From the NCBI GenBank assembly GCA_021204025.1, contig JAJQAC010000087.1, positions 1 to 64,000 of the forward strand: a stretch of DNA of 64,000 bases, written 5' to 3'. The notes beneath the pieces are model-generated. The model was not told where the DNA came from, did no database searches, and saw only the letters and a program-made list of their open reading frames with translations. A program made the position numbers and the translations under genes. The DNA is from Clostridiales bacterium (lineage in GTDB: Bacteria; Bacillota; Clostridia; Lachnospirales; Lachnospiraceae). This document shows positions 1 through 64,000 of this stretch, one piece after another (the first letter of the stretch is position 1; each line of letters opens with the position of its first letter).

Positions 1-252
1 GTGGATGCCCCGATCATCAATGAATTTCCTCTTTGCATGGAGTGCGAATTCATACAGTATCAGGACGGTGAATATGGCTGCGGAGTCATTGGAAAAGTGG
101 TCAATACCACGGCGGATGAGTCCGTGATGAATGGCGATACCGTAGATATCGAAAAAGTGGCAGCCATTGCGTTCGATCCATACACACATGGCTACTATAA
201 GGTCACGGAGAGAATCGGGAATGCGTTTAAAGATGGCCTGAAGCTGAAATAA
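1..252 (+). CDS. Flavin reductase-like protein, C-terminal part (5' truncated by window)
   Basis: ORF open at window start; C-terminal sequence resembles flavoredoxin/flavin reductase family (IGKVVNTTADESV...). Confidence 0.6.
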   Translation: MDAPIINEFPLCMECEFIQYQDGEYGCGVIGKVVNTTADESVMNGDTVDIEKVAAIAFDPYTHGYYKVTERIGNAFKDGLKLK

Positions 253-253
253 A

Positions 254-545
254 TCAGAACAGGCTCATCTGTCTGTCAATCCAGCTTTCCTGCTTCGCGT
301 CGTGAATCTGATCATCCGGAGTCCCCTCTCCTATCAGGAACGGGGACTCCGGATTATGTAGCTTCATGTTTAGGCGAACCACCGCTGCATTTGCATTGAC
401 ATAACAATAACGGCACAGATGCCCGCAGGTATTGTATGCACCAATATCGTTCCCAGATAGCAGGCGCATTCACTGCGGGCAAATTTCCGTTTGGGAGCAT
501 CCAGTCTGCAATGCAGAGCAAGCCGGTTTGCGAACCATCTGGAAT
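254..545 (-). pseudogene. DUF1848-like (radical SAM-like Cys motif) C-terminal remnant with frameshifts
   Basis: NDIGAYNTCGHLCRYCYVNA...WIDRQMSLF C-terminus in one frame; upstream ECACYLG and CSALQTGCSQTEICPQ pieces lie in other frames. Confidence 0.6.
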
Positions 546-789
546 AAAACGCCGGAATATTTTTCTTCTGTTATTTCCATTGTTCCGGCTTTTAATGGCA
601 ACAAAAATACAGCCTGCAGCCGCCGGTGATAATCACAGCAACTACAGGCTGTGTTTTAATCGAATATTCATGTTGCAAGGCTTCGTTGCAGTAGGGCATA
701 AGGGACAATCAGTAACAAAAATCGTTTATACACATTTTGAGATTCAGGAACTGATTGAAGCTATCAACAAAATATAAGGTGATGCTTGT

Positions 790-873
790 ATGAGTAGAAC
801 AGAATACAAAAACAATCACAAAGCAGAACACTATGACAGAATTGAATTAGACGCACACGGTTTTATATTTTGA
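790..873 (+). pseudogene. 27-aa remnant MSRTEYKNNHKAEHYDRIELDAHGFIF resembling the N-terminus of small mobile-element/plasmid ORFs
   Basis: Short ORF read directly; resemblance by memory only. Confidence 0.35.
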
Positions 874-881
874 ACTGCATT

Positions 882-917
882 AAAAAATCCCCGAAAACAC
901 TTGTTTTTCGGGGATTT
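882..917 (-). terminator. Intrinsic terminator of rplM-rpsI
   Basis: aaatccccgaaaa / ttttcggggattt stem with T-run on the minus strand, just after rpsI. Confidence 0.85.
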
Positions 918-942
918 GAAAATCTGCAATATTTGGTTTGAA

Positions 943-1332
943 TTATCGCTTGCTGAACTGCGGAGCGCGACGAGCCGCTTTGAGGCCGTATTTCTTTCTC
1001 TCTTTCATACGCGGATCTCTCGTCAGATAACCTGCTTTTTTCAGGATCGGACGATAATCGGCATCTGCCTGAAGCAGTGCGCGAGCAATCCCGTGACGGA
1101 TCGCTCCGGCCTGTCCGGAATAACCACCACCATGCACATTTACCAGAACGTCAAACTTATCGGTATTCTCAGTTGCTACGAGCGGCTGACGGACGATAAC
1201 CTTCAGAGTCTCATAACCAAGATACTCATCAATGTCTCTCTTGTTGATCGTGATCTTACCGGTGCCGGGCACCAAATACACTCTTGCAACGGATTTTTTT
1301 CTTCTTCCAGTACCATAATATTTATTACTCAT
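943..1332 (-). CDS. rpsI: 30S ribosomal protein S9
   Basis: [16 protein letters not shown]... and C-terminal [17 protein letters not shown]. Confidence 0.98.
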
Positions 1333-1359
1333 GATTGCTTCCTCCTTTCCGCACCTTTA

Positions 1360-1794
1360 TCAAACATTGAGTTCCAACACTTCCGGCTTCTGAGCGGCAT
1401 GCTCATGCTCCGGACCTGCATATACATGCAGTTTGCTGTACATCTGTCTTCCTAAAGGTCCCTTGGGAAGCATTCCCTTTACTGCCAGCTTGACCACATT
1501 CTCCGGATGCTTCTCAAACATCTCACGCAGAGTAGTAGTCTTCAGGCTTCCTACATATTCTGTATGCTTATAATAAAGTTTCTGATCCAGCTTCTTACCG
1601 GTCACTTTCACTTTATCTGCATTTACGACAATCACATAATCACCGCAGTCCATATGCGGAGTGAAAATCGGTTTATTTTTTCCTCTCAGCACTTTAGCCA
1701 CTTCCGAAGCCAAACGTCCTAACGTACATCCGGTGGCATCAACTACATACCATTTTCTCTCAATCGTCGCCGGACTAGCCATAAAACTCTTCAT
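1360..1794 (-). CDS. rplM: 50S ribosomal protein L13
   Basis: [30 protein letters not shown]...; adjacent to rpsI. Confidence 0.98.
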
Positions 1795-2048
1795 TGGTTA
1801 ACCTCCTGTTAAATTACAAATACTTCTGTGTATGATTAAAAATGCTGAATTCCGGGGCTTTGGCTTCGCATTTTTATTAACGTCATAATTTTATATTATA
1901 TTACCCTGATTTGTGCGTGTCAACTGTTTTTTCGAGAAATCTTTCCAGAAATCTCTCATGATTTTTCTTTAATTCCATGCGGACTCACAATCCTGTCAGT
2001 TATATGCGGGCACGCCACTCTCTCCTTCCTTTTCCCAGTGATCTCCTA

Positions 2049-2077
2049 TTGTGTATTTATGACATTCCCGCTACAAT
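2049..2077 (+). promoter_or_regulatory. Sigma-A-like promoter TTGTGT-N17-TACAAT
   Basis: Hexamers and 17-bp spacer read directly, upstream of the 2125 small ORF. Confidence 0.55.
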
Positions 2078-2124
2078 AAAACCGTGCTTAGCTAACACAA
2101 ATTCATCAAAGGAGGATATTACCT

Positions 2125-2214
2125 ATGTGTTTTAGTTCCTGTTCTGATTTATGGGCTCTGCTTTGCAGCTATTGCAGCTCCTGTTGTGGCTCCTGCGGGT
2201 TTGGATGTTATTAA
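2125..2214 (+). CDS. 29-aa Cys-rich peptide MCFSSCSDLWALLCSYCSSCCGSCGFGCY
   Basis: AAAGGAGGATATT RBS 9 nt upstream of ATG; 8 Cys in 29 aa; below the cut-off of the ORF track. Confidence 0.6.
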   Translation: MCFSSCSDLWALLCSYCSSCCGSCGFGCY

Positions 2215-2235
2215 CCTGCAGACCCTGACCTGTCT

Positions 2236-3249
2236 TCAGATTTCTTCTTCCTGCTGGGGGATGTAGGTTTCCGGTGTGTAATGGATCACCCGTGTCCCTC
2301 CGTTTTCAAAGCGGAAGGGTACATACATCAGATCCCCCATCGCGCGACGGACTGCCCTCTGACAGTCCGGAAGCGCGTAAAATACAAGGAAACCTCCGCC
2401 GCCGGCGCCCAGAAGTTTACCGCCGAGGGCGCCCGCGGCGATTCCTTTCTCATACAGACGGTCAATCCCGTCTGTCGTCACTGCCGAACCGGTCTGCCTC
2501 TTTAACCTCCAGGTATGATCCAGCAGCCGTCCAAAATCATCCAGATCCGAATTCCGGTCTGTCAGGACTTTCTCCGCTTCATCCACCAGTGCGTACATTT
2601 CTTTCAGCTGTCCTGTCTTATCCCGCTTATCCGCAGCATTGGCCTTCTGGACATCCGAAGAAAAACGGGAGCGCCCGGTAAAAAACATCATCAGATTGTC
2701 ATTTAACTGCGCCTTACGCTCCGGCGAAACGATCACCGGATGCACATCAAAACCGTCCGCATTAAAATCAATCCGGTTGAAACCGCCATAGGACGCGGCG
2801 ATCTGATCCTGCCATCCCCCTGCCTCCTGACAAAGAGTCCTTTCCAGATAGATCGCATCCTCTGCCAGCCTGCGCTTGTCCGCATACTTTCCCTTCAGGG
2901 CGTAAAACGCGTTTAACATTCCCACCGCAAAAGAGCTGCTCGTTCCCAGGCCGGAACGTGCCGGCAGATCAGCCTCGTAGGTCAGACGGATCTCGTGCAT
3001 ATCGAGCATCTTCATCGCGTTGCGAATTGCCGGATGCTCAATATCTTCGATGGAAGTCACCCGTTCTGTCTTCGAATACGACAACTCGGTCGAATAATCA
3101 AAAAAGCGGGGAAGATGCCGGACATTCACATAACAGTATTTATCGAAGGTTGTCGACAATACTGCGCCTCCATACTCCCGAAAAAAGCTCTCCATATCCG
3201 TACCGCCGCCGAAAAAAGACATGCGAAACGGCGTTTTTGTGATAATCAT
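2236..3249 (-). CDS. GHMP kinase, D-glycero-D-manno-heptose 7-phosphate kinase-like
   Basis: MIITKTPFRMSFFGGGTD...LPARSGLGTSSSFAVG...LLGAGGGGFLVFY. Confidence 0.85.
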   Translation of the reverse strand: MIITKTPFRMSFFGGGTDMESFFREYGGAVLSTTFDKYCYVNVRHLPRFFDYSTELSYSKTERVTSIEDIEHPAIRNAMKMLDMHEIRLTYEADLPARSGLGTSSSFAVGMLNAFYALKGKYADKRRLAEDAIYLERTLCQEAGGWQDQIAASYGGFNRIDFNADGFDVHPVIVSPERKAQLNDNLMMFFTGRSRFSSDVQKANAADKRDKTGQLKEMYALVDEAEKVLTDRNSDLDDFGRLLDHTWRLKRQTGSAVTTDGIDRLYEKGIAAGALGGKLLGAGGGGFLVFYALPDCQRAVRRAMGDLMYVPFRFENGGTRVIHYTPETYIPQQEEEI

Positions 3250-3264
3250 ATCGCTGTACTCCTG

Positions 3265-6105
3265 TCAGTTAATCTCTTCTTTCCCCAGATACCGTTTCAG
3301 GAACACACCGGTATAAGACGATGGATTTTCCGCCACTTCCTCCGGTGTCCCTTTTGCAATTACGGTTCCGCCATTGTCCCCTCCTTCGGGTCCCATATCG
3401 ATAATATAATCTGCTGTCTTAATTACGTCAAGGTTATGTTCGATCACAATCACCGTATTTCCGCTGTCAGAAAGTCGCCGCAGAATATTCACCAGCTTAT
3501 GCACGTCTGCGAAATGCAGGCCCGTCGTCGGCTCATCCAGAATATAAACCGTCTTTCCTGTTCCTCTGCGGCTGAGTTCTGTCGCCAGCTTGATCCGCTG
3601 TGCCTCGCCGCCGGACAGCTCCGTCGACGGCTGACCCAGACGCACATAAGAAAGCCCGACATCATTCAGAGTCGCGATCTTGCCCGCAATGGACGGAACA
3701 TTCTCAAAAAACCGCAACGCCTCTTCTACCGTCATGTCTAATACATCATAAATATTTTTTCCTTTATAATGTACATCCAGCGTTTCCCGGTTATAACGTT
3801 TCCCGCCGCAAACTTCGCAGGGTACATAGACATCCGGCAGGAAATGCATTTCAATCTTGACAATACCGTCTCCGGCGCAGGCCTCGCAGCGCCCGCCCTT
3901 TACGTTAAAACTGAACCGACCCTTACTATATCCTTTTGCCTTTGCCTCTGAGGTCGACGCGAAAAGATCGCGGATCCGGTCAAAGACGCCGGTATAAGTC
4001 GCAGGGTTCGAACGCGGCGTACGTCCGATCGGCGACTGATCAATATTAATCACCTTATCCAGGCGTTCGATCCCTTCAATCGAATCGTATTTCCCGGGGA
4101 TCGTACGGGCACGGTTGAGTTTTCTTGCCAGCACTTTATATAAAATCTCATTGACCAGTGAACTCTTACCCGAACCGGACACCCCCGTCACACAGGTCAT
4201 AATGCCAAGTGGGAAGGAAACATCGATCCCCTTCAGATTATTTTCTGCCGCGCCGCGTACGGTCAGCCAGCCTGTCGGCATCCGGCGCCTTGCGGGTACC
4301 GGGATCTTCATACGGCCACTAAGATAAGCACCGGTAATGGATCGTCTGCACTTCATAATGTCCTTCGCAGTTCCACATGCGATCACCTCACCGCCATGCT
4401 CTCCCGCTCCCGGTCCGATATCTACGATATAATCCGCTGCCCGCATCGTATCCTCATCATGCTCTACGACAATCACAGAATTGCCAAGATCCCGCAGATG
4501 CATCAGCGTTCCCAGCAATTTATCATTATCCCTCTGATGCAGGCCAATGCTTGGTTCATCCAAAATATACGCAACTCCCACCAGGCCGGAACCGATCTGC
4601 GTCGCCAGACGGATACGCTGCGCCTCTCCGCCGGAGAGCGTTCCGGTCGCACGCGCCAATGACAGATAATCCAACCCGACATTAATCAGGAAATCCAGAC
4701 GTGCCCGGATCTCCTTTAAGATCTGTCCGCCAATCTGAGTCTGCATCGGCGTAAGCTGCAATTCGTCCAGAAATCTGCGGAATGCGGTAAGCGAAAGCGT
4801 CGTCGCCTCATAAATATTTTTATCCCCGACCGTTACCGCCAGAGAACCAGGCTTCAATCTCTGTCCCCGGCAGGCTTTACACGGCGTAATCCGCATAAAG
4901 GTCTCATACTCCGCTTTGCTTATCTCAGAATAAGTCTCTTTATAACGACGCTCCACATTTTTAATCAGTCCCTCAAATGGCACATCATAAACGCCGGTTC
5001 CCCTCTGTCCGGTATAATGCACCTTCAGCACTTTGCCATTGGTGCCATAAATCAGAACATCATGGATTTCCTTTGGGTAATCTTCAAATGGCGTATCCAG
5101 GTCAAAATGATACTCCTCCATCAATGCCTTGAGCGTCGCATAGGTAAAGCTCGACGGATCGGTACAGGACTGCCATCCCAGTACCGTGATTGCCCCCTGA
5201 TTAATACTGAGTGATTTGTCCGGAATCATCAGATCCTCATCAAACTCCATCTTATAGCCCAGTCCCAGACACTCCGGGCAGGCGCCGAACGGATTATTAA
5301 ACGAAAAACTTCTCGGTTCCACCTCTTCGATACTGATGCCACAGTCCGGGCAGGCAAAACTGGTACTGAAATTAATCGCTTCACCGCCGATCACATCCAC
5401 GATCATCAAACCGTCCGAAAGTCCCAGCACCGTCTCGATCGAATCCGCCAGACGCTTCTCGATCCCCGGTTTGACCGCCAGACGATCCACGACGATCTCT
5501 ATGTTATGCTTATTATTTTTTTCCAGTTTGATCTCTTCGGACAATTCGTATAAATTGCCATCCACGCGGACACGCACATAGCCGGATTTTCTCGCCTGAT
5601 TCAGCAGTTTGACATGCTCGCCCTTGCGTCCGCGCACCACCGGCGCAAGCAGCTGGATCCTGGTGCGCTCCGGCATTGCCATAATCTGATCCACCATCTG
5701 ATCAACCGTCTGCTTCTGGATCGCCCGCCCGCACTTCGGACAGTGCGGAATGCCAATGCGCGCGTACAGAAGTCTCATATAGTCATATATCTCTGTAACC
5801 GTACCTACCGTAGAACGCGGATTACGGTTTGTCGACTTCTGATCAATCGAAATCGCCGGAGAAAGTCCTTCAATACTCTCAACATCCGGTTTCTCCATCT
5901 GCCCCAGGAACTGCCGGGCATAAGAAGACAGAGACTCCATATAGCGTCTCTGTCCCTCTGCGTAAATCGTATCAAATGCCAGGGAAGACTTGCCTGAACC
6001 GCTCAGGCCCGTCAGTACCACCAGCTGATCTCTTGGAATATCCAGATCAATATGTTTTAAGTTGTGTTCACTTGCTCCCCGTATTCTGATATATTGCTTT
6101 GCCAT
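3265..6105 (-). CDS. uvrA: Excinuclease ABC subunit A
   Basis: Start [21 protein letters not shown]; two ABC ATPase modules, zinc-finger CxxC pairs. Confidence 0.97.
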
Positions 6106-6306
6106 ATCATGTCTGACCTTTCCGGAACTATTTATCCTGTCTATCCTGCACACCGCGAAGCGGCGGCCATACACTGCTTCGGACCATTTCCATATGCAAA
6201 GCTATTCTAGCACACACGTTTCCAAATTGCAAACACTTGTTCGTCATCTTTTTCAATCTCTGTGAAATATCCGGCTCCGTATCATTGATGATTCCGGCTT
6301 TCACTT

Positions 6307-8154
6307 TCAGGCATTCAGGATATCCATAAATTCCTCTCCTGTAATCGTCTCCCGCTCAAGCAGATACGCCGCGATCTCATTCAGTTTTCCCGCGTTATCC
6401 TTAAGGATCTGCAAAGCCTTCTCATACTGTTCCCTTACAATCCTTACTACCTCATCATCAACAATTTTAGCCGTCTCAGGTGAGCACACCATCGAAGTGT
6501 CGCCGCCCAGATACTGATTATTGACGGTTTCCAGCGCCACCATACCAAACTGATCGCTCATACCATAACGGGTGATCATCGCGCGCGCAAGTTTCGTCGC
6601 CTGCTCGATGTCATTGGACGCGCCTGTCGTAATCGAACCGAAGATGAATTCCTCAGCCGCACGCCCACCACAGTAGGTCGCTATCTTCGCCAGCGCTTCT
6701 TCCTTACTCATAAGGAATTTTTCACCTTCCTCAATCTGCATCGTATATCCCAGCGCGCCGGAAGTGCGCGGAATAATCGTGATCTTGTGTACCGGCGCAC
6801 TGTTCGACTGACAGGCCGTCACCAGCGCATGTCCAACCTCATGGAACGCCACAATGCGCTTTTCACGCTCAGAAATCCCCGCATTTTTCCGCTGATATCC
6901 GGCGATTACCACCTCAACACTCTCTTCCAGATCCTCCTGGCTGACCGTCCTCCGGCCATTTCTCACCGCACGGAGCGCCGCCTCATTAATAATGTTCGCC
7001 AGATCCGCTCCACTTCCTCCGGAAGTCGCGCGGGCAATTTCCTTGAAATCTACGTTATCCGACAACTTTACGTCTTTTCCATGCACTTTCAGAATCGCGA
7101 TACGGCCATTTAAATCCGGCAGCTCCACCGGTATCCGCCGGTCAAAGCGTCCCGGCCGCAGCAGCGCGCGATCCAGCGACTCCGGGCGGTTGGTCGCCGC
7201 CAGGATTACAACGCCCTTGCGCCCGTCAAAACCATCCATCTCGGTCAGCAGCTGGTTCAGCGTCTGCTCCCGTTCATCATTCCCGCTGAAACCTCCGTTA
7301 TCTCTCTTTTTACCGATCGTATCGATCTCATCAATAAATACGATACATGGGGCCTTTTCCGTTGCCTGCTTAAAGAGATCCCGCACCTTTGCCGCACCCA
7401 TACCGACAAACATCTCGACAAATTCCGAACCGGAGATCGAGAAGAACGGCACATGAGCCTCGCCGGCCACTGCACGGGCCAGCAGCGTCTTGCCGGTACC
7501 GGGAGGGCCGACCAGCAGCGCGCCTTTGGGGAGTGTTGCCCCGATATCCGTATATTTCTGCGGATTGTGCAGGAAATCTACAATCTCACGCAGCGCTTCC
7601 TTCGCCTCTTCCTGTCCCGCGACATCGGCAAAAGTCTTGTCGGTCTCATCCTCCGCATAAATCTTCGCATTGGATTTGCCGAAGGTCATCGCATTGCCCA
7701 GGCCGCCGCCCATATGCTTGGCCAGACTCCTGCTCATCAGACGCCCGATCAGCACAAAGATCAGAATCGGCAGCACCCAGCTGGTAATAAAGGTCAGGAT
7801 CGGTGACGCCTGCGTCGGGATTTCTTTCGCAAAGGTAACTCCGGCTTCTCTCAGTTCATCCTTAAGGCTCTCATCCGGCCAGACACCAGTCCGGTAGATC
7901 CCGTCATTTCCCTCCTCATCCTCCGCGCGGAAAGTGATCTGATCGCTGTCCATCGCGACTTCTTTCACCTGTCCGTTATCCACCATTTCCAGAAATACAT
8001 CATAGGAAACTTCATGAATCGAACGCTGTGCTACTGACGGGAACAACAGCGCGTTCAGCAGCATCGTGACAATCAGAATGATAAAATAATAAAACAGCCA
8101 GCTTCTTGTTCTTTTTTTATTGGAATCATCATCATCGTTATTTACTATGCCCAT
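6307..8154 (-). CDS. ftsH: ATP-dependent zinc metalloprotease FtsH
   Basis: 2 TM N-term, AAA module [23 protein letters not shown] zinc motif. Confidence 0.97.
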
Positions 8155-8258
8155 TTTTTTCTCCTTTACTGGTCTTGTTTTCTTAGTATACTAGACGAAT
8201 GTGGATTTTTAAAGTCCTGCGCTGATTAAATTTTTATAAATAACGATGCTGGCCTAAC

Positions 8259-8321
8259 GTCCGTCCCTGAGAGAAATGTCCTCTACAGATATTCATTTCT
8301 CTCAGGGGCTGGTTTATTGGC
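8259..8321 (+). repeat. Family A intergenic inverted-repeat element, core-deleted copy (A4)
   Basis: GTCCCTGAGAGAAATG ... CATTTCTCTCAGGGGC plus 3' TTTATTGGC shared with other copies. Confidence 0.75.
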
Positions 8322-8395
8322 AAGATACTGTTACATATACTAAAAGATGGGACTCACAAAAACCGTTATAAGTCCCATCTTTTTCATATCCTTGT

Positions 8396-9172
8396 TTATA
8401 ATACCTTCGCAAAGAAATCCTTCAGACGTTCACTCTTAGGATGATTGAATATCTCATCCGGCGTCCCCTGCTCAATCAGTTTCCCGTCCGCCATAAAGAG
8501 GACGCGGTTACCTACCTCCCGGGCAAATCCCATCTCATGGGTGACACAGACCATCGTCATGCCATCTCTCGCCAGTTCTTTCATAACATCCAGAACCTCG
8601 CCAACCATCTCCGGGTCCAGTGCGGAAGTCGGCTCATCAAAAAGCATCACCTGCGGCTTCATACACAGAGCGCGGACAATCGCCACTCGCTGCTTCTGAC
8701 CGCCGGAGAGCTGGATCGGATAAGCGCCTGCCCGGTCGCCCAGACCTACTCGCTCCAGCAGTGCCATCGCCATCTCTTCTGCTTCGGACTTCTTCATGCC
8801 CTTCACCTTGCACGGCGCCAGAGTCATATTATCCAGAAGCGTCATATGCGGGAAAAGGTTAAAATGCTGGAATACCATCCCCATATTCTGACGATGTTCG
8901 TCAATATTCAGCTTTACCGTTCTGCCATTTTTATCCTTATATTTCTTCTTTGTAATATCGACGCCGTTAAATATGATCGATCCGCCGGTCGGCTCTTCCA
9001 GAAGATTCAGGCTGCGCAGAAATGTGGATTTGCCGGACCCGGAAGGTCCGATCACCACCATCACGTCACCCTGGTTAATGTCCACGCTGACGCCGTCCAG
9101 AGCCCTGATTGTACCGCCTTTATAGTGTTTCTTTAAATCCCTTACCTGAATCAGGCTACCTCCTGTCTCCAC
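8396..9172 (-). CDS. Amino acid ABC transporter ATP-binding protein
   Basis: [30 protein letters not shown]; polar amino-acid family. Confidence 0.95.
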
Positions 9173-9941
9173 GGCTCATCCTCCTTTCAAAATAAGCGAT
9201 CAGCTTCGAAGTCGGGAAGCACAGACAGAAGTAAATCGCCGTAGCTACCAGCAAAGGCTCAATAATGACGAACGTTGCTCCCTTGACTGCGTTGACTGCC
9301 GACATGATATCCTGCACACCGATCGTATAGGTAATCGAAGACTCCTTGATGATAACAACAAATTCATTCGCGATCGCCGGGAGGATATTTTTTAACGCCT
9401 GCGGCAAAATGATATAACGCAAATTCTGCACCTGAGAAAGTCCCAGGGAACGCGCCGCCTCCGTCTGTCCTCCGTCTATGGACTGAATACCGGAACGGAT
9501 AATCTCGCAGAGATAGGCCGCCGAGTTAAAGCCCAGGGCCACCACTCCGGGGAAGAAGCGCTCAAACTTGATAAATCCAAAAAATGTAAAATGTGGGAGT
9601 TCGATCATACTGAACACACCATAATAAATGATAAAAATCTGTACGATCGCCGGCGTGGAGCGAAGGATCTCCACATATGCGGTCGCGATAAAATCCAACG
9701 GATTGAATTTGCTGAGTACTGCCGCAGCTCCATCCTCCTTCAGGCTCCCGTCCCGATTACGGCCGAGAAAGCGCAGAGGGCGGATGTCCGACAGTCTCAT
9801 CAGCGCCAGCACCAGCGCCAGACAGAATCCGATCAGCACGGTCAATATCGACATCAGTACCGTAACAATCACACCCTGCAAGAACAGCTGCGCATATGGC
9901 GCTACTTTTGCGAAATTTTCTAACTGCACAAAGCCATCCAT
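9156..9941 (-). CDS. Amino acid ABC transporter permease (His/Glu/Gln/Arg family)
   Basis: [31 protein letters not shown] loop. Confidence 0.95.
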
Positions 9942-9974
9942 GAAAACTCCTTTCCCAAAGCATTCTCCTTTGTA

Positions 9975-10913
9975 TTACTGCTGAATGGCTCCATTTGCGT
10001 CCAGCAGACCCTCGTATTTCTCTCCGGAAGCCAGTTCATTGGCATCCGCGACAAACTGCTCCATAGAACCGTCCTCAAGCGCTTTCGCGATGGAACCGTT
10101 TACTGCCGCCCGCAGACCGTCGTTACCCTTGCTTACGCCGATCGCAGAGCCCTCCGTGTCATAAGGAACATCCATAATGATCACCAGTTCCGGATAGTTT
10201 CTCTGATAACTGATCGCCACATCACTCTCGATAAACGCTACATCCATCTTATTGCCCAGAAGTTCCGAAATGATGTCTGTTACTTTCGGCAGCGAGATAA
10301 TATCCGCATCCGGCGTGTTTTTATTTGCCAGATCCAGCTGAATCGAACCCGTCTGTGCTCCTACCGTCACACTCGGCTGGTTCACATCCTCAAAGGACTT
10401 ATACAGATCCTCTTTACCCTTTACCGTTACCAGCGACTGGCCGCCCTTATAGTAAATGTCCGTAAAGTCCATAATTGCCTCACGTTTCGGATCCGGCGAC
10501 AGACCCGCCATACCCAGATCAACCGACTTTGTCTGCAGTTCGCTCAGCACGCCGTCAAAATCTACCGTAACCATCTCAAGCTCCAATCCCAGATCATCTG
10601 CGATATACTGAGCCAGCCAGATATCAAAGCCAGCCAGTTCCGGAGTCCCATCAGCACTGATCGAATAAAATTCATACGGGGCAAAGTCCGGGCTGGTCGC
10701 CACGGTAAGCTTACCTGCATTCACTGTTGTAAACTCAGCCGCTCCCTCAGTCTCTGCAGTCTCCCCGGCTGTCTCTCCCGCCGTATCCGCTGCCGCCGCG
10801 GTCGTCTCCGCTGCCGCCGCAGCAGTTGTCTCAGAGGAACTGCTTCCTCCGCAGGCAGCCAGCGACACCGCCATGCACGCGGTCACTCCCAAAGCCACTA
10901 ATCTTCTCTTCAT
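9975..10913 (-). CDS. Amino acid ABC transporter substrate-binding lipoprotein
   Basis: Start MKRRLVALGVTACMAVSLAACGG lipobox; SBP family 3 fold motifs. Confidence 0.95.
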   Translation of the reverse strand: MKRRLVALGVTACMAVSLAACGGSSSSETTAAAAAETTAAAADTAGETAGETAETEGAAEFTTVNAGKLTVATSPDFAPYEFYSISADGTPELAGFDIWLAQYIADDLGLELEMVTVDFDGVLSELQTKSVDLGMAGLSPDPKREAIMDFTDIYYKGGQSLVTVKGKEDLYKSFEDVNQPSVTVGAQTGSIQLDLANKNTPDADIISLPKVTDIISELLGNKMDVAFIESDVAISYQRNYPELVIIMDVPYDTEGSAIGVSKGNDGLRAAVNGSIAKALEDGSMEQFVADANELASGEKYEGLLDANGAIQQ

Positions 10914-11033
10914 AAATCTGTCCTCCCTGATCTTTTTTGAATAAATAATAATTTTCATGCATATTTAAAACCCGCATATACCCATTATAACGAATATTTT
11001 AAATATTACAAGCAAAAGAATCCTGCAAAGAAA

Positions 11034-11059
11034 AAGGACCCTGTTCAACAGGATCCTTT
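11034..11059 (-). terminator. Intrinsic terminator of the HAD gene
   Basis: aaaggaccctgtt / aacaggatccttt stem followed by T-run on minus. Confidence 0.8.
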
Positions 11060-11072
11060 ACCTTGCGTTGCT

Positions 11073-11741
11073 TTAACTATAATCATTCCGCACGATTTTG
11101 TCAAGAACTTCCGACGGACTGTCCGCGACGAAACAGGGGTGAAACGCTTCCAGTTCCTCTCTCCCGCGAAATCCCCAGGCTGCTCCCACCGTGATCAGTC
11201 CTGCTCCCAGTCCGGTCTGCATATCCGTATTGGTATCGCCCAGATAGAGACACTCGTCCGGTTCGATCTTCCATTCTCTTAAAATCCGGTTCACTCCGGC
11301 CGGATCCGGTTTCTTCGGAACGCCAGGCTGTTCCCCGTATATCCGGTCAAAATAACCCCTGCCAAAAATCGTCTCGATATTTTCCACTGTCCTTGCATGA
11401 GGTTTGTTTGAAAGAACCGCTATCCGCAATCCACGCGCTTTCATCGATTCCAGAAGTTCCGGGATGCCGTCATAGGGCTTTACCTGGTACATACAGTATT
11501 GTGCAAAATAATCGGTATAAACAGTCAGACTCTCCTCGTAATGCTCCAATGTCTCATCGCCCGCAAATCTCAGTGACCGCTCCATCAGAAGTTTATATCC
11601 ATCGCCCACAAACTGGCGGATGTGGGCCTCGTCAATCCGGCGCAGACCAAAATATTCCATGACAAGATTGGTTGTATACGTCAGAGCGCCAAGTGTATTT
11701 AACAGCGTTCCATCCAGATCAAAGATACAGCCGCGTATCAT
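11073..11741 (-). CDS. HAD family hydrolase, phosphoglycolate phosphatase-like
   Basis: MIRGCIFDLDGTLLNTLGALTYTTN...YLGDTNTDMQTGLGAGL. Confidence 0.9.
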   Translation of the reverse strand: MIRGCIFDLDGTLLNTLGALTYTTNLVMEYFGLRRIDEAHIRQFVGDGYKLLMERSLRFAGDETLEHYEESLTVYTDYFAQYCMYQVKPYDGIPELLESMKARGLRIAVLSNKPHARTVENIETIFGRGYFDRIYGEQPGVPKKPDPAGVNRILREWKIEPDECLYLGDTNTDMQTGLGAGLITVGAAWGFRGREELEAFHPCFVADSPSEVLDKIVRNDYS

Positions 11742-12340
11742 CTTTTCTTTTCCTCCTGCCAGTTCGACGCGATGATATCCACACAACGCTCCACACCCAG
11801 CTTGCCGCTGTTTAAGCAAAGATCATAATTTCTGGGATTTCCCCACTCATTGCCGCTGTAATAAGAATAATAATCCCTTCTTTTGCGATCGATCGCTCGG
11901 GCATTCGCCTCCAGCTGGCGTATCGGGACATCAGGCTCCAGCCGGCTTAAGCGCTCCAGCCGCTTCTTCATGCTCGAACAGATAAATACTTTAAAGCCAT
12001 CAGAAACAACAATATCGGAACAGCGTCCAATAATAATGCATGGGCCCTCCTGCTCCAGTCTGTGAATCACCTGAGACTGCAGATAAAAAAGCTGGTCCGA
12101 CATCGGAACCTCGTAAACCGGTGAAAACGGATTTACATAATGATAAGTTTCATTCCTGTCCTTTCCCGCGATCACCTCATCGTGAGCAGAGACAAACTCC
12201 TCCGCAATATTCCCATGCTCCGCCGCCATTGATATGATTTCCTTATCATATACCGGAATATTCAGTTTCTGAGATAAATGAAAACCAACTTCCCTTCCGC
12301 CGCTTCCCAGCTCACGGCTGATACAGATCACTCTCCCCAT
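11738..12340 (-). CDS. Cytidylate kinase-like family protein
   Basis: MGRVICISRELGSGGREVGFHLSQKLNIPVYDKEII. Confidence 0.85.
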   Translation of the reverse strand: MGRVICISRELGSGGREVGFHLSQKLNIPVYDKEIISMAAEHGNIAEEFVSAHDEVIAGKDRNETYHYVNPFSPVYEVPMSDQLFYLQSQVIHRLEQEGPCIIIGRCSDIVVSDGFKVFICSSMKKRLERLSRLEPDVPIRQLEANARAIDRKRRDYYSYYSGNEWGNPRNYDLCLNSGKLGVERCVDIIASNWQEEKKR

Positions 12341-12432
12341 GGCAAATTCCTCCCCACACTGAGTTTTTTCTGTGCCTGACAGTACAACACTGTATTCAGT
12401 ATATCATCATTTCCGCGTCATTTCTACCCTGT

Positions 12433-13290
12433 TTATATGGTTTCCTTTGCCAGCGCCGCGCGTACCAGATGCTTTGCCAGCACAGCTGTCGTCACTGTCC
12501 CGACTCCGCCGGGGACCGGCGTCGCCATCGCCGCTGTATTTCTGATTGCCTCATAATCGACATCTCCGCACAGCTTCCCTTCCGCATCCACATTGATGCC
12601 AACGTCGATCACGACCGCGCCCTCTCCGACCGATTCTGCGCCGAGCATCTTCGCACGACCTGCAGCCGCCACCAGAATCCCGGCGCGTCGACACTCGGAC
12701 GGCAGATCTTTCGTCCTCGTGTGACAGATTGTAACCGTCGCGTTCTCCTTTAACAACAACATGGCAAGCGGTTTGCCGACTACCATACTCCGCCCGACAA
12801 TCGTCACACGCTTCCCCTCTATCGGGATCTCATATCCCTTTAATACCTCGATCACAGCTTCCGCCGTACAGGGAGCATAGCCGGAAAGATCCCCGGAAAA
12901 AATTTTTGCCTGATTCATCGGTGAGATCCCGTCCATATCTTTCGCAGGATCAATCATCGTCTCAATCTCTTTCTGAGAGATCTGATCCGGCAACGGCAGT
13001 AAAAGCAGGATACCGGTAATCTCCGGATTTTCATTGATCCTGCGAAACTCCCGTTTAAAATCCTCATTGCTGATCGTCTCCGGGAACGGATACGACTCTG
13101 CTTCCAGACCAAAATTCTGCATTTTTTTGATCGCGCCGCGCTCATACGCCATGTCATCCGGCTTCTCTCCCACCCTCACAATGGCGAGCTTCGGCGTATC
13201 CTTTCCCTGCAGAAGAGTAAGGCTATCCTGCACCTCTTTTTTCAGCTTCGCGGATACAGCCGCGCCCTTTAATGGTATCATTTCCCGCAT
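12433..13290 (-). CDS. folD: Bifunctional methylenetetrahydrofolate dehydrogenase/cyclohydrolase
   Basis: YERGAIKKMQNFGLEAE...VVGRSMVVGKPLAMLLLKENATVTICHT...TPVPGGVGTVTTAVL. Confidence 0.95.
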   Translation of the reverse strand: MREMIPLKGAAVSAKLKKEVQDSLTLLQGKDTPKLAIVRVGEKPDDMAYERGAIKKMQNFGLEAESYPFPETISNEDFKREFRRINENPEITGILLLLPLPDQISQKEIETMIDPAKDMDGISPMNQAKIFSGDLSGYAPCTAEAVIEVLKGYEIPIEGKRVTIVGRSMVVGKPLAMLLLKENATVTICHTRTKDLPSECRRAGILVAAAGRAKMLGAESVGEGAVVIDVGINVDAEGKLCGDVDYEAIRNTAAMATPVPGGVGTVTTAVLAKHLVRAALAKETI

Positions 13291-13928
13291 TTCTTCTGCA
13301 CCCTCTCATAAACCGCATCCGCCTGCTCAAAACCCTTTTGGGTTAACTCAGCGGCTTTTTTATTCAGTTTCTCCGCCTTTTCGCGGTTTTTCATCGATTT
13401 TGTGTTAATATAAACGTTCATCACCGCGCCGCCGACCGCAGCTCTCGCAAGCTGCGCGGCTACGCCCACATCTGACACTGCCATCCGGCTTCCCTCAGAT
13501 TCCAGCTGATCAAGGATTTCCAGGATCTCAATTGCCTTTTCCATGATTGCCAGAGGGACCAGGCTGGCATCCAGCAGGCGTTCCTCCATCACTTGTTCCC
13601 TGGCCGCGATCTGCTCCGACGTCTCTTTCGGCATCCCATAAGCCTGCGCGAGCGGCGCAAATACCTCCGCATCCCGTTCAGCCAACGCAAACATCTCTGT
13701 CTGCAGCCGGCTCAGCCTGGCGATGTCAGCGATCATATTTTCTTCCACATCGGCATAACGTTTCTTGCCCACCGTCAGGTTAGCTACCATCTGTCCCAAT
13801 GCCGCCGCCAGCACACCGCTGACTGCAGAGGCTCCGCCACCGCCCGGCACGGGCGCTTTCGACGCGAGCCTGTCAACCCACTCGCCGATCTGATTTTGTT
13901 CGATTGCCATTTTTTCTCCTTTACCCAT
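13278..13928 (-). CDS. Cyclodeaminase/cyclohydrolase family protein (FchA/FTCD-C-like)
   Basis: LASKAPVPGGGGASAVSGVLAAALGQMVANLTVGKKRYA. Confidence 0.92.
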   Translation of the reverse strand: MGKGEKMAIEQNQIGEWVDRLASKAPVPGGGGASAVSGVLAAALGQMVANLTVGKKRYADVEENMIADIARLSRLQTEMFALAERDAEVFAPLAQAYGMPKETSEQIAAREQVMEERLLDASLVPLAIMEKAIEILEILDQLESEGSRMAVSDVGVAAQLARAAVGGAVMNVYINTKSMKNREKAEKLNKKAAELTQKGFEQADAVYERVQKKCGK

Positions 13929-14541
13929 TATCCGTTTCCTGCGATACTCCTATCCGGATACTCTGCCCGGCAATCCGGAACACATCCAGATAGTGATTTT
14001 CCAGAGGAATCCACTTTTTTAAAAATACCGCCAGTTTTTCCTCTCCATTTCTTGCAAGAATCCGCCTTTTCTGTTCTTCGGGATCAATACCGTAATAAAA
14101 TCTCAGATCATAGATATCTCCAAAATAAGGATGCTGGCTATACGCGCCCTCAATGATATTCAGGCGGTGATAATCCTCATGGATGATACTGCCAAGCTCC
14201 ATCTTCGCGCAGTCAAACGGTCGATACTCCAGCCCCCGCAGATCCGCCAGATGCGCAAGGACCTCTTCCTGAAACCGCTCACGATCCACATTTCCTCCCG
14301 GTTCACGGTATCGCTCAGGGTTACGCTGCTCCGGCCGCAGATAAAAATCATCCATATGAAAAAGTCCGCAGTGGTAACGGCTTTTGAGAATTTCTCCCAA
14401 TGTTGTCTTGCCGCTGGCGCTCATCCCGTCGATCGCCACGAGGATCTGACCCTCTGGTTTTTCTTCCAGACAACTGTCGATTGACGCGAACACCCGCTCA
14501 TATTCTGTTCTTATCTGAACCATCCAGATCCCCCTTTCCAT
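13921..14541 (-). CDS. Uridine kinase-like P-loop kinase
   Basis: ILVAIDGMSASGKTTLGEIL...LFHMDDFYL. Confidence 0.85.
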   Translation of the reverse strand: MERGIWMVQIRTEYERVFASIDSCLEEKPEGQILVAIDGMSASGKTTLGEILKSRYHCGLFHMDDFYLRPEQRNPERYREPGGNVDRERFQEEVLAHLADLRGLEYRPFDCAKMELGSIIHEDYHRLNIIEGAYSQHPYFGDIYDLRFYYGIDPEEQKRRILARNGEEKLAVFLKKWIPLENHYLDVFRIAGQSIRIGVSQETDNG

Positions 14542-14545
14542 CGGG

Positions 14546-15082
14546 CTAACGGATCAGTTTCGCTCTCCGAAGCGCCATGACGATCACCGGAATGATTAAA
14601 AGTTGCAGAACGATCGCCGGAATTGCGTTAATAAACCCATTCATAATAAAAATCATAACAGTAAACGTCTTGCCTGTCATCCCATAAAGCGGTACGCTCA
14701 CCAGTCCCCATACAACCCGTCCCAGAACCATCGCAACCACCAGAGTAATATAAATACACTGATTTTTCTTTGGCAGGAGTGCATTCAGGATACCTGTCAC
14801 CGCCCCGTAAACCGCAAGTTCAAATGCCATCGCAACCCCGGTTGGCACCAACGGCGGCATGCCAAAGATCACTCCGCGCAGAATCGGCGCGATAAAGCCG
14901 ACGACGAGTCCATACTGCCAGCCACATACAAAGCCGCACAGCATAACCGGAAAATGCATTGGTGAGACCTTATTCAGGATCTGCTGAATATTCCCCCCGA
15001 TCATCGGCAATACCATGCAAAGAGCCAGAAACAATCCTCCTAATACCGTCTTCAAGATCGAACCGTTTCTTCCTTCGTTCAT
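14546..15082 (-). CDS. ECF transporter S component
   Basis: ~178 aa, multi-TM, Gly-rich core (CGFVCGWQYGLVVGFIAPILRG). Confidence 0.8.
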   Translation of the reverse strand: MNEGRNGSILKTVLGGLFLALCMVLPMIGGNIQQILNKVSPMHFPVMLCGFVCGWQYGLVVGFIAPILRGVIFGMPPLVPTGVAMAFELAVYGAVTGILNALLPKKNQCIYITLVVAMVLGRVVWGLVSVPLYGMTGKTFTVMIFIMNGFINAIPAIVLQLLIIPVIVMALRRAKLIR

Positions 15083-15231
15083 TTTCTATCTCCTCTGTTC
15101 CCGCGTCTGATTGTTTTAAAAAATATCTCTCTTTATCCCTTTCTTTCCCGTTTTTTCATTATAACCTGTTGACATTTTCATGTCAATTCATTTATACTGG
15201 CTGTAAAAATGACGGAAAGGGGAGTTTTCCT

Positions 15232-15711
15232 ATGGGACTTTTAAAGGAATTTAAAGAATTTGCCATCAAGGGCAACATGGTGGACATGGCAGTCGGTATC
15301 ATTATCGGCGGCGCGTTCAACAGTCTCGTAACGTCTCTGGTTTCTGACATTGTGACCCCGGTCATCAGTGTCTTCACCGGAAAGGTTGATTTTACCAATA
15401 TGTTCATCGCGCTGAATGGCCAGTCCTACGCGACACTGGAGGCTGCTCAGGCGGAGACAGCGGCGATTGCTTATGGTCAGTTTATTACAGCCATCATTAA
15501 TTTCATTATCATGGCTTTTGTGATCTTCATGATCGTCCGCGCCTTAAATAAACTTCGCAGAGAACCGGAACCGGCACCGGTTGAGGCTCCTCATGAGAAG
15601 ACCTGTCCATTCTGTAAGAGCACAGTGGATCTTGACGCCGCGCGTTGTCCGAACTGCACTTCTATTTTAAGCGAAGAGCTGATGGAACTGGCGAAAAAAG
15701 AGTTATCATAG
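15232..15711 (+). CDS. mscL: Large-conductance mechanosensitive channel with C-terminal zinc ribbon
   Basis: MGLLKEFKEFAIKGNMVDMAVGIIIGGAFNSLVTSLV...; tail CPFCKSTVDLDAARCPNC. Confidence 0.95.
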   Translation: MGLLKEFKEFAIKGNMVDMAVGIIIGGAFNSLVTSLVSDIVTPVISVFTGKVDFTNMFIALNGQSYATLEAAQAETAAIAYGQFITAIINFIIMAFVIFMIVRALNKLRREPEPAPVEAPHEKTCPFCKSTVDLDAARCPNCTSILSEELMELAKKELS

Positions 15712-15764
15712 GGCGGCAGCATACGCTGCTGACTTTCCTGTCTTCCCGTAAGCATATAGTGAAC

Positions 15765-15823
15765 ATATACAACAAACCGCAGGACTTTTTCTTAAATGAA
15801 AGCTCCTGCGGTTTGTTGTATAT
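15765..15823. terminator. 20-bp perfect hairpin downstream of mscL
   Basis: atatacaacaaaccgcagga / tcctgcggtttgttgtatat, 19-nt loop; no strong T-tract. Confidence 0.5.
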
Positions 15824-15962
15824 ACACACGATTGTTTAACGAATTTATGGCTTACACCATACACGGCCGGCGCAGACAGGCAGGAAACCAAGAACCGTCT
15901 CCTGCCTGATTTCAGATACCATCTGCTATACCGGCAAATATCATCCGACTCATCCCATAAAA

Positions 15963-17162
15963 TTATTTCACAACCGCCGTAATCGCCGCTTCCAGACGTT
16001 TCACCATCTCGTCGACATCCGCCTCATGAATGACCAGCGGAGGCACAAAACGGATAATATTCGCTCCGGCGCTGATCAGAACCAGCTTTTGTTCCAGCAA
16101 TGCGTTCGTGACGATCGGCCCCACCGGAAGCGTAAACTCCAGTCCCTGAATCAGACCTTTACCACGATGATCCGTAATAAAGTCATATTTTTCCGTCAGT
16201 TCGTCCAGTTTTTTCCAGAGATATGCTCCAATCTCATTGACATGTTCCACGATATGGTCCTGTTCAAAGATATCCAGGACCTTGCACGCAGCCGCGCATA
16301 CCAGCGGATTCCCGCCATAGGTCGCGCCATGATCACCCGGCTCCATCGCCGAAGCCGCTTTCCCGGCTGCCAGGAATGCGCCGATCGGAACGCCGTTCCC
16401 CAGCGCTTTTGCCGCTGTCATAACATCCGGCTTCACGCCGTATCCCTGCCACGCAAACATCGAACCACTTCGTCCCATTCCACACTGAATCTCATCCAGA
16501 ATCAGCAGCGCGTCGCTCTGGTCGCAAAGCTCCCGCACACCCTTGATAAATTCTTCCTTTGCCGGATAGATGCCGCCCTCACCCTGAATGGTTTCCATGA
16601 TCACTGCGCAGGTTTTATCACTCCAAAGCGCCTTTACGCTGTCCAGATCATTAAAATCTGCAAAGCGGATGTTAGGGATCAGCGGCGCGAACGGGATCTG
16701 GTAGTGATCATTTCCGGTCACGGACAGGGCCCCCAGGCTTCTGCCGTGGAAAGAACGTTTCATTGCGATGATCTCGTAGTCCGTCCCCATGCCTTTGTTG
16801 TATGCATAGCGCTTCGCGATCTTCAGCGCGCCCTCAATGGCCTCCGTCCCGCTGTTGGTAAAAAATACTTTCTCCATCCCGGATACCTGCAGCAGCTTTT
16901 CTCCGGCCTCGATGGACGGTTCATTATAAAAGAGATTCGATAAATGAAATACTTTATCAATCTGTGCTTTTACCGCATCGTTAAATCCCGGATAATCATA
17001 TCCCAGACCCATAACAGCAATCCCCGCGCCAAAATCCAGATATTCCCCTCCATCCGTGTCATACAGCCTTACGCCCTTTCCGGAATCAAATACCACCGGG
17101 AAACGATTATACACTTTATATAAGACCTTCTCGGCCTTCGCAATCGCTTTTTGTTTTTCCAT
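15963..17162 (-). CDS. argD: Acetylornithine aminotransferase
   Basis: Class III PLP aminotransferase motifs; next to argB. Confidence 0.95.
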   Translation of the reverse strand: MEKQKAIAKAEKVLYKVYNRFPVVFDSGKGVRLYDTDGGEYLDFGAGIAVMGLGYDYPGFNDAVKAQIDKVFHLSNLFYNEPSIEAGEKLLQVSGMEKVFFTNSGTEAIEGALKIAKRYAYNKGMGTDYEIIAMKRSFHGRSLGALSVTGNDHYQIPFAPLIPNIRFADFNDLDSVKALWSDKTCAVIMETIQGEGGIYPAKEEFIKGVRELCDQSDALLILDEIQCGMGRSGSMFAWQGYGVKPDVMTAAKALGNGVPIGAFLAAGKAASAMEPGDHGATYGGNPLVCAAACKVLDIFEQDHIVEHVNEIGAYLWKKLDELTEKYDFITDHRGKGLIQGLEFTLPVGPIVTNALLEQKLVLISAGANIIRFVPPLVIHEADVDEMVKRLEAAITAVVK

Positions 17163-17271
17163 ATCTCCTGCACCTTTCTTAATTCATTGACACCCGACAG
17201 ATGCCAATCCGTATTTTGCTTATATGTTATGTCCGCGAAATACCGGAATCTTTCAAAATTCTCCGCCGTTT

Positions 17272-18183
17272 TTATGCATCCGCTTCCGCCGCACGGTAAA
17301 AACGCTCCGCTCCATCCTTCAAAATAGCCGTCCCGATTCCTTTATTAGTAAAAATCTCCAGCAGCAGGCTGTGAGGAATCCTTCCATCCAGAATGTGGAC
17401 ACGGGAAACGCCGTTGTTGATCGCGTCGATGCAGTTCTGCAGCTTCGGCAACATGCCGCCGCCCAGACCACCTCCGTCAACAAATGTTTGCGCCTCAGTG
17501 ATCGACATTTCCGAGATCAGGGAATCCTTATCCTCAAAATCACGGTACACACCTTCCACGTCTGTCAGGAACGCCAGCTTTTCCGCATTGACCGCACGGG
17601 CGATCGCACAGGCCGCGTCATCCGCGTTGATATTATAACTTAAGAAATTCTCATCAAAGCCGATCGGACAGATAATCGGCAGGAAATCCTTTTCCAGCAG
17701 ATCGTAGATCACCTTGGGATTCACCTCCACAATATTGCCGACAAATCCGATATCCTCACCGCCAGAATACTTCTTCTCACATTTCAGCATCATGCCGTCC
17801 TTACCGCTGATGCCGACCGCCTTGACTCCCAGCTCATTAACCAGCTGCACCAGACTTTTATTAACCTTATTGAGCACCATCTCGGCGATCTCCATCGTCG
17901 GCTCATCGGTCACCCGCAGCCCATTCACAAACCTCGGCTCCATACCGACCTTCCCTACCCAGCGGCTGATTTCCTTGCCGCCGCCATGAACAATGATCGG
18001 CTTAAATCCTACCAGCTTCAAAAGCACGACGTCCTGAATCACCTGTTTTTTGAGCGTCTCATCCACCATCGCGCTCCCGCCGTACTTCACAACCACGATC
18101 TTACGGTTAAATCTCTGGATATAAGGCAGAGCCTCCACAAGAACCTCCGCTTTCTGCATCCCTTCGAGCATATTCTTTTCCAT
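17272..18183 (-). CDS. argB: Acetylglutamate kinase
   Basis: [43 protein letters not shown]. Confidence 0.97.
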
Positions 18184-18244
18184 CTTTCATATTTCCTTCT
18201 TTTTACTTTTTACCCAAATTCTTTTGTTCCGAATCACCATACAA

Positions 18245-18404
18245 GCCAATACACCAGTCCCTGAGAGGGAAACATATCCGCAGAGGACATTTTTCACGTC
18301 GGCACTTAGTGAGCAGGGTGCTTTTCCTGCGAACTTAGTACCGCTACGTGAAAACCTAAGCGCGAGCGGTCCTCGGAGGATATGTTTCCCTCTCAGGGAC
18401 GGAC
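18245..18404 (-). repeat. Family A intergenic inverted-repeat element (A1)
   Basis: Perfect 23-bp terminal stem GTCCCTGAGAGGGAAACATATCC/GGATATGTTTCCCTCTCAGGGAC around conserved core; between argJ and argB. Confidence 0.9.
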
Positions 18405-18423
18405 AGTTTACCTACACTTGATT

Positions 18424-19647
18424 CTAAGACCGATAATCCGCATTAATCTTCACATAATCAAAGGTCAAATCGCATCCCCATGCAGTTGCCGACGCCTCCC
18501 CCATCTTGATATCCGCGGTCGCCGTCACTTCCGGTTCCGAGAGGATCTTTGTCGCCTCTTCTTCACTGTAATCCAGCGCGACGCCATTTTCGATAATCTG
18601 AATCTTTCCCGCAGCGCTCTCAAAGAAGAGATCCACCCGCTCCGGATCAAACTGAGCTCCGGAATATCCCATCGCGCACAGGATTCTTCCCCAGTTTGCG
18701 TCATGTCCGAAGATCGCGGCTTTCGTCAGATTAGAGGTAATAACCGACTTGGACAGAGTCACTGCCTGCTCCTTGCTCTCAGCGCCGACCACCTTCACCT
18801 CAAAGAGCGCGGTGCAGCCCTCGCCGTCTCCCGCCATCTTTTTGGCCAGCGTTTCGTTAATAACATTTAATGCTTTTCTGAATTTTTCGTAATCCTCATT
18901 TTTTTCGGTGATCACCGCATTACCGGCCAGACCGTTTGCCAGCACCAGCAGAGTATCGTTTGTGGAGGTATCTCCATCTACCGAAATCATATTATAAGTA
19001 TCTTTTACATCCTCGCTCACCGCTTCCTGTAAAAGCTCTTTCGAGATCGCCAGATCGGTCGTAACAAATGCAAGCATCGTACACATATTCGGATGAATCA
19101 TCCCAGAACCCTTGCACATACCGCCAACGGTAACGGTCTTATCCCCGATCTCAAACTGCACAGCGATCTCTTTATTCCTGGTATCTGTCGTCATAATCGC
19201 CCGCGACGCCTCCGTACCGGCCGCCAGACTCCCGTCCAGTGCCGGAACCATGGCCCGGATCCCGGCTGCCAGGCGATCCATCGGCAGCTGCATCCCGATT
19301 ACACCCGTCGACGCCACACAGACAGCTTCCTCCGGGATGTCCAGCATCTCATGGACAACCGCCGCAGTTTCCTGACAGTAAGCATACCCTTCTGCCCCGG
19401 TACAGGCATTCGCGATCCCCGCATTAATCACAACTGCCTGCGCGAATGACGACTCCTTCACGATCTTCTGATCCCATTTGACCGGCGCAGCCTTTACAAG
19501 ATTGCTTGTGAAGGTACCCGCCGCTTTGCAGGGGACCTCACTCACAATCATCGCCATGTCCTTCCGGTTTTTATATTTGATTCCCGCAGCTGTCGAAGCA
19601 GCCTGAAAGCCCTTTGCCGCGGTCACTCCACCTTCGATAATCTTCAT
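18424..19647 (-). CDS. argJ: Bifunctional glutamate N-acetyltransferase/amino-acid acetyltransferase
   Basis: Start MKIIEGGVTAAKGFQAA; GVIGMQLPM autocleavage region. Confidence 0.97.
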   Translation of the reverse strand: MKIIEGGVTAAKGFQAASTAAGIKYKNRKDMAMIVSEVPCKAAGTFTSNLVKAAPVKWDQKIVKESSFAQAVVINAGIANACTGAEGYAYCQETAAVVHEMLDIPEEAVCVASTGVIGMQLPMDRLAAGIRAMVPALDGSLAAGTEASRAIMTTDTRNKEIAVQFEIGDKTVTVGGMCKGSGMIHPNMCTMLAFVTTDLAISKELLQEAVSEDVKDTYNMISVDGDTSTNDTLLVLANGLAGNAVITEKNEDYEKFRKALNVINETLAKKMAGDGEGCTALFEVKVVGAESKEQAVTLSKSVITSNLTKAAIFGHDANWGRILCAMGYSGAQFDPERVDLFFESAAGKIQIIENGVALDYSEEEATKILSEPEVTATADIKMGEASATAWGCDLTFDYVKINADYRS

Positions 19648-19695
19648 TTTGTTACTCCTCTTATTTATTTCAATGTCTGATCGCACACGAAGTAT

Positions 19696-20736
19696 TTACG
19701 GAAATGCCGGGATCTGCTTTAATCCGGTATTCTCCGGCAGACCAAACATCAGATTCATATTCTGGATTGCCTGTCCCGCGGCTCCTTTTACCATATTGTC
19801 GATCGCGCCCATCATGATCACGCGATTTGTGCGGGGATCCAGTTTAAATGACACGTCCGCAAAGTTGCTGCCCTTCACCCAGCGGGTCTCCGGCGGCATG
19901 CCCGCGGGAAGCACACGGATAAAATATTCCTCTCCGTAATACCGGTCATAAACCGCTTTGATTTCCTCTGTGGTAACCGGCTTTGTCAGATTCGCATAGG
20001 CCGTCACCAGAATTCCCCGGTCCATCGGCACCAGATGAGGAGTAAAGCTCACCGTCACCGGCTTCCCTGCCACATAGGAAAGCTGTTCTTCGATCTCCGG
20101 CGTATGACGGTGAGACGCCACGCCATATGCTTTCATACTCTCATTGACTTCACAGTAAAGATTTGCCGTCTTCGCGCTGCGTCCCGCGCCGGATGTACCG
20201 GATTTCGCGTCGATGATCAGCGTATCCGGATCAATCAGCCCTTCCTTTGCCAGCGGATAAATGCTTAAGAATGAACAGGTCGGATAACAGCCCGGATTCG
20301 CGATCAGACGGGCCTTTGCCACCTGATCGCGATTGATCTCCGGCAGACCGTATACTGCCTCCTCGATAAACTGAGGCGCGGCGTGTGTAATTTTATACCA
20401 TTTTTCATAAATATTCACATCCTTGATCCGAAAATCCGCACTCAGATCAATTACCTTTGCTTTTGACAATATCTCCTCTGTTACCTTTGACGCGCAGAAT
20501 CCCTGAGGCGTAGCCGTAAATATGACATCCGCCAGATCCGCAAGTTTCTCCATATCGTCATCGCTGCAGACAGCGTCTACCGCATGCGCAACATTTCTGT
20601 AAATGGAAGCAAAGTCTTCCCCGACATAGCTTCGGGAACCGTACCATACAATCTCTACATCATCTCTCTGCAATAAAAGTCTCGCCAGCTCCACTCCTGC
20701 GTATCCGGTGGAACCGATAATTCCTGCCTTAATCAT
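19696..20736 (-). CDS. argC: N-acetyl-gamma-glutamyl-phosphate reductase
   Basis: MIKAGIIGSTGYAGVELARLLLQ...IANPGCYPTCSFLSIYPL. Confidence 0.97.
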   Translation of the reverse strand: MIKAGIIGSTGYAGVELARLLLQRDDVEIVWYGSRSYVGEDFASIYRNVAHAVDAVCSDDDMEKLADLADVIFTATPQGFCASKVTEEILSKAKVIDLSADFRIKDVNIYEKWYKITHAAPQFIEEAVYGLPEINRDQVAKARLIANPGCYPTCSFLSIYPLAKEGLIDPDTLIIDAKSGTSGAGRSAKTANLYCEVNESMKAYGVASHRHTPEIEEQLSYVAGKPVTVSFTPHLVPMDRGILVTAYANLTKPVTTEEIKAVYDRYYGEEYFIRVLPAGMPPETRWVKGSNFADVSFKLDPRTNRVIMMGAIDNMVKGAAGQAIQNMNLMFGLPENTGLKQIPAFP

Positions 20737-20851
20737 AATGTTTTCTCTCCTCCTGAATCAATGGCTTTCTTATTATAGTAGCTTTTTTCCCTAATGAAAA
20801 GTCTCTATTTGAATAATTTTCATAAGATGATCTCTCAAAGATTTCATAATT

Positions 20852-20868
20852 ATACATTATTAATGTAT
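20852..20868. promoter_or_regulatory. Palindrome ATACATTA-T-TAATGTAT in the argC/argG divergent promoter region, candidate ArgR operator
   Basis: Perfect 8-bp arms; AT-rich; location. Confidence 0.4.
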
Positions 20869-21004
20869 ATTATGCAACTATTTTTTGAAATTAGTTGGAT
20901 TTTTTGCTTGCAAATCAGAGTAAAATGTTGTATATTTATGAACGTCATATTCAGGACAATCTGAACGAACATAAAATCAGCATTTTGAAGGAGGATCCTT
21001 TCAT

Positions 21005-22234
21005 ATGAAAGAAAAAGTTATTCTGGCATATTCCGGCGGGCTGGACACCACCGCCATTATCCCATGGTTAAAAGAAAATTTTGATTATGAAGTAATCTGC
21101 TGCTGCGTCGACTGCGGCCAGGGAAATGAACTGGACGGTCTGGAGGAGCGCGCAAAACTTTCCGGCGCTTCCAAATTATATATTGAAGATATCGTCGATG
21201 ATTTCTGTGACAATTATATCGTTCCGTGCGTACAGGCCAATGCTGTGTATGAGAATAAGTACCTGCTTGGCACATCCATGGCTCGTCCTGCGATCGCGAA
21301 ACGTCTCGTTGAAATCGCCCGTAAAGAAGGGGCTTCCGCGATCTGCCACGGCGCTACCGGCAAGGGAAACGACCAGATCCGTTTTGAACTGACCATTAAA
21401 GCTCTGGCTCCGGACATCCGCATTCTCGCTCCATGGAGAATGACCGATACCTGGAAAATGCAGTCCCGTGAAGATGAGATCGAATACTGCAAGCAGCACG
21501 GCATCGACCTTCCGTTTGATCACAGCCACAGCTACAGCCGTGACCGCAACATCTGGCACATCAGCCATGAGGGACTGGAACTGGAAGATCCGGCCAATGA
21601 ACCGAATTTCGACCATATGCTGGTTCTCGGCGTTACTCCGAAAAAGGCTCCGGACGAAGGCGAATATGTCACGATGACCTTTGAAAAGGGCGTTCCGACC
21701 AGCATCAACGGGGAAGCGATGAAGGTTTCTGACATCATCCGCAAACTCAACGAGCTTGGCGGCAAGCACGGCATCGGCATCGTGGATATCGTTGAGAACC
21801 GTGTTGTCGGCATGAAATCCCGCGGCGTATATGAGACTCCCGGCGGTACGATCCTGATGGAAGCTCATCAGCAGATCGAAGAACTGGTTCTTGACCGCGC
21901 TACGATGGAAGTCAAAAAGGATATGGGAAATAAGCTGGCTCAGATCGTATATGAGGGCAAATGGTTCACCCCGCTGTGCGACGCGGTACGCGCTTTTATC
22001 ACATCGACTCAGGAATACGTAACCGGCGAAGTGAAGTTTAAGCTCTACAAGGGCAATATTATCAAGGCCGGAACTACTTCTCCGTATTCTCTCTACAGCG
22101 AGTCTCTGGCATCCTTCACAACCGGCGAGCTGTATGACCATCACGACGCGAGCGGATTTATCACGCTCTTTGGACTGCCGCTCAAGGTTCGCGCGATGAA
22201 GATGGCGGAAGTAGCAAAACAGAACGAAAAATAA
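21005..22234 (+). CDS. argG: Argininosuccinate synthase
   Basis: KVILAYSGGLDTTAIIPWLKE. Confidence 0.98.
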   Translation: MKEKVILAYSGGLDTTAIIPWLKENFDYEVICCCVDCGQGNELDGLEERAKLSGASKLYIEDIVDDFCDNYIVPCVQANAVYENKYLLGTSMARPAIAKRLVEIARKEGASAICHGATGKGNDQIRFELTIKALAPDIRILAPWRMTDTWKMQSREDEIEYCKQHGIDLPFDHSHSYSRDRNIWHISHEGLELEDPANEPNFDHMLVLGVTPKKAPDEGEYVTMTFEKGVPTSINGEAMKVSDIIRKLNELGGKHGIGIVDIVENRVVGMKSRGVYETPGGTILMEAHQQIEELVLDRATMEVKKDMGNKLAQIVYEGKWFTPLCDAVRAFITSTQEYVTGEVKFKLYKGNIIKAGTTSPYSLYSESLASFTTGELYDHHDASGFITLFGLPLKVRAMKMAEVAKQNEK

Positions 22235-22296
22235 TATAGCGAAAGAGACCGGCATCCGTCGGCCTCTTTATTTTATACACAGGCGTAAAAACCTGC

Positions 22297-23223
22297 TCAA
22301 CCTCCTTTTCTTTTCGACGGCAGCTGCGCCAGAATAATCGCCACGAATACCAGCGCGCATCCGGTCAACTCCCTCAGAGACAACCACTCATGCAGGATCA
22401 GCCACCCTGCCAGAAGCGAAAAAACAGATTCCAGACACATGATCAGGCTGGCCACTGCCGGCTGCAGTTTTTTCTGCGCCACGACCTGGAGCGTATAGGC
22501 TACTCCGCTTGAAAGAATCCCTGCATATCCGATTGGCGCCCATGCCGCAAGGATTTCCTCCACCTCTGGTTTCTCGATCAACAGCATCAGGATACTTCCC
22601 AATACCCCCACAGTAAAGAACTGAACACAGGAAATCAACACTCCGTTTGCTCTCGGTGAGAAATAATCAATGATCAGGATATGAAAGGAAAATGCAATCG
22701 CACATAAAAAGATCAGAAAATCTCCCTTTCCGATCGTAAAGCCTTCGTTGATACACATCAGATACATCCCGATCGTTGCCAGCATGACGCTGACCCACAG
22801 GCCCAGACCGGTTTTTTTATGAGAAAAGATTCCCAAAATGGGAACGATCACGATATAAAGCGTCGTGATAAATCCGCTCTTTCCCACTGTCGTATGCACA
22901 ATCCCGAATTGCTGCAGAGAGGTGGCGACAAAGAGACAGAGCCCACAACAGATACCACCCTGTACACCGGCTCGAAATCCTGCCGACACTTCCTTTTCTG
23001 AAGATTTACTCTCTGCAGCCAGAGAATTTCTCCTCATCACCGCAAGTACAGGAAGCAGCACCAGTCCTCCCAGAAGGTAACGGACGCCGATAAAGGTAAA
23101 TCCGCCGACATATTTCATTCCCTCACTCTGAGCCACGAAAGCCGTACCCCAGATCAGTGCGGCAAGCACCAGCAATGCACTGCTTTGGGGATCGTTTCCT
23201 TTTTTAAATTCCGTTGGTTCCAT
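22297..23223 (-). CDS. DMT family (EamA) transporter
   Basis: 10-TM, two EamA repeats. Confidence 0.9.
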   Translation of the reverse strand: MEPTEFKKGNDPQSSALLVLAALIWGTAFVAQSEGMKYVGGFTFIGVRYLLGGLVLLPVLAVMRRNSLAAESKSSEKEVSAGFRAGVQGGICCGLCLFVATSLQQFGIVHTTVGKSGFITTLYIVIVPILGIFSHKKTGLGLWVSVMLATIGMYLMCINEGFTIGKGDFLIFLCAIAFSFHILIIDYFSPRANGVLISCVQFFTVGVLGSILMLLIEKPEVEEILAAWAPIGYAGILSSGVAYTLQVVAQKKLQPAVASLIMCLESVFSLLAGWLILHEWLSLRELTGCALVFVAIILAQLPSKRKGG

Positions 23224-23273
23224 TCATTCCTCCTGCATCTCTCGTATTCTTCACATCATAAGAACCGGGCCAG

Positions 23274-23300
23274 AAAAAAGGAGTTGATTTTCTCCTTTTT
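23274..23300 (-). terminator. Intrinsic terminator downstream of apbE
   Basis: aaaaaggag / ctccttttt stem-loop, T-run. Confidence 0.6.
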
Positions 23301-23401
23301 CACAGCCCGCCATTCCTTTCGAACAAAGAATACGCCCTGGCGACATCATTCCCTACGCGCGAGAGCGTTCTACACTCCGTTCCCATCTTCATTTCGTATT
23401 C

Positions 23402-24448
23402 TTATTCAGACATATGATCCCGAAAACCTGAGGAAAACTCCTCTGTCCCATCCTCCAGCACCCACATGGCCTCGATCCCGTCCTGTGCTTCGATAAATGC
23501 CTTTCCTTCTTCCAGCTCCATATTAAAAACCGCTGTAGAGTATGCATCCGCCAGACCGCCATCCTCAGCCAGAATGGTCACGGATTCATATTCATTCCAG
23601 GGCATCAGCAGATCCGGGTGGATGATATGATGATAACGGACGCCGTCAACTTCATAAAAGCGCTGATACACGCCGCTGGTCACGAGCGCCTGGTCTTTCA
23701 GTTCCATCACATGCAGATAAGACCGGGAAGAAGATGTATCCGGATTCTGGATCCCGATCCTCCATGGACTCCCGTCTCCCTTGCTCCCGATCGTCTCTAC
23801 GTTACCTCCTACGCTCAGAAGCACACTGACCGCGCCCATATCCCGCAACGACTGCGCGACCTTATGGGTCGCATATCCCTTTGCAACTGCGCCGACATCC
23901 AGACTCATATGACGATCCGGCAGATAAACCTGCAGCTTTTCCTCATCCAGCTCCATCGCGTAAATGTCCGTATATTCATCTGCTTTTTCCAGCATGTACA
24001 GATCCGGCAGCTGAGAACCATCTGGATTTTCAATTCCGTACTCACGGTACTCATGCCAAATCGAGAGGACGCTTCCGAGCGCGATATTGACCATCCCACC
24101 GGTGCGCTCATATTCCTCCAGCGAAAATTGTAACAGTTCGAACAGTTCCTGGTCGACGGTAACCGGTGCAATTCCCGCGTTGTCATTGATCGATTTAACA
24201 TTCACAACGCCGTCATAGTTATAATAAATATCAAACAGTTTATGATAATACTCCATCCCATCCTCAATCACGGTCCGGTACTTTTCAAACTGTTCTTCAT
24301 TTTCCGCATAAATCGTAACGCTCGTTACCGTGTCAAAGTATTCCAGGTACTGAGCGTTGTACTGTGTCAGTTCCTTTGATTTTTGCCTGCCCTGACATCC
24401 GATCAGCATAAGCGCTGTCACCAGGAGAATCAGACTTTTCTTTCCCAT
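23402..24448 (-). CDS. apbE: FAD:protein FMN transferase (ApbE family), lipoprotein
   Basis: LMLIGCQG lipobox; SLDVGAVAKGYATHKVA...LLSVGGNVETIG. Confidence 0.93.
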   Translation of the reverse strand: MGKKSLILLVTALMLIGCQGRQKSKELTQYNAQYLEYFDTVTSVTIYAENEEQFEKYRTVIEDGMEYYHKLFDIYYNYDGVVNVKSINDNAGIAPVTVDQELFELLQFSLEEYERTGGMVNIALGSVLSIWHEYREYGIENPDGSQLPDLYMLEKADEYTDIYAMELDEEKLQVYLPDRHMSLDVGAVAKGYATHKVAQSLRDMGAVSVLLSVGGNVETIGSKGDGSPWRIGIQNPDTSSSRSYLHVMELKDQALVTSGVYQRFYEVDGVRYHHIIHPDLLMPWNEYESVTILAEDGGLADAYSTAVFNMELEEGKAFIEAQDGIEAMWVLEDGTEEFSSGFRDHMSE

Positions 24449-24552
24449 ATGCCACCTCTTGTCTCTCGCTGATTATCATAACACAAAAGGGGAAAGGATT
24501 CCATCCATGTCCAGAATATTTTTCTGATAAAATAAAATTACTGGTAATCAGA

Positions 24553-24712
24553 CCGTCCCTGAGGGGGCACGAATATCTTCCGAGGACCGCTCGCGCTTAG
24601 GTTTTCACGTAGCGGTGCTAAGTTCGCCGGAAGTGCATCCGGCTCACTAAGAACCGACGTGAAAAATGTCCTCTCCAGATATTCATGCCCCCTCAGGGAC
24701 TACATTATTGGC
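24553..24712 (+). repeat. Family A intergenic inverted-repeat element (A2)
   Basis: Same core as A1 in opposite orientation; outer stem GTCCCTGAGGGGGCACGAATATC / GATATTCATGCCCCCTCAGGGAC. Confidence 0.9.
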
Positions 24713-24742
24713 TTTATTAATATATAAAATGAGCTGTGTCCC

Positions 24743-26398
24743 TCACAGCTTTTCCATCAACTCCTGCAAATGGGCGGTCAGCTTGGTATTTTCGGAATAA
24801 TCAACCGGGCAGTCGATGATGACGGGGACGGTCTGTTCGAAAGCCTTTTTCAGCATCGGTACGAGATCGGAGGCTTTTTCGACACGATAGCCGATCGCGC
24901 CCATGCTCTCGGCGAGTTTTACGAAATCCGGGTTTGTGAAATCGGTATAGCAGCTCATGCCGTACTGATCCTGCTGTTTCCATTTGATGAGACCGTAGCT
25001 GCTGTCTTCAAAGATCAGGGTCACGAAGGGGGTCTTTTCCCGCAGTGCTGTCTCGAACTCCTGGCAGTTCATCATGAAGCCGCCGTCGCCGCAGATCGCC
25101 AGCACCTTTTTGTCCGGGTATACGATCTTAGCGCCGATCGCGCCGGGGACGGAGATCCCCATCGTGGCAAATCCGTTGGAGATCAGGCAGGTATTGGGTT
25201 CATAGCACTGATAATGGCACGCGATCCACATTTTGTGCGCTCCTACATCGGAGATCACAATGTCTTCCCGCCCCATAACCTTACGGACATCATTCAGGAT
25301 CCGCTGTGGCTTCATGGGAAACAAGTCATCGTTTGCGTAGGACTCATGCTCTGCCAGCATTTTTGCTTTCAGTTCCAGCGCTTTTACCGGTTCCTGTCTG
25401 CAGCGGGTGCGCCGCCCGATCTGGATCAGGGAATCGCTGATGTCTCCCACCACTTCGACCTGCGGCTGATATAGTTTATTAATGTCAGCCGGGCGGGTAT
25501 CGATATGTATGATATCCACGTTTCCGTTTTTGTTCCATTTTGCCGGAGCATATTCTACGATATCATAGCCGACCGCGATCACCAGATCCGCACCTTCCAG
25601 GATCTTATTCTGATAATCTTCCTGTGGAATGCCGATTGTCCACATAGAATACTCATTATCAAAGGGAATTGCTCCCTTTGCCATCATCGTATTGACTGTC
25701 GGAATTTTTAATTTTGTGGCAAATTCGGTCAGTGCCTTTGCCGCATTTCCGCGGATCACTCCGCTGCCCGCGAGGATCACCGGCCTTTCTGCCTTGAAGA
25801 TCATCCCCGCCGCATCCTCGACTGTGTCAAGTTCCGCGTACTCTTTGGGCGCGACCTTACGTCTCAGTGGCTTTTCCGCGTTGGTGACAGGCATTTTGGA
25901 AATATTGACCGGCAGATCGATGTGCGTAGCACCCGGTTTGCCTCCTTCCGCGTATTTAAACGCCAGACGGGTAATCTCTCCCACCGTATCCGGCCGCACC
26001 ACCATCTTGGTCCGTTTGGTGATCGGTTCAAACAGCTTTGTCAGATCCAGGAACTGATGGGACGTAATATGCATCCGCTCCGTTCCGACCTGTCCGGTGA
26101 TCGCGACCAGCGGAGCGCCGTCGCTGTCCGCGTCAGCCACACCCGTGATCAGGTTCGTCGCGCCCGGCCCCAGTGTTGCCAGACAGACGCCGGCTTTTCC
26201 CGTCAGACGGCCATATACATCCGCCATAAAAGCTGCTCCCTGTTCATGACGAACCGTAATAAAACGGATATCCGAATGGCTGATCGCGTTCATCACGGCA
26301 AGGTTTTCCTCCCCGGGGATCCCAAAGATCACCTTTACTCCCTCTTCTTCCAGACATTCAACCAGAAAATCCGCTGTATTTCTTTGATGTTCCTCCAT
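24743..26398 (-). CDS. Acetolactate synthase large subunit-like ThDP enzyme
   Basis: VKVIFGIPGEENLAVMNAI, ThDP-binding GDGGFMMNCQEFETA. Confidence 0.88.
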   Translation of the reverse strand: MEEHQRNTADFLVECLEEEGVKVIFGIPGEENLAVMNAISHSDIRFITVRHEQGAAFMADVYGRLTGKAGVCLATLGPGATNLITGVADADSDGAPLVAITGQVGTERMHITSHQFLDLTKLFEPITKRTKMVVRPDTVGEITRLAFKYAEGGKPGATHIDLPVNISKMPVTNAEKPLRRKVAPKEYAELDTVEDAAGMIFKAERPVILAGSGVIRGNAAKALTEFATKLKIPTVNTMMAKGAIPFDNEYSMWTIGIPQEDYQNKILEGADLVIAVGYDIVEYAPAKWNKNGNVDIIHIDTRPADINKLYQPQVEVVGDISDSLIQIGRRTRCRQEPVKALELKAKMLAEHESYANDDLFPMKPQRILNDVRKVMGREDIVISDVGAHKMWIACHYQCYEPNTCLISNGFATMGISVPGAIGAKIVYPDKKVLAICGDGGFMMNCQEFETALREKTPFVTLIFEDSSYGLIKWKQQDQYGMSCYTDFTNPDFVKLAESMGAIGYRVEKASDLVPMLKKAFEQTVPVIIDCPVDYSENTKLTAHLQELMEKL

Positions 26399-26575
26399 GT
26401 ATCTATCCTCCCAAAGTGATTCTGTCAACAGACAATATAATCCCGGAGTATAACAATTTCAAACATCATTTTTTCTTGTATATTTACAATATATATACTG
26501 TGATTTAATCTGTGAAATGGCACGAAACGGCGTCTTTTAAATGGAATAAGAAAAATGAACTAATATTATTTATCA

Positions 26576-26875
26576 CTAATAATCAAAAATCCCCTGTATC
26601 GCATCCGTGATGTCTATAATGGCATCATAGGAAATCCGGCCAATTTTTTTATAGCCTCTGGTTTTCAGGTCAAGCAGTTTCACCTGTTCGCACAGAACAA
26701 TTCCCTCTTCCTGTTCCCAGGCAATCGGAATATGCAGAGGATCCGGTTCGGCTTTTTCCTCGATCGGACAAGCCATAACCGCTTTCGTTCTGTTAAAAAA
26801 ATTTTTACTTACAACGAGTACACGCCCTCGGATATGTTCAACAGTAAGGATGTCACCCTGTTCCATCAGAAACAT
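26576..26875 (-). CDS. MazF/PemK-like endoribonuclease toxin
   Basis: MFLMEQGDILTVEHIRGRVLVVSKNFFN...VLCEQVKLLDLKTRGYKKIG. Confidence 0.8.
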   Translation of the reverse strand: MFLMEQGDILTVEHIRGRVLVVSKNFFNRTKAVMACPIEEKAEPDPLHIPIAWEQEEGIVLCEQVKLLDLKTRGYKKIGRISYDAIIDITDAIQGIFDY

Positions 26876-26879
26876 GATC

Positions 26880-27122
26880 TTACCACCTCTCTCTGCCAAC
26901 AGGCTTATCCCAGCCATATTCATGATAAGGACCGATTTTACCATCGAATTCTGCGGCGCGTTCTTCCAGAGTGCGATGTTTCACCGTTTTTCGCAAAATG
27001 ATATTTCCATCCACCACGTCTACGCTGAGAAAATCGTTGACACGAATATCCACCATATCTAAAACATCTTTTGGTAAACGAATTCCCTGACTATTCCCCC
27101 ATGATTTTACCTGTGCTATCAT
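26880..27122 (-). CDS. MazE/AbrB-like antitoxin
   Basis: MIAQVKSWGNSQGIRLPKDVLDMVDIRVNDFLSVDVVDGNIILR. Confidence 0.9.
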   Translation of the reverse strand: MIAQVKSWGNSQGIRLPKDVLDMVDIRVNDFLSVDVVDGNIILRKTVKHRTLEERAAEFDGKIGPYHEYGWDKPVGRERW

Positions 27123-27149
27123 ATCATCAGCACCTCCTTGTATATCCAA

Positions 27150-27178
27150 AGTATATACTTACATGTGGCTATTGTCAA
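27150..27178 (-). promoter_or_regulatory. mazEF promoter TTGACA-N17-TATACT
   Basis: Hexamers read on minus strand, ~28 bp upstream of the mazE start. Confidence 0.75.
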
Positions 27179-27686
27179 GCCGCCTCACAAAATCTCCGAT
27201 CCGCTCTACGATCAGCCCGCCGAGCAGCCCGATCAGCGTCCCGGCGATCACTCCCGCCACGGTCAGAACCGGCAGATAAGTAAAGACTCCCGCGGTTTTG
27301 GTCACATAGGCCGCCACGATCAGCTGGCCGACATTATGAAAGATCCCTCCCAGCACGCTCACACCGGTACTGCCAAAGAAACCTGTCTTTTTCACTGCCG
27401 CCATGACTGCCAGACTTAGGATCCCTCCCGCAAGCCCATACAGCATGCTGAACGTATTGCCAAAGGTAAATCCGACCAGCACGATCCGCACCAGCCCCAC
27501 CGCAATGGTTCCGGCGATGCCGACCGTATAGAGACCGACCACATTGACCAAATTGGCCAGTCCCAGCTTGACGCCGGGCACCGGCAGCGGGATCGGGATC
27601 ATCGCCTCAATATAACTGAAGACAAATGCCAGCGCAATCAGCATCCCATATAAAGCCACGATCCTGGCGGTCGGTCTGTTTTTCAT
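27159..27686 (-). CDS. Gx transporter / heptaprenyl diphosphate synthase component I-like membrane protein
   Basis: ALYGMLIALAFVFSYIEAMIPIPLPVPGVKLGLANLVNVVGLY. Confidence 0.85.
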   Translation of the reverse strand: MKNRPTARIVALYGMLIALAFVFSYIEAMIPIPLPVPGVKLGLANLVNVVGLYTVGIAGTIAVGLVRIVLVGFTFGNTFSMLYGLAGGILSLAVMAAVKKTGFFGSTGVSVLGGIFHNVGQLIVAAYVTKTAGVFTYLPVLTVAGVIAGTLIGLLGGLIVERIGDFVRRLDNSHM

Positions 27687-27857
27687 ACGTCACCTCTATC
27701 TCATCTCAATGCCTGTTTCTTCTGAATGTTTCCTTTAAATATTTCCTTATCAATCTAATATCACAGTTTCTTATCAATATAAAATTTACACTCATGTCCC
27801 GCATGAACGCCGTGGAGCATGAAAGTCAGTCGCATGACAACACTTTCATAGTCTGTT

Positions 27858-29621
27858 TTAATTCTCCTGAGATTTCCACTTAAAGTTAGTAATCACATCG
27901 CTCCATTTTGAGATCCCCAGGATCGACTTCGCAAATTCCGTCGTCTCCAGTGTCTTTGTCCTCACATCGATATATTTATAAACCTGCCACGACTTCTTCT
28001 TTGTGGTCGGAATAATATTATCCGGCACACTCATGTCGCAGTTCCACAGACCGAAATTCTGCGACAACGCCGCCTCGGAAGGCGCGTCTACCTGACGGCT
28101 CATTATAAACGCATCGATATATGGATTACTGTCTATAATATAGTACGCATACGCGATCGCCGCCGCCTGCAGATCCTGATCCTCCCCCCGCGTCGCACTG
28201 ACAGAGGTAAAGCCCTGCTCCGACAAAATGATATGCCGCACCTCACCGGACGCAGTCCGCATCGCAGACGTCTGCATATAATCCGTCAGGATACTCAGAT
28301 TACACAGATTCAGAATCTGTGTATCCACGTCTTGCGTGACCAGACCGGTATCGCCATCATCCCAGAACTCCGGTTCCGTCATCGGAAGCGAATACGGATG
28401 ATATGCCAGACCCCAGTCCATATCGCCACCCGCCTTTACCGACTCCGCAAACGTCTGCAGGAAATCCCTCACCGTGTAAGTTCTCGGACTGGTTGCCGAC
28501 AGACTATTCCAGTAAAAATCCGTGGAGAAGAATATCCGGTCATTCTGATTCACACTCTTAATCGCTGTATAAAATACGCGGAACGCCCGCTCATATTCCT
28601 TCACATACTGAGCCAGATCCATATCTCCCATATAGTTCCAGTACTGATTATTGATCTCATTGCCAATGATCCAGTTGGATACCTTGCCATAAGACGAATC
28701 CAGACTGCAATACCGCTCCGCCAGGAAGGTCGCGATCGCCTTGATCGTCTCATACCCCTCCTTCGTCGCGGCATTAAACCCGTAATACATCGCGCTGCTC
28801 TGCTGAGTGACGCCCGGATAATACAACTGCGGCGTCGCCGCATTCCATCCGTTTAAGAGAATCGCGGTTACATTCATGCCTTTCTCAGAAAAGCGCCGGA
28901 TCACGGCGTCATAATTGTCAAGCAGATCTTTATTAAAATGATACGTCACACCGTCATACTGATAATCAATGCCCGACCCGATCAGTTGCTCAAAGGGAAT
29001 GTTCACAATCACATGCGTTACCCCCAGTTCAAACGCGTCGGCAACCATCTCATCGGTTGTCTGGATGAGCAGACCCTTTTTATTGATCCCGCTCTTATAA
29101 GCATCCGTATGCGACGCGAGCGATTCCGGATTTGTCACGTAAGCGGTATTACTTGCCTGCGTATAGGACTCTCCATCATACACTGCCACGACAAATTTCG
29201 AATACAGCCGGTCATTCACAGTATTCAGATTTGCGGAAATAGTAAACGAAAGATTGTCACCCTTTGTAATCCATCCGCAATAGTCCGACCTTCCCTCCAG
29301 CGAATCCTGGTAAGGCTTCAGTTCAAAGAGATACAGATAATTATCATACCACGCTGGATCGGACCAGGTGCCCTCCATATATCCGCTGATCACGATCTGT
29401 CCGTTTCCATCCAGGGCACAGTTCGTAATGTGAGCGTACTCGGTCGGAGCCGGTTTGACCGGCGCCTCTGTCTCCGCCTCTGCTGTCGCAGTGGTTTCTA
29501 CCTGTGCCGTCGTATCCGCGTAAACCTGCATACCACTCATCCCCAGCAGAGCCGCCGTACTCAGGGAAAGCGCAGCCAACCGCCTAAAAGCCCCTCTTAT
29601 CAGCAAAAATTTATTTTTCAT
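27858..29621 (-). CDS. Secreted DUF5722-like protein (TIM-barrel glycosidase-like)
   Basis: Signal peptide MKNKFLLIRGAFRRLAALSLSTAALLGMSG; WIIGNEINNQYWNYMG motif. Confidence 0.7.
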   Translation of the reverse strand: MKNKFLLIRGAFRRLAALSLSTAALLGMSGMQVYADTTAQVETTATAEAETEAPVKPAPTEYAHITNCALDGNGQIVISGYMEGTWSDPAWYDNYLYLFELKPYQDSLEGRSDYCGWITKGDNLSFTISANLNTVNDRLYSKFVVAVYDGESYTQASNTAYVTNPESLASHTDAYKSGINKKGLLIQTTDEMVADAFELGVTHVIVNIPFEQLIGSGIDYQYDGVTYHFNKDLLDNYDAVIRRFSEKGMNVTAILLNGWNAATPQLYYPGVTQQSSAMYYGFNAATKEGYETIKAIATFLAERYCSLDSSYGKVSNWIIGNEINNQYWNYMGDMDLAQYVKEYERAFRVFYTAIKSVNQNDRIFFSTDFYWNSLSATSPRTYTVRDFLQTFAESVKAGGDMDWGLAYHPYSLPMTEPEFWDDGDTGLVTQDVDTQILNLCNLSILTDYMQTSAMRTASGEVRHIILSEQGFTSVSATRGEDQDLQAAAIAYAYYIIDSNPYIDAFIMSRQVDAPSEAALSQNFGLWNCDMSVPDNIIPTTKKKSWQVYKYIDVRTKTLETTEFAKSILGISKWSDVITNFKWKSQEN

Positions 29622-29811
29622 CAAATATAAGCCTCCTGTCCTCGTATTTTCCGCCCCGCAAATACCTGTTTCTGTCATCTGTCTTACCAGCTTTTCCCGG
29701 GCCGGATCTGAGATTCCGGCAGGAAAAACAACCCATTCTTCGGTATCCTTATTATATGCGGTTTCCCCGGAAAAACAAGTCGCAGGGGGCTTACATCGTC
29801 TTACATTTTTA

Positions 29812-30999
<1,188 letters not shown>

Positions 31000-31057
31000 G
31001 TTACTTTCCTCCTGTTTGCTGATTAAGCAGGTCATTTTCCATACCTGCGCATATGAC

Positions 31058-31084
31058 AAAAAATCCGCAGGCACTACTGCGGAT
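31058..31084 (-). terminator. Leader attenuator-like terminator upstream of metK
   Basis: ATCCGCAG-TAGTGC-CTGCGGAT then TTTTTT on minus, between promoter and ORF. Confidence 0.65.
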
Positions 31085-31098
31085 GTAAAATTCTGCTT

Positions 31099-31132
31099 GG
31101 AATATGCTAACATATTCCTTATGTGATGTCAA
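31099..31132 (-). promoter_or_regulatory. metK promoter TTGACA-N17-TAGCAT with perfect palindrome GGAATATG-TTAG-CATATTCC over the -10
   Basis: Read directly on minus strand. Confidence 0.7.
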
Positions 31133-31296
31133 GATACCCTGTTATACATAATCCGATAAAATATTTCAGAAAATCCCGGCCTTTTCACTCATCCCAGCCC
31201 GCATATAGCGGTCAGTCAGATAAACCGTTAAAATAATTTTTTTATAAATATGTAAGTGATATCTGCCATCACTGCATAACATCTGTCATCTGCTTA

Positions 31297-33165
31297 TTAC
31301 TCTGATATAGCTTTCCTTCTGCTGTCGAAATACACAAACCGGTCGATCGCGTCCAGAATATCCTTAAAATCTTCCCGCGGAGCCAGGCGGATATACTCTC
31401 GCAAAAGCTCTGTCTCGCACTCCTTATACCTTCCATAGAAAATGTCATACAGATTATGTCCGCGCAGATAAGTCCGGATCAGTTCCATATGCTCCTGCAT
31501 GTCCTCCGGCCCTGTAAAATCCCGGCCAAGAAGTTCCGTGATCTGACGTCCGCTGCGCAGACGGTGCAGATATTCCGTCCATTTCGCATACAGCGTTTCA
31601 TAAAAGGCTTCCGGACTCTCTACGATCCCCAGGCGGCTCATTATCTCCGGGTTAAAGAAATAATTCTCGAACGAATAGTATTTCAGGATCAGCACATTGC
31701 GGCGCGTCACCCGTGGGAGCTTATCCGCGTCCTCACGGCCGCGGTCGTCATAATATCGGCACAGCTGGTTCGCCAGTACCTCCGGATCCTGACCGTCGCC
31801 GTCGCGGATCATCAGGAACTGATCCCGCATATAAAGCTGGTTCATATATTTCAGATTCGCATAAGTCTTAATATTCGTACAACTGTTTGTCGTAATGATG
31901 GAGATCCGGAGCAGCTTTCCTTCCTCATTATAGATCTCGGAATAATATTTTTCCAGAAGAAGCGGCAGCCGGCTCTTGTCCTGTTTCCCCTCCACGATAA
32001 AGAGAAAACTGACCCCCATCAGGTCATTCGCCCCATATCCCAGATCATCCAGGATCCCGTCGATCGTGGCATTTTCCCGCAGCACCGAATAATGATCCTC
32101 ATCGAGTACCACCTGCCGGATCTGACGGCTGTTGAAATTAAAGAGAAGCGTCGGCGAATGAGTTTTGAAAATCACCTGATTTTTCTTAGACAGGCGATAC
32201 AGGATCTCACTGCAAGTCTTCTGAAGCTCCGGGTGCAGAAAGATCTCCGGATCCTCCACCATGATAATGCTGGGCAGGCGATCCGGCTCCCCTATATATG
32301 TTTCCAGAAGCGACAGCATATAGATACTTCTCATGCCCTTCCCCAGCGACGAGACCGGCTGCATCCGGCCCTGCTGACGGTTAAACGCAGTCACCCCGAC
32401 CGTAAAAAGCTCGTCCGCGTTGCAGCGGAGTGTGTAGCTCAGTTCCTCGTAACCCCCGTTTTTCCGGAAATTCTCATTGATCTTCTGTGAAAATTCGTTC
32501 AGATTCAGCTGATAAATCTTATATTCCAGCAGTCTCGCCGTCTCACAGGCACTCAGTTCCTCCGGACTCTTCTGATTGATCAGTCCGATACACTGAAAAC
32601 AATGCCGGCATTCCTTCGCCGGTTCAAAGATACATCTGCCCGAACGCAGCTTACGCAGCTGATCATCCTCCTGGAACATCAGCAGATCATCCTGCAGCTG
32701 ATCCAGTTCCCGTTCCGCAGTGATGCGGTAGAGCCTTGGCAATATCTGCGGAAGGTATCCGTTATTTTTATGCGTCCCATCCTCATACCGGCGTTTCCCA
32801 TCGGGAGTGACGTGAAGCGTAAATCTCAACCTTCCCGACTCCGCGTCATAAGAAGGAAATCTCTGACAGAAGGTTCTCTGCCACACATCCCTGCGCCGAT
32901 ACTGGCTTACAAGGCCAAGCTGCTGAAACATCCGCAGATCCTCCGCGGCAATTTCTATCTCCGCCTCGATCCGCACTGCCTGCCTCCGCCGGTTGAAATC
33001 CTCACTTTGAAAAACGTAGCTCCCGCACAAAGCACTGACGGCGTCCAGAACAGACGTCTTGCCCGTGTTATTCTTACCCACCAGGATCAGCGCCTGATCA
33101 ATGTCACGAATCTCCATGTCCCGGATCGATTTGAAATTTCGAATGTGAAGATATGTAAAACGCAT
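31297..33165 (-). CDS. OLD-family ATP-dependent endonuclease (AAA + TOPRIM)
   Basis: LHIRNFKSIRDMEIRDIDQALILVGKNNTGKTSVLDAV; SFLFIVEGKQDKSRLPLL TOPRIM-like. Confidence 0.85.
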   Translation of the reverse strand: MRFTYLHIRNFKSIRDMEIRDIDQALILVGKNNTGKTSVLDAVSALCGSYVFQSEDFNRRRQAVRIEAEIEIAAEDLRMFQQLGLVSQYRRRDVWQRTFCQRFPSYDAESGRLRFTLHVTPDGKRRYEDGTHKNNGYLPQILPRLYRITAERELDQLQDDLLMFQEDDQLRKLRSGRCIFEPAKECRHCFQCIGLINQKSPEELSACETARLLEYKIYQLNLNEFSQKINENFRKNGGYEELSYTLRCNADELFTVGVTAFNRQQGRMQPVSSLGKGMRSIYMLSLLETYIGEPDRLPSIIMVEDPEIFLHPELQKTCSEILYRLSKKNQVIFKTHSPTLLFNFNSRQIRQVVLDEDHYSVLRENATIDGILDDLGYGANDLMGVSFLFIVEGKQDKSRLPLLLEKYYSEIYNEEGKLLRISIITTNSCTNIKTYANLKYMNQLYMRDQFLMIRDGDGQDPEVLANQLCRYYDDRGREDADKLPRVTRRNVLILKYYSFENYFFNPEIMSRLGIVESPEAFYETLYAKWTEYLHRLRSGRQITELLGRDFTGPEDMQEHMELIRTYLRGHNLYDIFYGRYKECETELLREYIRLAPREDFKDILDAIDRFVYFDSRRKAISE

Positions 33166-33213
33166 GGAAATGTCACCTCCTACTGCTTACTGTCCAGTCA
33201 TCGCAACACTCTA

Positions 33214-33906
33214 TCATGCTTTTCCCAGACAACACCGATCAACGAAAAATCTTAATACCAGACTTCCATCCACCGTATCTTCCCTCCGGTGGGCAAAACA
33301 TATGCGCTCCGGATGCCACTGCACACTCCATATCGGCAATTCTACATGTTTTAAAGCTTCCACAACGCCATCATCCGAGAGCATCGCGATCTGCAAACCC
33401 TCGCCTGCGCGTTCCACTGCCTGATGATGGGAACTGTTGACGAAAAAGGTATGTCCATAGATATCCGCAAGGAACGAACCCTCCTCTGCTGTTCCACTAT
33501 GGGCTTTATCCTCACATCCTCCCATCCTGCTGTGTCTCTCACTGCTGTCAAGATTCTGGATCAACGTCCCGCCGAAATAAACATTGATCACCTGATGACC
33601 TCGGCAAATGCCAAAAACCGGTTTTTTCGCGCGGACAAATGCATCGAGTACCTGAAACTGAAGTTCATCCCGCCTCTCATTCACACCTTCCGAAGCAATA
33701 TTTTCCTGGCCATAGCGAGCCGGATCGATATCCGCACCGCCCGGCAGCAGGAGTCCGTCAAAATCATCAACATCAAATTCTGCACTCGTGATTACAATTG
33801 GCTCTGCGCCTGAGCCCTTCAGCGCATTCTCATAATTCGTTACTGCCGTCTCTATCTCCGGGATCAAAATACGCGGATTACCGCTGATCTGTTTACCCTT
33901 TTCCAT
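33214..33906 (-). CDS. Gamma-glutamyl-gamma-aminobutyrate hydrolase family (peptidase C26)
   Basis: LLLPGGADIDPARYGQ...PVFGICRGHQVINVYFGGTLIQ. Confidence 0.93.
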   Translation of the reverse strand: MEKGKQISGNPRILIPEIETAVTNYENALKGSGAEPIVITSAEFDVDDFDGLLLPGGADIDPARYGQENIASEGVNERRDELQFQVLDAFVRAKKPVFGICRGHQVINVYFGGTLIQNLDSSERHSRMGGCEDKAHSGTAEEGSFLADIYGHTFFVNSSHHQAVERAGEGLQIAMLSDDGVVEALKHVELPIWSVQWHPERICFAHRREDTVDGSLVLRFFVDRCCLGKA

Positions 33907-34107
33907 TCATAATTCCCCGTTCTTCCATGTTATCGTATCCGTCGATCGAAACTTATTTCGCCATTTCTGATTCATGATCTTTCGTACTTCTCTTATATAT
34001 GATTCTTCGGGAAAAACCACCATAGCAACATAAGATTCGATCTTATTTATATTTCTCACATAGTCTGGAATTTGTCAACAGAAAACAGGAAGACAGGAGG
34101 ATCTACT

Positions 34108-34142
34108 CAGAAAAAAGAGGCCTGACCGATTCCGCCATGCCT
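34108..34142 (-). terminator. Intrinsic terminator of spoIIID
   Basis: aaaaaagaggc ... gcctctt stem with T-run on minus. Confidence 0.7.
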
Positions 34143-34164
34143 CTTCTGACTTTTTCCCCTGCAG

Positions 34165-34440
34165 CTACTTCTCCTCCCTGCTGCAGATCGCCAGCCGATG
34201 CTGATATTTCTTCCTGGTCGCCATGCCGCCGCGGATATGCCGCTCCGACTTATTGATGTCCAGCACCACCCGCACCTGCGAGGCCAGTGATGGATTGATA
34301 TGCAGCAGGCGATCCACAGCGTCCTTATGTACGGTCGACTTACTGATCCCAAACTGCTTTGCCGTCTGTCGTACCGTAGCGTTATGGTCTATAATGTAAT
34401 TGGCGATCGCAACTGCCCGCTCTTCGATATATTCTTTCAA
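34165..34440 (-). CDS. spoIIID: Stage III sporulation transcriptional regulator SpoIIID (TTG start)
   Basis: (L)KEYIEERAVAIANYIIDHNATVRQTAKQFGISKSTVHKD. Confidence 0.93.
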   Translation of the reverse strand: MKEYIEERAVAIANYIIDHNATVRQTAKQFGISKSTVHKDAVDRLLHINPSLASQVRVVLDINKSERHIRGGMATRKKYQHRLAICSREEK

Positions 34441-34507
34441 GGTTGAACCCCCTGAAATCACTGTTTTTACAGATTATGCCGAAGATGCGCGAATCTTTCC
34501 TAAAGTT

Positions 34508-35188
34508 TCAGGATTCTGTATTGGCTGACAGGAAGCTGACGAAACGAACCTTTTTATCCAGTGCCGCGCCCATCACTCCGACGATCTGTCCAAACGACAA
34601 CGCCATCACGATCGTGCCGGCTCCCAGTCCCTCCAGATGTCCCAGAAACCCGATCGTCAGGATGGCCGTCACAAGAACGCTGATCCCATCAAAGGTAACT
34701 TTAATCCTCGAATAATCGATTCCGGTAATAACCGACAACTCCCGCGGGAACAAATCAGTCGGTATAATCGGCAGCCCACACCGATTGGAAAGCGTAATTC
34801 CAAATGTCAGCAAAAAACAGCCGACCAGAAAATAAAGCACCCGCAACGACAAGATAAACGGCAGCATATTTACAATCGGTTCATAAAAATCAATCATTTT
34901 GCCAAAGGCAAATCCCACGACAAAGCTGAACAGATATTGAGGCACAAAGCGTTTTCGCAATATCATCAGGCTCAGTACCAGACTTCCCTGGAACAGATAC
35001 GTCCACGTCCCAAGCGTCAATATGGGAAAGACTTCTGAAAACGCAAACGGAACGCTGGAGATGGGAGAAATCCCCCATCCCGAACATAAGACGATATCAA
35101 CTCCGAAGCTGTTGATCAGTATCACCGTAAGCAACGCCAGTTCTCCCCGCCAGATCTGCATATTCTGATTATTTCTTTTCTGATTCAT
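34508..35188 (-). CDS. YczE/YyaS/YitT-like membrane protein
   Basis: Multi-TM; GWGISPISSVPFAFSEVFP. Confidence 0.7.
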   Translation of the reverse strand: MNQKRNNQNMQIWRGELALLTVILINSFGVDIVLCSGWGISPISSVPFAFSEVFPILTLGTWTYLFQGSLVLSLMILRKRFVPQYLFSFVVGFAFGKMIDFYEPIVNMLPFILSLRVLYFLVGCFLLTFGITLSNRCGLPIIPTDLFPRELSVITGIDYSRIKVTFDGISVLVTAILTIGFLGHLEGLGAGTIVMALSFGQIVGVMGAALDKKVRFVSFLSANTES

Positions 35189-35286
35189 CTGAATTTTCTC
35201 CGGTTTCCCGTTAATTTATCTCACGTTTCTATTCCGCATCGTTATCTTTTTCTCTCATACTTCACCACTAAATGCTTTCGGTATGT

Positions 35287-35700
35287 TTAAGCACTCTCCC
35301 CTTCTGTCACTTCCGTTACCTTCTTTTCAAACTCCCACAGTTTATCGATATAGACTTCCACGATCGTTCTGCAGTGTTCTTTCAGAATCGTTCCGTCATA
35401 ATCGTGCGTCATCTGATTGCGGATTTTCAGCATTTCCATCCACTCATCTCCCTCAATCAGTTCTGCCTGAAACGAGACCCTCAGCACTTCCCGCGGAGAA
35501 CCCGTAATAAAGTTCGTTATCGCATATCTCTGAATCAGAACATCCTTCATCACCTTCCACGCCAGATCAAATGTAATATTGAATTTTGCACCGGTTCCAC
35601 TTAAAACAAACGAATCTGACAGGTCACGGCCTTTGGCCTCATCAAGAGAGCTCAAAGAATTACAAAAAGATTCATATCTTTTCATAAATTTTTCGTCCAT
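35287..35700 (-). CDS. HEPN (HI0074-type nucleotidyltransferase substrate-binding) protein
   Basis: SGTGAKFNITFDLAWKVMKD; RNQMTHDYDG RX4HXY motif. Confidence 0.85.
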   Translation of the reverse strand: MDEKFMKRYESFCNSLSSLDEAKGRDLSDSFVLSGTGAKFNITFDLAWKVMKDVLIQRYAITNFITGSPREVLRVSFQAELIEGDEWMEMLKIRNQMTHDYDGTILKEHCRTIVEVYIDKLWEFEKKVTEVTEGESA

Positions 35701-35953
35701 ACCGTTCGATATCCTCCATCAGCAATGAATTTTTACATCTGTCCATATCTACCATGTCCACAGTATAAAGCGTCGGGATATCCGCAATCCTCTCTTCGAG
35801 CGACTCGAAATCATCTGCTCCCCGCACTGCGATATCAATATCGCTTCTTTCTGTAGCTGTATCCTTTGCCCGCGAGCCGAACAAAATCACTTCTTTTGCC
35901 TCGTACTCCTTACATATGCAGATAACTTCTCTCACAACCTCGCTAACTGTCAT
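35672..35953 (-). CDS. Minimal nucleotidyltransferase (MNT)
   Basis: LFGSRAKDTATERSDIDIAV GSx..DxD. Confidence 0.9.
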   Translation of the reverse strand: MTVSEVVREVICICKEYEAKEVILFGSRAKDTATERSDIDIAVRGADDFESLEERIADIPTLYTVDMVDMDRCKNSLLMEDIERYGRKIYEKI

Positions 35954-35966
35954 TCCGTTCTCCTTC

Positions 35967-36524
35967 TTACCTGCCCTTTTTCCGTAGAACAAACTGCCCG
36001 GTCCGATACAACACCCACCCCAGAACCGCTCCCAGCGTATTCATCACCACATCATCCAGCTGGCAATGTCCCCGCTGTGTCACAAACTGCAGACATTCCA
36101 GCGCCGTGCTGCACACGCAACCGGTCAGTCCGCAGACGAGCAGAGACCGCTGCCCCGCAAAAATCAGCGGCAGCAGAATCCCAAGCGGCACAAACATCAG
36201 GACGTTTTCCACTACATAGGCGTGCGACTGTGCAGACCTCCCCCAGGTTTCAAACAACGCGAGATCGATTCCTGTCCTTGACCCTGGTTCCCGTGAAAAA
36301 AATGCCTGAATAAGCAGTACGGTTATATAGGTAATCCAGACACAGACAAGCGCCCATCTGTGACACCTGACTCTGCCTACTACTGTTCTGCTGAGTACTG
36401 TTCTACCGACAACCGATCCGATCAGAAACAGACCGCCTCCTGTAAGACATCCCCACGGCAGATAACTGATCGGCTCCAGCAAGTCCTTTGTGATACACAG
36501 GATTATCTCTCCTATCTGTTCCAT
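35967..36524 (-). CDS. VanZ family protein
   Basis: NVLMFVPLGILLPLI...STALECLQFVTQRGHCQLDDVVMNTLGAVLGW. Confidence 0.9.
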   Translation of the reverse strand: MEQIGEIILCITKDLLEPISYLPWGCLTGGGLFLIGSVVGRTVLSRTVVGRVRCHRWALVCVWITYITVLLIQAFFSREPGSRTGIDLALFETWGRSAQSHAYVVENVLMFVPLGILLPLIFAGQRSLLVCGLTGCVCSTALECLQFVTQRGHCQLDDVVMNTLGAVLGWVLYRTGQFVLRKKGR

Positions 36525-36571
36525 CAGTTGTCCACTCCTGTCAATTATTCTGATACAGCGTTTCGTGAATA

Positions 36572-36597
36572 ACCGGACCTGAAAAATCCGGTTATTT
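36572..36597 (-). terminator. Intrinsic terminator of ktrA
   Basis: aataaccggac / tccggttatt hairpin. Confidence 0.6.
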
Positions 36598-36634
36598 CCC
36601 GCTTATTTCTAAAAATCTGTACTGTCGTCCTGTA

Positions 36635-37324
36635 TCACGAACCATCCCGCTCTTCTGCCCACTGCGACAGCCGGTTCAGCCCGCTTTTGCTGCCGGAAAG
36701 AAACATAATGTCTTCTTTACGAAATACGTATTCCGGCCGGACACTGTCGGTCAGCTCGCCCGTATTCTCTATCGCAATAATATTGAGGCCAAATTCACCG
36801 CGCAGATTGGCCCCAAGGACCGTCTTTCCGACCAGCCGCGCCGGAACCATGAGCTTGGAAATATTGAGTTTTTCACTCAACTGGATATAATCCAGCACAC
36901 TTGAGGTCTCCAGACGCCGAGCCAGACGGATCGCCATATCACGCTCCGGATAGACAACCTCCGCTCCCAGCTTTTCCAGAATCTCTCCATGCTCGCTGCT
37001 CGCCGCCTTGGCGATCACTCTCGGAATCCCAAGACTCACCAGATGAAGCGTCGTGAGAATCGAGGTATCCATATGTTCACCGATACACACGACGGCTACA
37101 TCACAGTTCTGGATACCGGTCTCCGCCAGCGTTTTTTTATCTAGGTTCTTCACGACATAAGCGTTTTCTGTATAATCCCTGAGTTCCCGCACCTTTTCTT
37201 CCTCTTTATCAAGAACAAGCAGGTCCGCGCCGGATGACGCGAGATCCATGGCAAGTGCCCGCCCGAAACGTCCCAGTCCGATGATACCGTAAGTATCCTT
37301 CTCTTTCTTCTTTTTCCAAAACAT
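36635..37324 (-). CDS. ktrA: K+ uptake regulatory protein, RCK domain (KtrA/TrkA)
   Basis: YGIIGLGRFGRALAMDLASSGADLLVLD; C-terminal RCK_C. Confidence 0.92.
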   Translation of the reverse strand: MFWKKKKEKDTYGIIGLGRFGRALAMDLASSGADLLVLDKEEEKVRELRDYTENAYVVKNLDKKTLAETGIQNCDVAVVCIGEHMDTSILTTLHLVSLGIPRVIAKAASSEHGEILEKLGAEVVYPERDMAIRLARRLETSSVLDYIQLSEKLNISKLMVPARLVGKTVLGANLRGEFGLNIIAIENTGELTDSVRPEYVFRKEDIMFLSGSKSGLNRLSQWAEERDGS

Positions 37325-37397
37325 AATTAATACCAGTCCTTTCCATGGCGCAAACCAGTCCTGAATCTTTCATCCGGACCTTACCATCTTCTTTCTC

Positions 37398-38696
37398 TCA
37401 GCCGACGGCTATATTTCCATCCGGATAACGGGTTCGCTCGCCCTTGTTAAAATACCAGAGCGACACGATCGTCAACGGACCCAGCCTGCCGATATACATG
37501 GTCAGAATCGAGAGCAGTTTCGCCGCGTCACACAGATCTCCGGTAATACCGGTGGAAAGTCCTGCTGTGCTGAACGCGCTGGCAACCTCAAATACGACAT
37601 CCACAAACGCCATCTCCGGATGCAGCATCAGGATCAGCCAGGAGCCGGAAATCACCACGCCCAGTCCGATCAGGGTGATGACCGTCGCCTTACGGAACGC
37701 GTCCGCCGGAATCGCGTAATGAAACGCCTTTTCTGACGTGTTCGTAGCGGCAGATTTGATGCCCTGCAGCAGTACAAATACTGTGCTCGTCTTAATGCCG
37801 CCCCCGGTAGAACCCGGAGAAGCTCCGATAAACATCAGTACAATCATCACCATGAGCCCCGCCTGGGAAAACTCACCAAGCGGATAGGTCGAAAATCCGG
37901 CGGTTCTGGCTGTAATACTGTTAAAGAACGCGCCCATCCAGGTGATGTCTTCCGTCAGACGCAACAGTATCGTACCTGTGAGAATCAGCACTGCGCTCAT
38001 CGTCAGCACAACTTTCGTGTGCATCGAAAACTTCCGCCAGCGAAACTTCTGATCCACCATCTCACGAATCACCAGAAATCCAATGCCACCAAAAAAGATC
38101 AGGATACAGGTGATCAGATTAAGGGATACATTGTCCTGATAAGGAATCAGGCTCTGTCCGCCGCCCAGGATATCAAATCCTGAATTATTAAACGCCGCCA
38201 CGGAATGAAAGAGACTGATGCCAAGCGCGTGAGACAGCGGATAATCCCGGATAAACACCAGAAAACTCAGCGCTGCCCCCGCAAGCTCGAAGGCCAGTGT
38301 TGTAAAAAGGACATTTTTCACAAAGCGGATCGTACCCCTCCCGGAATTCAGATTCATCGCCTCACGGATGATATTTCTTCCTTTTAAATTTACCTTTTTC
38401 CCCATCGCCATGATCACGCCGGCGCCGACTGCGGTAACGCCCAGGCCGCCGATCTGGATCAGCGCTCCCAGGAAGAACTGGCCCAGCGGCGTAAACGTAT
38501 CGCCGGGATCGACCGCGATCAGCCCGGTGACACAGACCGCGCTGGTAGAAGTGTACAGCGCGTCGATATAGCGCACGGTCTGCCCCGCCCGAATACTGCA
38601 GGGAAGGCTCAACAACAGCGAACCGACCAGGATGACCGCGGCAAAACCCAGCGAAATAATCCGCACGGGCGACTGATTTTTAAGAAAAGTAAACAT
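37398..38696 (-). CDS. ktrB: Potassium uptake protein KtrB/TrkH family
   Basis: YTSTSAVCVTGLIAVD; FIGASPGSTGGGIKTST selectivity filters. Confidence 0.93.
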   Translation of the reverse strand: MFTFLKNQSPVRIISLGFAAVILVGSLLLSLPCSIRAGQTVRYIDALYTSTSAVCVTGLIAVDPGDTFTPLGQFFLGALIQIGGLGVTAVGAGVIMAMGKKVNLKGRNIIREAMNLNSGRGTIRFVKNVLFTTLAFELAGAALSFLVFIRDYPLSHALGISLFHSVAAFNNSGFDILGGGQSLIPYQDNVSLNLITCILIFFGGIGFLVIREMVDQKFRWRKFSMHTKVVLTMSAVLILTGTILLRLTEDITWMGAFFNSITARTAGFSTYPLGEFSQAGLMVMIVLMFIGASPGSTGGGIKTSTVFVLLQGIKSAATNTSEKAFHYAIPADAFRKATVITLIGLGVVISGSWLILMLHPEMAFVDVVFEVASAFSTAGLSTGITGDLCDAAKLLSILTMYIGRLGPLTIVSLWYFNKGERTRYPDGNIAVG

Positions 38697-38919
38697 AACT
38701 GTCCTCAAATACCTCGAAATAATGTCTGCTTTATCGCCATCACCGGAAGTCGTCTTCCACGAGAGAACCACCAGAACTGCCGTTCACAGCGTTTTTCCTA
38801 TGCTACGGCAAAACAGACATGCCCGCTTCGTGCGGGCATCACCATGAATCAAATCACATTACCTTTATAACACATCCGCTATGGAGGTGCAAGAAAAGAT
38901 TTCTACCTGCTGAAAATTC

Positions 38920-38948
38920 TTGACAACGCGGCGGGTTTATCTTATGAT
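38920..38948 (+). promoter_or_regulatory. Promoter TTGACA-N17-TATGAT upstream of PRTase-like gene
   Basis: Hexamers read directly. Confidence 0.75.
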
Positions 38949-39025
38949 CTTTTTAGATTTCAGATGGATATGATTTTATCATCTGATATACAAATAATAA
39001 ATTCTACCACTCATTTATAAAACTA

Positions 39026-39057
39026 AACCGGTTTTCTGCGTAAAACCGGTTATTTTA
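39026..39057 (+). terminator. Attenuator-like hairpin in leader of PRTase-like gene
   Basis: AACCGGTTTT-ctgcgt-AAAACCGGTT followed by ATTTTAT. Confidence 0.55.
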
Positions 39058-39089
39058 TAGAATAATCTGTACGAAGGGGAGGAACGGGA

Positions 39090-40178
39090 ATGGGTAACTG
39101 GAGCGAAACCTTTCTTGTTCGTGAATTTTCCGAACAGGGAGTCGACTGCTACCGCCTGCAGGGAGGCGGCTATGAAAATGAATATTACATTGTATCAGAG
39201 GCTGAGACAAGAAAACTTCTGAACACCCCTGAGATTGTCGGATATGAGGTTTATCACTGTCTGATCCCGGCGACAGCCCAGATGATGTATTATTTTAAAG
39301 AGCACAAAAAGGTTACCACCGCCAACATTCTTTCCATTCTCCGCGGAGCCCTGAATTATCCACTGGAGGAAAGCTGCTACCGCGAGCACATCCGGGTACA
39401 TGACATCAGCTTCCTGTCCAGCGAACGAGTCTTTCACCAAAATGAAATCGCCGGCCTGGAGATCAAATACAGCAAGCTGACCATGGTTCCGGACAGCACC
39501 CTGCTGATCGGCGATATCATCGCGACCGGCGAGACTCTGATCCATTGCCTGAGCTATGTGACAGAATTTTACCGGCGCAATGGCGCGAAACTGCGCAATA
39601 TCATTATCTTTACCATCGGCGGCACGATCGGGATCACCCTTCTCGAAAAGCTGACCAAGGACATCCGCGAGTTCTGGCCGGATTTTGAGGGATTCATTGC
39701 CGTCTACTATGAAGGCATTTTCAGTGTCTACCAGGACAAAGGCGTATCCGGCATCAACGTCGTAAACGTCGACTTTTACTGGAAGAATGGCATCGTCGCC
39801 CCGGAATTCCGCCGGGAAACCCTGTCCATGCGCGATCCTCTGTTTGAAAAATGTATCATCTACGACGGCGGCGCCAGACGCTATGAGATCCACGAGCATG
39901 TCCGTGAGGTTCTCGAGTTCTGGGAAGGCATCCTGGCACGCGCCGATCAGATCGACTTCAAAGAACTGCTGGACGAAAAGCTCGGATATCCGACGCCCGT
40001 CAGTTATGAAGACTGGCTCCATTATAATCACTATGAAAAAATCGATCCCGTTCAGACGACCTGGCTGTACCGTCAGGAACTGGGTTACATAGAAAGCCTG
40101 AAGGGAGTAACTTTAAAGGAAATCGCTGAACAGCGGATTCTGGAGTTTAAGACTGCGCTTCGCAAGTATATTTTGTGA
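39090..40178 (+). CDS. Type I phosphoribosyltransferase-like protein of uncertain substrate
   Basis: PRPP-loop-like motif TLLIGDIIATGETLI; ~362 aa. Confidence 0.6.
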   Translation: MGNWSETFLVREFSEQGVDCYRLQGGGYENEYYIVSEAETRKLLNTPEIVGYEVYHCLIPATAQMMYYFKEHKKVTTANILSILRGALNYPLEESCYREHIRVHDISFLSSERVFHQNEIAGLEIKYSKLTMVPDSTLLIGDIIATGETLIHCLSYVTEFYRRNGAKLRNIIIFTIGGTIGITLLEKLTKDIREFWPDFEGFIAVYYEGIFSVYQDKGVSGINVVNVDFYWKNGIVAPEFRRETLSMRDPLFEKCIIYDGGARRYEIHEHVREVLEFWEGILARADQIDFKELLDEKLGYPTPVSYEDWLHYNHYEKIDPVQTTWLYRQELGYIESLKGVTLKEIAEQRILEFKTALRKYIL

Positions 40179-40259
40179 ACCTGCGAACCGACAGAGATAT
40201 TATGAGATCCTGTTATGCAGAATCCCTTAATCGATGGAACAAAGCTATAATTATTATAT

Positions 40260-40462
40260 GCCAATAAAATAGTCACTGAGAGAAAAGAATATCTGTAGAG
40301 GACATTTTTCACGTCGGCACTTAGTAAGCAGGATGCTTTTCCTGCGAACTTATGCCTCAGTATCCCTATGACGTGCCAGTGACACGTCATAGGGAGTACC
40401 GCTACGTGAAAATCTAAGCGAGAGCGGTCCTCGGAAGATATTCTTTTCTCTCAGTGACGGAC
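40260..40462 (-). repeat. Family A intergenic inverted-repeat element with 43-bp hairpin insertion (A3)
   Basis: Outer stem GTCACTGAGAGAAAAGAATATC/GATATTCTTTTCTCTCAGTGAC; core as A1; insert 40352..40394. Confidence 0.9.
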
Positions 40463-40485
40463 GATTGACAACTTATCCTTGGAGA

Positions 40486-41079
40486 CTATGCCAGTCCCTC
40501 TGCCCGCATCTCCTCCTGAATCGTTGCCTCACACGCGCGCATCGCCTGCAGGGTCTTATCCAGCAGTTCGTTGAGCTCGATCCCCAGCATCTGCGCGCCC
40601 TGTTCGATCACTGCACGGGAACATCCCGCCGCAAAACTGGCGCTCTTGTACTTTTTCTTTAACGATTTGAGTTCCATATCCTGAGTACTCTTTGACGGGC
40701 GGATCAGCGCCGCCGCCCAGATCAGGCCGGTCAGTTCATCTACCGCAAAGAGTGTTTTCTCCATCTCATGCTCTGGTTTGATATCCACCGTCAGTCCATA
40801 TCCATGGCTGCACACCGCATGAATGATATCTTCTCCGACTCCACCCTCCCGCAGCAGCTCCGGCGCCTTGATACAATGCTGCTCCGGATAACGCTCAAAA
40901 TCAATATCATGAAGCAGACCGACGATGCCCCAGTATTCCTCATCCTCGCCGTAACCTTCTTCCTTCGCAAACCATTTCATAACGCCCTCGACTGTCAGCG
41001 CATGCTGGATGTGAAACGGATCCTGATTGTATTGTTTCAGAAGCGCAAAGGCTTCCTCGCGTGAAATATGTTCTTTCAT
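40486..41079 (-). CDS. HD domain phosphohydrolase-like protein
   Basis: QHALTVEGVMKWFAKEEGY...IVGLLHDIDFERYPEQHC. Confidence 0.9.
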   Translation of the reverse strand: MKEHISREEAFALLKQYNQDPFHIQHALTVEGVMKWFAKEEGYGEDEEYWGIVGLLHDIDFERYPEQHCIKAPELLREGGVGEDIIHAVCSHGYGLTVDIKPEHEMEKTLFAVDELTGLIWAAALIRPSKSTQDMELKSLKKKYKSASFAAGCSRAVIEQGAQMLGIELNELLDKTLQAMRACEATIQEEMRAEGLA

Positions 41080-41269
41080 GGTAATTCCTCCTGATTTGGC
41101 ACAAACGGTCAATATTTATAAACCTATTTTTATCATAGGTTTATCATTATTGAATATCAATATACTCTCTTTCCTTCCTGTTGTCAATTCGTTTGTTACA
41201 GGTAACCGGCATCGCCGCCGATCTGCTCTTCATCTTTATCCGTACTTCCCATCCGTTCGCAGACAACAG

Positions 41270-41875
41270 CTACCCCTCCGGCAGTTCCACAATATAATGA
41301 TCATACGCATTGACCACAATCGTATCCTGATACCGGTCTTTCCTGACAAACCCGCCATAATTGGCGTGGACGTGCCCATGGACAAAAAGTTTTGGGCGAT
41401 ATTGTTCCAGCATCGCCCGGAAACACTCAAATCCTCTGTGCGGACGGTCCTGCAGATCATGAATGCCGGCTGCCGGCGCGTGAGTTACCAGGATATCGAT
41501 TCCCCGGTGGCGGATCAGCTTCCACCAGAGCTGCAGGATCCGCCGGCGCATCTGCCCCTCTGTGTATTGCTGCGGAGCGCCCGGATGGTACTGCATACTT
41601 CCGCCCAGTCCCAGGATCCGCAGACCCTTATAGACATAAATAGTATCTTCGATACAGATACAGCCGCCAGGCAGTTTTGTCTCCTCCGCCGCCCACTTAT
41701 CATGATTTCCCAGTATATACAAAACCGGCGCGTGACACAGCGTCGCGAAAAATTCCAGATATTCCGGCTCCAGATCGCCGCACGCAAGGATCAGGTCGAT
41801 TCCGTCAAGTTTCCCCGGGAGATAGCAGTCGTAGAGGTATTTTGATTCGATGTCAGCCAAAACCAGTATTTTCAT
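41270..41875 (-). CDS. Metallophosphoesterase
   Basis: ILVLADIESKYLYD...ILACGDLEPEYLEF...YILGNHDKW...HGHVHANYGG. Confidence 0.9.
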   Translation of the reverse strand: MKILVLADIESKYLYDCYLPGKLDGIDLILACGDLEPEYLEFFATLCHAPVLYILGNHDKWAAEETKLPGGCICIEDTIYVYKGLRILGLGGSMQYHPGAPQQYTEGQMRRRILQLWWKLIRHRGIDILVTHAPAAGIHDLQDRPHRGFECFRAMLEQYRPKLFVHGHVHANYGGFVRKDRYQDTIVVNAYDHYIVELPEG

Positions 41876-41899
41876 TTCTTTATTCTCGTTTCGTCATTC

Positions 41900-43777
41900 T
41901 CATTTCGTTTCCCCGATCACATTGCTGCACAGCCAGTCGGTATGAATAATTTCCTGAGCAGTCAGATCACGGTCTTTTTCTCCCACTATGATTCCACTTT
42001 GCGTATATATCTGTCCATGGAACGGATGAAACGCCCCACTTTTTACTCCGTTTTTCAGAAAATTGATCAGGCGGTTCGTTCCGACCGGAAGGTTCTCCGA
42101 GCAGAAAAGATCCACCACATCCGCGGACATTCCCCACCAGTAGCTGACCGCCCGGCCTGTCTTTTTGGGCTTTGGTTCCAGTACGGAATGGCTCGAATAG
42201 CGAATCAGCTTCTCGTAAAACACTCCCCAGTCCAGAACAGCCGCGGCCAGATTTTCCACCGAACCGTCAGGCAGCTTGTGATAAAGGCCGAATTTGCGCG
42301 AAGGATGCGCCGGCGTAATCATGTCGTCGCCGGATATATAATGAACCCCTTCTTTTTCCAGTTCCTGCTCCAGATGCGTATAATCATCTTCTTTCCCGGA
42401 CCATTTCAGGTAGATCTTTACACGAGGATTGATCATACTTGCCCCGACCGCAAAGGCGTTGACATTTGCCAGCACACCATAAACCGGGAAATCCGCGATA
42501 TACCCCAGTTTATCATCTCCGCTCACCGCCGCAGCCAGAGCCCCCATCAGGAACTTTGATTCATAGCCTCTGGCAAAATAAGTATCAATCGAGGAGTAAT
42601 TATTATCAACCGAACAGTTGAAAAATTTGACCTCCGGATGCTGCACGGCAGCTTTTACCAGATAAGGCTGCATCAGAGGATCCACGGCAAATATCATATT
42701 ACAATGATCGGCCAGAGCCTGCTCCACAGCTGCCTCTGTATTCTCCGGGGCTCCGATACTATCATAAACACAGGTACGAAGTTTTCCGTCAAAACATTTT
42801 GCCAGATGACTCCTTCCCAGATCATGCGAATACGTCCAGCTTGACGTCTCTCTGGTACGCGAATACAAAAAGCCCAGCTTAAACCGCTCCGGCACAAGGC
42901 TCTCCGCAGACGGAAACAGCCAGTTAAAGAGCTTTCCCGCTCCGCTTTCCGGTTCTTCCTCCCTGGGCTGCTCGACACGCTCCACCTCGCCGCCGCTCGC
43001 TGACAGTTCCAGTTCCTGCCACATCTCCGTCAGATCCTGGCCAATCTGCCTCTCTGTCTGTTCCTTCGCGTGATCATAGCCGAATATCTCGATATATTTC
43101 AGGAAGGCGTCTGCGGCAGTCATCCGCAGCTTTTCCGTCCTCGCAGCCGCAAAAGCCGAGGAAAAGAGATGAAAAACCAGCGAAAAGTCTTTCTGCTCCT
43201 CTTCTGACCAGACCTCGTCCTCCTTTTTTCCCATGGCGGCGAGCAGCTTTTTATACCCGCCCTCCTGAGAGAACCAGACGTCACAGTTAAAGGAGACCTG
43301 ATAAAAATCCAGGAATTCATAATACAGCCGGATATCGTGATCATTGGTTCGCTTCGGCACCATCCGCGTCACGCGGCCGGTTATGCTGTAAGCCTGGACG
43401 TATTTCAGAACGCTCACCCGCTTATTGCCCTCCTGGACATAATAGCGGTTCATAAATTCATATGCTTTGATCGGATCGTGGATTCCCTCCTCGATCTGAT
43501 GCTCATAAACAGACGACCATTTATCCGCAAATTCCGTATTTTCCGGCATCAAAGGCATGAAATTGCTTGCAAAAGCCTGTGTACGTCCCTGCGTCCGGGT
43601 TCCCACAATCTTTTCCAGTGGGATATCTACCAGCCCAAGGCTCACCTCGGATACAATTTCTGTATTTGCCAGGATATCATCCAGTACCGGCAAGTAGGGA
43701 TATTCCCCCTTTGATACATTTTCCTGGTAACGTTTGCGGCCACGCCTCAGTGCCCCCGCGTAATCATACATTGCCAT
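41900..43777 (-). CDS. ParB-like domain fused to BMP-type (periplasmic-binding-like) domain; no signal peptide seen
   Basis: N-term ...VQEGNKRVSVLKYVQAYSITGRVTRMVP; C-term KLGFLYSRTRETSSWTYSHDLGRSHL...YIADFPVYGVLANVNAFAVGA. Confidence 0.7.
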   Translation of the reverse strand: MAMYDYAGALRRGRKRYQENVSKGEYPYLPVLDDILANTEIVSEVSLGLVDIPLEKIVGTRTQGRTQAFASNFMPLMPENTEFADKWSSVYEHQIEEGIHDPIKAYEFMNRYYVQEGNKRVSVLKYVQAYSITGRVTRMVPKRTNDHDIRLYYEFLDFYQVSFNCDVWFSQEGGYKKLLAAMGKKEDEVWSEEEQKDFSLVFHLFSSAFAAARTEKLRMTAADAFLKYIEIFGYDHAKEQTERQIGQDLTEMWQELELSASGGEVERVEQPREEEPESGAGKLFNWLFPSAESLVPERFKLGFLYSRTRETSSWTYSHDLGRSHLAKCFDGKLRTCVYDSIGAPENTEAAVEQALADHCNMIFAVDPLMQPYLVKAAVQHPEVKFFNCSVDNNYSSIDTYFARGYESKFLMGALAAAVSGDDKLGYIADFPVYGVLANVNAFAVGASMINPRVKIYLKWSGKEDDYTHLEQELEKEGVHYISGDDMITPAHPSRKFGLYHKLPDGSVENLAAAVLDWGVFYEKLIRYSSHSVLEPKPKKTGRAVSYWWGMSADVVDLFCSENLPVGTNRLINFLKNGVKSGAFHPFHGQIYTQSGIIVGEKDRDLTAQEIIHTDWLCSNVIGETK

Positions 43778-43924
43778 AAGTTTGCCTCCTTTCTGTCAGG
43801 AACGCGAACGCTCCGCCGACGCTCCCGCGCTCGTTCGATCACATACCCGATTCATAATCGAGATTACACTGTTCACCGAATACATGCAAACACCTATCCG
43901 GAGCTCTGAGAACTAACTCCCACG

Positions 43925-45709
43925 CTACATTCGCTCCGGTGCCGAGAATCCCAGCACTCCGATACACGCTTCCAGGACATCCTTCACCAGCATAACCAGC
44001 GCAATCCATCCGGCGCGCCTCTCTTTGTCCTCCTCCGTCAGGATCTTTGTCTCATGGTAAAAGCTGTTAAAAGCATTGGACAGTTCATAGATATACTGGC
44101 AGATCTTGTGCGGCGCTGTTTCTTCAAACGCCGTCTCCATCACCTCACTGTAACGGGCCAGCAACAATATCACAGCTTTCTCCGTGCCGCTCTTTGCCGG
44201 GAGAATCTTTCCCTCGTTTGTTTCCTGCTCCAGCGCACGGTATTTCGCCAGGATCGACTTAATACGCACAATCGTATACAGAATATACGGTCCGGTATTG
44301 CCCTCAAAAGAAGTAAAACGATCAATATCAAAAATATAATCTTTTGACGCCTGATTAGAAAGATCTCCATACTTCAGCGCCGCCAGCCCGACGATCCGCG
44401 CCGTCTCATGGGCTTCGTCCTCCGACACCGTCCGGTTTTCCATGATCCGCCCGTATACCGCCTCATTGATATCTGCGATCAGATGTTCGAGACGCATTAC
44501 ACCGCCGTCACGGGTCTTAAACGGCTTGCCGTCCTTTCCATTCATCGTGCCGAACCCGATATGGATCATCGGTATCTCCGGCTTTACATATCCCGCCTTC
44601 TTTGCCACACGGAAAACCTGTATAAAATGAAGTTCCTGCCGCTTATCCGTAATATAGACATACTTCACCGGTGAGAAATCCTTTTCCCGCTCGATGATCG
44701 TCCCCAGATCCGAGGTCGCGTACAGAGCAGCTCCGTCCGACTTGCGCACGATACAGGGCGGCAGTTCCTTGCGGTCTCCCGGCTGTGCGATATCCACAAC
44801 CAGCGCACCCTCGCTCTCATAAGCCAGACCCTGATCCTGCAGATCCTGAATCAGCCACGGAATATACTCCTCCGCGTCGCTTTCTCCCTTCCAGAGATCA
44901 AAATGGACGTCCAGATTGTCATAATTTTTTTTCAAGTCTGCCAGCGACACCTTCATAATCTGCTTCCAGATTGCAAGGAACGGCTCGTAGCCATTCTGCA
45001 GGCGGAAGGTCGCCTCCTGTGCCCGCGCGCGGAATGTATCATCCTTCTTGGACTTTGCGCTTGCCGCCGGATAGATTTCTTCCAGCTCTCCAATCGTAAA
45101 CGGCGCCTCTTGCGGATATTCTCCGGTGTAATTTTCATCAAAATAGACCAGTTCCGGCTGGCGATCCCGCAGTTCCTCAATAATCAGTCCCATCTGCAGT
45201 CCCCAGTCGCCCAGATGAACGTCCCCGATCATGTGATAGCCGAGATAATTACCCATTCTCTTAACTGCCTCACCGATCACTGCTGAACGCAAATGTCCCA
45301 CATGCAGCGGTTTCGCCACGTTTGCTCCGCCGTAATCCACAATTACAGTCTCACCATGTCCCGGTTCCTCCAGGCCAAACTTGTCCGCACTGCGCATCTC
45401 ATTCATATAATCTGCCAGATAGCTTTCATCGAGACGCAGATTAATAAATCCCGGCATCACGGCGTCAATTTCGGAAAAAACCTTCCCTCCGGAGACTTCT
45501 GCCTCCGCCATCACAACGTCCACCACCTGCGCGGCAATCTCAATTGGTTTCTTCTTATAAACTTTGGCCGCGGCCATCGCCCCGTTACACTGGTACTCAC
45601 ATAAATCCGGGCGGTTAGAGAGCACAACCTTCGCGTAGCTCCCGTCATATCCACACTCAGTAAAAGCGGCCTGCATCCGCTCTGTTATGATATCGATTAA
45701 CTTTTTCAC
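43925..45709 (-). CDS. argS: Arginyl-tRNA synthetase
   Basis: VIVDYGGANVAKPLHVGHLRSAVIGEAVKR. Confidence 0.97.
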   Translation of the reverse strand: MKKLIDIITERMQAAFTECGYDGSYAKVVLSNRPDLCEYQCNGAMAAAKVYKKKPIEIAAQVVDVVMAEAEVSGGKVFSEIDAVMPGFINLRLDESYLADYMNEMRSADKFGLEEPGHGETVIVDYGGANVAKPLHVGHLRSAVIGEAVKRMGNYLGYHMIGDVHLGDWGLQMGLIIEELRDRQPELVYFDENYTGEYPQEAPFTIGELEEIYPAASAKSKKDDTFRARAQEATFRLQNGYEPFLAIWKQIMKVSLADLKKNYDNLDVHFDLWKGESDAEEYIPWLIQDLQDQGLAYESEGALVVDIAQPGDRKELPPCIVRKSDGAALYATSDLGTIIEREKDFSPVKYVYITDKRQELHFIQVFRVAKKAGYVKPEIPMIHIGFGTMNGKDGKPFKTRDGGVMRLEHLIADINEAVYGRIMENRTVSEDEAHETARIVGLAALKYGDLSNQASKDYIFDIDRFTSFEGNTGPYILYTIVRIKSILAKYRALEQETNEGKILPAKSGTEKAVILLLARYSEVMETAFEETAPHKICQYIYELSNAFNSFYHETKILTEEDKERRAGWIALVMLVKDVLEACIGVLGFSAPERM

Positions 45710-45772
45710 GTTTTATCTCCTCGTTTTTCTTCTCAAATTACCGTCCTCTGCACCCCGGAATTCTCCATCCGC

Positions 45773-46585
45773 TCAGCGATTTCCCAGAACACCTCCGTGG
45801 ATGATATCCAGCACCGTCTGCAAATCCTCTGCTCCGATCTGGCCCGGCGCGGAAGCTTTCTTAGCCGCGCCGAATGTCAGCGCGGAACCAAAGCTCTCTC
45901 CTACCAGGCGGCTCACCACACCCATCGACGACATGGACATTGCGATCACCGGCGTCTCATCGTGCTTTTCATTCATCTCAATGACCGCAGACAAAAGTGT
46001 CAGCACATCCTGTCTGCAGCGCGGCATCACAGCCATCTTGACAAGATCCGCTCCACACTCCTGCATCCGGCACATCCGGCTGATCATCTCTTCTTCTGGC
46101 GGCGTCGCGGCAAAATCATGGCTGGAAGCAACCACTTTTACCGGATACTGATGGAGAGCGGCCGTAAATTCTTTCATATGACTCCCTGCTGTCAATAATT
46201 CCACGTCAATCAGATCCGCAGCTCCACTCTTCGCGAGCGTCTCATTTAACTGTTCATATTCCGCCTGTGTCAATGTCCTCTCGCCGCCTTCCGCTTTTGT
46301 GCGAAACGTAAAGAGCAGCGGCTTCTCTCCCAGGATCTCGCGAAGCCGAAGCGCGGTCTCTTTCATCCGCAGGATCATATGTGCAAAAGGATCATCCGCC
46401 TTATCGCAGGCTTCCTGAAACGCTTCCGCATACCAGTCCGCTCTCCACTCGACCACATCGGCCGGAAGCTCCGTAATCTCCCTCGCCGCCTCCAGAATCT
46501 CATCCAATGTCTGACCAACAATCGGCACACAGATCTTCGGACGCCCCTCACCGATTACCACATTTCTCACTGTCACTGTTTTCAC
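45773..46585 (-). CDS. aroD: Type I 3-dehydroquinate dehydratase (GTG start)
   Basis: KICVPIVGQTLDEILEAA...DVVEWRADWY...KVVASSHDF. Confidence 0.93.
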   Translation of the reverse strand: MKTVTVRNVVIGEGRPKICVPIVGQTLDEILEAAREITELPADVVEWRADWYAEAFQEACDKADDPFAHMILRMKETALRLREILGEKPLLFTFRTKAEGGERTLTQAEYEQLNETLAKSGAADLIDVELLTAGSHMKEFTAALHQYPVKVVASSHDFAATPPEEEMISRMCRMQECGADLVKMAVMPRCRQDVLTLLSAVIEMNEKHDETPVIAMSMSSMGVVSRLVGESFGSALTFGAAKKASAPGQIGAEDLQTVLDIIHGGVLGNR

Positions 46586-46678
46586 GACATACTCTCCTTT
46601 CGCCGCAAAATTTCTTTCCTGACTCTGCGATCGAGTAGGAGGCGGCTTTTTCGCCTCATACTCGCTGCGCCGGTTGCT

Positions 46679-46790
46679 GTATGCCAGTGGCATCTGCACT
46701 CCGTTTCGGTCCGTCCTTAACGTGTGCCACTGGCACACAGGACCGTTTAGCAACGACCGAAGCGGAGCGTAGACCGGATGCAGCGTCAGC
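46679..46790. repeat. Family B intergenic inverted repeat (B1)
   Basis: CACTCCGTTTCGGTC ... GTTTAGCAACGACCGAAGCGGAGCGTAGAC; nested GTGTGCCACTGGCACAC palindrome. Confidence 0.7.
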
Positions 46791-46827
46791 TGCAAAATTT
46801 CCATATCCGCCTGTGCGCATAACGAAA

Positions 46828-46857
46828 CACCCGAGAACCGCTTCTGATTCTCGGGTG
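46828..46857 (-). terminator. Intrinsic terminator of efp
   Basis: cacccgagaa / ttctcgggtg stem with T-rich tail on minus. Confidence 0.7.
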
Positions 46858-46872
46858 TAATAATCCTGTCGG

Positions 46873-47430
46873 TTATGCTCTGGACAGATACTCTCCGGTA
46901 CGGGTATCAATCTTAATCTTATCTCCGATATTGACAAATAGCGGAACCATGATCTGAGCACCGGTCTCCACAGTAGCCGGCTTATAAGTACCAGTCGCGG
47001 TATCACCCTTAAAGCCCGGCTCCGTATCTGTGATCTCAAGTTCCACAAACAGCGGCGGCTCTACAGAAAATACATTGCCGTTGTAAGAACAGATCTTAAC
47101 AGAATCATTCTCTTTGACAAACTTAAGCGCGTCGCCGATGACATCCGCGCTGAGTCCGATCTGATCATAGGTCTCCATGTTCATAAAATTATAGATATCA
47201 CCGTCCGCATACAGATACTGCATATCCACACGGTCAATTCTCGCAGCCGGGAACTTCTCGCTCGGACGGAAGGTTTTCTCAACCACGGAACCAGTCATTA
47301 CATTTTTAATCTTTGTTCTTACAAAAGCGGCGCCTTTACCCGGTTTTACATGCTGGAACTCAAGGATCTGATAAACAGAACCGTCAATCTCCAGCGTAAT
47401 GCCATTCCTAAAATCACCTGCTACTATCAT
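46873..47430 (-). CDS. efp: Elongation factor P
   Basis: [40 protein letters not shown]. Confidence 0.98.
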
Positions 47431-47590
47431 ACGATATTCCTCCTGGTATTGTATAATTGCTCATAATTAGATTTATTGTATAATAAACGTAGCTTATTTT
47501 CAACTACTTTTTTCAGGCAGTTCCTTTATCTGTCATCCCTTTATGGAACTCCATACGGATCATCACCCACCCGTCAACAAAATATCATTC

Positions 47591-48460
47591 CTACTGCTCA
47601 GAAAAATATCTCTCCGTCACTTCAGCCACTGGCATTTCCTTACCGGTATACAGATGAAACGCCTCGACTCCCTGCCACAGAAGCATGCCGATTCCGGAAA
47701 TCGTCTTGCACCCGGCAGCCGCAGCCTCCGAAAGAAGTTTTGTCTCACGAGGATTATAGACAACGTCCGAAACCACCAGATCCTTGCGGAATGCTGCCAG
47801 ATCGTCAATCACACTCTGATCATCCATCGGCTTCATACCCACTCTTGTCGCGTTGGTGAAAATATCACTGTCTGCTATTTCACGATAAAAGACCTCCCGG
47901 TCAGACAGATCATAAAGATTCACTGTGCAATCTGGGATATTAGCCCGAATCTTCTCCACCGTAGCCTGCGCATTAGCAAAGAAAGAATCCTTCATGGCAA
48001 AAATTGACATTTCCTTCAGACCCTCCAGAGCTGCGGTGATCTCGATCGCAGTAGCCGCTCCTCCGGAACCCACGATCGTCATTTTCTTATCCCGGATCTC
48101 GAAGCCGTGTTCCCGGCAGTTGCGCACCCAGCCGAGTCCATCTGTATTATGCCCGATTAGTTTTCCGCCTTCATTCACCACAGTATTTACCGCGCCGATC
48201 AGCTCTGCTGCCTTTGACAGACTATCACAATAAGCAACCGCCGCCGTCTTACATGGCATGGTAACATTGAAGCCTCTGACATTTAACAGACGCAGTGCGC
48301 GGATTGCTTCCGCTGTCTCCTCTTCTTTGATATCAAAAGCCAGATATGCATAATCCAGGCCCAATCGATCAAAACTATAATTGTACATAGCCGGTGAACC
48401 GGAATGTCCGACCGGGCTTCCGATCAGGCAAAGCATTTGCGTATGTCCGCTGATTTCCAT
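47591..48460 (-). CDS. aroE: Shikimate dehydrogenase
   Basis: LIGSPVGHSGSPAMYNYSFDRLGLDYAYLAF...GFNVTMPCKTA. Confidence 0.95.
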   Translation of the reverse strand: MEISGHTQMLCLIGSPVGHSGSPAMYNYSFDRLGLDYAYLAFDIKEEETAEAIRALRLLNVRGFNVTMPCKTAAVAYCDSLSKAAELIGAVNTVVNEGGKLIGHNTDGLGWVRNCREHGFEIRDKKMTIVGSGGAATAIEITAALEGLKEMSIFAMKDSFFANAQATVEKIRANIPDCTVNLYDLSDREVFYREIADSDIFTNATRVGMKPMDDQSVIDDLAAFRKDLVVSDVVYNPRETKLLSEAAAAGCKTISGIGMLLWQGVEAFHLYTGKEMPVAEVTERYFSEQ

Positions 48461-48587
48461 AGTGAAACTCCTTTCCGTCCTGAATTCATTTTCCATATAG
48501 ATCTACAACCTCTGTTATTGTATACTCATCCTGTTTTCTATATTCTAACCGAATCACCCGCCAGACGCAAGCGCTTTATCGGCTGCA

Positions 48588-48700
48588 GAAGACACGTTTA
48601 GCAACGACCGAAGTGGAACGTAGACGCTTTAGCGACATCTTCCACTCCGCCGCAGTGCGAATCTACACTCCGTTTCGGTCGGCACCAAACGAGCGTCCCG
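48588..48700. repeat. Family B intergenic inverted repeat (B2)
   Basis: GTTTAGCAACGACCGAAGTGGAACGTAGAC ... CACTCCGTTTCGGTC. Confidence 0.7.
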
Positions 48701-48736
48701 CCCGGAGGGCTTTTTATCCTTATAGGATGAACTTTC

Positions 48737-49258
48737 CTATAAGATGAGGAATCCTGCTTTCTGACCGGCACTTACGGCGATCTCATCCGGGGTTCTGTCA
48801 TCGGTATCTATCACAATATGGGCGGCTTCCGCATAGATGGGGTTACGATAAGCAAGCAGTTCCCCGACACGCGCCTCAACATCATCGGTCTGAAGCAGCG
48901 GCCGGGTCGTATCTCCTGCCAGACGTTTCAGCACGGTTTCCTTTTGTACACGCAGAAACACAACCGTACCCAGTTCCTTCAGGATTTTGCGATTCTCCTC
49001 TCTGAGCGGGAGACCACCTCCCACAGATATCACCGTGTTGTCACAGTCTGACAGCAGTCGCTGCATGACTGCAGTCTCCGTTTCCCGGAAAACAGTTTCT
49101 CCCTTCTCCGCAAAAATCCGCGAAATCGTCATCCCGGCTTCTTCCTCAATCAGCTGATCGGTATCTACAATCGGCCAGCCGGATTTCTTCGCATAAGCCT
49201 CGCCTACGCTCGTCTTTCCTGCCCCCATAAATCCAATCAATATAAGATTTTTCTTCAT
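48737..49258 (-). CDS. aroK: Shikimate kinase
   Basis: LILIGFMGAGKTSVGEAYAKKSGWPIVDTDQLIEEEAG. Confidence 0.95.
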   Translation of the reverse strand: MKKNLILIGFMGAGKTSVGEAYAKKSGWPIVDTDQLIEEEAGMTISRIFAEKGETVFRETETAVMQRLLSDCDNTVISVGGGLPLREENRKILKELGTVVFLRVQKETVLKRLAGDTTRPLLQTDDVEARVGELLAYRNPIYAEAAHIVIDTDDRTPDEIAVSAGQKAGFLIL

Positions 49259-49361
49259 CTGTTATCTCCTTTGTCTCCTCTATGAAATTACCCTGATAAA
49301 ATATCGTTGATTTCCTCAGTAAAAATATAACAAAAAACGCCTTCTTTCTCTGCCAGAGACT

Positions 49362-49874
49362 TCACTTCTCTGTCAGTATCTTCTTCTGATAAAAGTGCAG
49401 AATCAGCTTTTCCGGATACCTCTTCAGGATGATCTGTATCTCTTCCCTGGGATTGATTGGTTTTACCAGAATCGAATAAATCCCCGCCCGGTTCGCCCCG
49501 TACACATCTGTAAACAGCTGATCGCCGACAAACAGAGTTGTCCGTTTATCCGTATGCATCAGCTGCATCGCCTTTTTATAATTCTTTATTCCCGGCTTGC
49601 CGGCTTTATGGATATATGCGCTCCCCCCAACTGCCTTTGCAAAAGAAGCCACCCGCGGCTCACGGTTATTAGAGAGCAGGCAGGTCGCAAACCCCATTTT
49701 GCGAAGTCTGGCAAAGAGCTTACGCGCGCGCGCATCGGCGGGTGCGTCGTGTTCCACAAGCGTATTATCGATATCAAAAATTACGCCGCGGAACCCGCGG
49801 CGATACCAATCTTCCCATGCAATATCATAGGCGCTGTCTATCCATTCTCCCGGATAAAAATGTTCCAGAAACAT
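49362..49874 (-). CDS. YqeG family HAD IIIA-type phosphatase
   Basis: RGFRGVIFDIDNTLVEHDAPA...TTLFVGDQLFTDVYGANRAG. Confidence 0.93.
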   Translation of the reverse strand: MFLEHFYPGEWIDSAYDIAWEDWYRRGFRGVIFDIDNTLVEHDAPADARARKLFARLRKMGFATCLLSNNREPRVASFAKAVGGSAYIHKAGKPGIKNYKKAMQLMHTDKRTTLFVGDQLFTDVYGANRAGIYSILVKPINPREEIQIILKRYPEKLILHFYQKKILTEK

Positions 49875-50013
49875 AATAATCTCCATTCCGCCGATATTCT
49901 GTTCATGGCACAAATAGTGATGAAAGAGCTATCTTTCACACTATTCTCCCTGCAAACTTACCTGCATTACCATTTTCACATCAACCGCATTGCCGGTAAC
50001 TGATTGACGTAAC

Positions 50014-50469
50014 TTATTTACTCTTGAGCAATTTGCTTACCTCTTCGACAAAGGTATTCACATCCTTAAACTCTCGGTAGACAGAAGCAAAACGGACATA
50101 CGCGACTTCATCGAGATCCTTTAACTTCTGCATCACCAGTTCTCCGATCACAGAAGTCTCAACTTCCTTTTCCTCCATCGTGAAGATCCGGTTCTCGATC
50201 TCGTCCACCACCTGGCCGATCTGCTGGATCGACACCGGGCGCTTGTGACAGGAACGGATAATGCCCGCCTCAATCTTAGAACGATCGTAAGCCTCGCGGG
50301 AACGATCCTTTTTAATGACCATCAGCGGTATCGTCTCCAGCTTTTCATATGTCGTGAAACGCTTTCCACATTTCGTACACTGACGGCGGCGGCGAATCGA
50401 ACTGTTATCATCCGCGGGCCGGGAATCGATCACTTTGGTATCGGCTTCACTGCAAAATGGGCATTTCAT
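50014..50469 (-). CDS. nrdR: Transcriptional repressor NrdR
   Basis: [42 protein letters not shown]. Confidence 0.97.
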
Positions 50470-50673
50470 CCTGATTTCTCCTCTTTCCTGTTCGCATTTC
50501 TCTGATCATTATAAAATAACAAGGAAGGATTCGCAAGAGAAAATTAGTCAGGCTTCCTATACATTCTGCAAAAATAACAAAGGATTCCCCACCCATAAAA
50601 GTTCTCTCATATTAAGGGATCAGGAAATCCTTATATCCAAATTATAAAATATTAGTTTAAATTTTATCTCTTA

Positions 50674-52179
50674 TTACTCACGCAAGGTACTAAGCGCATC
50701 TTCCACGGTCATTCCACCGGCTATCGCTTTTTTGCGCTCCGCATTTATCTTCTGTATCTGCTTCATACGTTCCCCACTTAAACTATAATGTTTCATAGCC
50801 CACAACGTTGCCAGCCATGCGGTCATAGGCAAAACACAAAACAACAGGATCACGAGGGTTTTCATTCCCGGCATATATGGCGTATTACTGTCCGGAAGCG
50901 TTGTTAATCCCACCGCAGCTACCGAAACTCCTACAATCGTAGCACTTAAAGATGAAATCAATTTATCAACCAGAAAAAACAACGTGCCAATAATACCTGG
51001 CATATAATTGCTGGTTCGATAGGTTTCATAATCCGAACAATCGGCTGTCATAGGAATAACCATATCCGCTGTACTATAATACGAACCATATCCGACACAA
51101 TAAAACAACACAAACAAGATTGTATACAGATTTATATTTCTCAATGACAGCGAAGTATGCGGATTTCCCGGCTCCCACAAAAGCAACAGAATGAATACCC
51201 CTATGTAAAGTACAAAAGCAAGTTTTGTAAACCGCACAAGGGAGGCTTTTTGACCCTTTTTTTGTGAAGTTCTGGCATTTAAAACGAAAAACGGAGCACT
51301 TGCCGCATAACCTATCACATATAGAGGTAAAAACAAACCGTTGTAATCTCCCATCATAGACGCATATAACATACAGGCTACGGAAGTATTAGTCGCTACT
51401 GCAAAGCCCAGCTTAGTGCCTGCCCCTGCAATCACCAGCATCTGTAACTCATGATTCCCTTTTAAAATGGAAATGCATTGTCTTAAATTTACTTTTGCAG
51501 CATCATTTCCTCCAATACCATAATTTTCCGGGCAGTCCTTTTCCCAGATTCCGACAATCGCAAACAACGTCAGAACAAAAGATAGTATGATCGCAATTGG
51601 AATCACGATATCAAAAAAGTGGGTATTTCCATATCCAATACGCCCTCCGACAATAACAGCTATCGCCTGGAACAACCCCATTCCCAACAGAGATGCAACT
51701 GTATTAAAAATAGTAAACAACGGTCTCTGTTTTGGATCATTTGTAATGCAGGTTTGTCCGGAACGGGTACAGGCCGTCTGAAAGGTGTACCCAATCACAT
51801 AAAGCATATAGATAAGGATAAATGATACATATCGCAGCCAAATCATCCCCTCAGGAATTCCTCTGGTTACAAAATAAAGTAAAACAGCACTAACCGCCAT
51901 GATTACATTTCCCAGAAGCATATACGGGCGAAATTTCCCATATTTTCCTGAAGTTTTATCTATAATCATACCGATTACAGGATCTGTAACCGCATCAAAC
52001 ACACGCATCAGTGTCACCATGCTGGTAGCAAATACAAGCATCAGGCCAAGGACACCATTTGCATAGTAAGCGATATAATTCGCGGTTAAAACAAAATAAA
52101 CATTTGTAGCGCCATTATTAAAAGAGAATAATAACAATTGCCATGATTTTGTATGATTAACCGAACAATTTTCTTCCAT
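50674..52179 (-). CDS. GPH-family (glycoside-pentoside-hexuronide) cation symporter
   Basis: 12-TM; RVFDAVTDPVIGMIIDKTSGKYGKFRPYML. Confidence 0.9.
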   Translation of the reverse strand: MEENCSVNHTKSWQLLLFSFNNGATNVYFVLTANYIAYYANGVLGLMLVFATSMVTLMRVFDAVTDPVIGMIIDKTSGKYGKFRPYMLLGNVIMAVSAVLLYFVTRGIPEGMIWLRYVSFILIYMLYVIGYTFQTACTRSGQTCITNDPKQRPLFTIFNTVASLLGMGLFQAIAVIVGGRIGYGNTHFFDIVIPIAIILSFVLTLFAIVGIWEKDCPENYGIGGNDAAKVNLRQCISILKGNHELQMLVIAGAGTKLGFAVATNTSVACMLYASMMGDYNGLFLPLYVIGYAASAPFFVLNARTSQKKGQKASLVRFTKLAFVLYIGVFILLLLWEPGNPHTSLSLRNINLYTILFVLFYCVGYGSYYSTADMVIPMTADCSDYETYRTSNYMPGIIGTLFFLVDKLISSLSATIVGVSVAAVGLTTLPDSNTPYMPGMKTLVILLFCVLPMTAWLATLWAMKHYSLSGERMKQIQKINAERKKAIAGGMTVEDALSTLRE

Positions 52180-52191
52180 ACATCTTCCTCC

Positions 52192-54117
52192 TTAAACCCA
52201 GTTTTTACTTTCTTTTTGCCTGTGCTTTGACAGTCTGTAAGAATGATCCGGAGCGTTTGTTTTCCTAATGTAAGAACTGTCTCTGCAGTTTCCTGCAACA
52301 GCCTCAAAATTATTCTCCCGATCTAATACTACCGAAAAAACAAAAACATGCTCTCCCCTGCAGATTTCAAGAAGCTGACCATTCTGATAAAGACTGACCT
52401 CCGGTTGATTGGAATAAACCCGAAGCTTAATTTTCGATTCTGTTCGATTTACATAACGTTTTCCGCAAATATGAACAAAAGGTTCTTCACTCCACCATGC
52501 TTTATAAAGATAGAAACTATCCTTTTTGATTTTCCTGTCAAACGTCACAACCCCCTTATGATTCATGCCAGGTTCACCTCCCTGATCCCTGGCGTCCGCC
52601 GCAAAATCGAACATATTCCAGAGATATGTTGCCCACAAAAATGGATGTCTCTGAAAGCATTTCAGCATATACTCATGATAAAGAGCCTGATATTCTTCTG
52701 AATGATCTCCCCGTCTGGGTCTTGATGAATGCAAATTTGGCATTCCTTCCGCCCCGTATTCCGAATAGCCAAGACAACGTTTCGGCCAGAATCTATGAAA
52801 TATATCCATAAAAAGATCGTTTAAGAAAAGTCCCGGCACATACCATCCCAGATAGAGATTATAGGACACTAAGTCCGAAACTTTATGTACCACAGGATCA
52901 AAAGGCATGCATACCGCATAACACGCCAGCGTAGTTAATCGGGTGGGATCTATCTGATGACATAAATCATTTAAAACCCTGTGGTTTTTCATCATATCTT
53001 TACGATTTCTTGTCGATATGGTAATCTCATTGGATATTCCCCAGCAGATTATGGAAGGATGATTATAATTCTGAACAATTAATTCTCTCATCTGTGCAAG
53101 AGTATTTTCATAACCTTCCGGCATATGCTCCGATATATATGGAATTTCCGTCCAGACAATCATCCCGTATTCATCACATAGATCATAGAAATACTGATCA
53201 TGCTGGTAATGGGCCAATCGTATTGTATTTGCACCCATTTCCAGGATCAACTCCATATCCTGTTTTAAATTCTCTTTCGTAACTGCATTTCCAATTCCTT
53301 TCCTGTCCTGATGTTTGGAAACGCCATGCAGCGGATAACTTACTCCATTTAAAAAGAATCCTTTATCTGGATCTACATAAAAATCTCGTATACCAAAACG
53401 ACAGCTCACCCGGTCTGTTATCTCGCTGCCCTTTTTTAGTTCTGCTATCGCTGTATAAAGGTATGGATCCCGCCGTCCATTCCAAAAATGAGGATTTTCT
53501 AACACAATCGTTACATTTACTCCCGTTCCTTTTCCTACCACCAATCCATTTTCTTCAAGGATTTTTATTTCTACTTCCCCATCTCCGCTTACAAATGTTT
53601 CTATCTGTATCGTTGCGCAACTTCCCTGTATCGTCGGTGTCACTTTGATACCATTTGCACCATTGTAATCTAATTCAAAATGATCGGAATCCACAACCAG
53701 TAAATTAACATCCCGATATATACCCCCATAAAATGTAAAATCTGCTTTCTGTGGATAAACCCGGCGATTGATACCATTATCCACCTCTACTTCAAGAATA
53801 TTTTTTTCTTCCAGAACGTTTGTGATATCTGCCCGAAAAGTGGAATATCCCCCTTCGTGGAAACACACTTCTTTCCGGTTAATCATAACTCTCGCACTTG
53901 AACTGACACCATGAAATTCCAGATACAGGCGATTCTTCCTGGTAAAATTTTCGGGCATACAGAATTCTTTTTTATACCTTCCTACACCCCGTAAATAATT
54001 ATTATTGCCATCCTGTCCATCCTTGTTATTCCATGTATGGGGGAGATTAACAATTTCACAAAAACCTTTCGGATCCACAAATTCCCAATCAAAATTCAGA
54101 TTAATATATTTTCTCAT
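52192..54117 (-). CDS. Glycoside hydrolase family 2 protein
   Basis: FDWEFVDP...NLPHTWNNKDGQ; CWGISNEI and SEYGAEG catalytic motifs. Confidence 0.92.
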   Translation of the reverse strand: MRKYINLNFDWEFVDPKGFCEIVNLPHTWNNKDGQDGNNNYLRGVGRYKKEFCMPENFTRKNRLYLEFHGVSSSARVMINRKEVCFHEGGYSTFRADITNVLEEKNILEVEVDNGINRRVYPQKADFTFYGGIYRDVNLLVVDSDHFELDYNGANGIKVTPTIQGSCATIQIETFVSGDGEVEIKILEENGLVVGKGTGVNVTIVLENPHFWNGRRDPYLYTAIAELKKGSEITDRVSCRFGIRDFYVDPDKGFFLNGVSYPLHGVSKHQDRKGIGNAVTKENLKQDMELILEMGANTIRLAHYQHDQYFYDLCDEYGMIVWTEIPYISEHMPEGYENTLAQMRELIVQNYNHPSIICWGISNEITISTRNRKDMMKNHRVLNDLCHQIDPTRLTTLACYAVCMPFDPVVHKVSDLVSYNLYLGWYVPGLFLNDLFMDIFHRFWPKRCLGYSEYGAEGMPNLHSSRPRRGDHSEEYQALYHEYMLKCFQRHPFLWATYLWNMFDFAADARDQGGEPGMNHKGVVTFDRKIKKDSFYLYKAWWSEEPFVHICGKRYVNRTESKIKLRVYSNQPEVSLYQNGQLLEICRGEHVFVFSVVLDRENNFEAVAGNCRDSSYIRKTNAPDHSYRLSKHRQKESKNWV

Positions 54118-54145
54118 TGTCTTCCTCAAATTTATATCAAAAAAC

Positions 54146-55450
54146 TTATTCATTCTCTTGTGGCAATGGTATCGCTATTTTTAAATCAAAACATTGATTC
54201 CGCACAGATATATCCAGATATCCTTCGTATTTTTTGACATTATGCTGTATGCTTTTCAGACCATATCCATGATAACCTTTGTGTATCTTCGTCGTTTCCG
54301 GGAATTCATCTTTCATATTTAATTTTCCATAAAGCGGGTTTGTAATATTGATAACCAGAAAATTATTTCTCGTATAAATAGAAATATCAATAAAGCGTTT
54401 TTCCGGTTCATCAAAATTGCGAACTGCTTCTATTGCATTATCCACAGCATTACCCAGTATCGCGTACAAATCCATTGGGTTAATGAAAACAAGACTTCTC
54501 CCATCCGCAACACAGTTGATCCGTATTTCATTGGCGTTGCAATACAGGCTTTTCTCTGTAAGTATCGTATCCAGAACCTCATTTCCTGTTTTAACGATAG
54601 ACTCGTAAATTTTTATTGACGATTCAATTTCAGTCAAATACTCTTCTCTCGACTTCGTATCGCTAATTTCCCGGATTGCGGCGATCTGATGTTTTAAATC
54701 ATGACATTTTTGGTTAATCAAATCAATATTTTCCCTTGTTAAGTCATACTGTACTTTCTGATTCTGTCTCAGCAGATTTAAAGTCAGAAGTTCCTTTTCT
54801 ATCTCCCCTTTTTTGAAAAGTTCCGTTAAAAGGTACAGCATCGTGACACAATAACACTGAACCAATGCGATGGACAACCATAAATGCTTCTCGTCCGCCC
54901 GGATAACGGATGTCAGTATAAAATAATACAACACCTCAAACACAATCCACAAACCGACAGCCAGACTCAGTTGCCGGGGACCGATCTGATAATGACCATC
55001 CACGGGCATGATCTTTGCCACTGTGAAATGTAAGACAACGCAACAAAACAGGTAAACAGCAATCATTAACAATTCCTGCTTTCCTTCAAATATCCCATCA
55101 ATTGGATAAATGCTTATAATGATTTTCCAAATGCCGGAAAAAAATTTTGCCGTAATCATCGACCAGATCGCCACATAAAGAGCATCTGACTTTCTACACT
55201 TTGCACACGCAAAAACCATCACCGAAACTGCCAGAAGCTGAAGAATCATTTTTAAAAATCCACAAGGGAATTTGAGCGAGATCATTTTTTCCAGTATAAG
55301 GCACGCAACAACCGCTCCCACAGAGGCAAAAATTCCCGGCCATACAGAATTCCTGTGTTCTAATGGATATAAATATACCATTCCAGCTGCCATAATAAAA
55401 AGGACAATGATCAAATGATTAAAATCGCCCTCTATCATATTACAGACCAC
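54146..55450 (-). CDS. GHKL-type sensor histidine kinase (AgrC-like architecture)
   Basis: Multi-TM N-term; INQKCHDLKHQIAAIRE H-box; GNAVDNAIEAVRN N-box. Confidence 0.92.
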   Translation of the reverse strand: MVCNMIEGDFNHLIIVLFIMAAGMVYLYPLEHRNSVWPGIFASVGAVVACLILEKMISLKFPCGFLKMILQLLAVSVMVFACAKCRKSDALYVAIWSMITAKFFSGIWKIIISIYPIDGIFEGKQELLMIAVYLFCCVVLHFTVAKIMPVDGHYQIGPRQLSLAVGLWIVFEVLYYFILTSVIRADEKHLWLSIALVQCYCVTMLYLLTELFKKGEIEKELLTLNLLRQNQKVQYDLTRENIDLINQKCHDLKHQIAAIREISDTKSREEYLTEIESSIKIYESIVKTGNEVLDTILTEKSLYCNANEIRINCVADGRSLVFINPMDLYAILGNAVDNAIEAVRNFDEPEKRFIDISIYTRNNFLVINITNPLYGKLNMKDEFPETTKIHKGYHGYGLKSIQHNVKKYEGYLDISVRNQCFDLKIAIPLPQENE

Positions 55451-56144
55451 CTCCGATATAACCCATTAAAGCTTTGATAAAAGCAGATTTATTGCGCCGA
55501 CTTATTTCAAGTCTTTCAGATCCTACCATAACAGTATTTTGTCTGACACCAGAAACATATTTCAAATTAATCAGATACCAGTAATTACATCTGGCAAAGT
55601 GATAATCGTTCAGAATACGTTCTGCTTCCTGCAAAGCTCCATAAACTGTATAAGTTCCCCTGATTGTATGATAATGAAGACGTTTTCCGTTTGATTCTAT
55701 ATAATAAATATCATCAGAATCAATCACCTGCTCTCCCACTTTGGCGGACAAAGTCAGTTTGACTGATCGTTTTTGTTTCAGTCTCTCAATCACTCTGGCT
55801 AGACGCAGGGCAAACTCATAATAATTTATGGGCTTTAGCACAAAGTCGAGCGCTCCTACAGAATACCCGTCTATCGCATATTGAGCCAGATTTGTGACAA
55901 AAACAATCGACACATATTCATCCTTCTTCCGTAAATATCTGGCAGCATCCATTCCATTCATCCCAGGCATCTCAATATCCAGAAAAATAATATCAAACGA
56001 CGACCTGCTCTCGGAAAAGGTAATTCCATCCTCGTAATTTTTTATTTCAAATACAATCCCATGTTCTTCCCCATACTGAATCAAATAATGCTCAATCTGT
56101 TTCTGAAATTCTATCTGATCTTCAACCACAGCAATCCTGTACAT
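55440..56144 (-). CDS. LytTR response regulator
   Basis: Receiver FDIIFLDIEMPGMNG; LytTR C-term IYYIESNGKRLHYHTIRGTYTVYGAL. Confidence 0.94.
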   Translation of the reverse strand: MYRIAVVEDQIEFQKQIEHYLIQYGEEHGIVFEIKNYEDGITFSESRSSFDIIFLDIEMPGMNGMDAARYLRKKDEYVSIVFVTNLAQYAIDGYSVGALDFVLKPINYYEFALRLARVIERLKQKRSVKLTLSAKVGEQVIDSDDIYYIESNGKRLHYHTIRGTYTVYGALQEAERILNDYHFARCNYWYLINLKYVSGVRQNTVMVGSERLEISRRNKSAFIKALMGYIGGGL

Positions 56145-56145
56145 A

Positions 56146-56850
56146 CTAAGCCCCTGTATAGTTTTTATATTCCTCCATCAATTCTTTTTTCCTCGCCCTG
56201 GAAACCGGAAGCCTGTTTTCACCAATTTCAACATAATCTGATCCTAATGCTGTAACATACTCTAAATTCACCAGGCACGAACGGTTGCAAATTTGAAACT
56301 GTTCACCCATAAACTGGTTTACCGCATTGCAAAACTGTCCTCGTATTTGAAAATTTCCCTCACGGGTATGATAAACCAGAGCATGATTCAACACTTCTAC
56401 AAAAAGCACCTCATTGATAGAAATAACTTCTACTCCTTTCGCAGTTTTGAGAATCAGCTTTTTCTTTTTACGACTGCTCCATTGTCTTACTATTTTCTGT
56501 AAAGCCCGTTCTAATTCTATTTTTTTCACCGGTTTACGTATAAAATCCGAGATATCCAGTTCATAACCTTGTACCGCATACTGCACCATGGATGTGACAA
56601 ATACCAGCATCAGATCCTTACTACGGCCACGGATACGTCTGGCCATTTCCAATCCATCTGTCTTTTTCAGATTAATTTCAAAGAAAAGCACATCAAACTT
56701 ATCACTTTCTCTTTCAAACTGTCCTTCATCCAAATATGTCTGAATTTTACACTCCAATTTCCGCTCCGCAAAAAATCTTGCGATTTCTCTTTTCAATGAC
56801 GAGAGCTGGGATTTATCATCATCCATGATTGCAATATGTATCATATTCAT
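56146..56850 (-). CDS. LytTR response regulator with atypical receiver (Glu at phospho-acceptor position)
   Basis: FDVLFFEINLKKTDGLEMARR; LytTR VLFVEVLNHALVYHTREGNFQIRGQF. Confidence 0.92.
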   Translation of the reverse strand: MNMIHIAIMDDDKSQLSSLKREIARFFAERKLECKIQTYLDEGQFERESDKFDVLFFEINLKKTDGLEMARRIRGRSKDLMLVFVTSMVQYAVQGYELDISDFIRKPVKKIELERALQKIVRQWSSRKKKKLILKTAKGVEVISINEVLFVEVLNHALVYHTREGNFQIRGQFCNAVNQFMGEQFQICNRSCLVNLEYVTALGSDYVEIGENRLPVSRARKKELMEEYKNYTGA

Positions 56851-56869
56851 TTATATCCTTTTCACTACT

Positions 56870-59800
56870 TTACTCGACTTCTATTCTCTTTTTTCGCTGA
56901 ATCATGTCAAACACCATCAATAAAACAGCAACTATAGTAAGTCCCCCGAAAACAGCCGTTACAGCATTAAGAGCTGTCTGCCACCATGGTGTAACAGTGA
57001 CGATCCTGCTTCCAGAAGCAATACCATCCATACCTCTGGAATGAACTACCGTATATAACACTCTGTGGGCACTTTCACGCATAGCCCACGCCATAGTAGC
57101 TGACTCTTTTTTCCCTCCAGGAGCATAAGGAACAAATTCTGATAATAAAATATCTTCTGTTACATCTGACAAATCTGCTCCGGTTTCCACACGTCCCGGA
57201 TAACCATCTGGCAAATCATTCCCTGCCAAAACTTCATGAGGCACCGACATGTAAGTAACAGCGTATTTGCCCTGCATATCTGTCACAGCAAATCCCGACA
57301 TACCAGCTTCTCCTCTGAGCCATTCTGTTATCAGCGCGTAACTACCACCTGACCAAAAAGCGCCTAAACGGTTAAACGAAGTCATAACGCATTTAGCGTC
57401 TGCATATAAAATCGGCAATTCAAATGCCCTTAAATATATTTCACGCATTGCCTGCTCGGTAGCCCAGGTTCCGATTCCACGACGGTTATTTTCCTGGTCG
57501 TTCATCACAAAATGTTTATTGTAAACATACACACCTTTGGACTGGATTCCCGCGGTCTCGCTTGCCACCATCAGCCCTGAAAGAATCGGATCTTCAGAAT
57601 AATACTCAAAGACCCTGCCGCCATAAGGAGTACGGTGAATGTTAAGACCAGTCCCATATATTCCCGAATATCCGGCCCACATGGCGTCCTCTCCAAATAA
57701 CTCACCAGCCTCTTTAATCAACAGATCATTCCAAGTTGCAGCCATAATTCCATTACAAGGAAACTGCGTTCCCGTTAAACTCTTATCTGGATCATCCGTA
57801 ATCGTCGCATAGCCATTCTGACCATTTCCATATGCCTGAGTCACGCCCGTAGAACCATTATGATCCAGTGTCTCCGGCTTTCCAATTTCTTCAATTCCTA
57901 CTGTCATACGCATACCAATTGAGACAATCTTAGTAAGTTGATCATAAGTAAGCTGATCCAAAAGGCTATCCCATAACGGATCCTCAAACGGAATTTCATT
58001 ACCATTTTCATCAACTCTCAGATCAATCAGCTGGAGTGCGGTATTTGTGGATCCCATAGTTGGGAATTCCATTCCTTCCGGATCAGCAGGAATATCGTCA
58101 TCATCCAACACAAGATCTTTTGCGATCTGATCGGTCATGGCAAGTCTTACATAATCATCACTAACCTTATCTCCATCCTCGTCTTTCCACAGACTCAAAG
58201 TTCCTTCCCAGTCATTTCTGCTACAGTAAGTAATTGTATTCTCTCCGCGACCTTCATAACGGTTCATATCCACAAAATCGAAACGTGCAGTTACTTCATT
58301 TCCAGTTCCCATCGCCATTCGATAAGTTTCCGTATCAAAAGCGTAGTCTATGTCAAATACCATCTGGGCATTTCCCTCGGCTGTCATTCCATCCGCCATT
58401 GTCTTTCCCTTTTTTGCCAGAATATTATTAACGGCATTATGGGCGTTCTCAGCAACCGTAAGATAATGAGTCCCTTCGCTCAATATATAGGTTCCCGCTC
58501 CATAAGCATCAAACGAGGTAAAATAATATTCCGGAATACTGATTGTCAGCTTCTGGTACTCACCTGGCTTCAGAGTATCTGTCTTTGCATAGCCAACCAG
58601 TTCAACTGAAGGCTTCTCTATCTGATTTTCCACATCATAGCTGGTATACGGTTTCTGCAAGTAAATCTCTACAGCTTCTTTTCCTTCCGCTTCACCAATA
58701 TTGGTCACCGTAACCGTTGCCTCATAGGTTGTTTCTCTTCCCTGCCCACCTTTTTCTACTGTAAAATCGGAATATTCAAAATTTGTATAACTCAAACCAT
58801 ATCCAAAAGGATAAGCTACCACTTCTTCATACTGATAATCTCCTGTATTCGGCGTACCAAGTATCTTATCCTCATACCGTGTTTCCGTATACCGATAACC
58901 GACATATACGCCTTCCTGATAGACTACATAGTTAATAAACCGTTCCGGATCTGCAAAAGTATACTGATCTGCATTCTCATAAACATATGATCCAAAATTT
59001 GCTATCGCCGGATTTAATCGATTATCCATCCAAAAAGTATCCGAGAGTTTTCCAGATGGAGTCGCATTCCCTTTGAGCAAATCAGCTACAGCATACAATC
59101 CGGTCTGACCCACCGCACCAATCCACAATGCAGCGTCAACACCATATTCATCATCATTGATGAACGCACAAGATAACGGATTGGGTGAATTGATCAATAC
59201 CACAATAGCTGAAAAACGACCCTCATCTTTCAATTCTTTCAAGCCCTTTAATATCGATAATTCCTCCGTATTTAAAGTAAGATAATCTCCATTAAGTCCA
59301 TCGGACTGATTTGCTACTTCATGATCTCCGCCCTCGCCGGCATTGCGGCCGATAATAAAAAGCGCTGCTTCTCCTGTTCCAAGACCAGACCCACAATTCT
59401 TTTCTATTTCCGACCACGGCGCCTCTCCGATCGAAATCGGGAAGCCGGTAACAGTATTACCTTCACCTATGGTTCTTCCGTAACCGCTGTTCGAGTACCA
59501 ATCATATAATTCATTGTTTATTGTAAACCCGACATTCTCAAGCGCTGTTTTATAGTCCGGCACATCATCCGATTCAATACCGGCAGATCCGGTTCCGCCG
59601 TAAAGCGGATCCGTCGATGCCGCACCAAACAGACTCAATTTTGTATCTTTCATTGGCAACACATCGTTGTCATTTTTCAGCAGCACCGCTCCTTCTTCTT
59701 CCACTCTTCGTACAATATCATATCCGGCTGCCTTTAATTCAGCAATATTCTCATATTCCGACTCATAATATCGAATAAATTCTGATGTATCCTCATGATT

Positions 59801-59956
59801 ATCATTGACAATCTCATAGGTTTTGACACCCAACGCCGAATTTACAGCAACGCTGTTTTCCGTAGCAATTGTTGTTGCCGTTACAAATACCGCAAGCCCA
59901 GCTGCCGTAATGTTTAAAAATATCTTTTTTAATGTCGTTTTACTTTTCCGCGCCAT
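56870..59956 (-). CDS. GH3 beta-glucosidase-like, circularly permuted domain order, N- and C-terminal TM segments
   Basis: GH3-C domain first, FnIII-like, then GH3-N with KHFVMNDQENNR and GFAVTDMQGKY; C-term TM then QRKKR. Confidence 0.9.
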   Translation of the reverse strand: MARKSKTTLKKIFLNITAAGLAVFVTATTIATENSVAVNSALGVKTYEIVNDNHEDTSEFIRYYESEYENIAELKAAGYDIVRRVEEEGAVLLKNDNDVLPMKDTKLSLFGAASTDPLYGGTGSAGIESDDVPDYKTALENVGFTINNELYDWYSNSGYGRTIGEGNTVTGFPISIGEAPWSEIEKNCGSGLGTGEAALFIIGRNAGEGGDHEVANQSDGLNGDYLTLNTEELSILKGLKELKDEGRFSAIVVLINSPNPLSCAFINDDEYGVDAALWIGAVGQTGLYAVADLLKGNATPSGKLSDTFWMDNRLNPAIANFGSYVYENADQYTFADPERFINYVVYQEGVYVGYRYTETRYEDKILGTPNTGDYQYEEVVAYPFGYGLSYTNFEYSDFTVEKGGQGRETTYEATVTVTNIGEAEGKEAVEIYLQKPYTSYDVENQIEKPSVELVGYAKTDTLKPGEYQKLTISIPEYYFTSFDAYGAGTYILSEGTHYLTVAENAHNAVNNILAKKGKTMADGMTAEGNAQMVFDIDYAFDTETYRMAMGTGNEVTARFDFVDMNRYEGRGENTITYCSRNDWEGTLSLWKDEDGDKVSDDYVRLAMTDQIAKDLVLDDDDIPADPEGMEFPTMGSTNTALQLIDLRVDENGNEIPFEDPLWDSLLDQLTYDQLTKIVSIGMRMTVGIEEIGKPETLDHNGSTGVTQAYGNGQNGYATITDDPDKSLTGTQFPCNGIMAATWNDLLIKEAGELFGEDAMWAGYSGIYGTGLNIHRTPYGGRVFEYYSEDPILSGLMVASETAGIQSKGVYVYNKHFVMNDQENNRRGIGTWATEQAMREIYLRAFELPILYADAKCVMTSFNRLGAFWSGGSYALITEWLRGEAGMSGFAVTDMQGKYAVTYMSVPHEVLAGNDLPDGYPGRVETGADLSDVTEDILLSEFVPYAPGGKKESATMAWAMRESAHRVLYTVVHSRGMDGIASGSRIVTVTPWWQTALNAVTAVFGGLTIVAVLLMVFDMIQRKKRIEVE

Positions 59957-60213
59957 TTTTTCCTCCTAATATTTATCCCATAACTTTCTTCTTCCATCCT
60001 CGTAATATATAATCAATCGAAAGATCTGACAAAATGAGGTGAAAGATCCTGTTTCCATAATTGACAGATGTGTAATGAACTTCATCTTAAGACTATTGTA
60101 GCTGATAATGCGGAATCAGTAATTTTAAAACCCTTATCTTTTAAAATTCGTCATTTCATCTGTCGATAATGGAATTATAGCCAACTTTTTAAGAGAAATC
60201 CACAATTATGTAA

Positions 60214-60245
60214 CAAGTGGTCATTTTTCAAGCGCAAATGGTCGT
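60214..60245 (+). promoter_or_regulatory. Direct repeat CAAGTGGTCAT / CAAATGGTCGT, 21-bp spacing, candidate LytTR site
   Basis: Read directly; 8 bp upstream of a TTGACA; between GH3 and the divergent 60376 gene. Confidence 0.5.
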
Positions 60246-60375
60246 TCTATTTTATTGACAAATTTACCATAAAATGAAATAATAATATCAATTCTTTTGA
60301 CATTAGTACTAAATCGGTATAATGCGGTAATGTCTCCGAGAAGCGCGTATATCAATTATTTCCAAGGAGGTTTTT

Positions 60376-60765
60376 ATGCTTTCAAATATTTTTTCTGACA
60401 AAAAAATCGGATTTTATCTGTCCGGTCTTGCAGCAATACTTTCTCTCGTTACTGCAATTATCTATCAATTGACTTACTATAACAACGCTGATTATTCTTC
60501 TTCTGTTTTTGCAATACTGCTTATTGCCTTTCCTGCAGCTCTGATTCTGACTTTGCTCAGATTAGAAGCCTTTGTACCTGCAATTGTTACTCTCATAATC
60601 GGCATTGGCGCCTTAAGATTTATTTACGCCATGTATCTGGAAATGTCTGTCGTTTTGGTCGGCATCGATAAATCAGCTTTCGATCCGCAATTTATCGTTT
60701 GCAGCGTTCTAATGATATTAGGATTCATAATGGGAGAGATTTCCATTTATACTCCGGTCAAATAA
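60376..60765 (+). CDS. Small hydrophobic membrane protein (~4 TM)
   Basis: AAGGAGG RBS; hydrophobicity. Confidence 0.75.
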   Translation: MLSNIFSDKKIGFYLSGLAAILSLVTAIIYQLTYYNNADYSSSVFAILLIAFPAALILTLLRLEAFVPAIVTLIIGIGALRFIYAMYLEMSVVLVGIDKSAFDPQFIVCSVLMILGFIMGEISIYTPVK

Positions 60766-60784
60766 TTGCCTTATGAGCTAAATT

Positions 60785-60861
60785 GCATTTTCATTTGATC
60801 TAAAAATAGCGCTAAACGATCTGCAACATTATTTGCTGAACCGTTTAGCGCCCTATAATTC
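60785..60861 (-). terminator. Intrinsic terminator distal to the ymxH 3'-end copy
   Basis: Minus: GGCGCTAAACG ... CGTTTAGCGCT ATTTTT. Confidence 0.7.
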
Positions 60862-60872
60862 TTACAGAATCA

Positions 60873-60911
60873 GACACACCTTCTCCACATCCTTCAGTTC
60901 CCGGATCTCTA
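60873..60911 (-). repeat. Distal copy of ymxH 3' end (direct repeat 1)
   Basis: 39 bp identical to 61727..61765; still encodes (V)EIRELKDVEKVCLIL-stop. Confidence 0.95.
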
Positions 60912-61247
60912 TCAAGTTATATGATTTAATTGTTCGATCAATTCCTGCAATTCCTCAAATACAACATCCACTATAATATTCCAATTCGTTCCATCATAAT
61001 CATGAACAAGACGATGTCTCAGTCCCGATATCATCGCCCATGGGATTTCATTATGACGTTCTTTAAAATCATCCGACAAATGATACACTTGTTCACCAAT
61101 ATTGTATAAAGGAGTCGTAACAAGCCACTGTAAAGGGTACTCTTTTATCAAATCCTCTTTTGTAATGTTTTCCTTTTTTATATAATCATAAAGTTTCTGC
61201 GAGTACTCCTTGATTTTTCGAATCCGTTGCTCGTCCGAATATTTCAT
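60912..61247 (-). CDS. HepT-like HEPN ribonuclease toxin
   Basis: GLRHRLVHDYDG RX4HXY; overlaps MNT stop by 4 bp. Confidence 0.9.
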   Translation of the reverse strand: MKYSDEQRIRKIKEYSQKLYDYIKKENITKEDLIKEYPLQWLVTTPLYNIGEQVYHLSDDFKERHNEIPWAMISGLRHRLVHDYDGTNWNIIVDVVFEELQELIEQLNHIT

Positions 61248-61546
61248 GCGACAAGTAACCTCTCTTTCATAATTGTCTGATAAAACATACTATCCTGATT
61301 AACCTCATGAATTTCAAAAACGTCCACCTCTTTGCCAAAAGCTTTTCTCAATTCTTCTGCTACAGCAAAAATCATAGTCAATCTAAATTGATCACCACCA
61401 AAAACCAGGAAATCCAGGTCGCTCTCTTTCGTCGCCTCTCCTCTTGCATAAGAACCGAATAAATATATTTCCTTTATACCGTACTTAGACGCAATTGGCC
61501 GTACAATTTCTACTATTTTTTCAAATGTTAATGTGTCATTGTCCAT
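61244..61546 (-). CDS. MntA-like minimal nucleotidyltransferase antitoxin
   Basis: LFGSYARGEATKESDLDFLVFG. Confidence 0.9.
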   Translation of the reverse strand: MDNDTLTFEKIVEIVRPIASKYGIKEIYLFGSYARGEATKESDLDFLVFGGDQFRLTMIFAVAEELRKAFGKEVDVFEIHEVNQDSMFYQTIMKERLLVA

Positions 61547-61715
61547 AATATACAGCCTCCCTGCCCTTTTTAAACAAATACCGTTCTTTTGCATACGTAT
61601 AAACAAGTTTTTATATTTAAATTCATGAAAAGTTTAAAATTTCGGATCAATTTTTTCCTTTATATTTCCCGATTATTATAATTATTATAACTCGCAAAGA
61701 GAGGAAAAACAACTC

Positions 61716-61982
61716 TCACAAAATCGGACACACCTTCTCCACATCCTTCAGTTCCCGGATCTCTACCAGAATAATATCCTTTCCAATCTGTTTTACATCG
61801 CAGAAAGGAATCACATACTCCTTTTCTCTGCCAAAGATCCCCGCCAGGCAGCCGGGCCCCGGGACAATCAGATGAGTAATACAGCCGCCTGCCGGATCAA
61901 ATTCGACATCCCCGACAAATCCCAGGCGCTTACAATCACAGACATTGATGACTTCTTTTTTCTTCATATCAAAAATGCGCAT
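61716..61982 (-). CDS. YlmC/YmxH family sporulation protein (PRC-barrel)
   Basis: MRIFDMKKKEVINVCDCKRLGFVGDVEFDPAGGCITHLIVPGPG. Confidence 0.92.
   Translation of the reverse strand: MRIFDMKKKEVINVCDCKRLGFVGDVEFDPAGGCITHLIVPGPGCLAGIFGREKEYVIPFCDVKQIGKDIILVEIRELKDVEKVCPIL
61727..61765 (-). repeat. In-gene copy of ymxH 3' end (direct repeat 2)
   Basis: 39 bp identical to 60873..60911. Confidence 0.95.
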
Positions 61983-62018
61983 ACGATCCACCTCTTATCT
62001 CTGGTGTATCGTATGCGC
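61977..62018 (-). promoter_or_regulatory. 11-bp inverted repeat with RBS in loop and ymxH ATG in stem
   Basis: GCGCATACGAT ... ATCGTATGCGC. Confidence 0.6.
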
Positions 62019-62331
62019 ACTCTGTTCTCTTCTGTGCTTTTCGCTGGTACATTTTTCTCCTGTATTTCTGTCAGATTTTCTTATGTATCCCGCATCTGCA
62101 CCTATCCTGCGTACCTTTAGCAACATGCTTCTGTACTTTTATCACAGACTCTATACACTCGATACATGGTAAATTGCCTGTAACAAATTTCCCGCTGTAC
62201 GCTTACCCGTTCTTTTGTATTCTTAAGTCCGCGGACGTCTCCGGTATCCGGCCGTCCGGCGGCGTTTTTATGATAGCGGCCGCACGCCGCCGTTTGATTC
62301 ACGGCGGCGCAGGCCGTATGTATCAGACTTC

Positions 62332-62982
62332 TTATGCGCGGGCTGCCGCAACTGCCGCTACAAACTCCTGAGCCTTAGCGGTAACTGCCGCATAATCGCC
62401 GGTCTTAGCGCCCTTGGTCAGGCTGCTGCCGGTACCAACTGCATAAGCGCCTGCCTTGAGCCATTTGTCAACGTTGTCAACATCAACGCCGCCCGACGGC
62501 ATGAACTCGCCCTGCGGAAGCGGTCCCTTGAAGCTGCTGATCGCAGCCGGTCCCACGATATTGCCCGGGAAGATCTTGATGACGTCGCAGCCAGCTTCCA
62601 TCGCGGTGATTGCTTCAGTAGGAGTCATAACGCCCGGAAGCATCGGTACACGATAACGGTTGCACATCTTAATGGTATCTACATTCAGACCAGGGCTTAC
62701 CACATAGTTTGCGCCCGCGATAATTGCCAGTCTTGCCGTCTCCGGATCCAGAACCGTACCGGCGCCGATGACAATCTTATCGTTATCTTTGTACTTCTCA
62801 ACCATAGCGGCGATCAGGTCGATCGGGCTTCCCTCGTCTACGGTCATGCAGATCTCGATAAAGTTGATGCCGCCGTCGATGACCGCGCCGATCACTTTCT
62901 CACCCTGCTCCAGATTCTTAGCGCGGATAACCGCCACCAGGCAATCTTCTTTCAGTCTTGCTAAAACCTGTTCTTTTTTCAT
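62332..62982 (-). CDS. eda: 2-dehydro-3-deoxyphosphogluconate aldolase / KHG-KDPG aldolase
   Basis: LVAVIRAKNLEQGEKVIGAVIDGGINFIEICMTV...PGVMTPTEAITAMEAGCDVIKIFPGN. Confidence 0.93.
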   Translation of the reverse strand: MKKEQVLARLKEDCLVAVIRAKNLEQGEKVIGAVIDGGINFIEICMTVDEGSPIDLIAAMVEKYKDNDKIVIGAGTVLDPETARLAIIAGANYVVSPGLNVDTIKMCNRYRVPMLPGVMTPTEAITAMEAGCDVIKIFPGNIVGPAAISSFKGPLPQGEFMPSGGVDVDNVDKWLKAGAYAVGTGSSLTKGAKTGDYAAVTAKAQEFVAAVAAARA

Positions 62983-63009
62983 GATGTTCTTCTCCTTTTT
63001 TGATTTTGT

Positions 63010-63051
63010 AATGAATCATTTTGATTTCATAATGAATCGGAATGAATCATT
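63010..63051. promoter_or_regulatory. Three helically phased AATGAATC(ATT) half-palindromes upstream of eda
   Basis: AATGAATCATT at 63010, AATGAATCGG at 63031, AATGAATCATT at 63041. Confidence 0.5.
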
Positions 63052-63136
63052 ACTATAAATTAAGCCGCCTCAGAATCCATACTGCGGAACTCTTTGGCGG
63101 CTCATGTTACCGCCCGGATTACTCACAATACCAATC

Positions 63137-63997
63137 TTATTTTGCCACTGATTTTTTCAGGCGCACAAACCTTGGAAGAGAGTTTTCCTTCTTAATCTGG
63201 ATCTCACCCTGGATCAGCGGAAGTGCATAATTAATGAATTCATCCGTTACATTGTTTCCTCTCTCATTGATCCACTCAACCGGAACCTTCTTCTCATAGT
63301 TTGCCACCTGAGCCAGATCTAAGAGTTCCGCTTCGCACTTGTAACCATTCTCATCACGGGTGCACTTGAAGCCTACCATCTTATCGGTAACACCGGCAAT
63401 CGCCTCGTTCACCGCAGTCTGACCTGCCATAAAGGCCTCATCCGAGTCAGTCTGAGAAGCACAATGCTCCGCACAGCGCTGCAGCAGAGAAAGCTCAATC
63501 GGACGAACCTTAACACCCGGGATTGCATTCTTCACAACATCACCCAGCTTCGCCGCAAGGCCGCCGAGCTGCGCATGGCCAAATCCATCCGTGGCGGAAG
63601 TCTCTGCTTCCGATACAAAACGTCCGTCCGCATAGTGAATTCCCTCGGATACCGCTACGATTACGTTTTTATTTGCATCCCAGATGTTCTTCACATCCTC
63701 AATAAACTCGTCCATCTTGAAATCGACTTCCGGAAGATAAACCAGATCCGCCGGATAGCCAGCGACCTTAGCCAGGGAAGCGGCGCCAGCCAGCCAGCCG
63801 GCATGACGTCCCATGATCTCAACGATCGTAACCTGTCCTTTATCATATACATGAGAATCCTGATAAATCTCTACCAGAGAAGTCGCGATATATTTTGCCG
63901 CCGAAGCATAACCCGGGCAGTGATCTGTGCCAAACAGGTCGTTATCGATCGTCTTCGGAATACCCATCACACGGCAGTCATAACCAACCTTCTTCAT
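63137..63997 (-). CDS. 6-phosphofructokinase, PPi-type signature; 5' end beyond window
   Basis: MGIPKTIDNDLFGTDHCPGYASAAKYIA; EIMGRHAGWLAGAA. Confidence 0.88.
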   Translation of the reverse strand: MKKVGYDCRVMGIPKTIDNDLFGTDHCPGYASAAKYIATSLVEIYQDSHVYDKGQVTIVEIMGRHAGWLAGAASLAKVAGYPADLVYLPEVDFKMDEFIEDVKNIWDANKNVIVAVSEGIHYADGRFVSEAETSATDGFGHAQLGGLAAKLGDVVKNAIPGVKVRPIELSLLQRCAEHCASQTDSDEAFMAGQTAVNEAIAGVTDKMVGFKCTRDENGYKCEAELLDLAQVANYEKKVPVEWINERGNNVTDEFINYALPLIQGEIQIKKENSLPRFVRLKKSVAK

Positions 63998-64000
63998 ATA

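Follow-up and report, generated by a model that had tools for sequence, protein, structure and literature searches.

It has long been asked how chromosomal toxin-antitoxin (TA) pairs spread when no vehicle can be seen. For restriction-modification (R-M) gene pairs, insertion accompanied by long target duplications was reportedly described in the primary studies of Nobusato et al. 2000 and Furuta et al. 2010. Kobayashi and colleagues reportedly gave the name insertion with long target duplication to such events at inserted R-M gene pairs. A review (PMC3874152) gives the duplications as "in the order of 100 bp"; the same work is summarized in PMC3031569 and PMC1643837. Direct repeats at gene 3′ ends with no recombination genes are also found in CIMEs, or integrative elements that have decayed between their attL and attR sites (discussed, for example, in PMC7563491). 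As to the cargo considered here, the signature motifs of type VII HepT/MntA TA systems, RX4HXY in the HEPN protein and GSX10DXD in the MNT protein, were described in PMC7641770. In a partial literature search, we found no paper describing TA pairs with a long target duplication.

We analyzed a 64,000-nucleotide stretch of DNA from a Clostridiales bacterium (here called the window), in which a HepT/MntA-like pair lies behind ymxH and is enclosed by two copies of the ymxH 3′ end. The features of the locus are as follows.

50014..50469, minus strand: nrdR, ancestrally the gene that follows ymxH, by congener comparison
50545..60856: acquired 10.3-kb segment between the ymxH 3′-end copy and nrdR, absent from G006, comprising a glycoside-use cluster with the next six entries
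50674-52179: GPH transporter
52192-54153: GH2, near LacZ4-type beta-glucuronidase
54146-55450: GHKL sensor kinase
55440-56850: two LytTR regulators
56870-59956: GH3
60376-60765, plus strand: small membrane-like ORF
60808..60852, minus strand: rho-independent terminator-like hairpin and T-run, past repeat copy 2 (fold -24.5 kcal/mol, z -6.4)
60857..60914, minus strand: repeat copy 2, duplicated ymxH 3′ end (last ~51 nt, VEIRELKDVEKVCLIL and stop), with a sequence specific to the G000/G006 lineage
60912..61247, minus strand: HepT-like HEPN RNase toxin, 111 aa (PF01934, E 2.2e-16), with RX4HXY (RHRLVHDY) at residue 77
61244..61546, minus strand: MntA-like antitoxin (MNT nucleotidyltransferase), 100 aa, with GSX10DXD (GSYARGEATKESDLD) at residue 31
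61547..61710, minus strand: TA leader, AT-rich (27% GC), non-coding, with promoter-like matches; presumed promoter
61711..61768, minus strand: repeat copy 1, the final ~53 nt of ymxH plus the first nt past its stop, with the same end as G006 through the stop codon
61716..61991, minus strand: ymxH (YlmC/YmxH-family PRC-barrel sporulation protein), intact, with native 3′ end CPIL-TGA

The MNT, HEPN and ymxH genes lie where the original prediction had placed them. The ymxH product matches Pfam PF05239, scores above the cut-off of TIGR02888 and is 97% identical to its counterpart in the nearest relative, G006. The two TA genes share a four-base overlap and lie on the same strand as ymxH. The antitoxin matches PF18765/PF01909 (Polbeta/NTP_transf_2; E 1.7e-14 for PF01909) as well as the solved MntA structure 5yep (E 4.5e-6). 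As in the described type VII systems (PMC7641770), MNT lies upstream of HEPN and overlaps it, both motifs are present and the domains are of the PF01909 type and PF01934; the pair differs from them in falling under the NCBIfam equivalog cut-offs, with 55 versus 60 bits for MntA (NF047752) and 28.8 versus 60 bits for HepT. Because the score is just below the cut-off for MntA and well below it for HepT, we regard the pair as a divergent but apparently complete HepT/MntA type VII system whose signature motifs are intact. If it works as in Shewanella, which is probable, MntA would adenylylate the RX4HXY tyrosine of HepT and so silence the RNase, and loss of the pair would be penalized. The GC content of the pair (34 to 36%) contrasts with that of the surrounding chromosome (about 50%) and of the glycoside cluster (40%).

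The positions 60857-60914 and 61711-61768 were found by repeat search to form a direct repeat of 58 nt with 53/58 identities (91%) and a spacing of 854. The original prediction of a 39-nt repeat at this spacing, with similarity reaching beyond the core, was thus borne out: the central 39 nt are identical in both copies, and the copies match each other by BLASTN with E about 1e-18. A 20-nt repeat probe allowing up to 3 mismatches occurred twice in the window, compared with 0.01 occurrences expected in shuffles, and the whole genome holds only these two copies, the next best match having E about 0.01. The five mismatches gather at both ends, leaving 39 nt as the longest identical run (p about 0.015); this arrangement would also be in keeping with recombinase core sites or with gene conversion, and leaves room for either. 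Both copies encode the same kind of C-terminus, CPIL-stop in ymxH and CLIL-stop in the copy, and the far copy is followed by the hairpin and T-run, as had been anticipated. Also in line with that account, the repeats enclose only MNT and HEPN, with no transposase or integrase in the TA unit; copy 2 opens with the hepT stop codon, and the repeat similarity ends exactly there. Restoration of the gene's 3′ end by an incoming element, as suggested there, is not established. Up to and including the stop codon, the ymxH end adjoining the TA pair (CCGATTTTGTGA) matches the G006 end without a difference, whereas copy 2 reads CTGATTCTGTAA, so that the changes sit in the far copy. The intact ymxH therefore looks native, and nothing points to incoming DNA as the source of its end.

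In 15/20 inspected congeners nrdR directly follows ymxH, and in G006 about 100 bp separate the two genes. In the window this distance is 11.2 kb and takes in the TA unit, the ymxH 3′-end copy, the terminator and the 10.3-kb glycoside-use cluster; homology to G006 stops at 50544 and restarts at ymxH. The ymxH-nrdR interval of the window holds no integrase, in agreement with the original prediction that none is present, and none was seen at the inspected loci of the 20 congeners. Relatives of parts of the cluster sit elsewhere in five congeners, at 65 to 74% identity. Among the inspected congeners, no other member of the genus has the TA pair at ymxH, and none shows a duplicated ymxH end without the pair; the other 22 ymxH loci of the genus each lack a second copy. 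In the comparison for empty sites proposed earlier, relatives with one ymxH end and no TA pair do exist, but they also lack the 10.3-kb cluster, so a clean TA-only empty site was not seen at ymxH itself. The most economical order of events would have the glycoside cluster arriving first and the TA unit second. We note that the DNA behind ymxH (61640-61715) weakly resembles the nrdR promoter region (50500-50560) in the same order; its identity as a second nrdR promoter copy was suggestive but not significant (p 0.06 to 0.09), and a longer duplication including this promoter is possible.

Relatives of the pair were collected by a GTDB genome scan, in which 80 loci were retained of roughly 180 relatives, the HEPN relatives having 61 to 83% identity. 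Among the 80 retained loci, the closest relatives lie in unrelated places. Going by our reading of the translations, one is presumably just behind a pyruvate carboxylase gene (L065), three between what we take to be nth and a pfkB-type gene (L066-L068) and one within a presumed lacZ-galT pair (L072). The idea of a minimal TA cassette stands insofar as the pair is acquired, solitary and integrase-less and has its closest relatives in such unrelated places. A locus was scored as repeat-flanked if it had a direct repeat with one copy upstream of the TA genes and its partner no more than 120 bp downstream of the HEPN stop. Such repeats were present at 6/74 testable TA loci, most of the 74 having none. 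Windows of equal size from the same DNA gave a rate of 0.67% (p about 1e-5); other ORFs gave 2.4% (p 0.02), and against this second control the excess is only 3.5-fold. The enrichment is thus real but modest, and two of the six repeat-flanked loci (L090 and L113) probably represent dispersed repeats. The duplicated sequences of the six loci mostly share no att-like core, G000-L086 being the only pair above shuffles. Four candidates were dropped or set aside: L099, whose repeat is a dispersed promoter-like sequence; L087, where relatives are rearranged at the site; L086, whose two flanks are on different contigs in relatives; and L112, an ambiguous case between tRNA-Asn copies, relatives of which carry several tRNA-Asn copies with other cargo. 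The tRNA-Asn copies bracket differing cargo in relatives (L112, L223, L224), and this site is a likely hotspot that is ambiguous with respect to the TA pair.

Precise one-copy empty sites exist for two members of the TA family. At L084, a bare MNT-HEPN unit is inserted behind a Rieske-domain gene and is flanked by 48-nt copies of that gene's terminator hairpin, of which the genome has only two full copies. The relatives G464 and G465 carry one copy and no TA unit; in the alignment their sites are uninterrupted, the two pieces of the L084 query overlapping on the single copy by 41 and 50 nt. At L136, the duplication has 53/53 identities and covers the 3′ end, stop codon included, of a gene that weakly matches a CARF domain; at this site G426, G434 and G429 each carry a single copy with nothing inserted. 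G433 has a TA-like XRE + IrrE/Fic pair between two copies there, and further relatives hold Fic, RelB/YafQ-like or other defense-like genes at this position. Since L136 keeps the XRE gene, its duplication may stem from the Fic pair and have been inherited later by an invading HepT pair. The duplicated sequences differ from site to site (ymxH, L084, L136), and no recombinase was seen in the L084- and L136-type cassettes examined.

Two side observations were made at these sites. A ~90-nt element upstream of the L084 insertion (L084:3720-3815) is repeated dozens of times in the genomes of the genus. At an intergenic site between gene A and a citrate-lyase-alpha-like gene in one genus, each relative carries a different TA- or defense-like set, with no integrase seen: XRE + IrrE/Fic in L178 (G433), Fic in L179 (G428), RelB/YafQ-like in L180 (G427) and RhuM-like plus dynamin-like GTPases in L181 (G436). 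Some gene names at the L136-site relatives come from reading translations.

Taken together, we think it rather probable, with appreciable room for doubt, that a solitary TA unit inserted at the ymxH 3′ end with a long target duplication, as proposed for R-M systems. The inserted unit would consist of leader, mntA and hepT, about 0.8 kb with no recombinase, and about 55 to 60 bp of the target would have been duplicated upon insertion. Duplication of the target would have left ymxH intact, with its old 3′ end and terminator now behind hepT. That the duplication arose at insertion is our inference; because the duplicated sequences at the six loci mostly share no core, we favor a repair- or replication-linked event, which might have joined a linear or circular TA fragment to the target. 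The insert would then be kept by TA addiction, favoring cells that retain it. The relatives lend good support to the view that a minimal TA unit is mobile. The locus resembles the R-M insertions in that a bare addiction-type gene pair with no transposase or integrase has apparently moved independently of any known element and is flanked by a long direct repeat of the target. The target is single-copy in relatives, cleanly so for L084 and L136, while at ymxH the one-copy relatives also lack the 10.3-kb cluster. The differences are the cargo, here a type VII HepT/MntA pair, the shorter duplications of 48 to 58 nt, compared with the quoted order of 100 bp, and the position of the best cases, which is at the 3′ ends of genes or at terminators.

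The main rival to insertion with target duplication invokes a trans-acting integrase directed at gene 3′ ends. The repeats would then be attL and attR of a tyrosine-recombinase element that targets such ends, and the TA pair would have been moved as a cassette by an integrase supplied in trans, or would be what is left of a larger, decayed, CIME-like element. We regard this as unlikely, though it deserves serious weight: the site is at a gene 3′ end with the gene intact, the 39-nt core is identical while the outer parts diverge, and one family member (L112) lies between tRNA-Asn copies. Like CIMEs, the locus combines gene 3′-end direct repeats with a lack of recombination genes; unlike CIMEs, no autonomous parent element or integrase was found for these sites, and the flanking sequences differ at each of them. 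Arguing further against att sites, neither the ymxH-nrdR interval nor the examined cassettes hold a recombinase, the duplicated sequences show the general lack of a common core described above, and the target at L084 is a terminator hairpin. In addition, the end of copy 1 is the native G006 end, with no sign of an element-supplied gene end. The ymxH core, exact or degenerate, was absent from 2.9 million viral contigs, and a search of viral contigs for ymxH homologues gave none.

Two other histories place the duplication elsewhere or earlier. The TA pair, the ymxH 3′-end copy and the glycoside cluster could have arrived as one 11-kb fragment by homology-driven capture, from a near-relative donor that already had all of this behind ymxH, with crossovers in ymxH and near nrdR leaving the second end. 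This would explain why all extra DNA sits in the single ymxH-nrdR gap and why the copy-2 core is closer to its own lineage than to other congeners. We nevertheless consider it improbable, as the TA pair and the cluster differ in composition, no inspected congener has the TA pair at ymxH and the relatives of the cluster lie elsewhere at 65 to 74% identity; moreover, capture merely shifts the duplication event to another genome. We give very little credence to the second history, in which all or part of ymxH was duplicated in tandem long ago, the TA pair fell in later and the second copy eroded to its last ~55 nt. Copy 2 does consist purely of ymxH 3′-end sequence from the same lineage, but a second copy is missing from all 22 other ymxH loci of the genus. 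The similarity also stops exactly at the hepT stop codon, and erosion would not leave a single 39-nt identical block.

The one-copy empty sites beside duplications of 48 to 58 nt suggest that a TA pair alone can be an insertion unit, which parallels the proposal for restriction-modification genes. It also opens the mechanism to testing, both for the repair or replication path behind a ~50-bp duplication and for selection of the duplication through addiction. More tentatively, and at somewhat less than even chances, this HepT/MntA subfamily, found in gut Clostridia and other bacteria, may consist of "naked" mobile units with no enzyme of their own; units of about 0.75 to 0.8 kb, made up of leader, antitoxin and toxin, would have inserted repeatedly behind genes, with about 50 bp of any target struck being duplicated. 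We also note that the window encodes a second, different HEPN-type protein at 35287-35700 (minus strand), which is an HI0074 family nucleotidyltransferase-binding subunit (TIGR01987).
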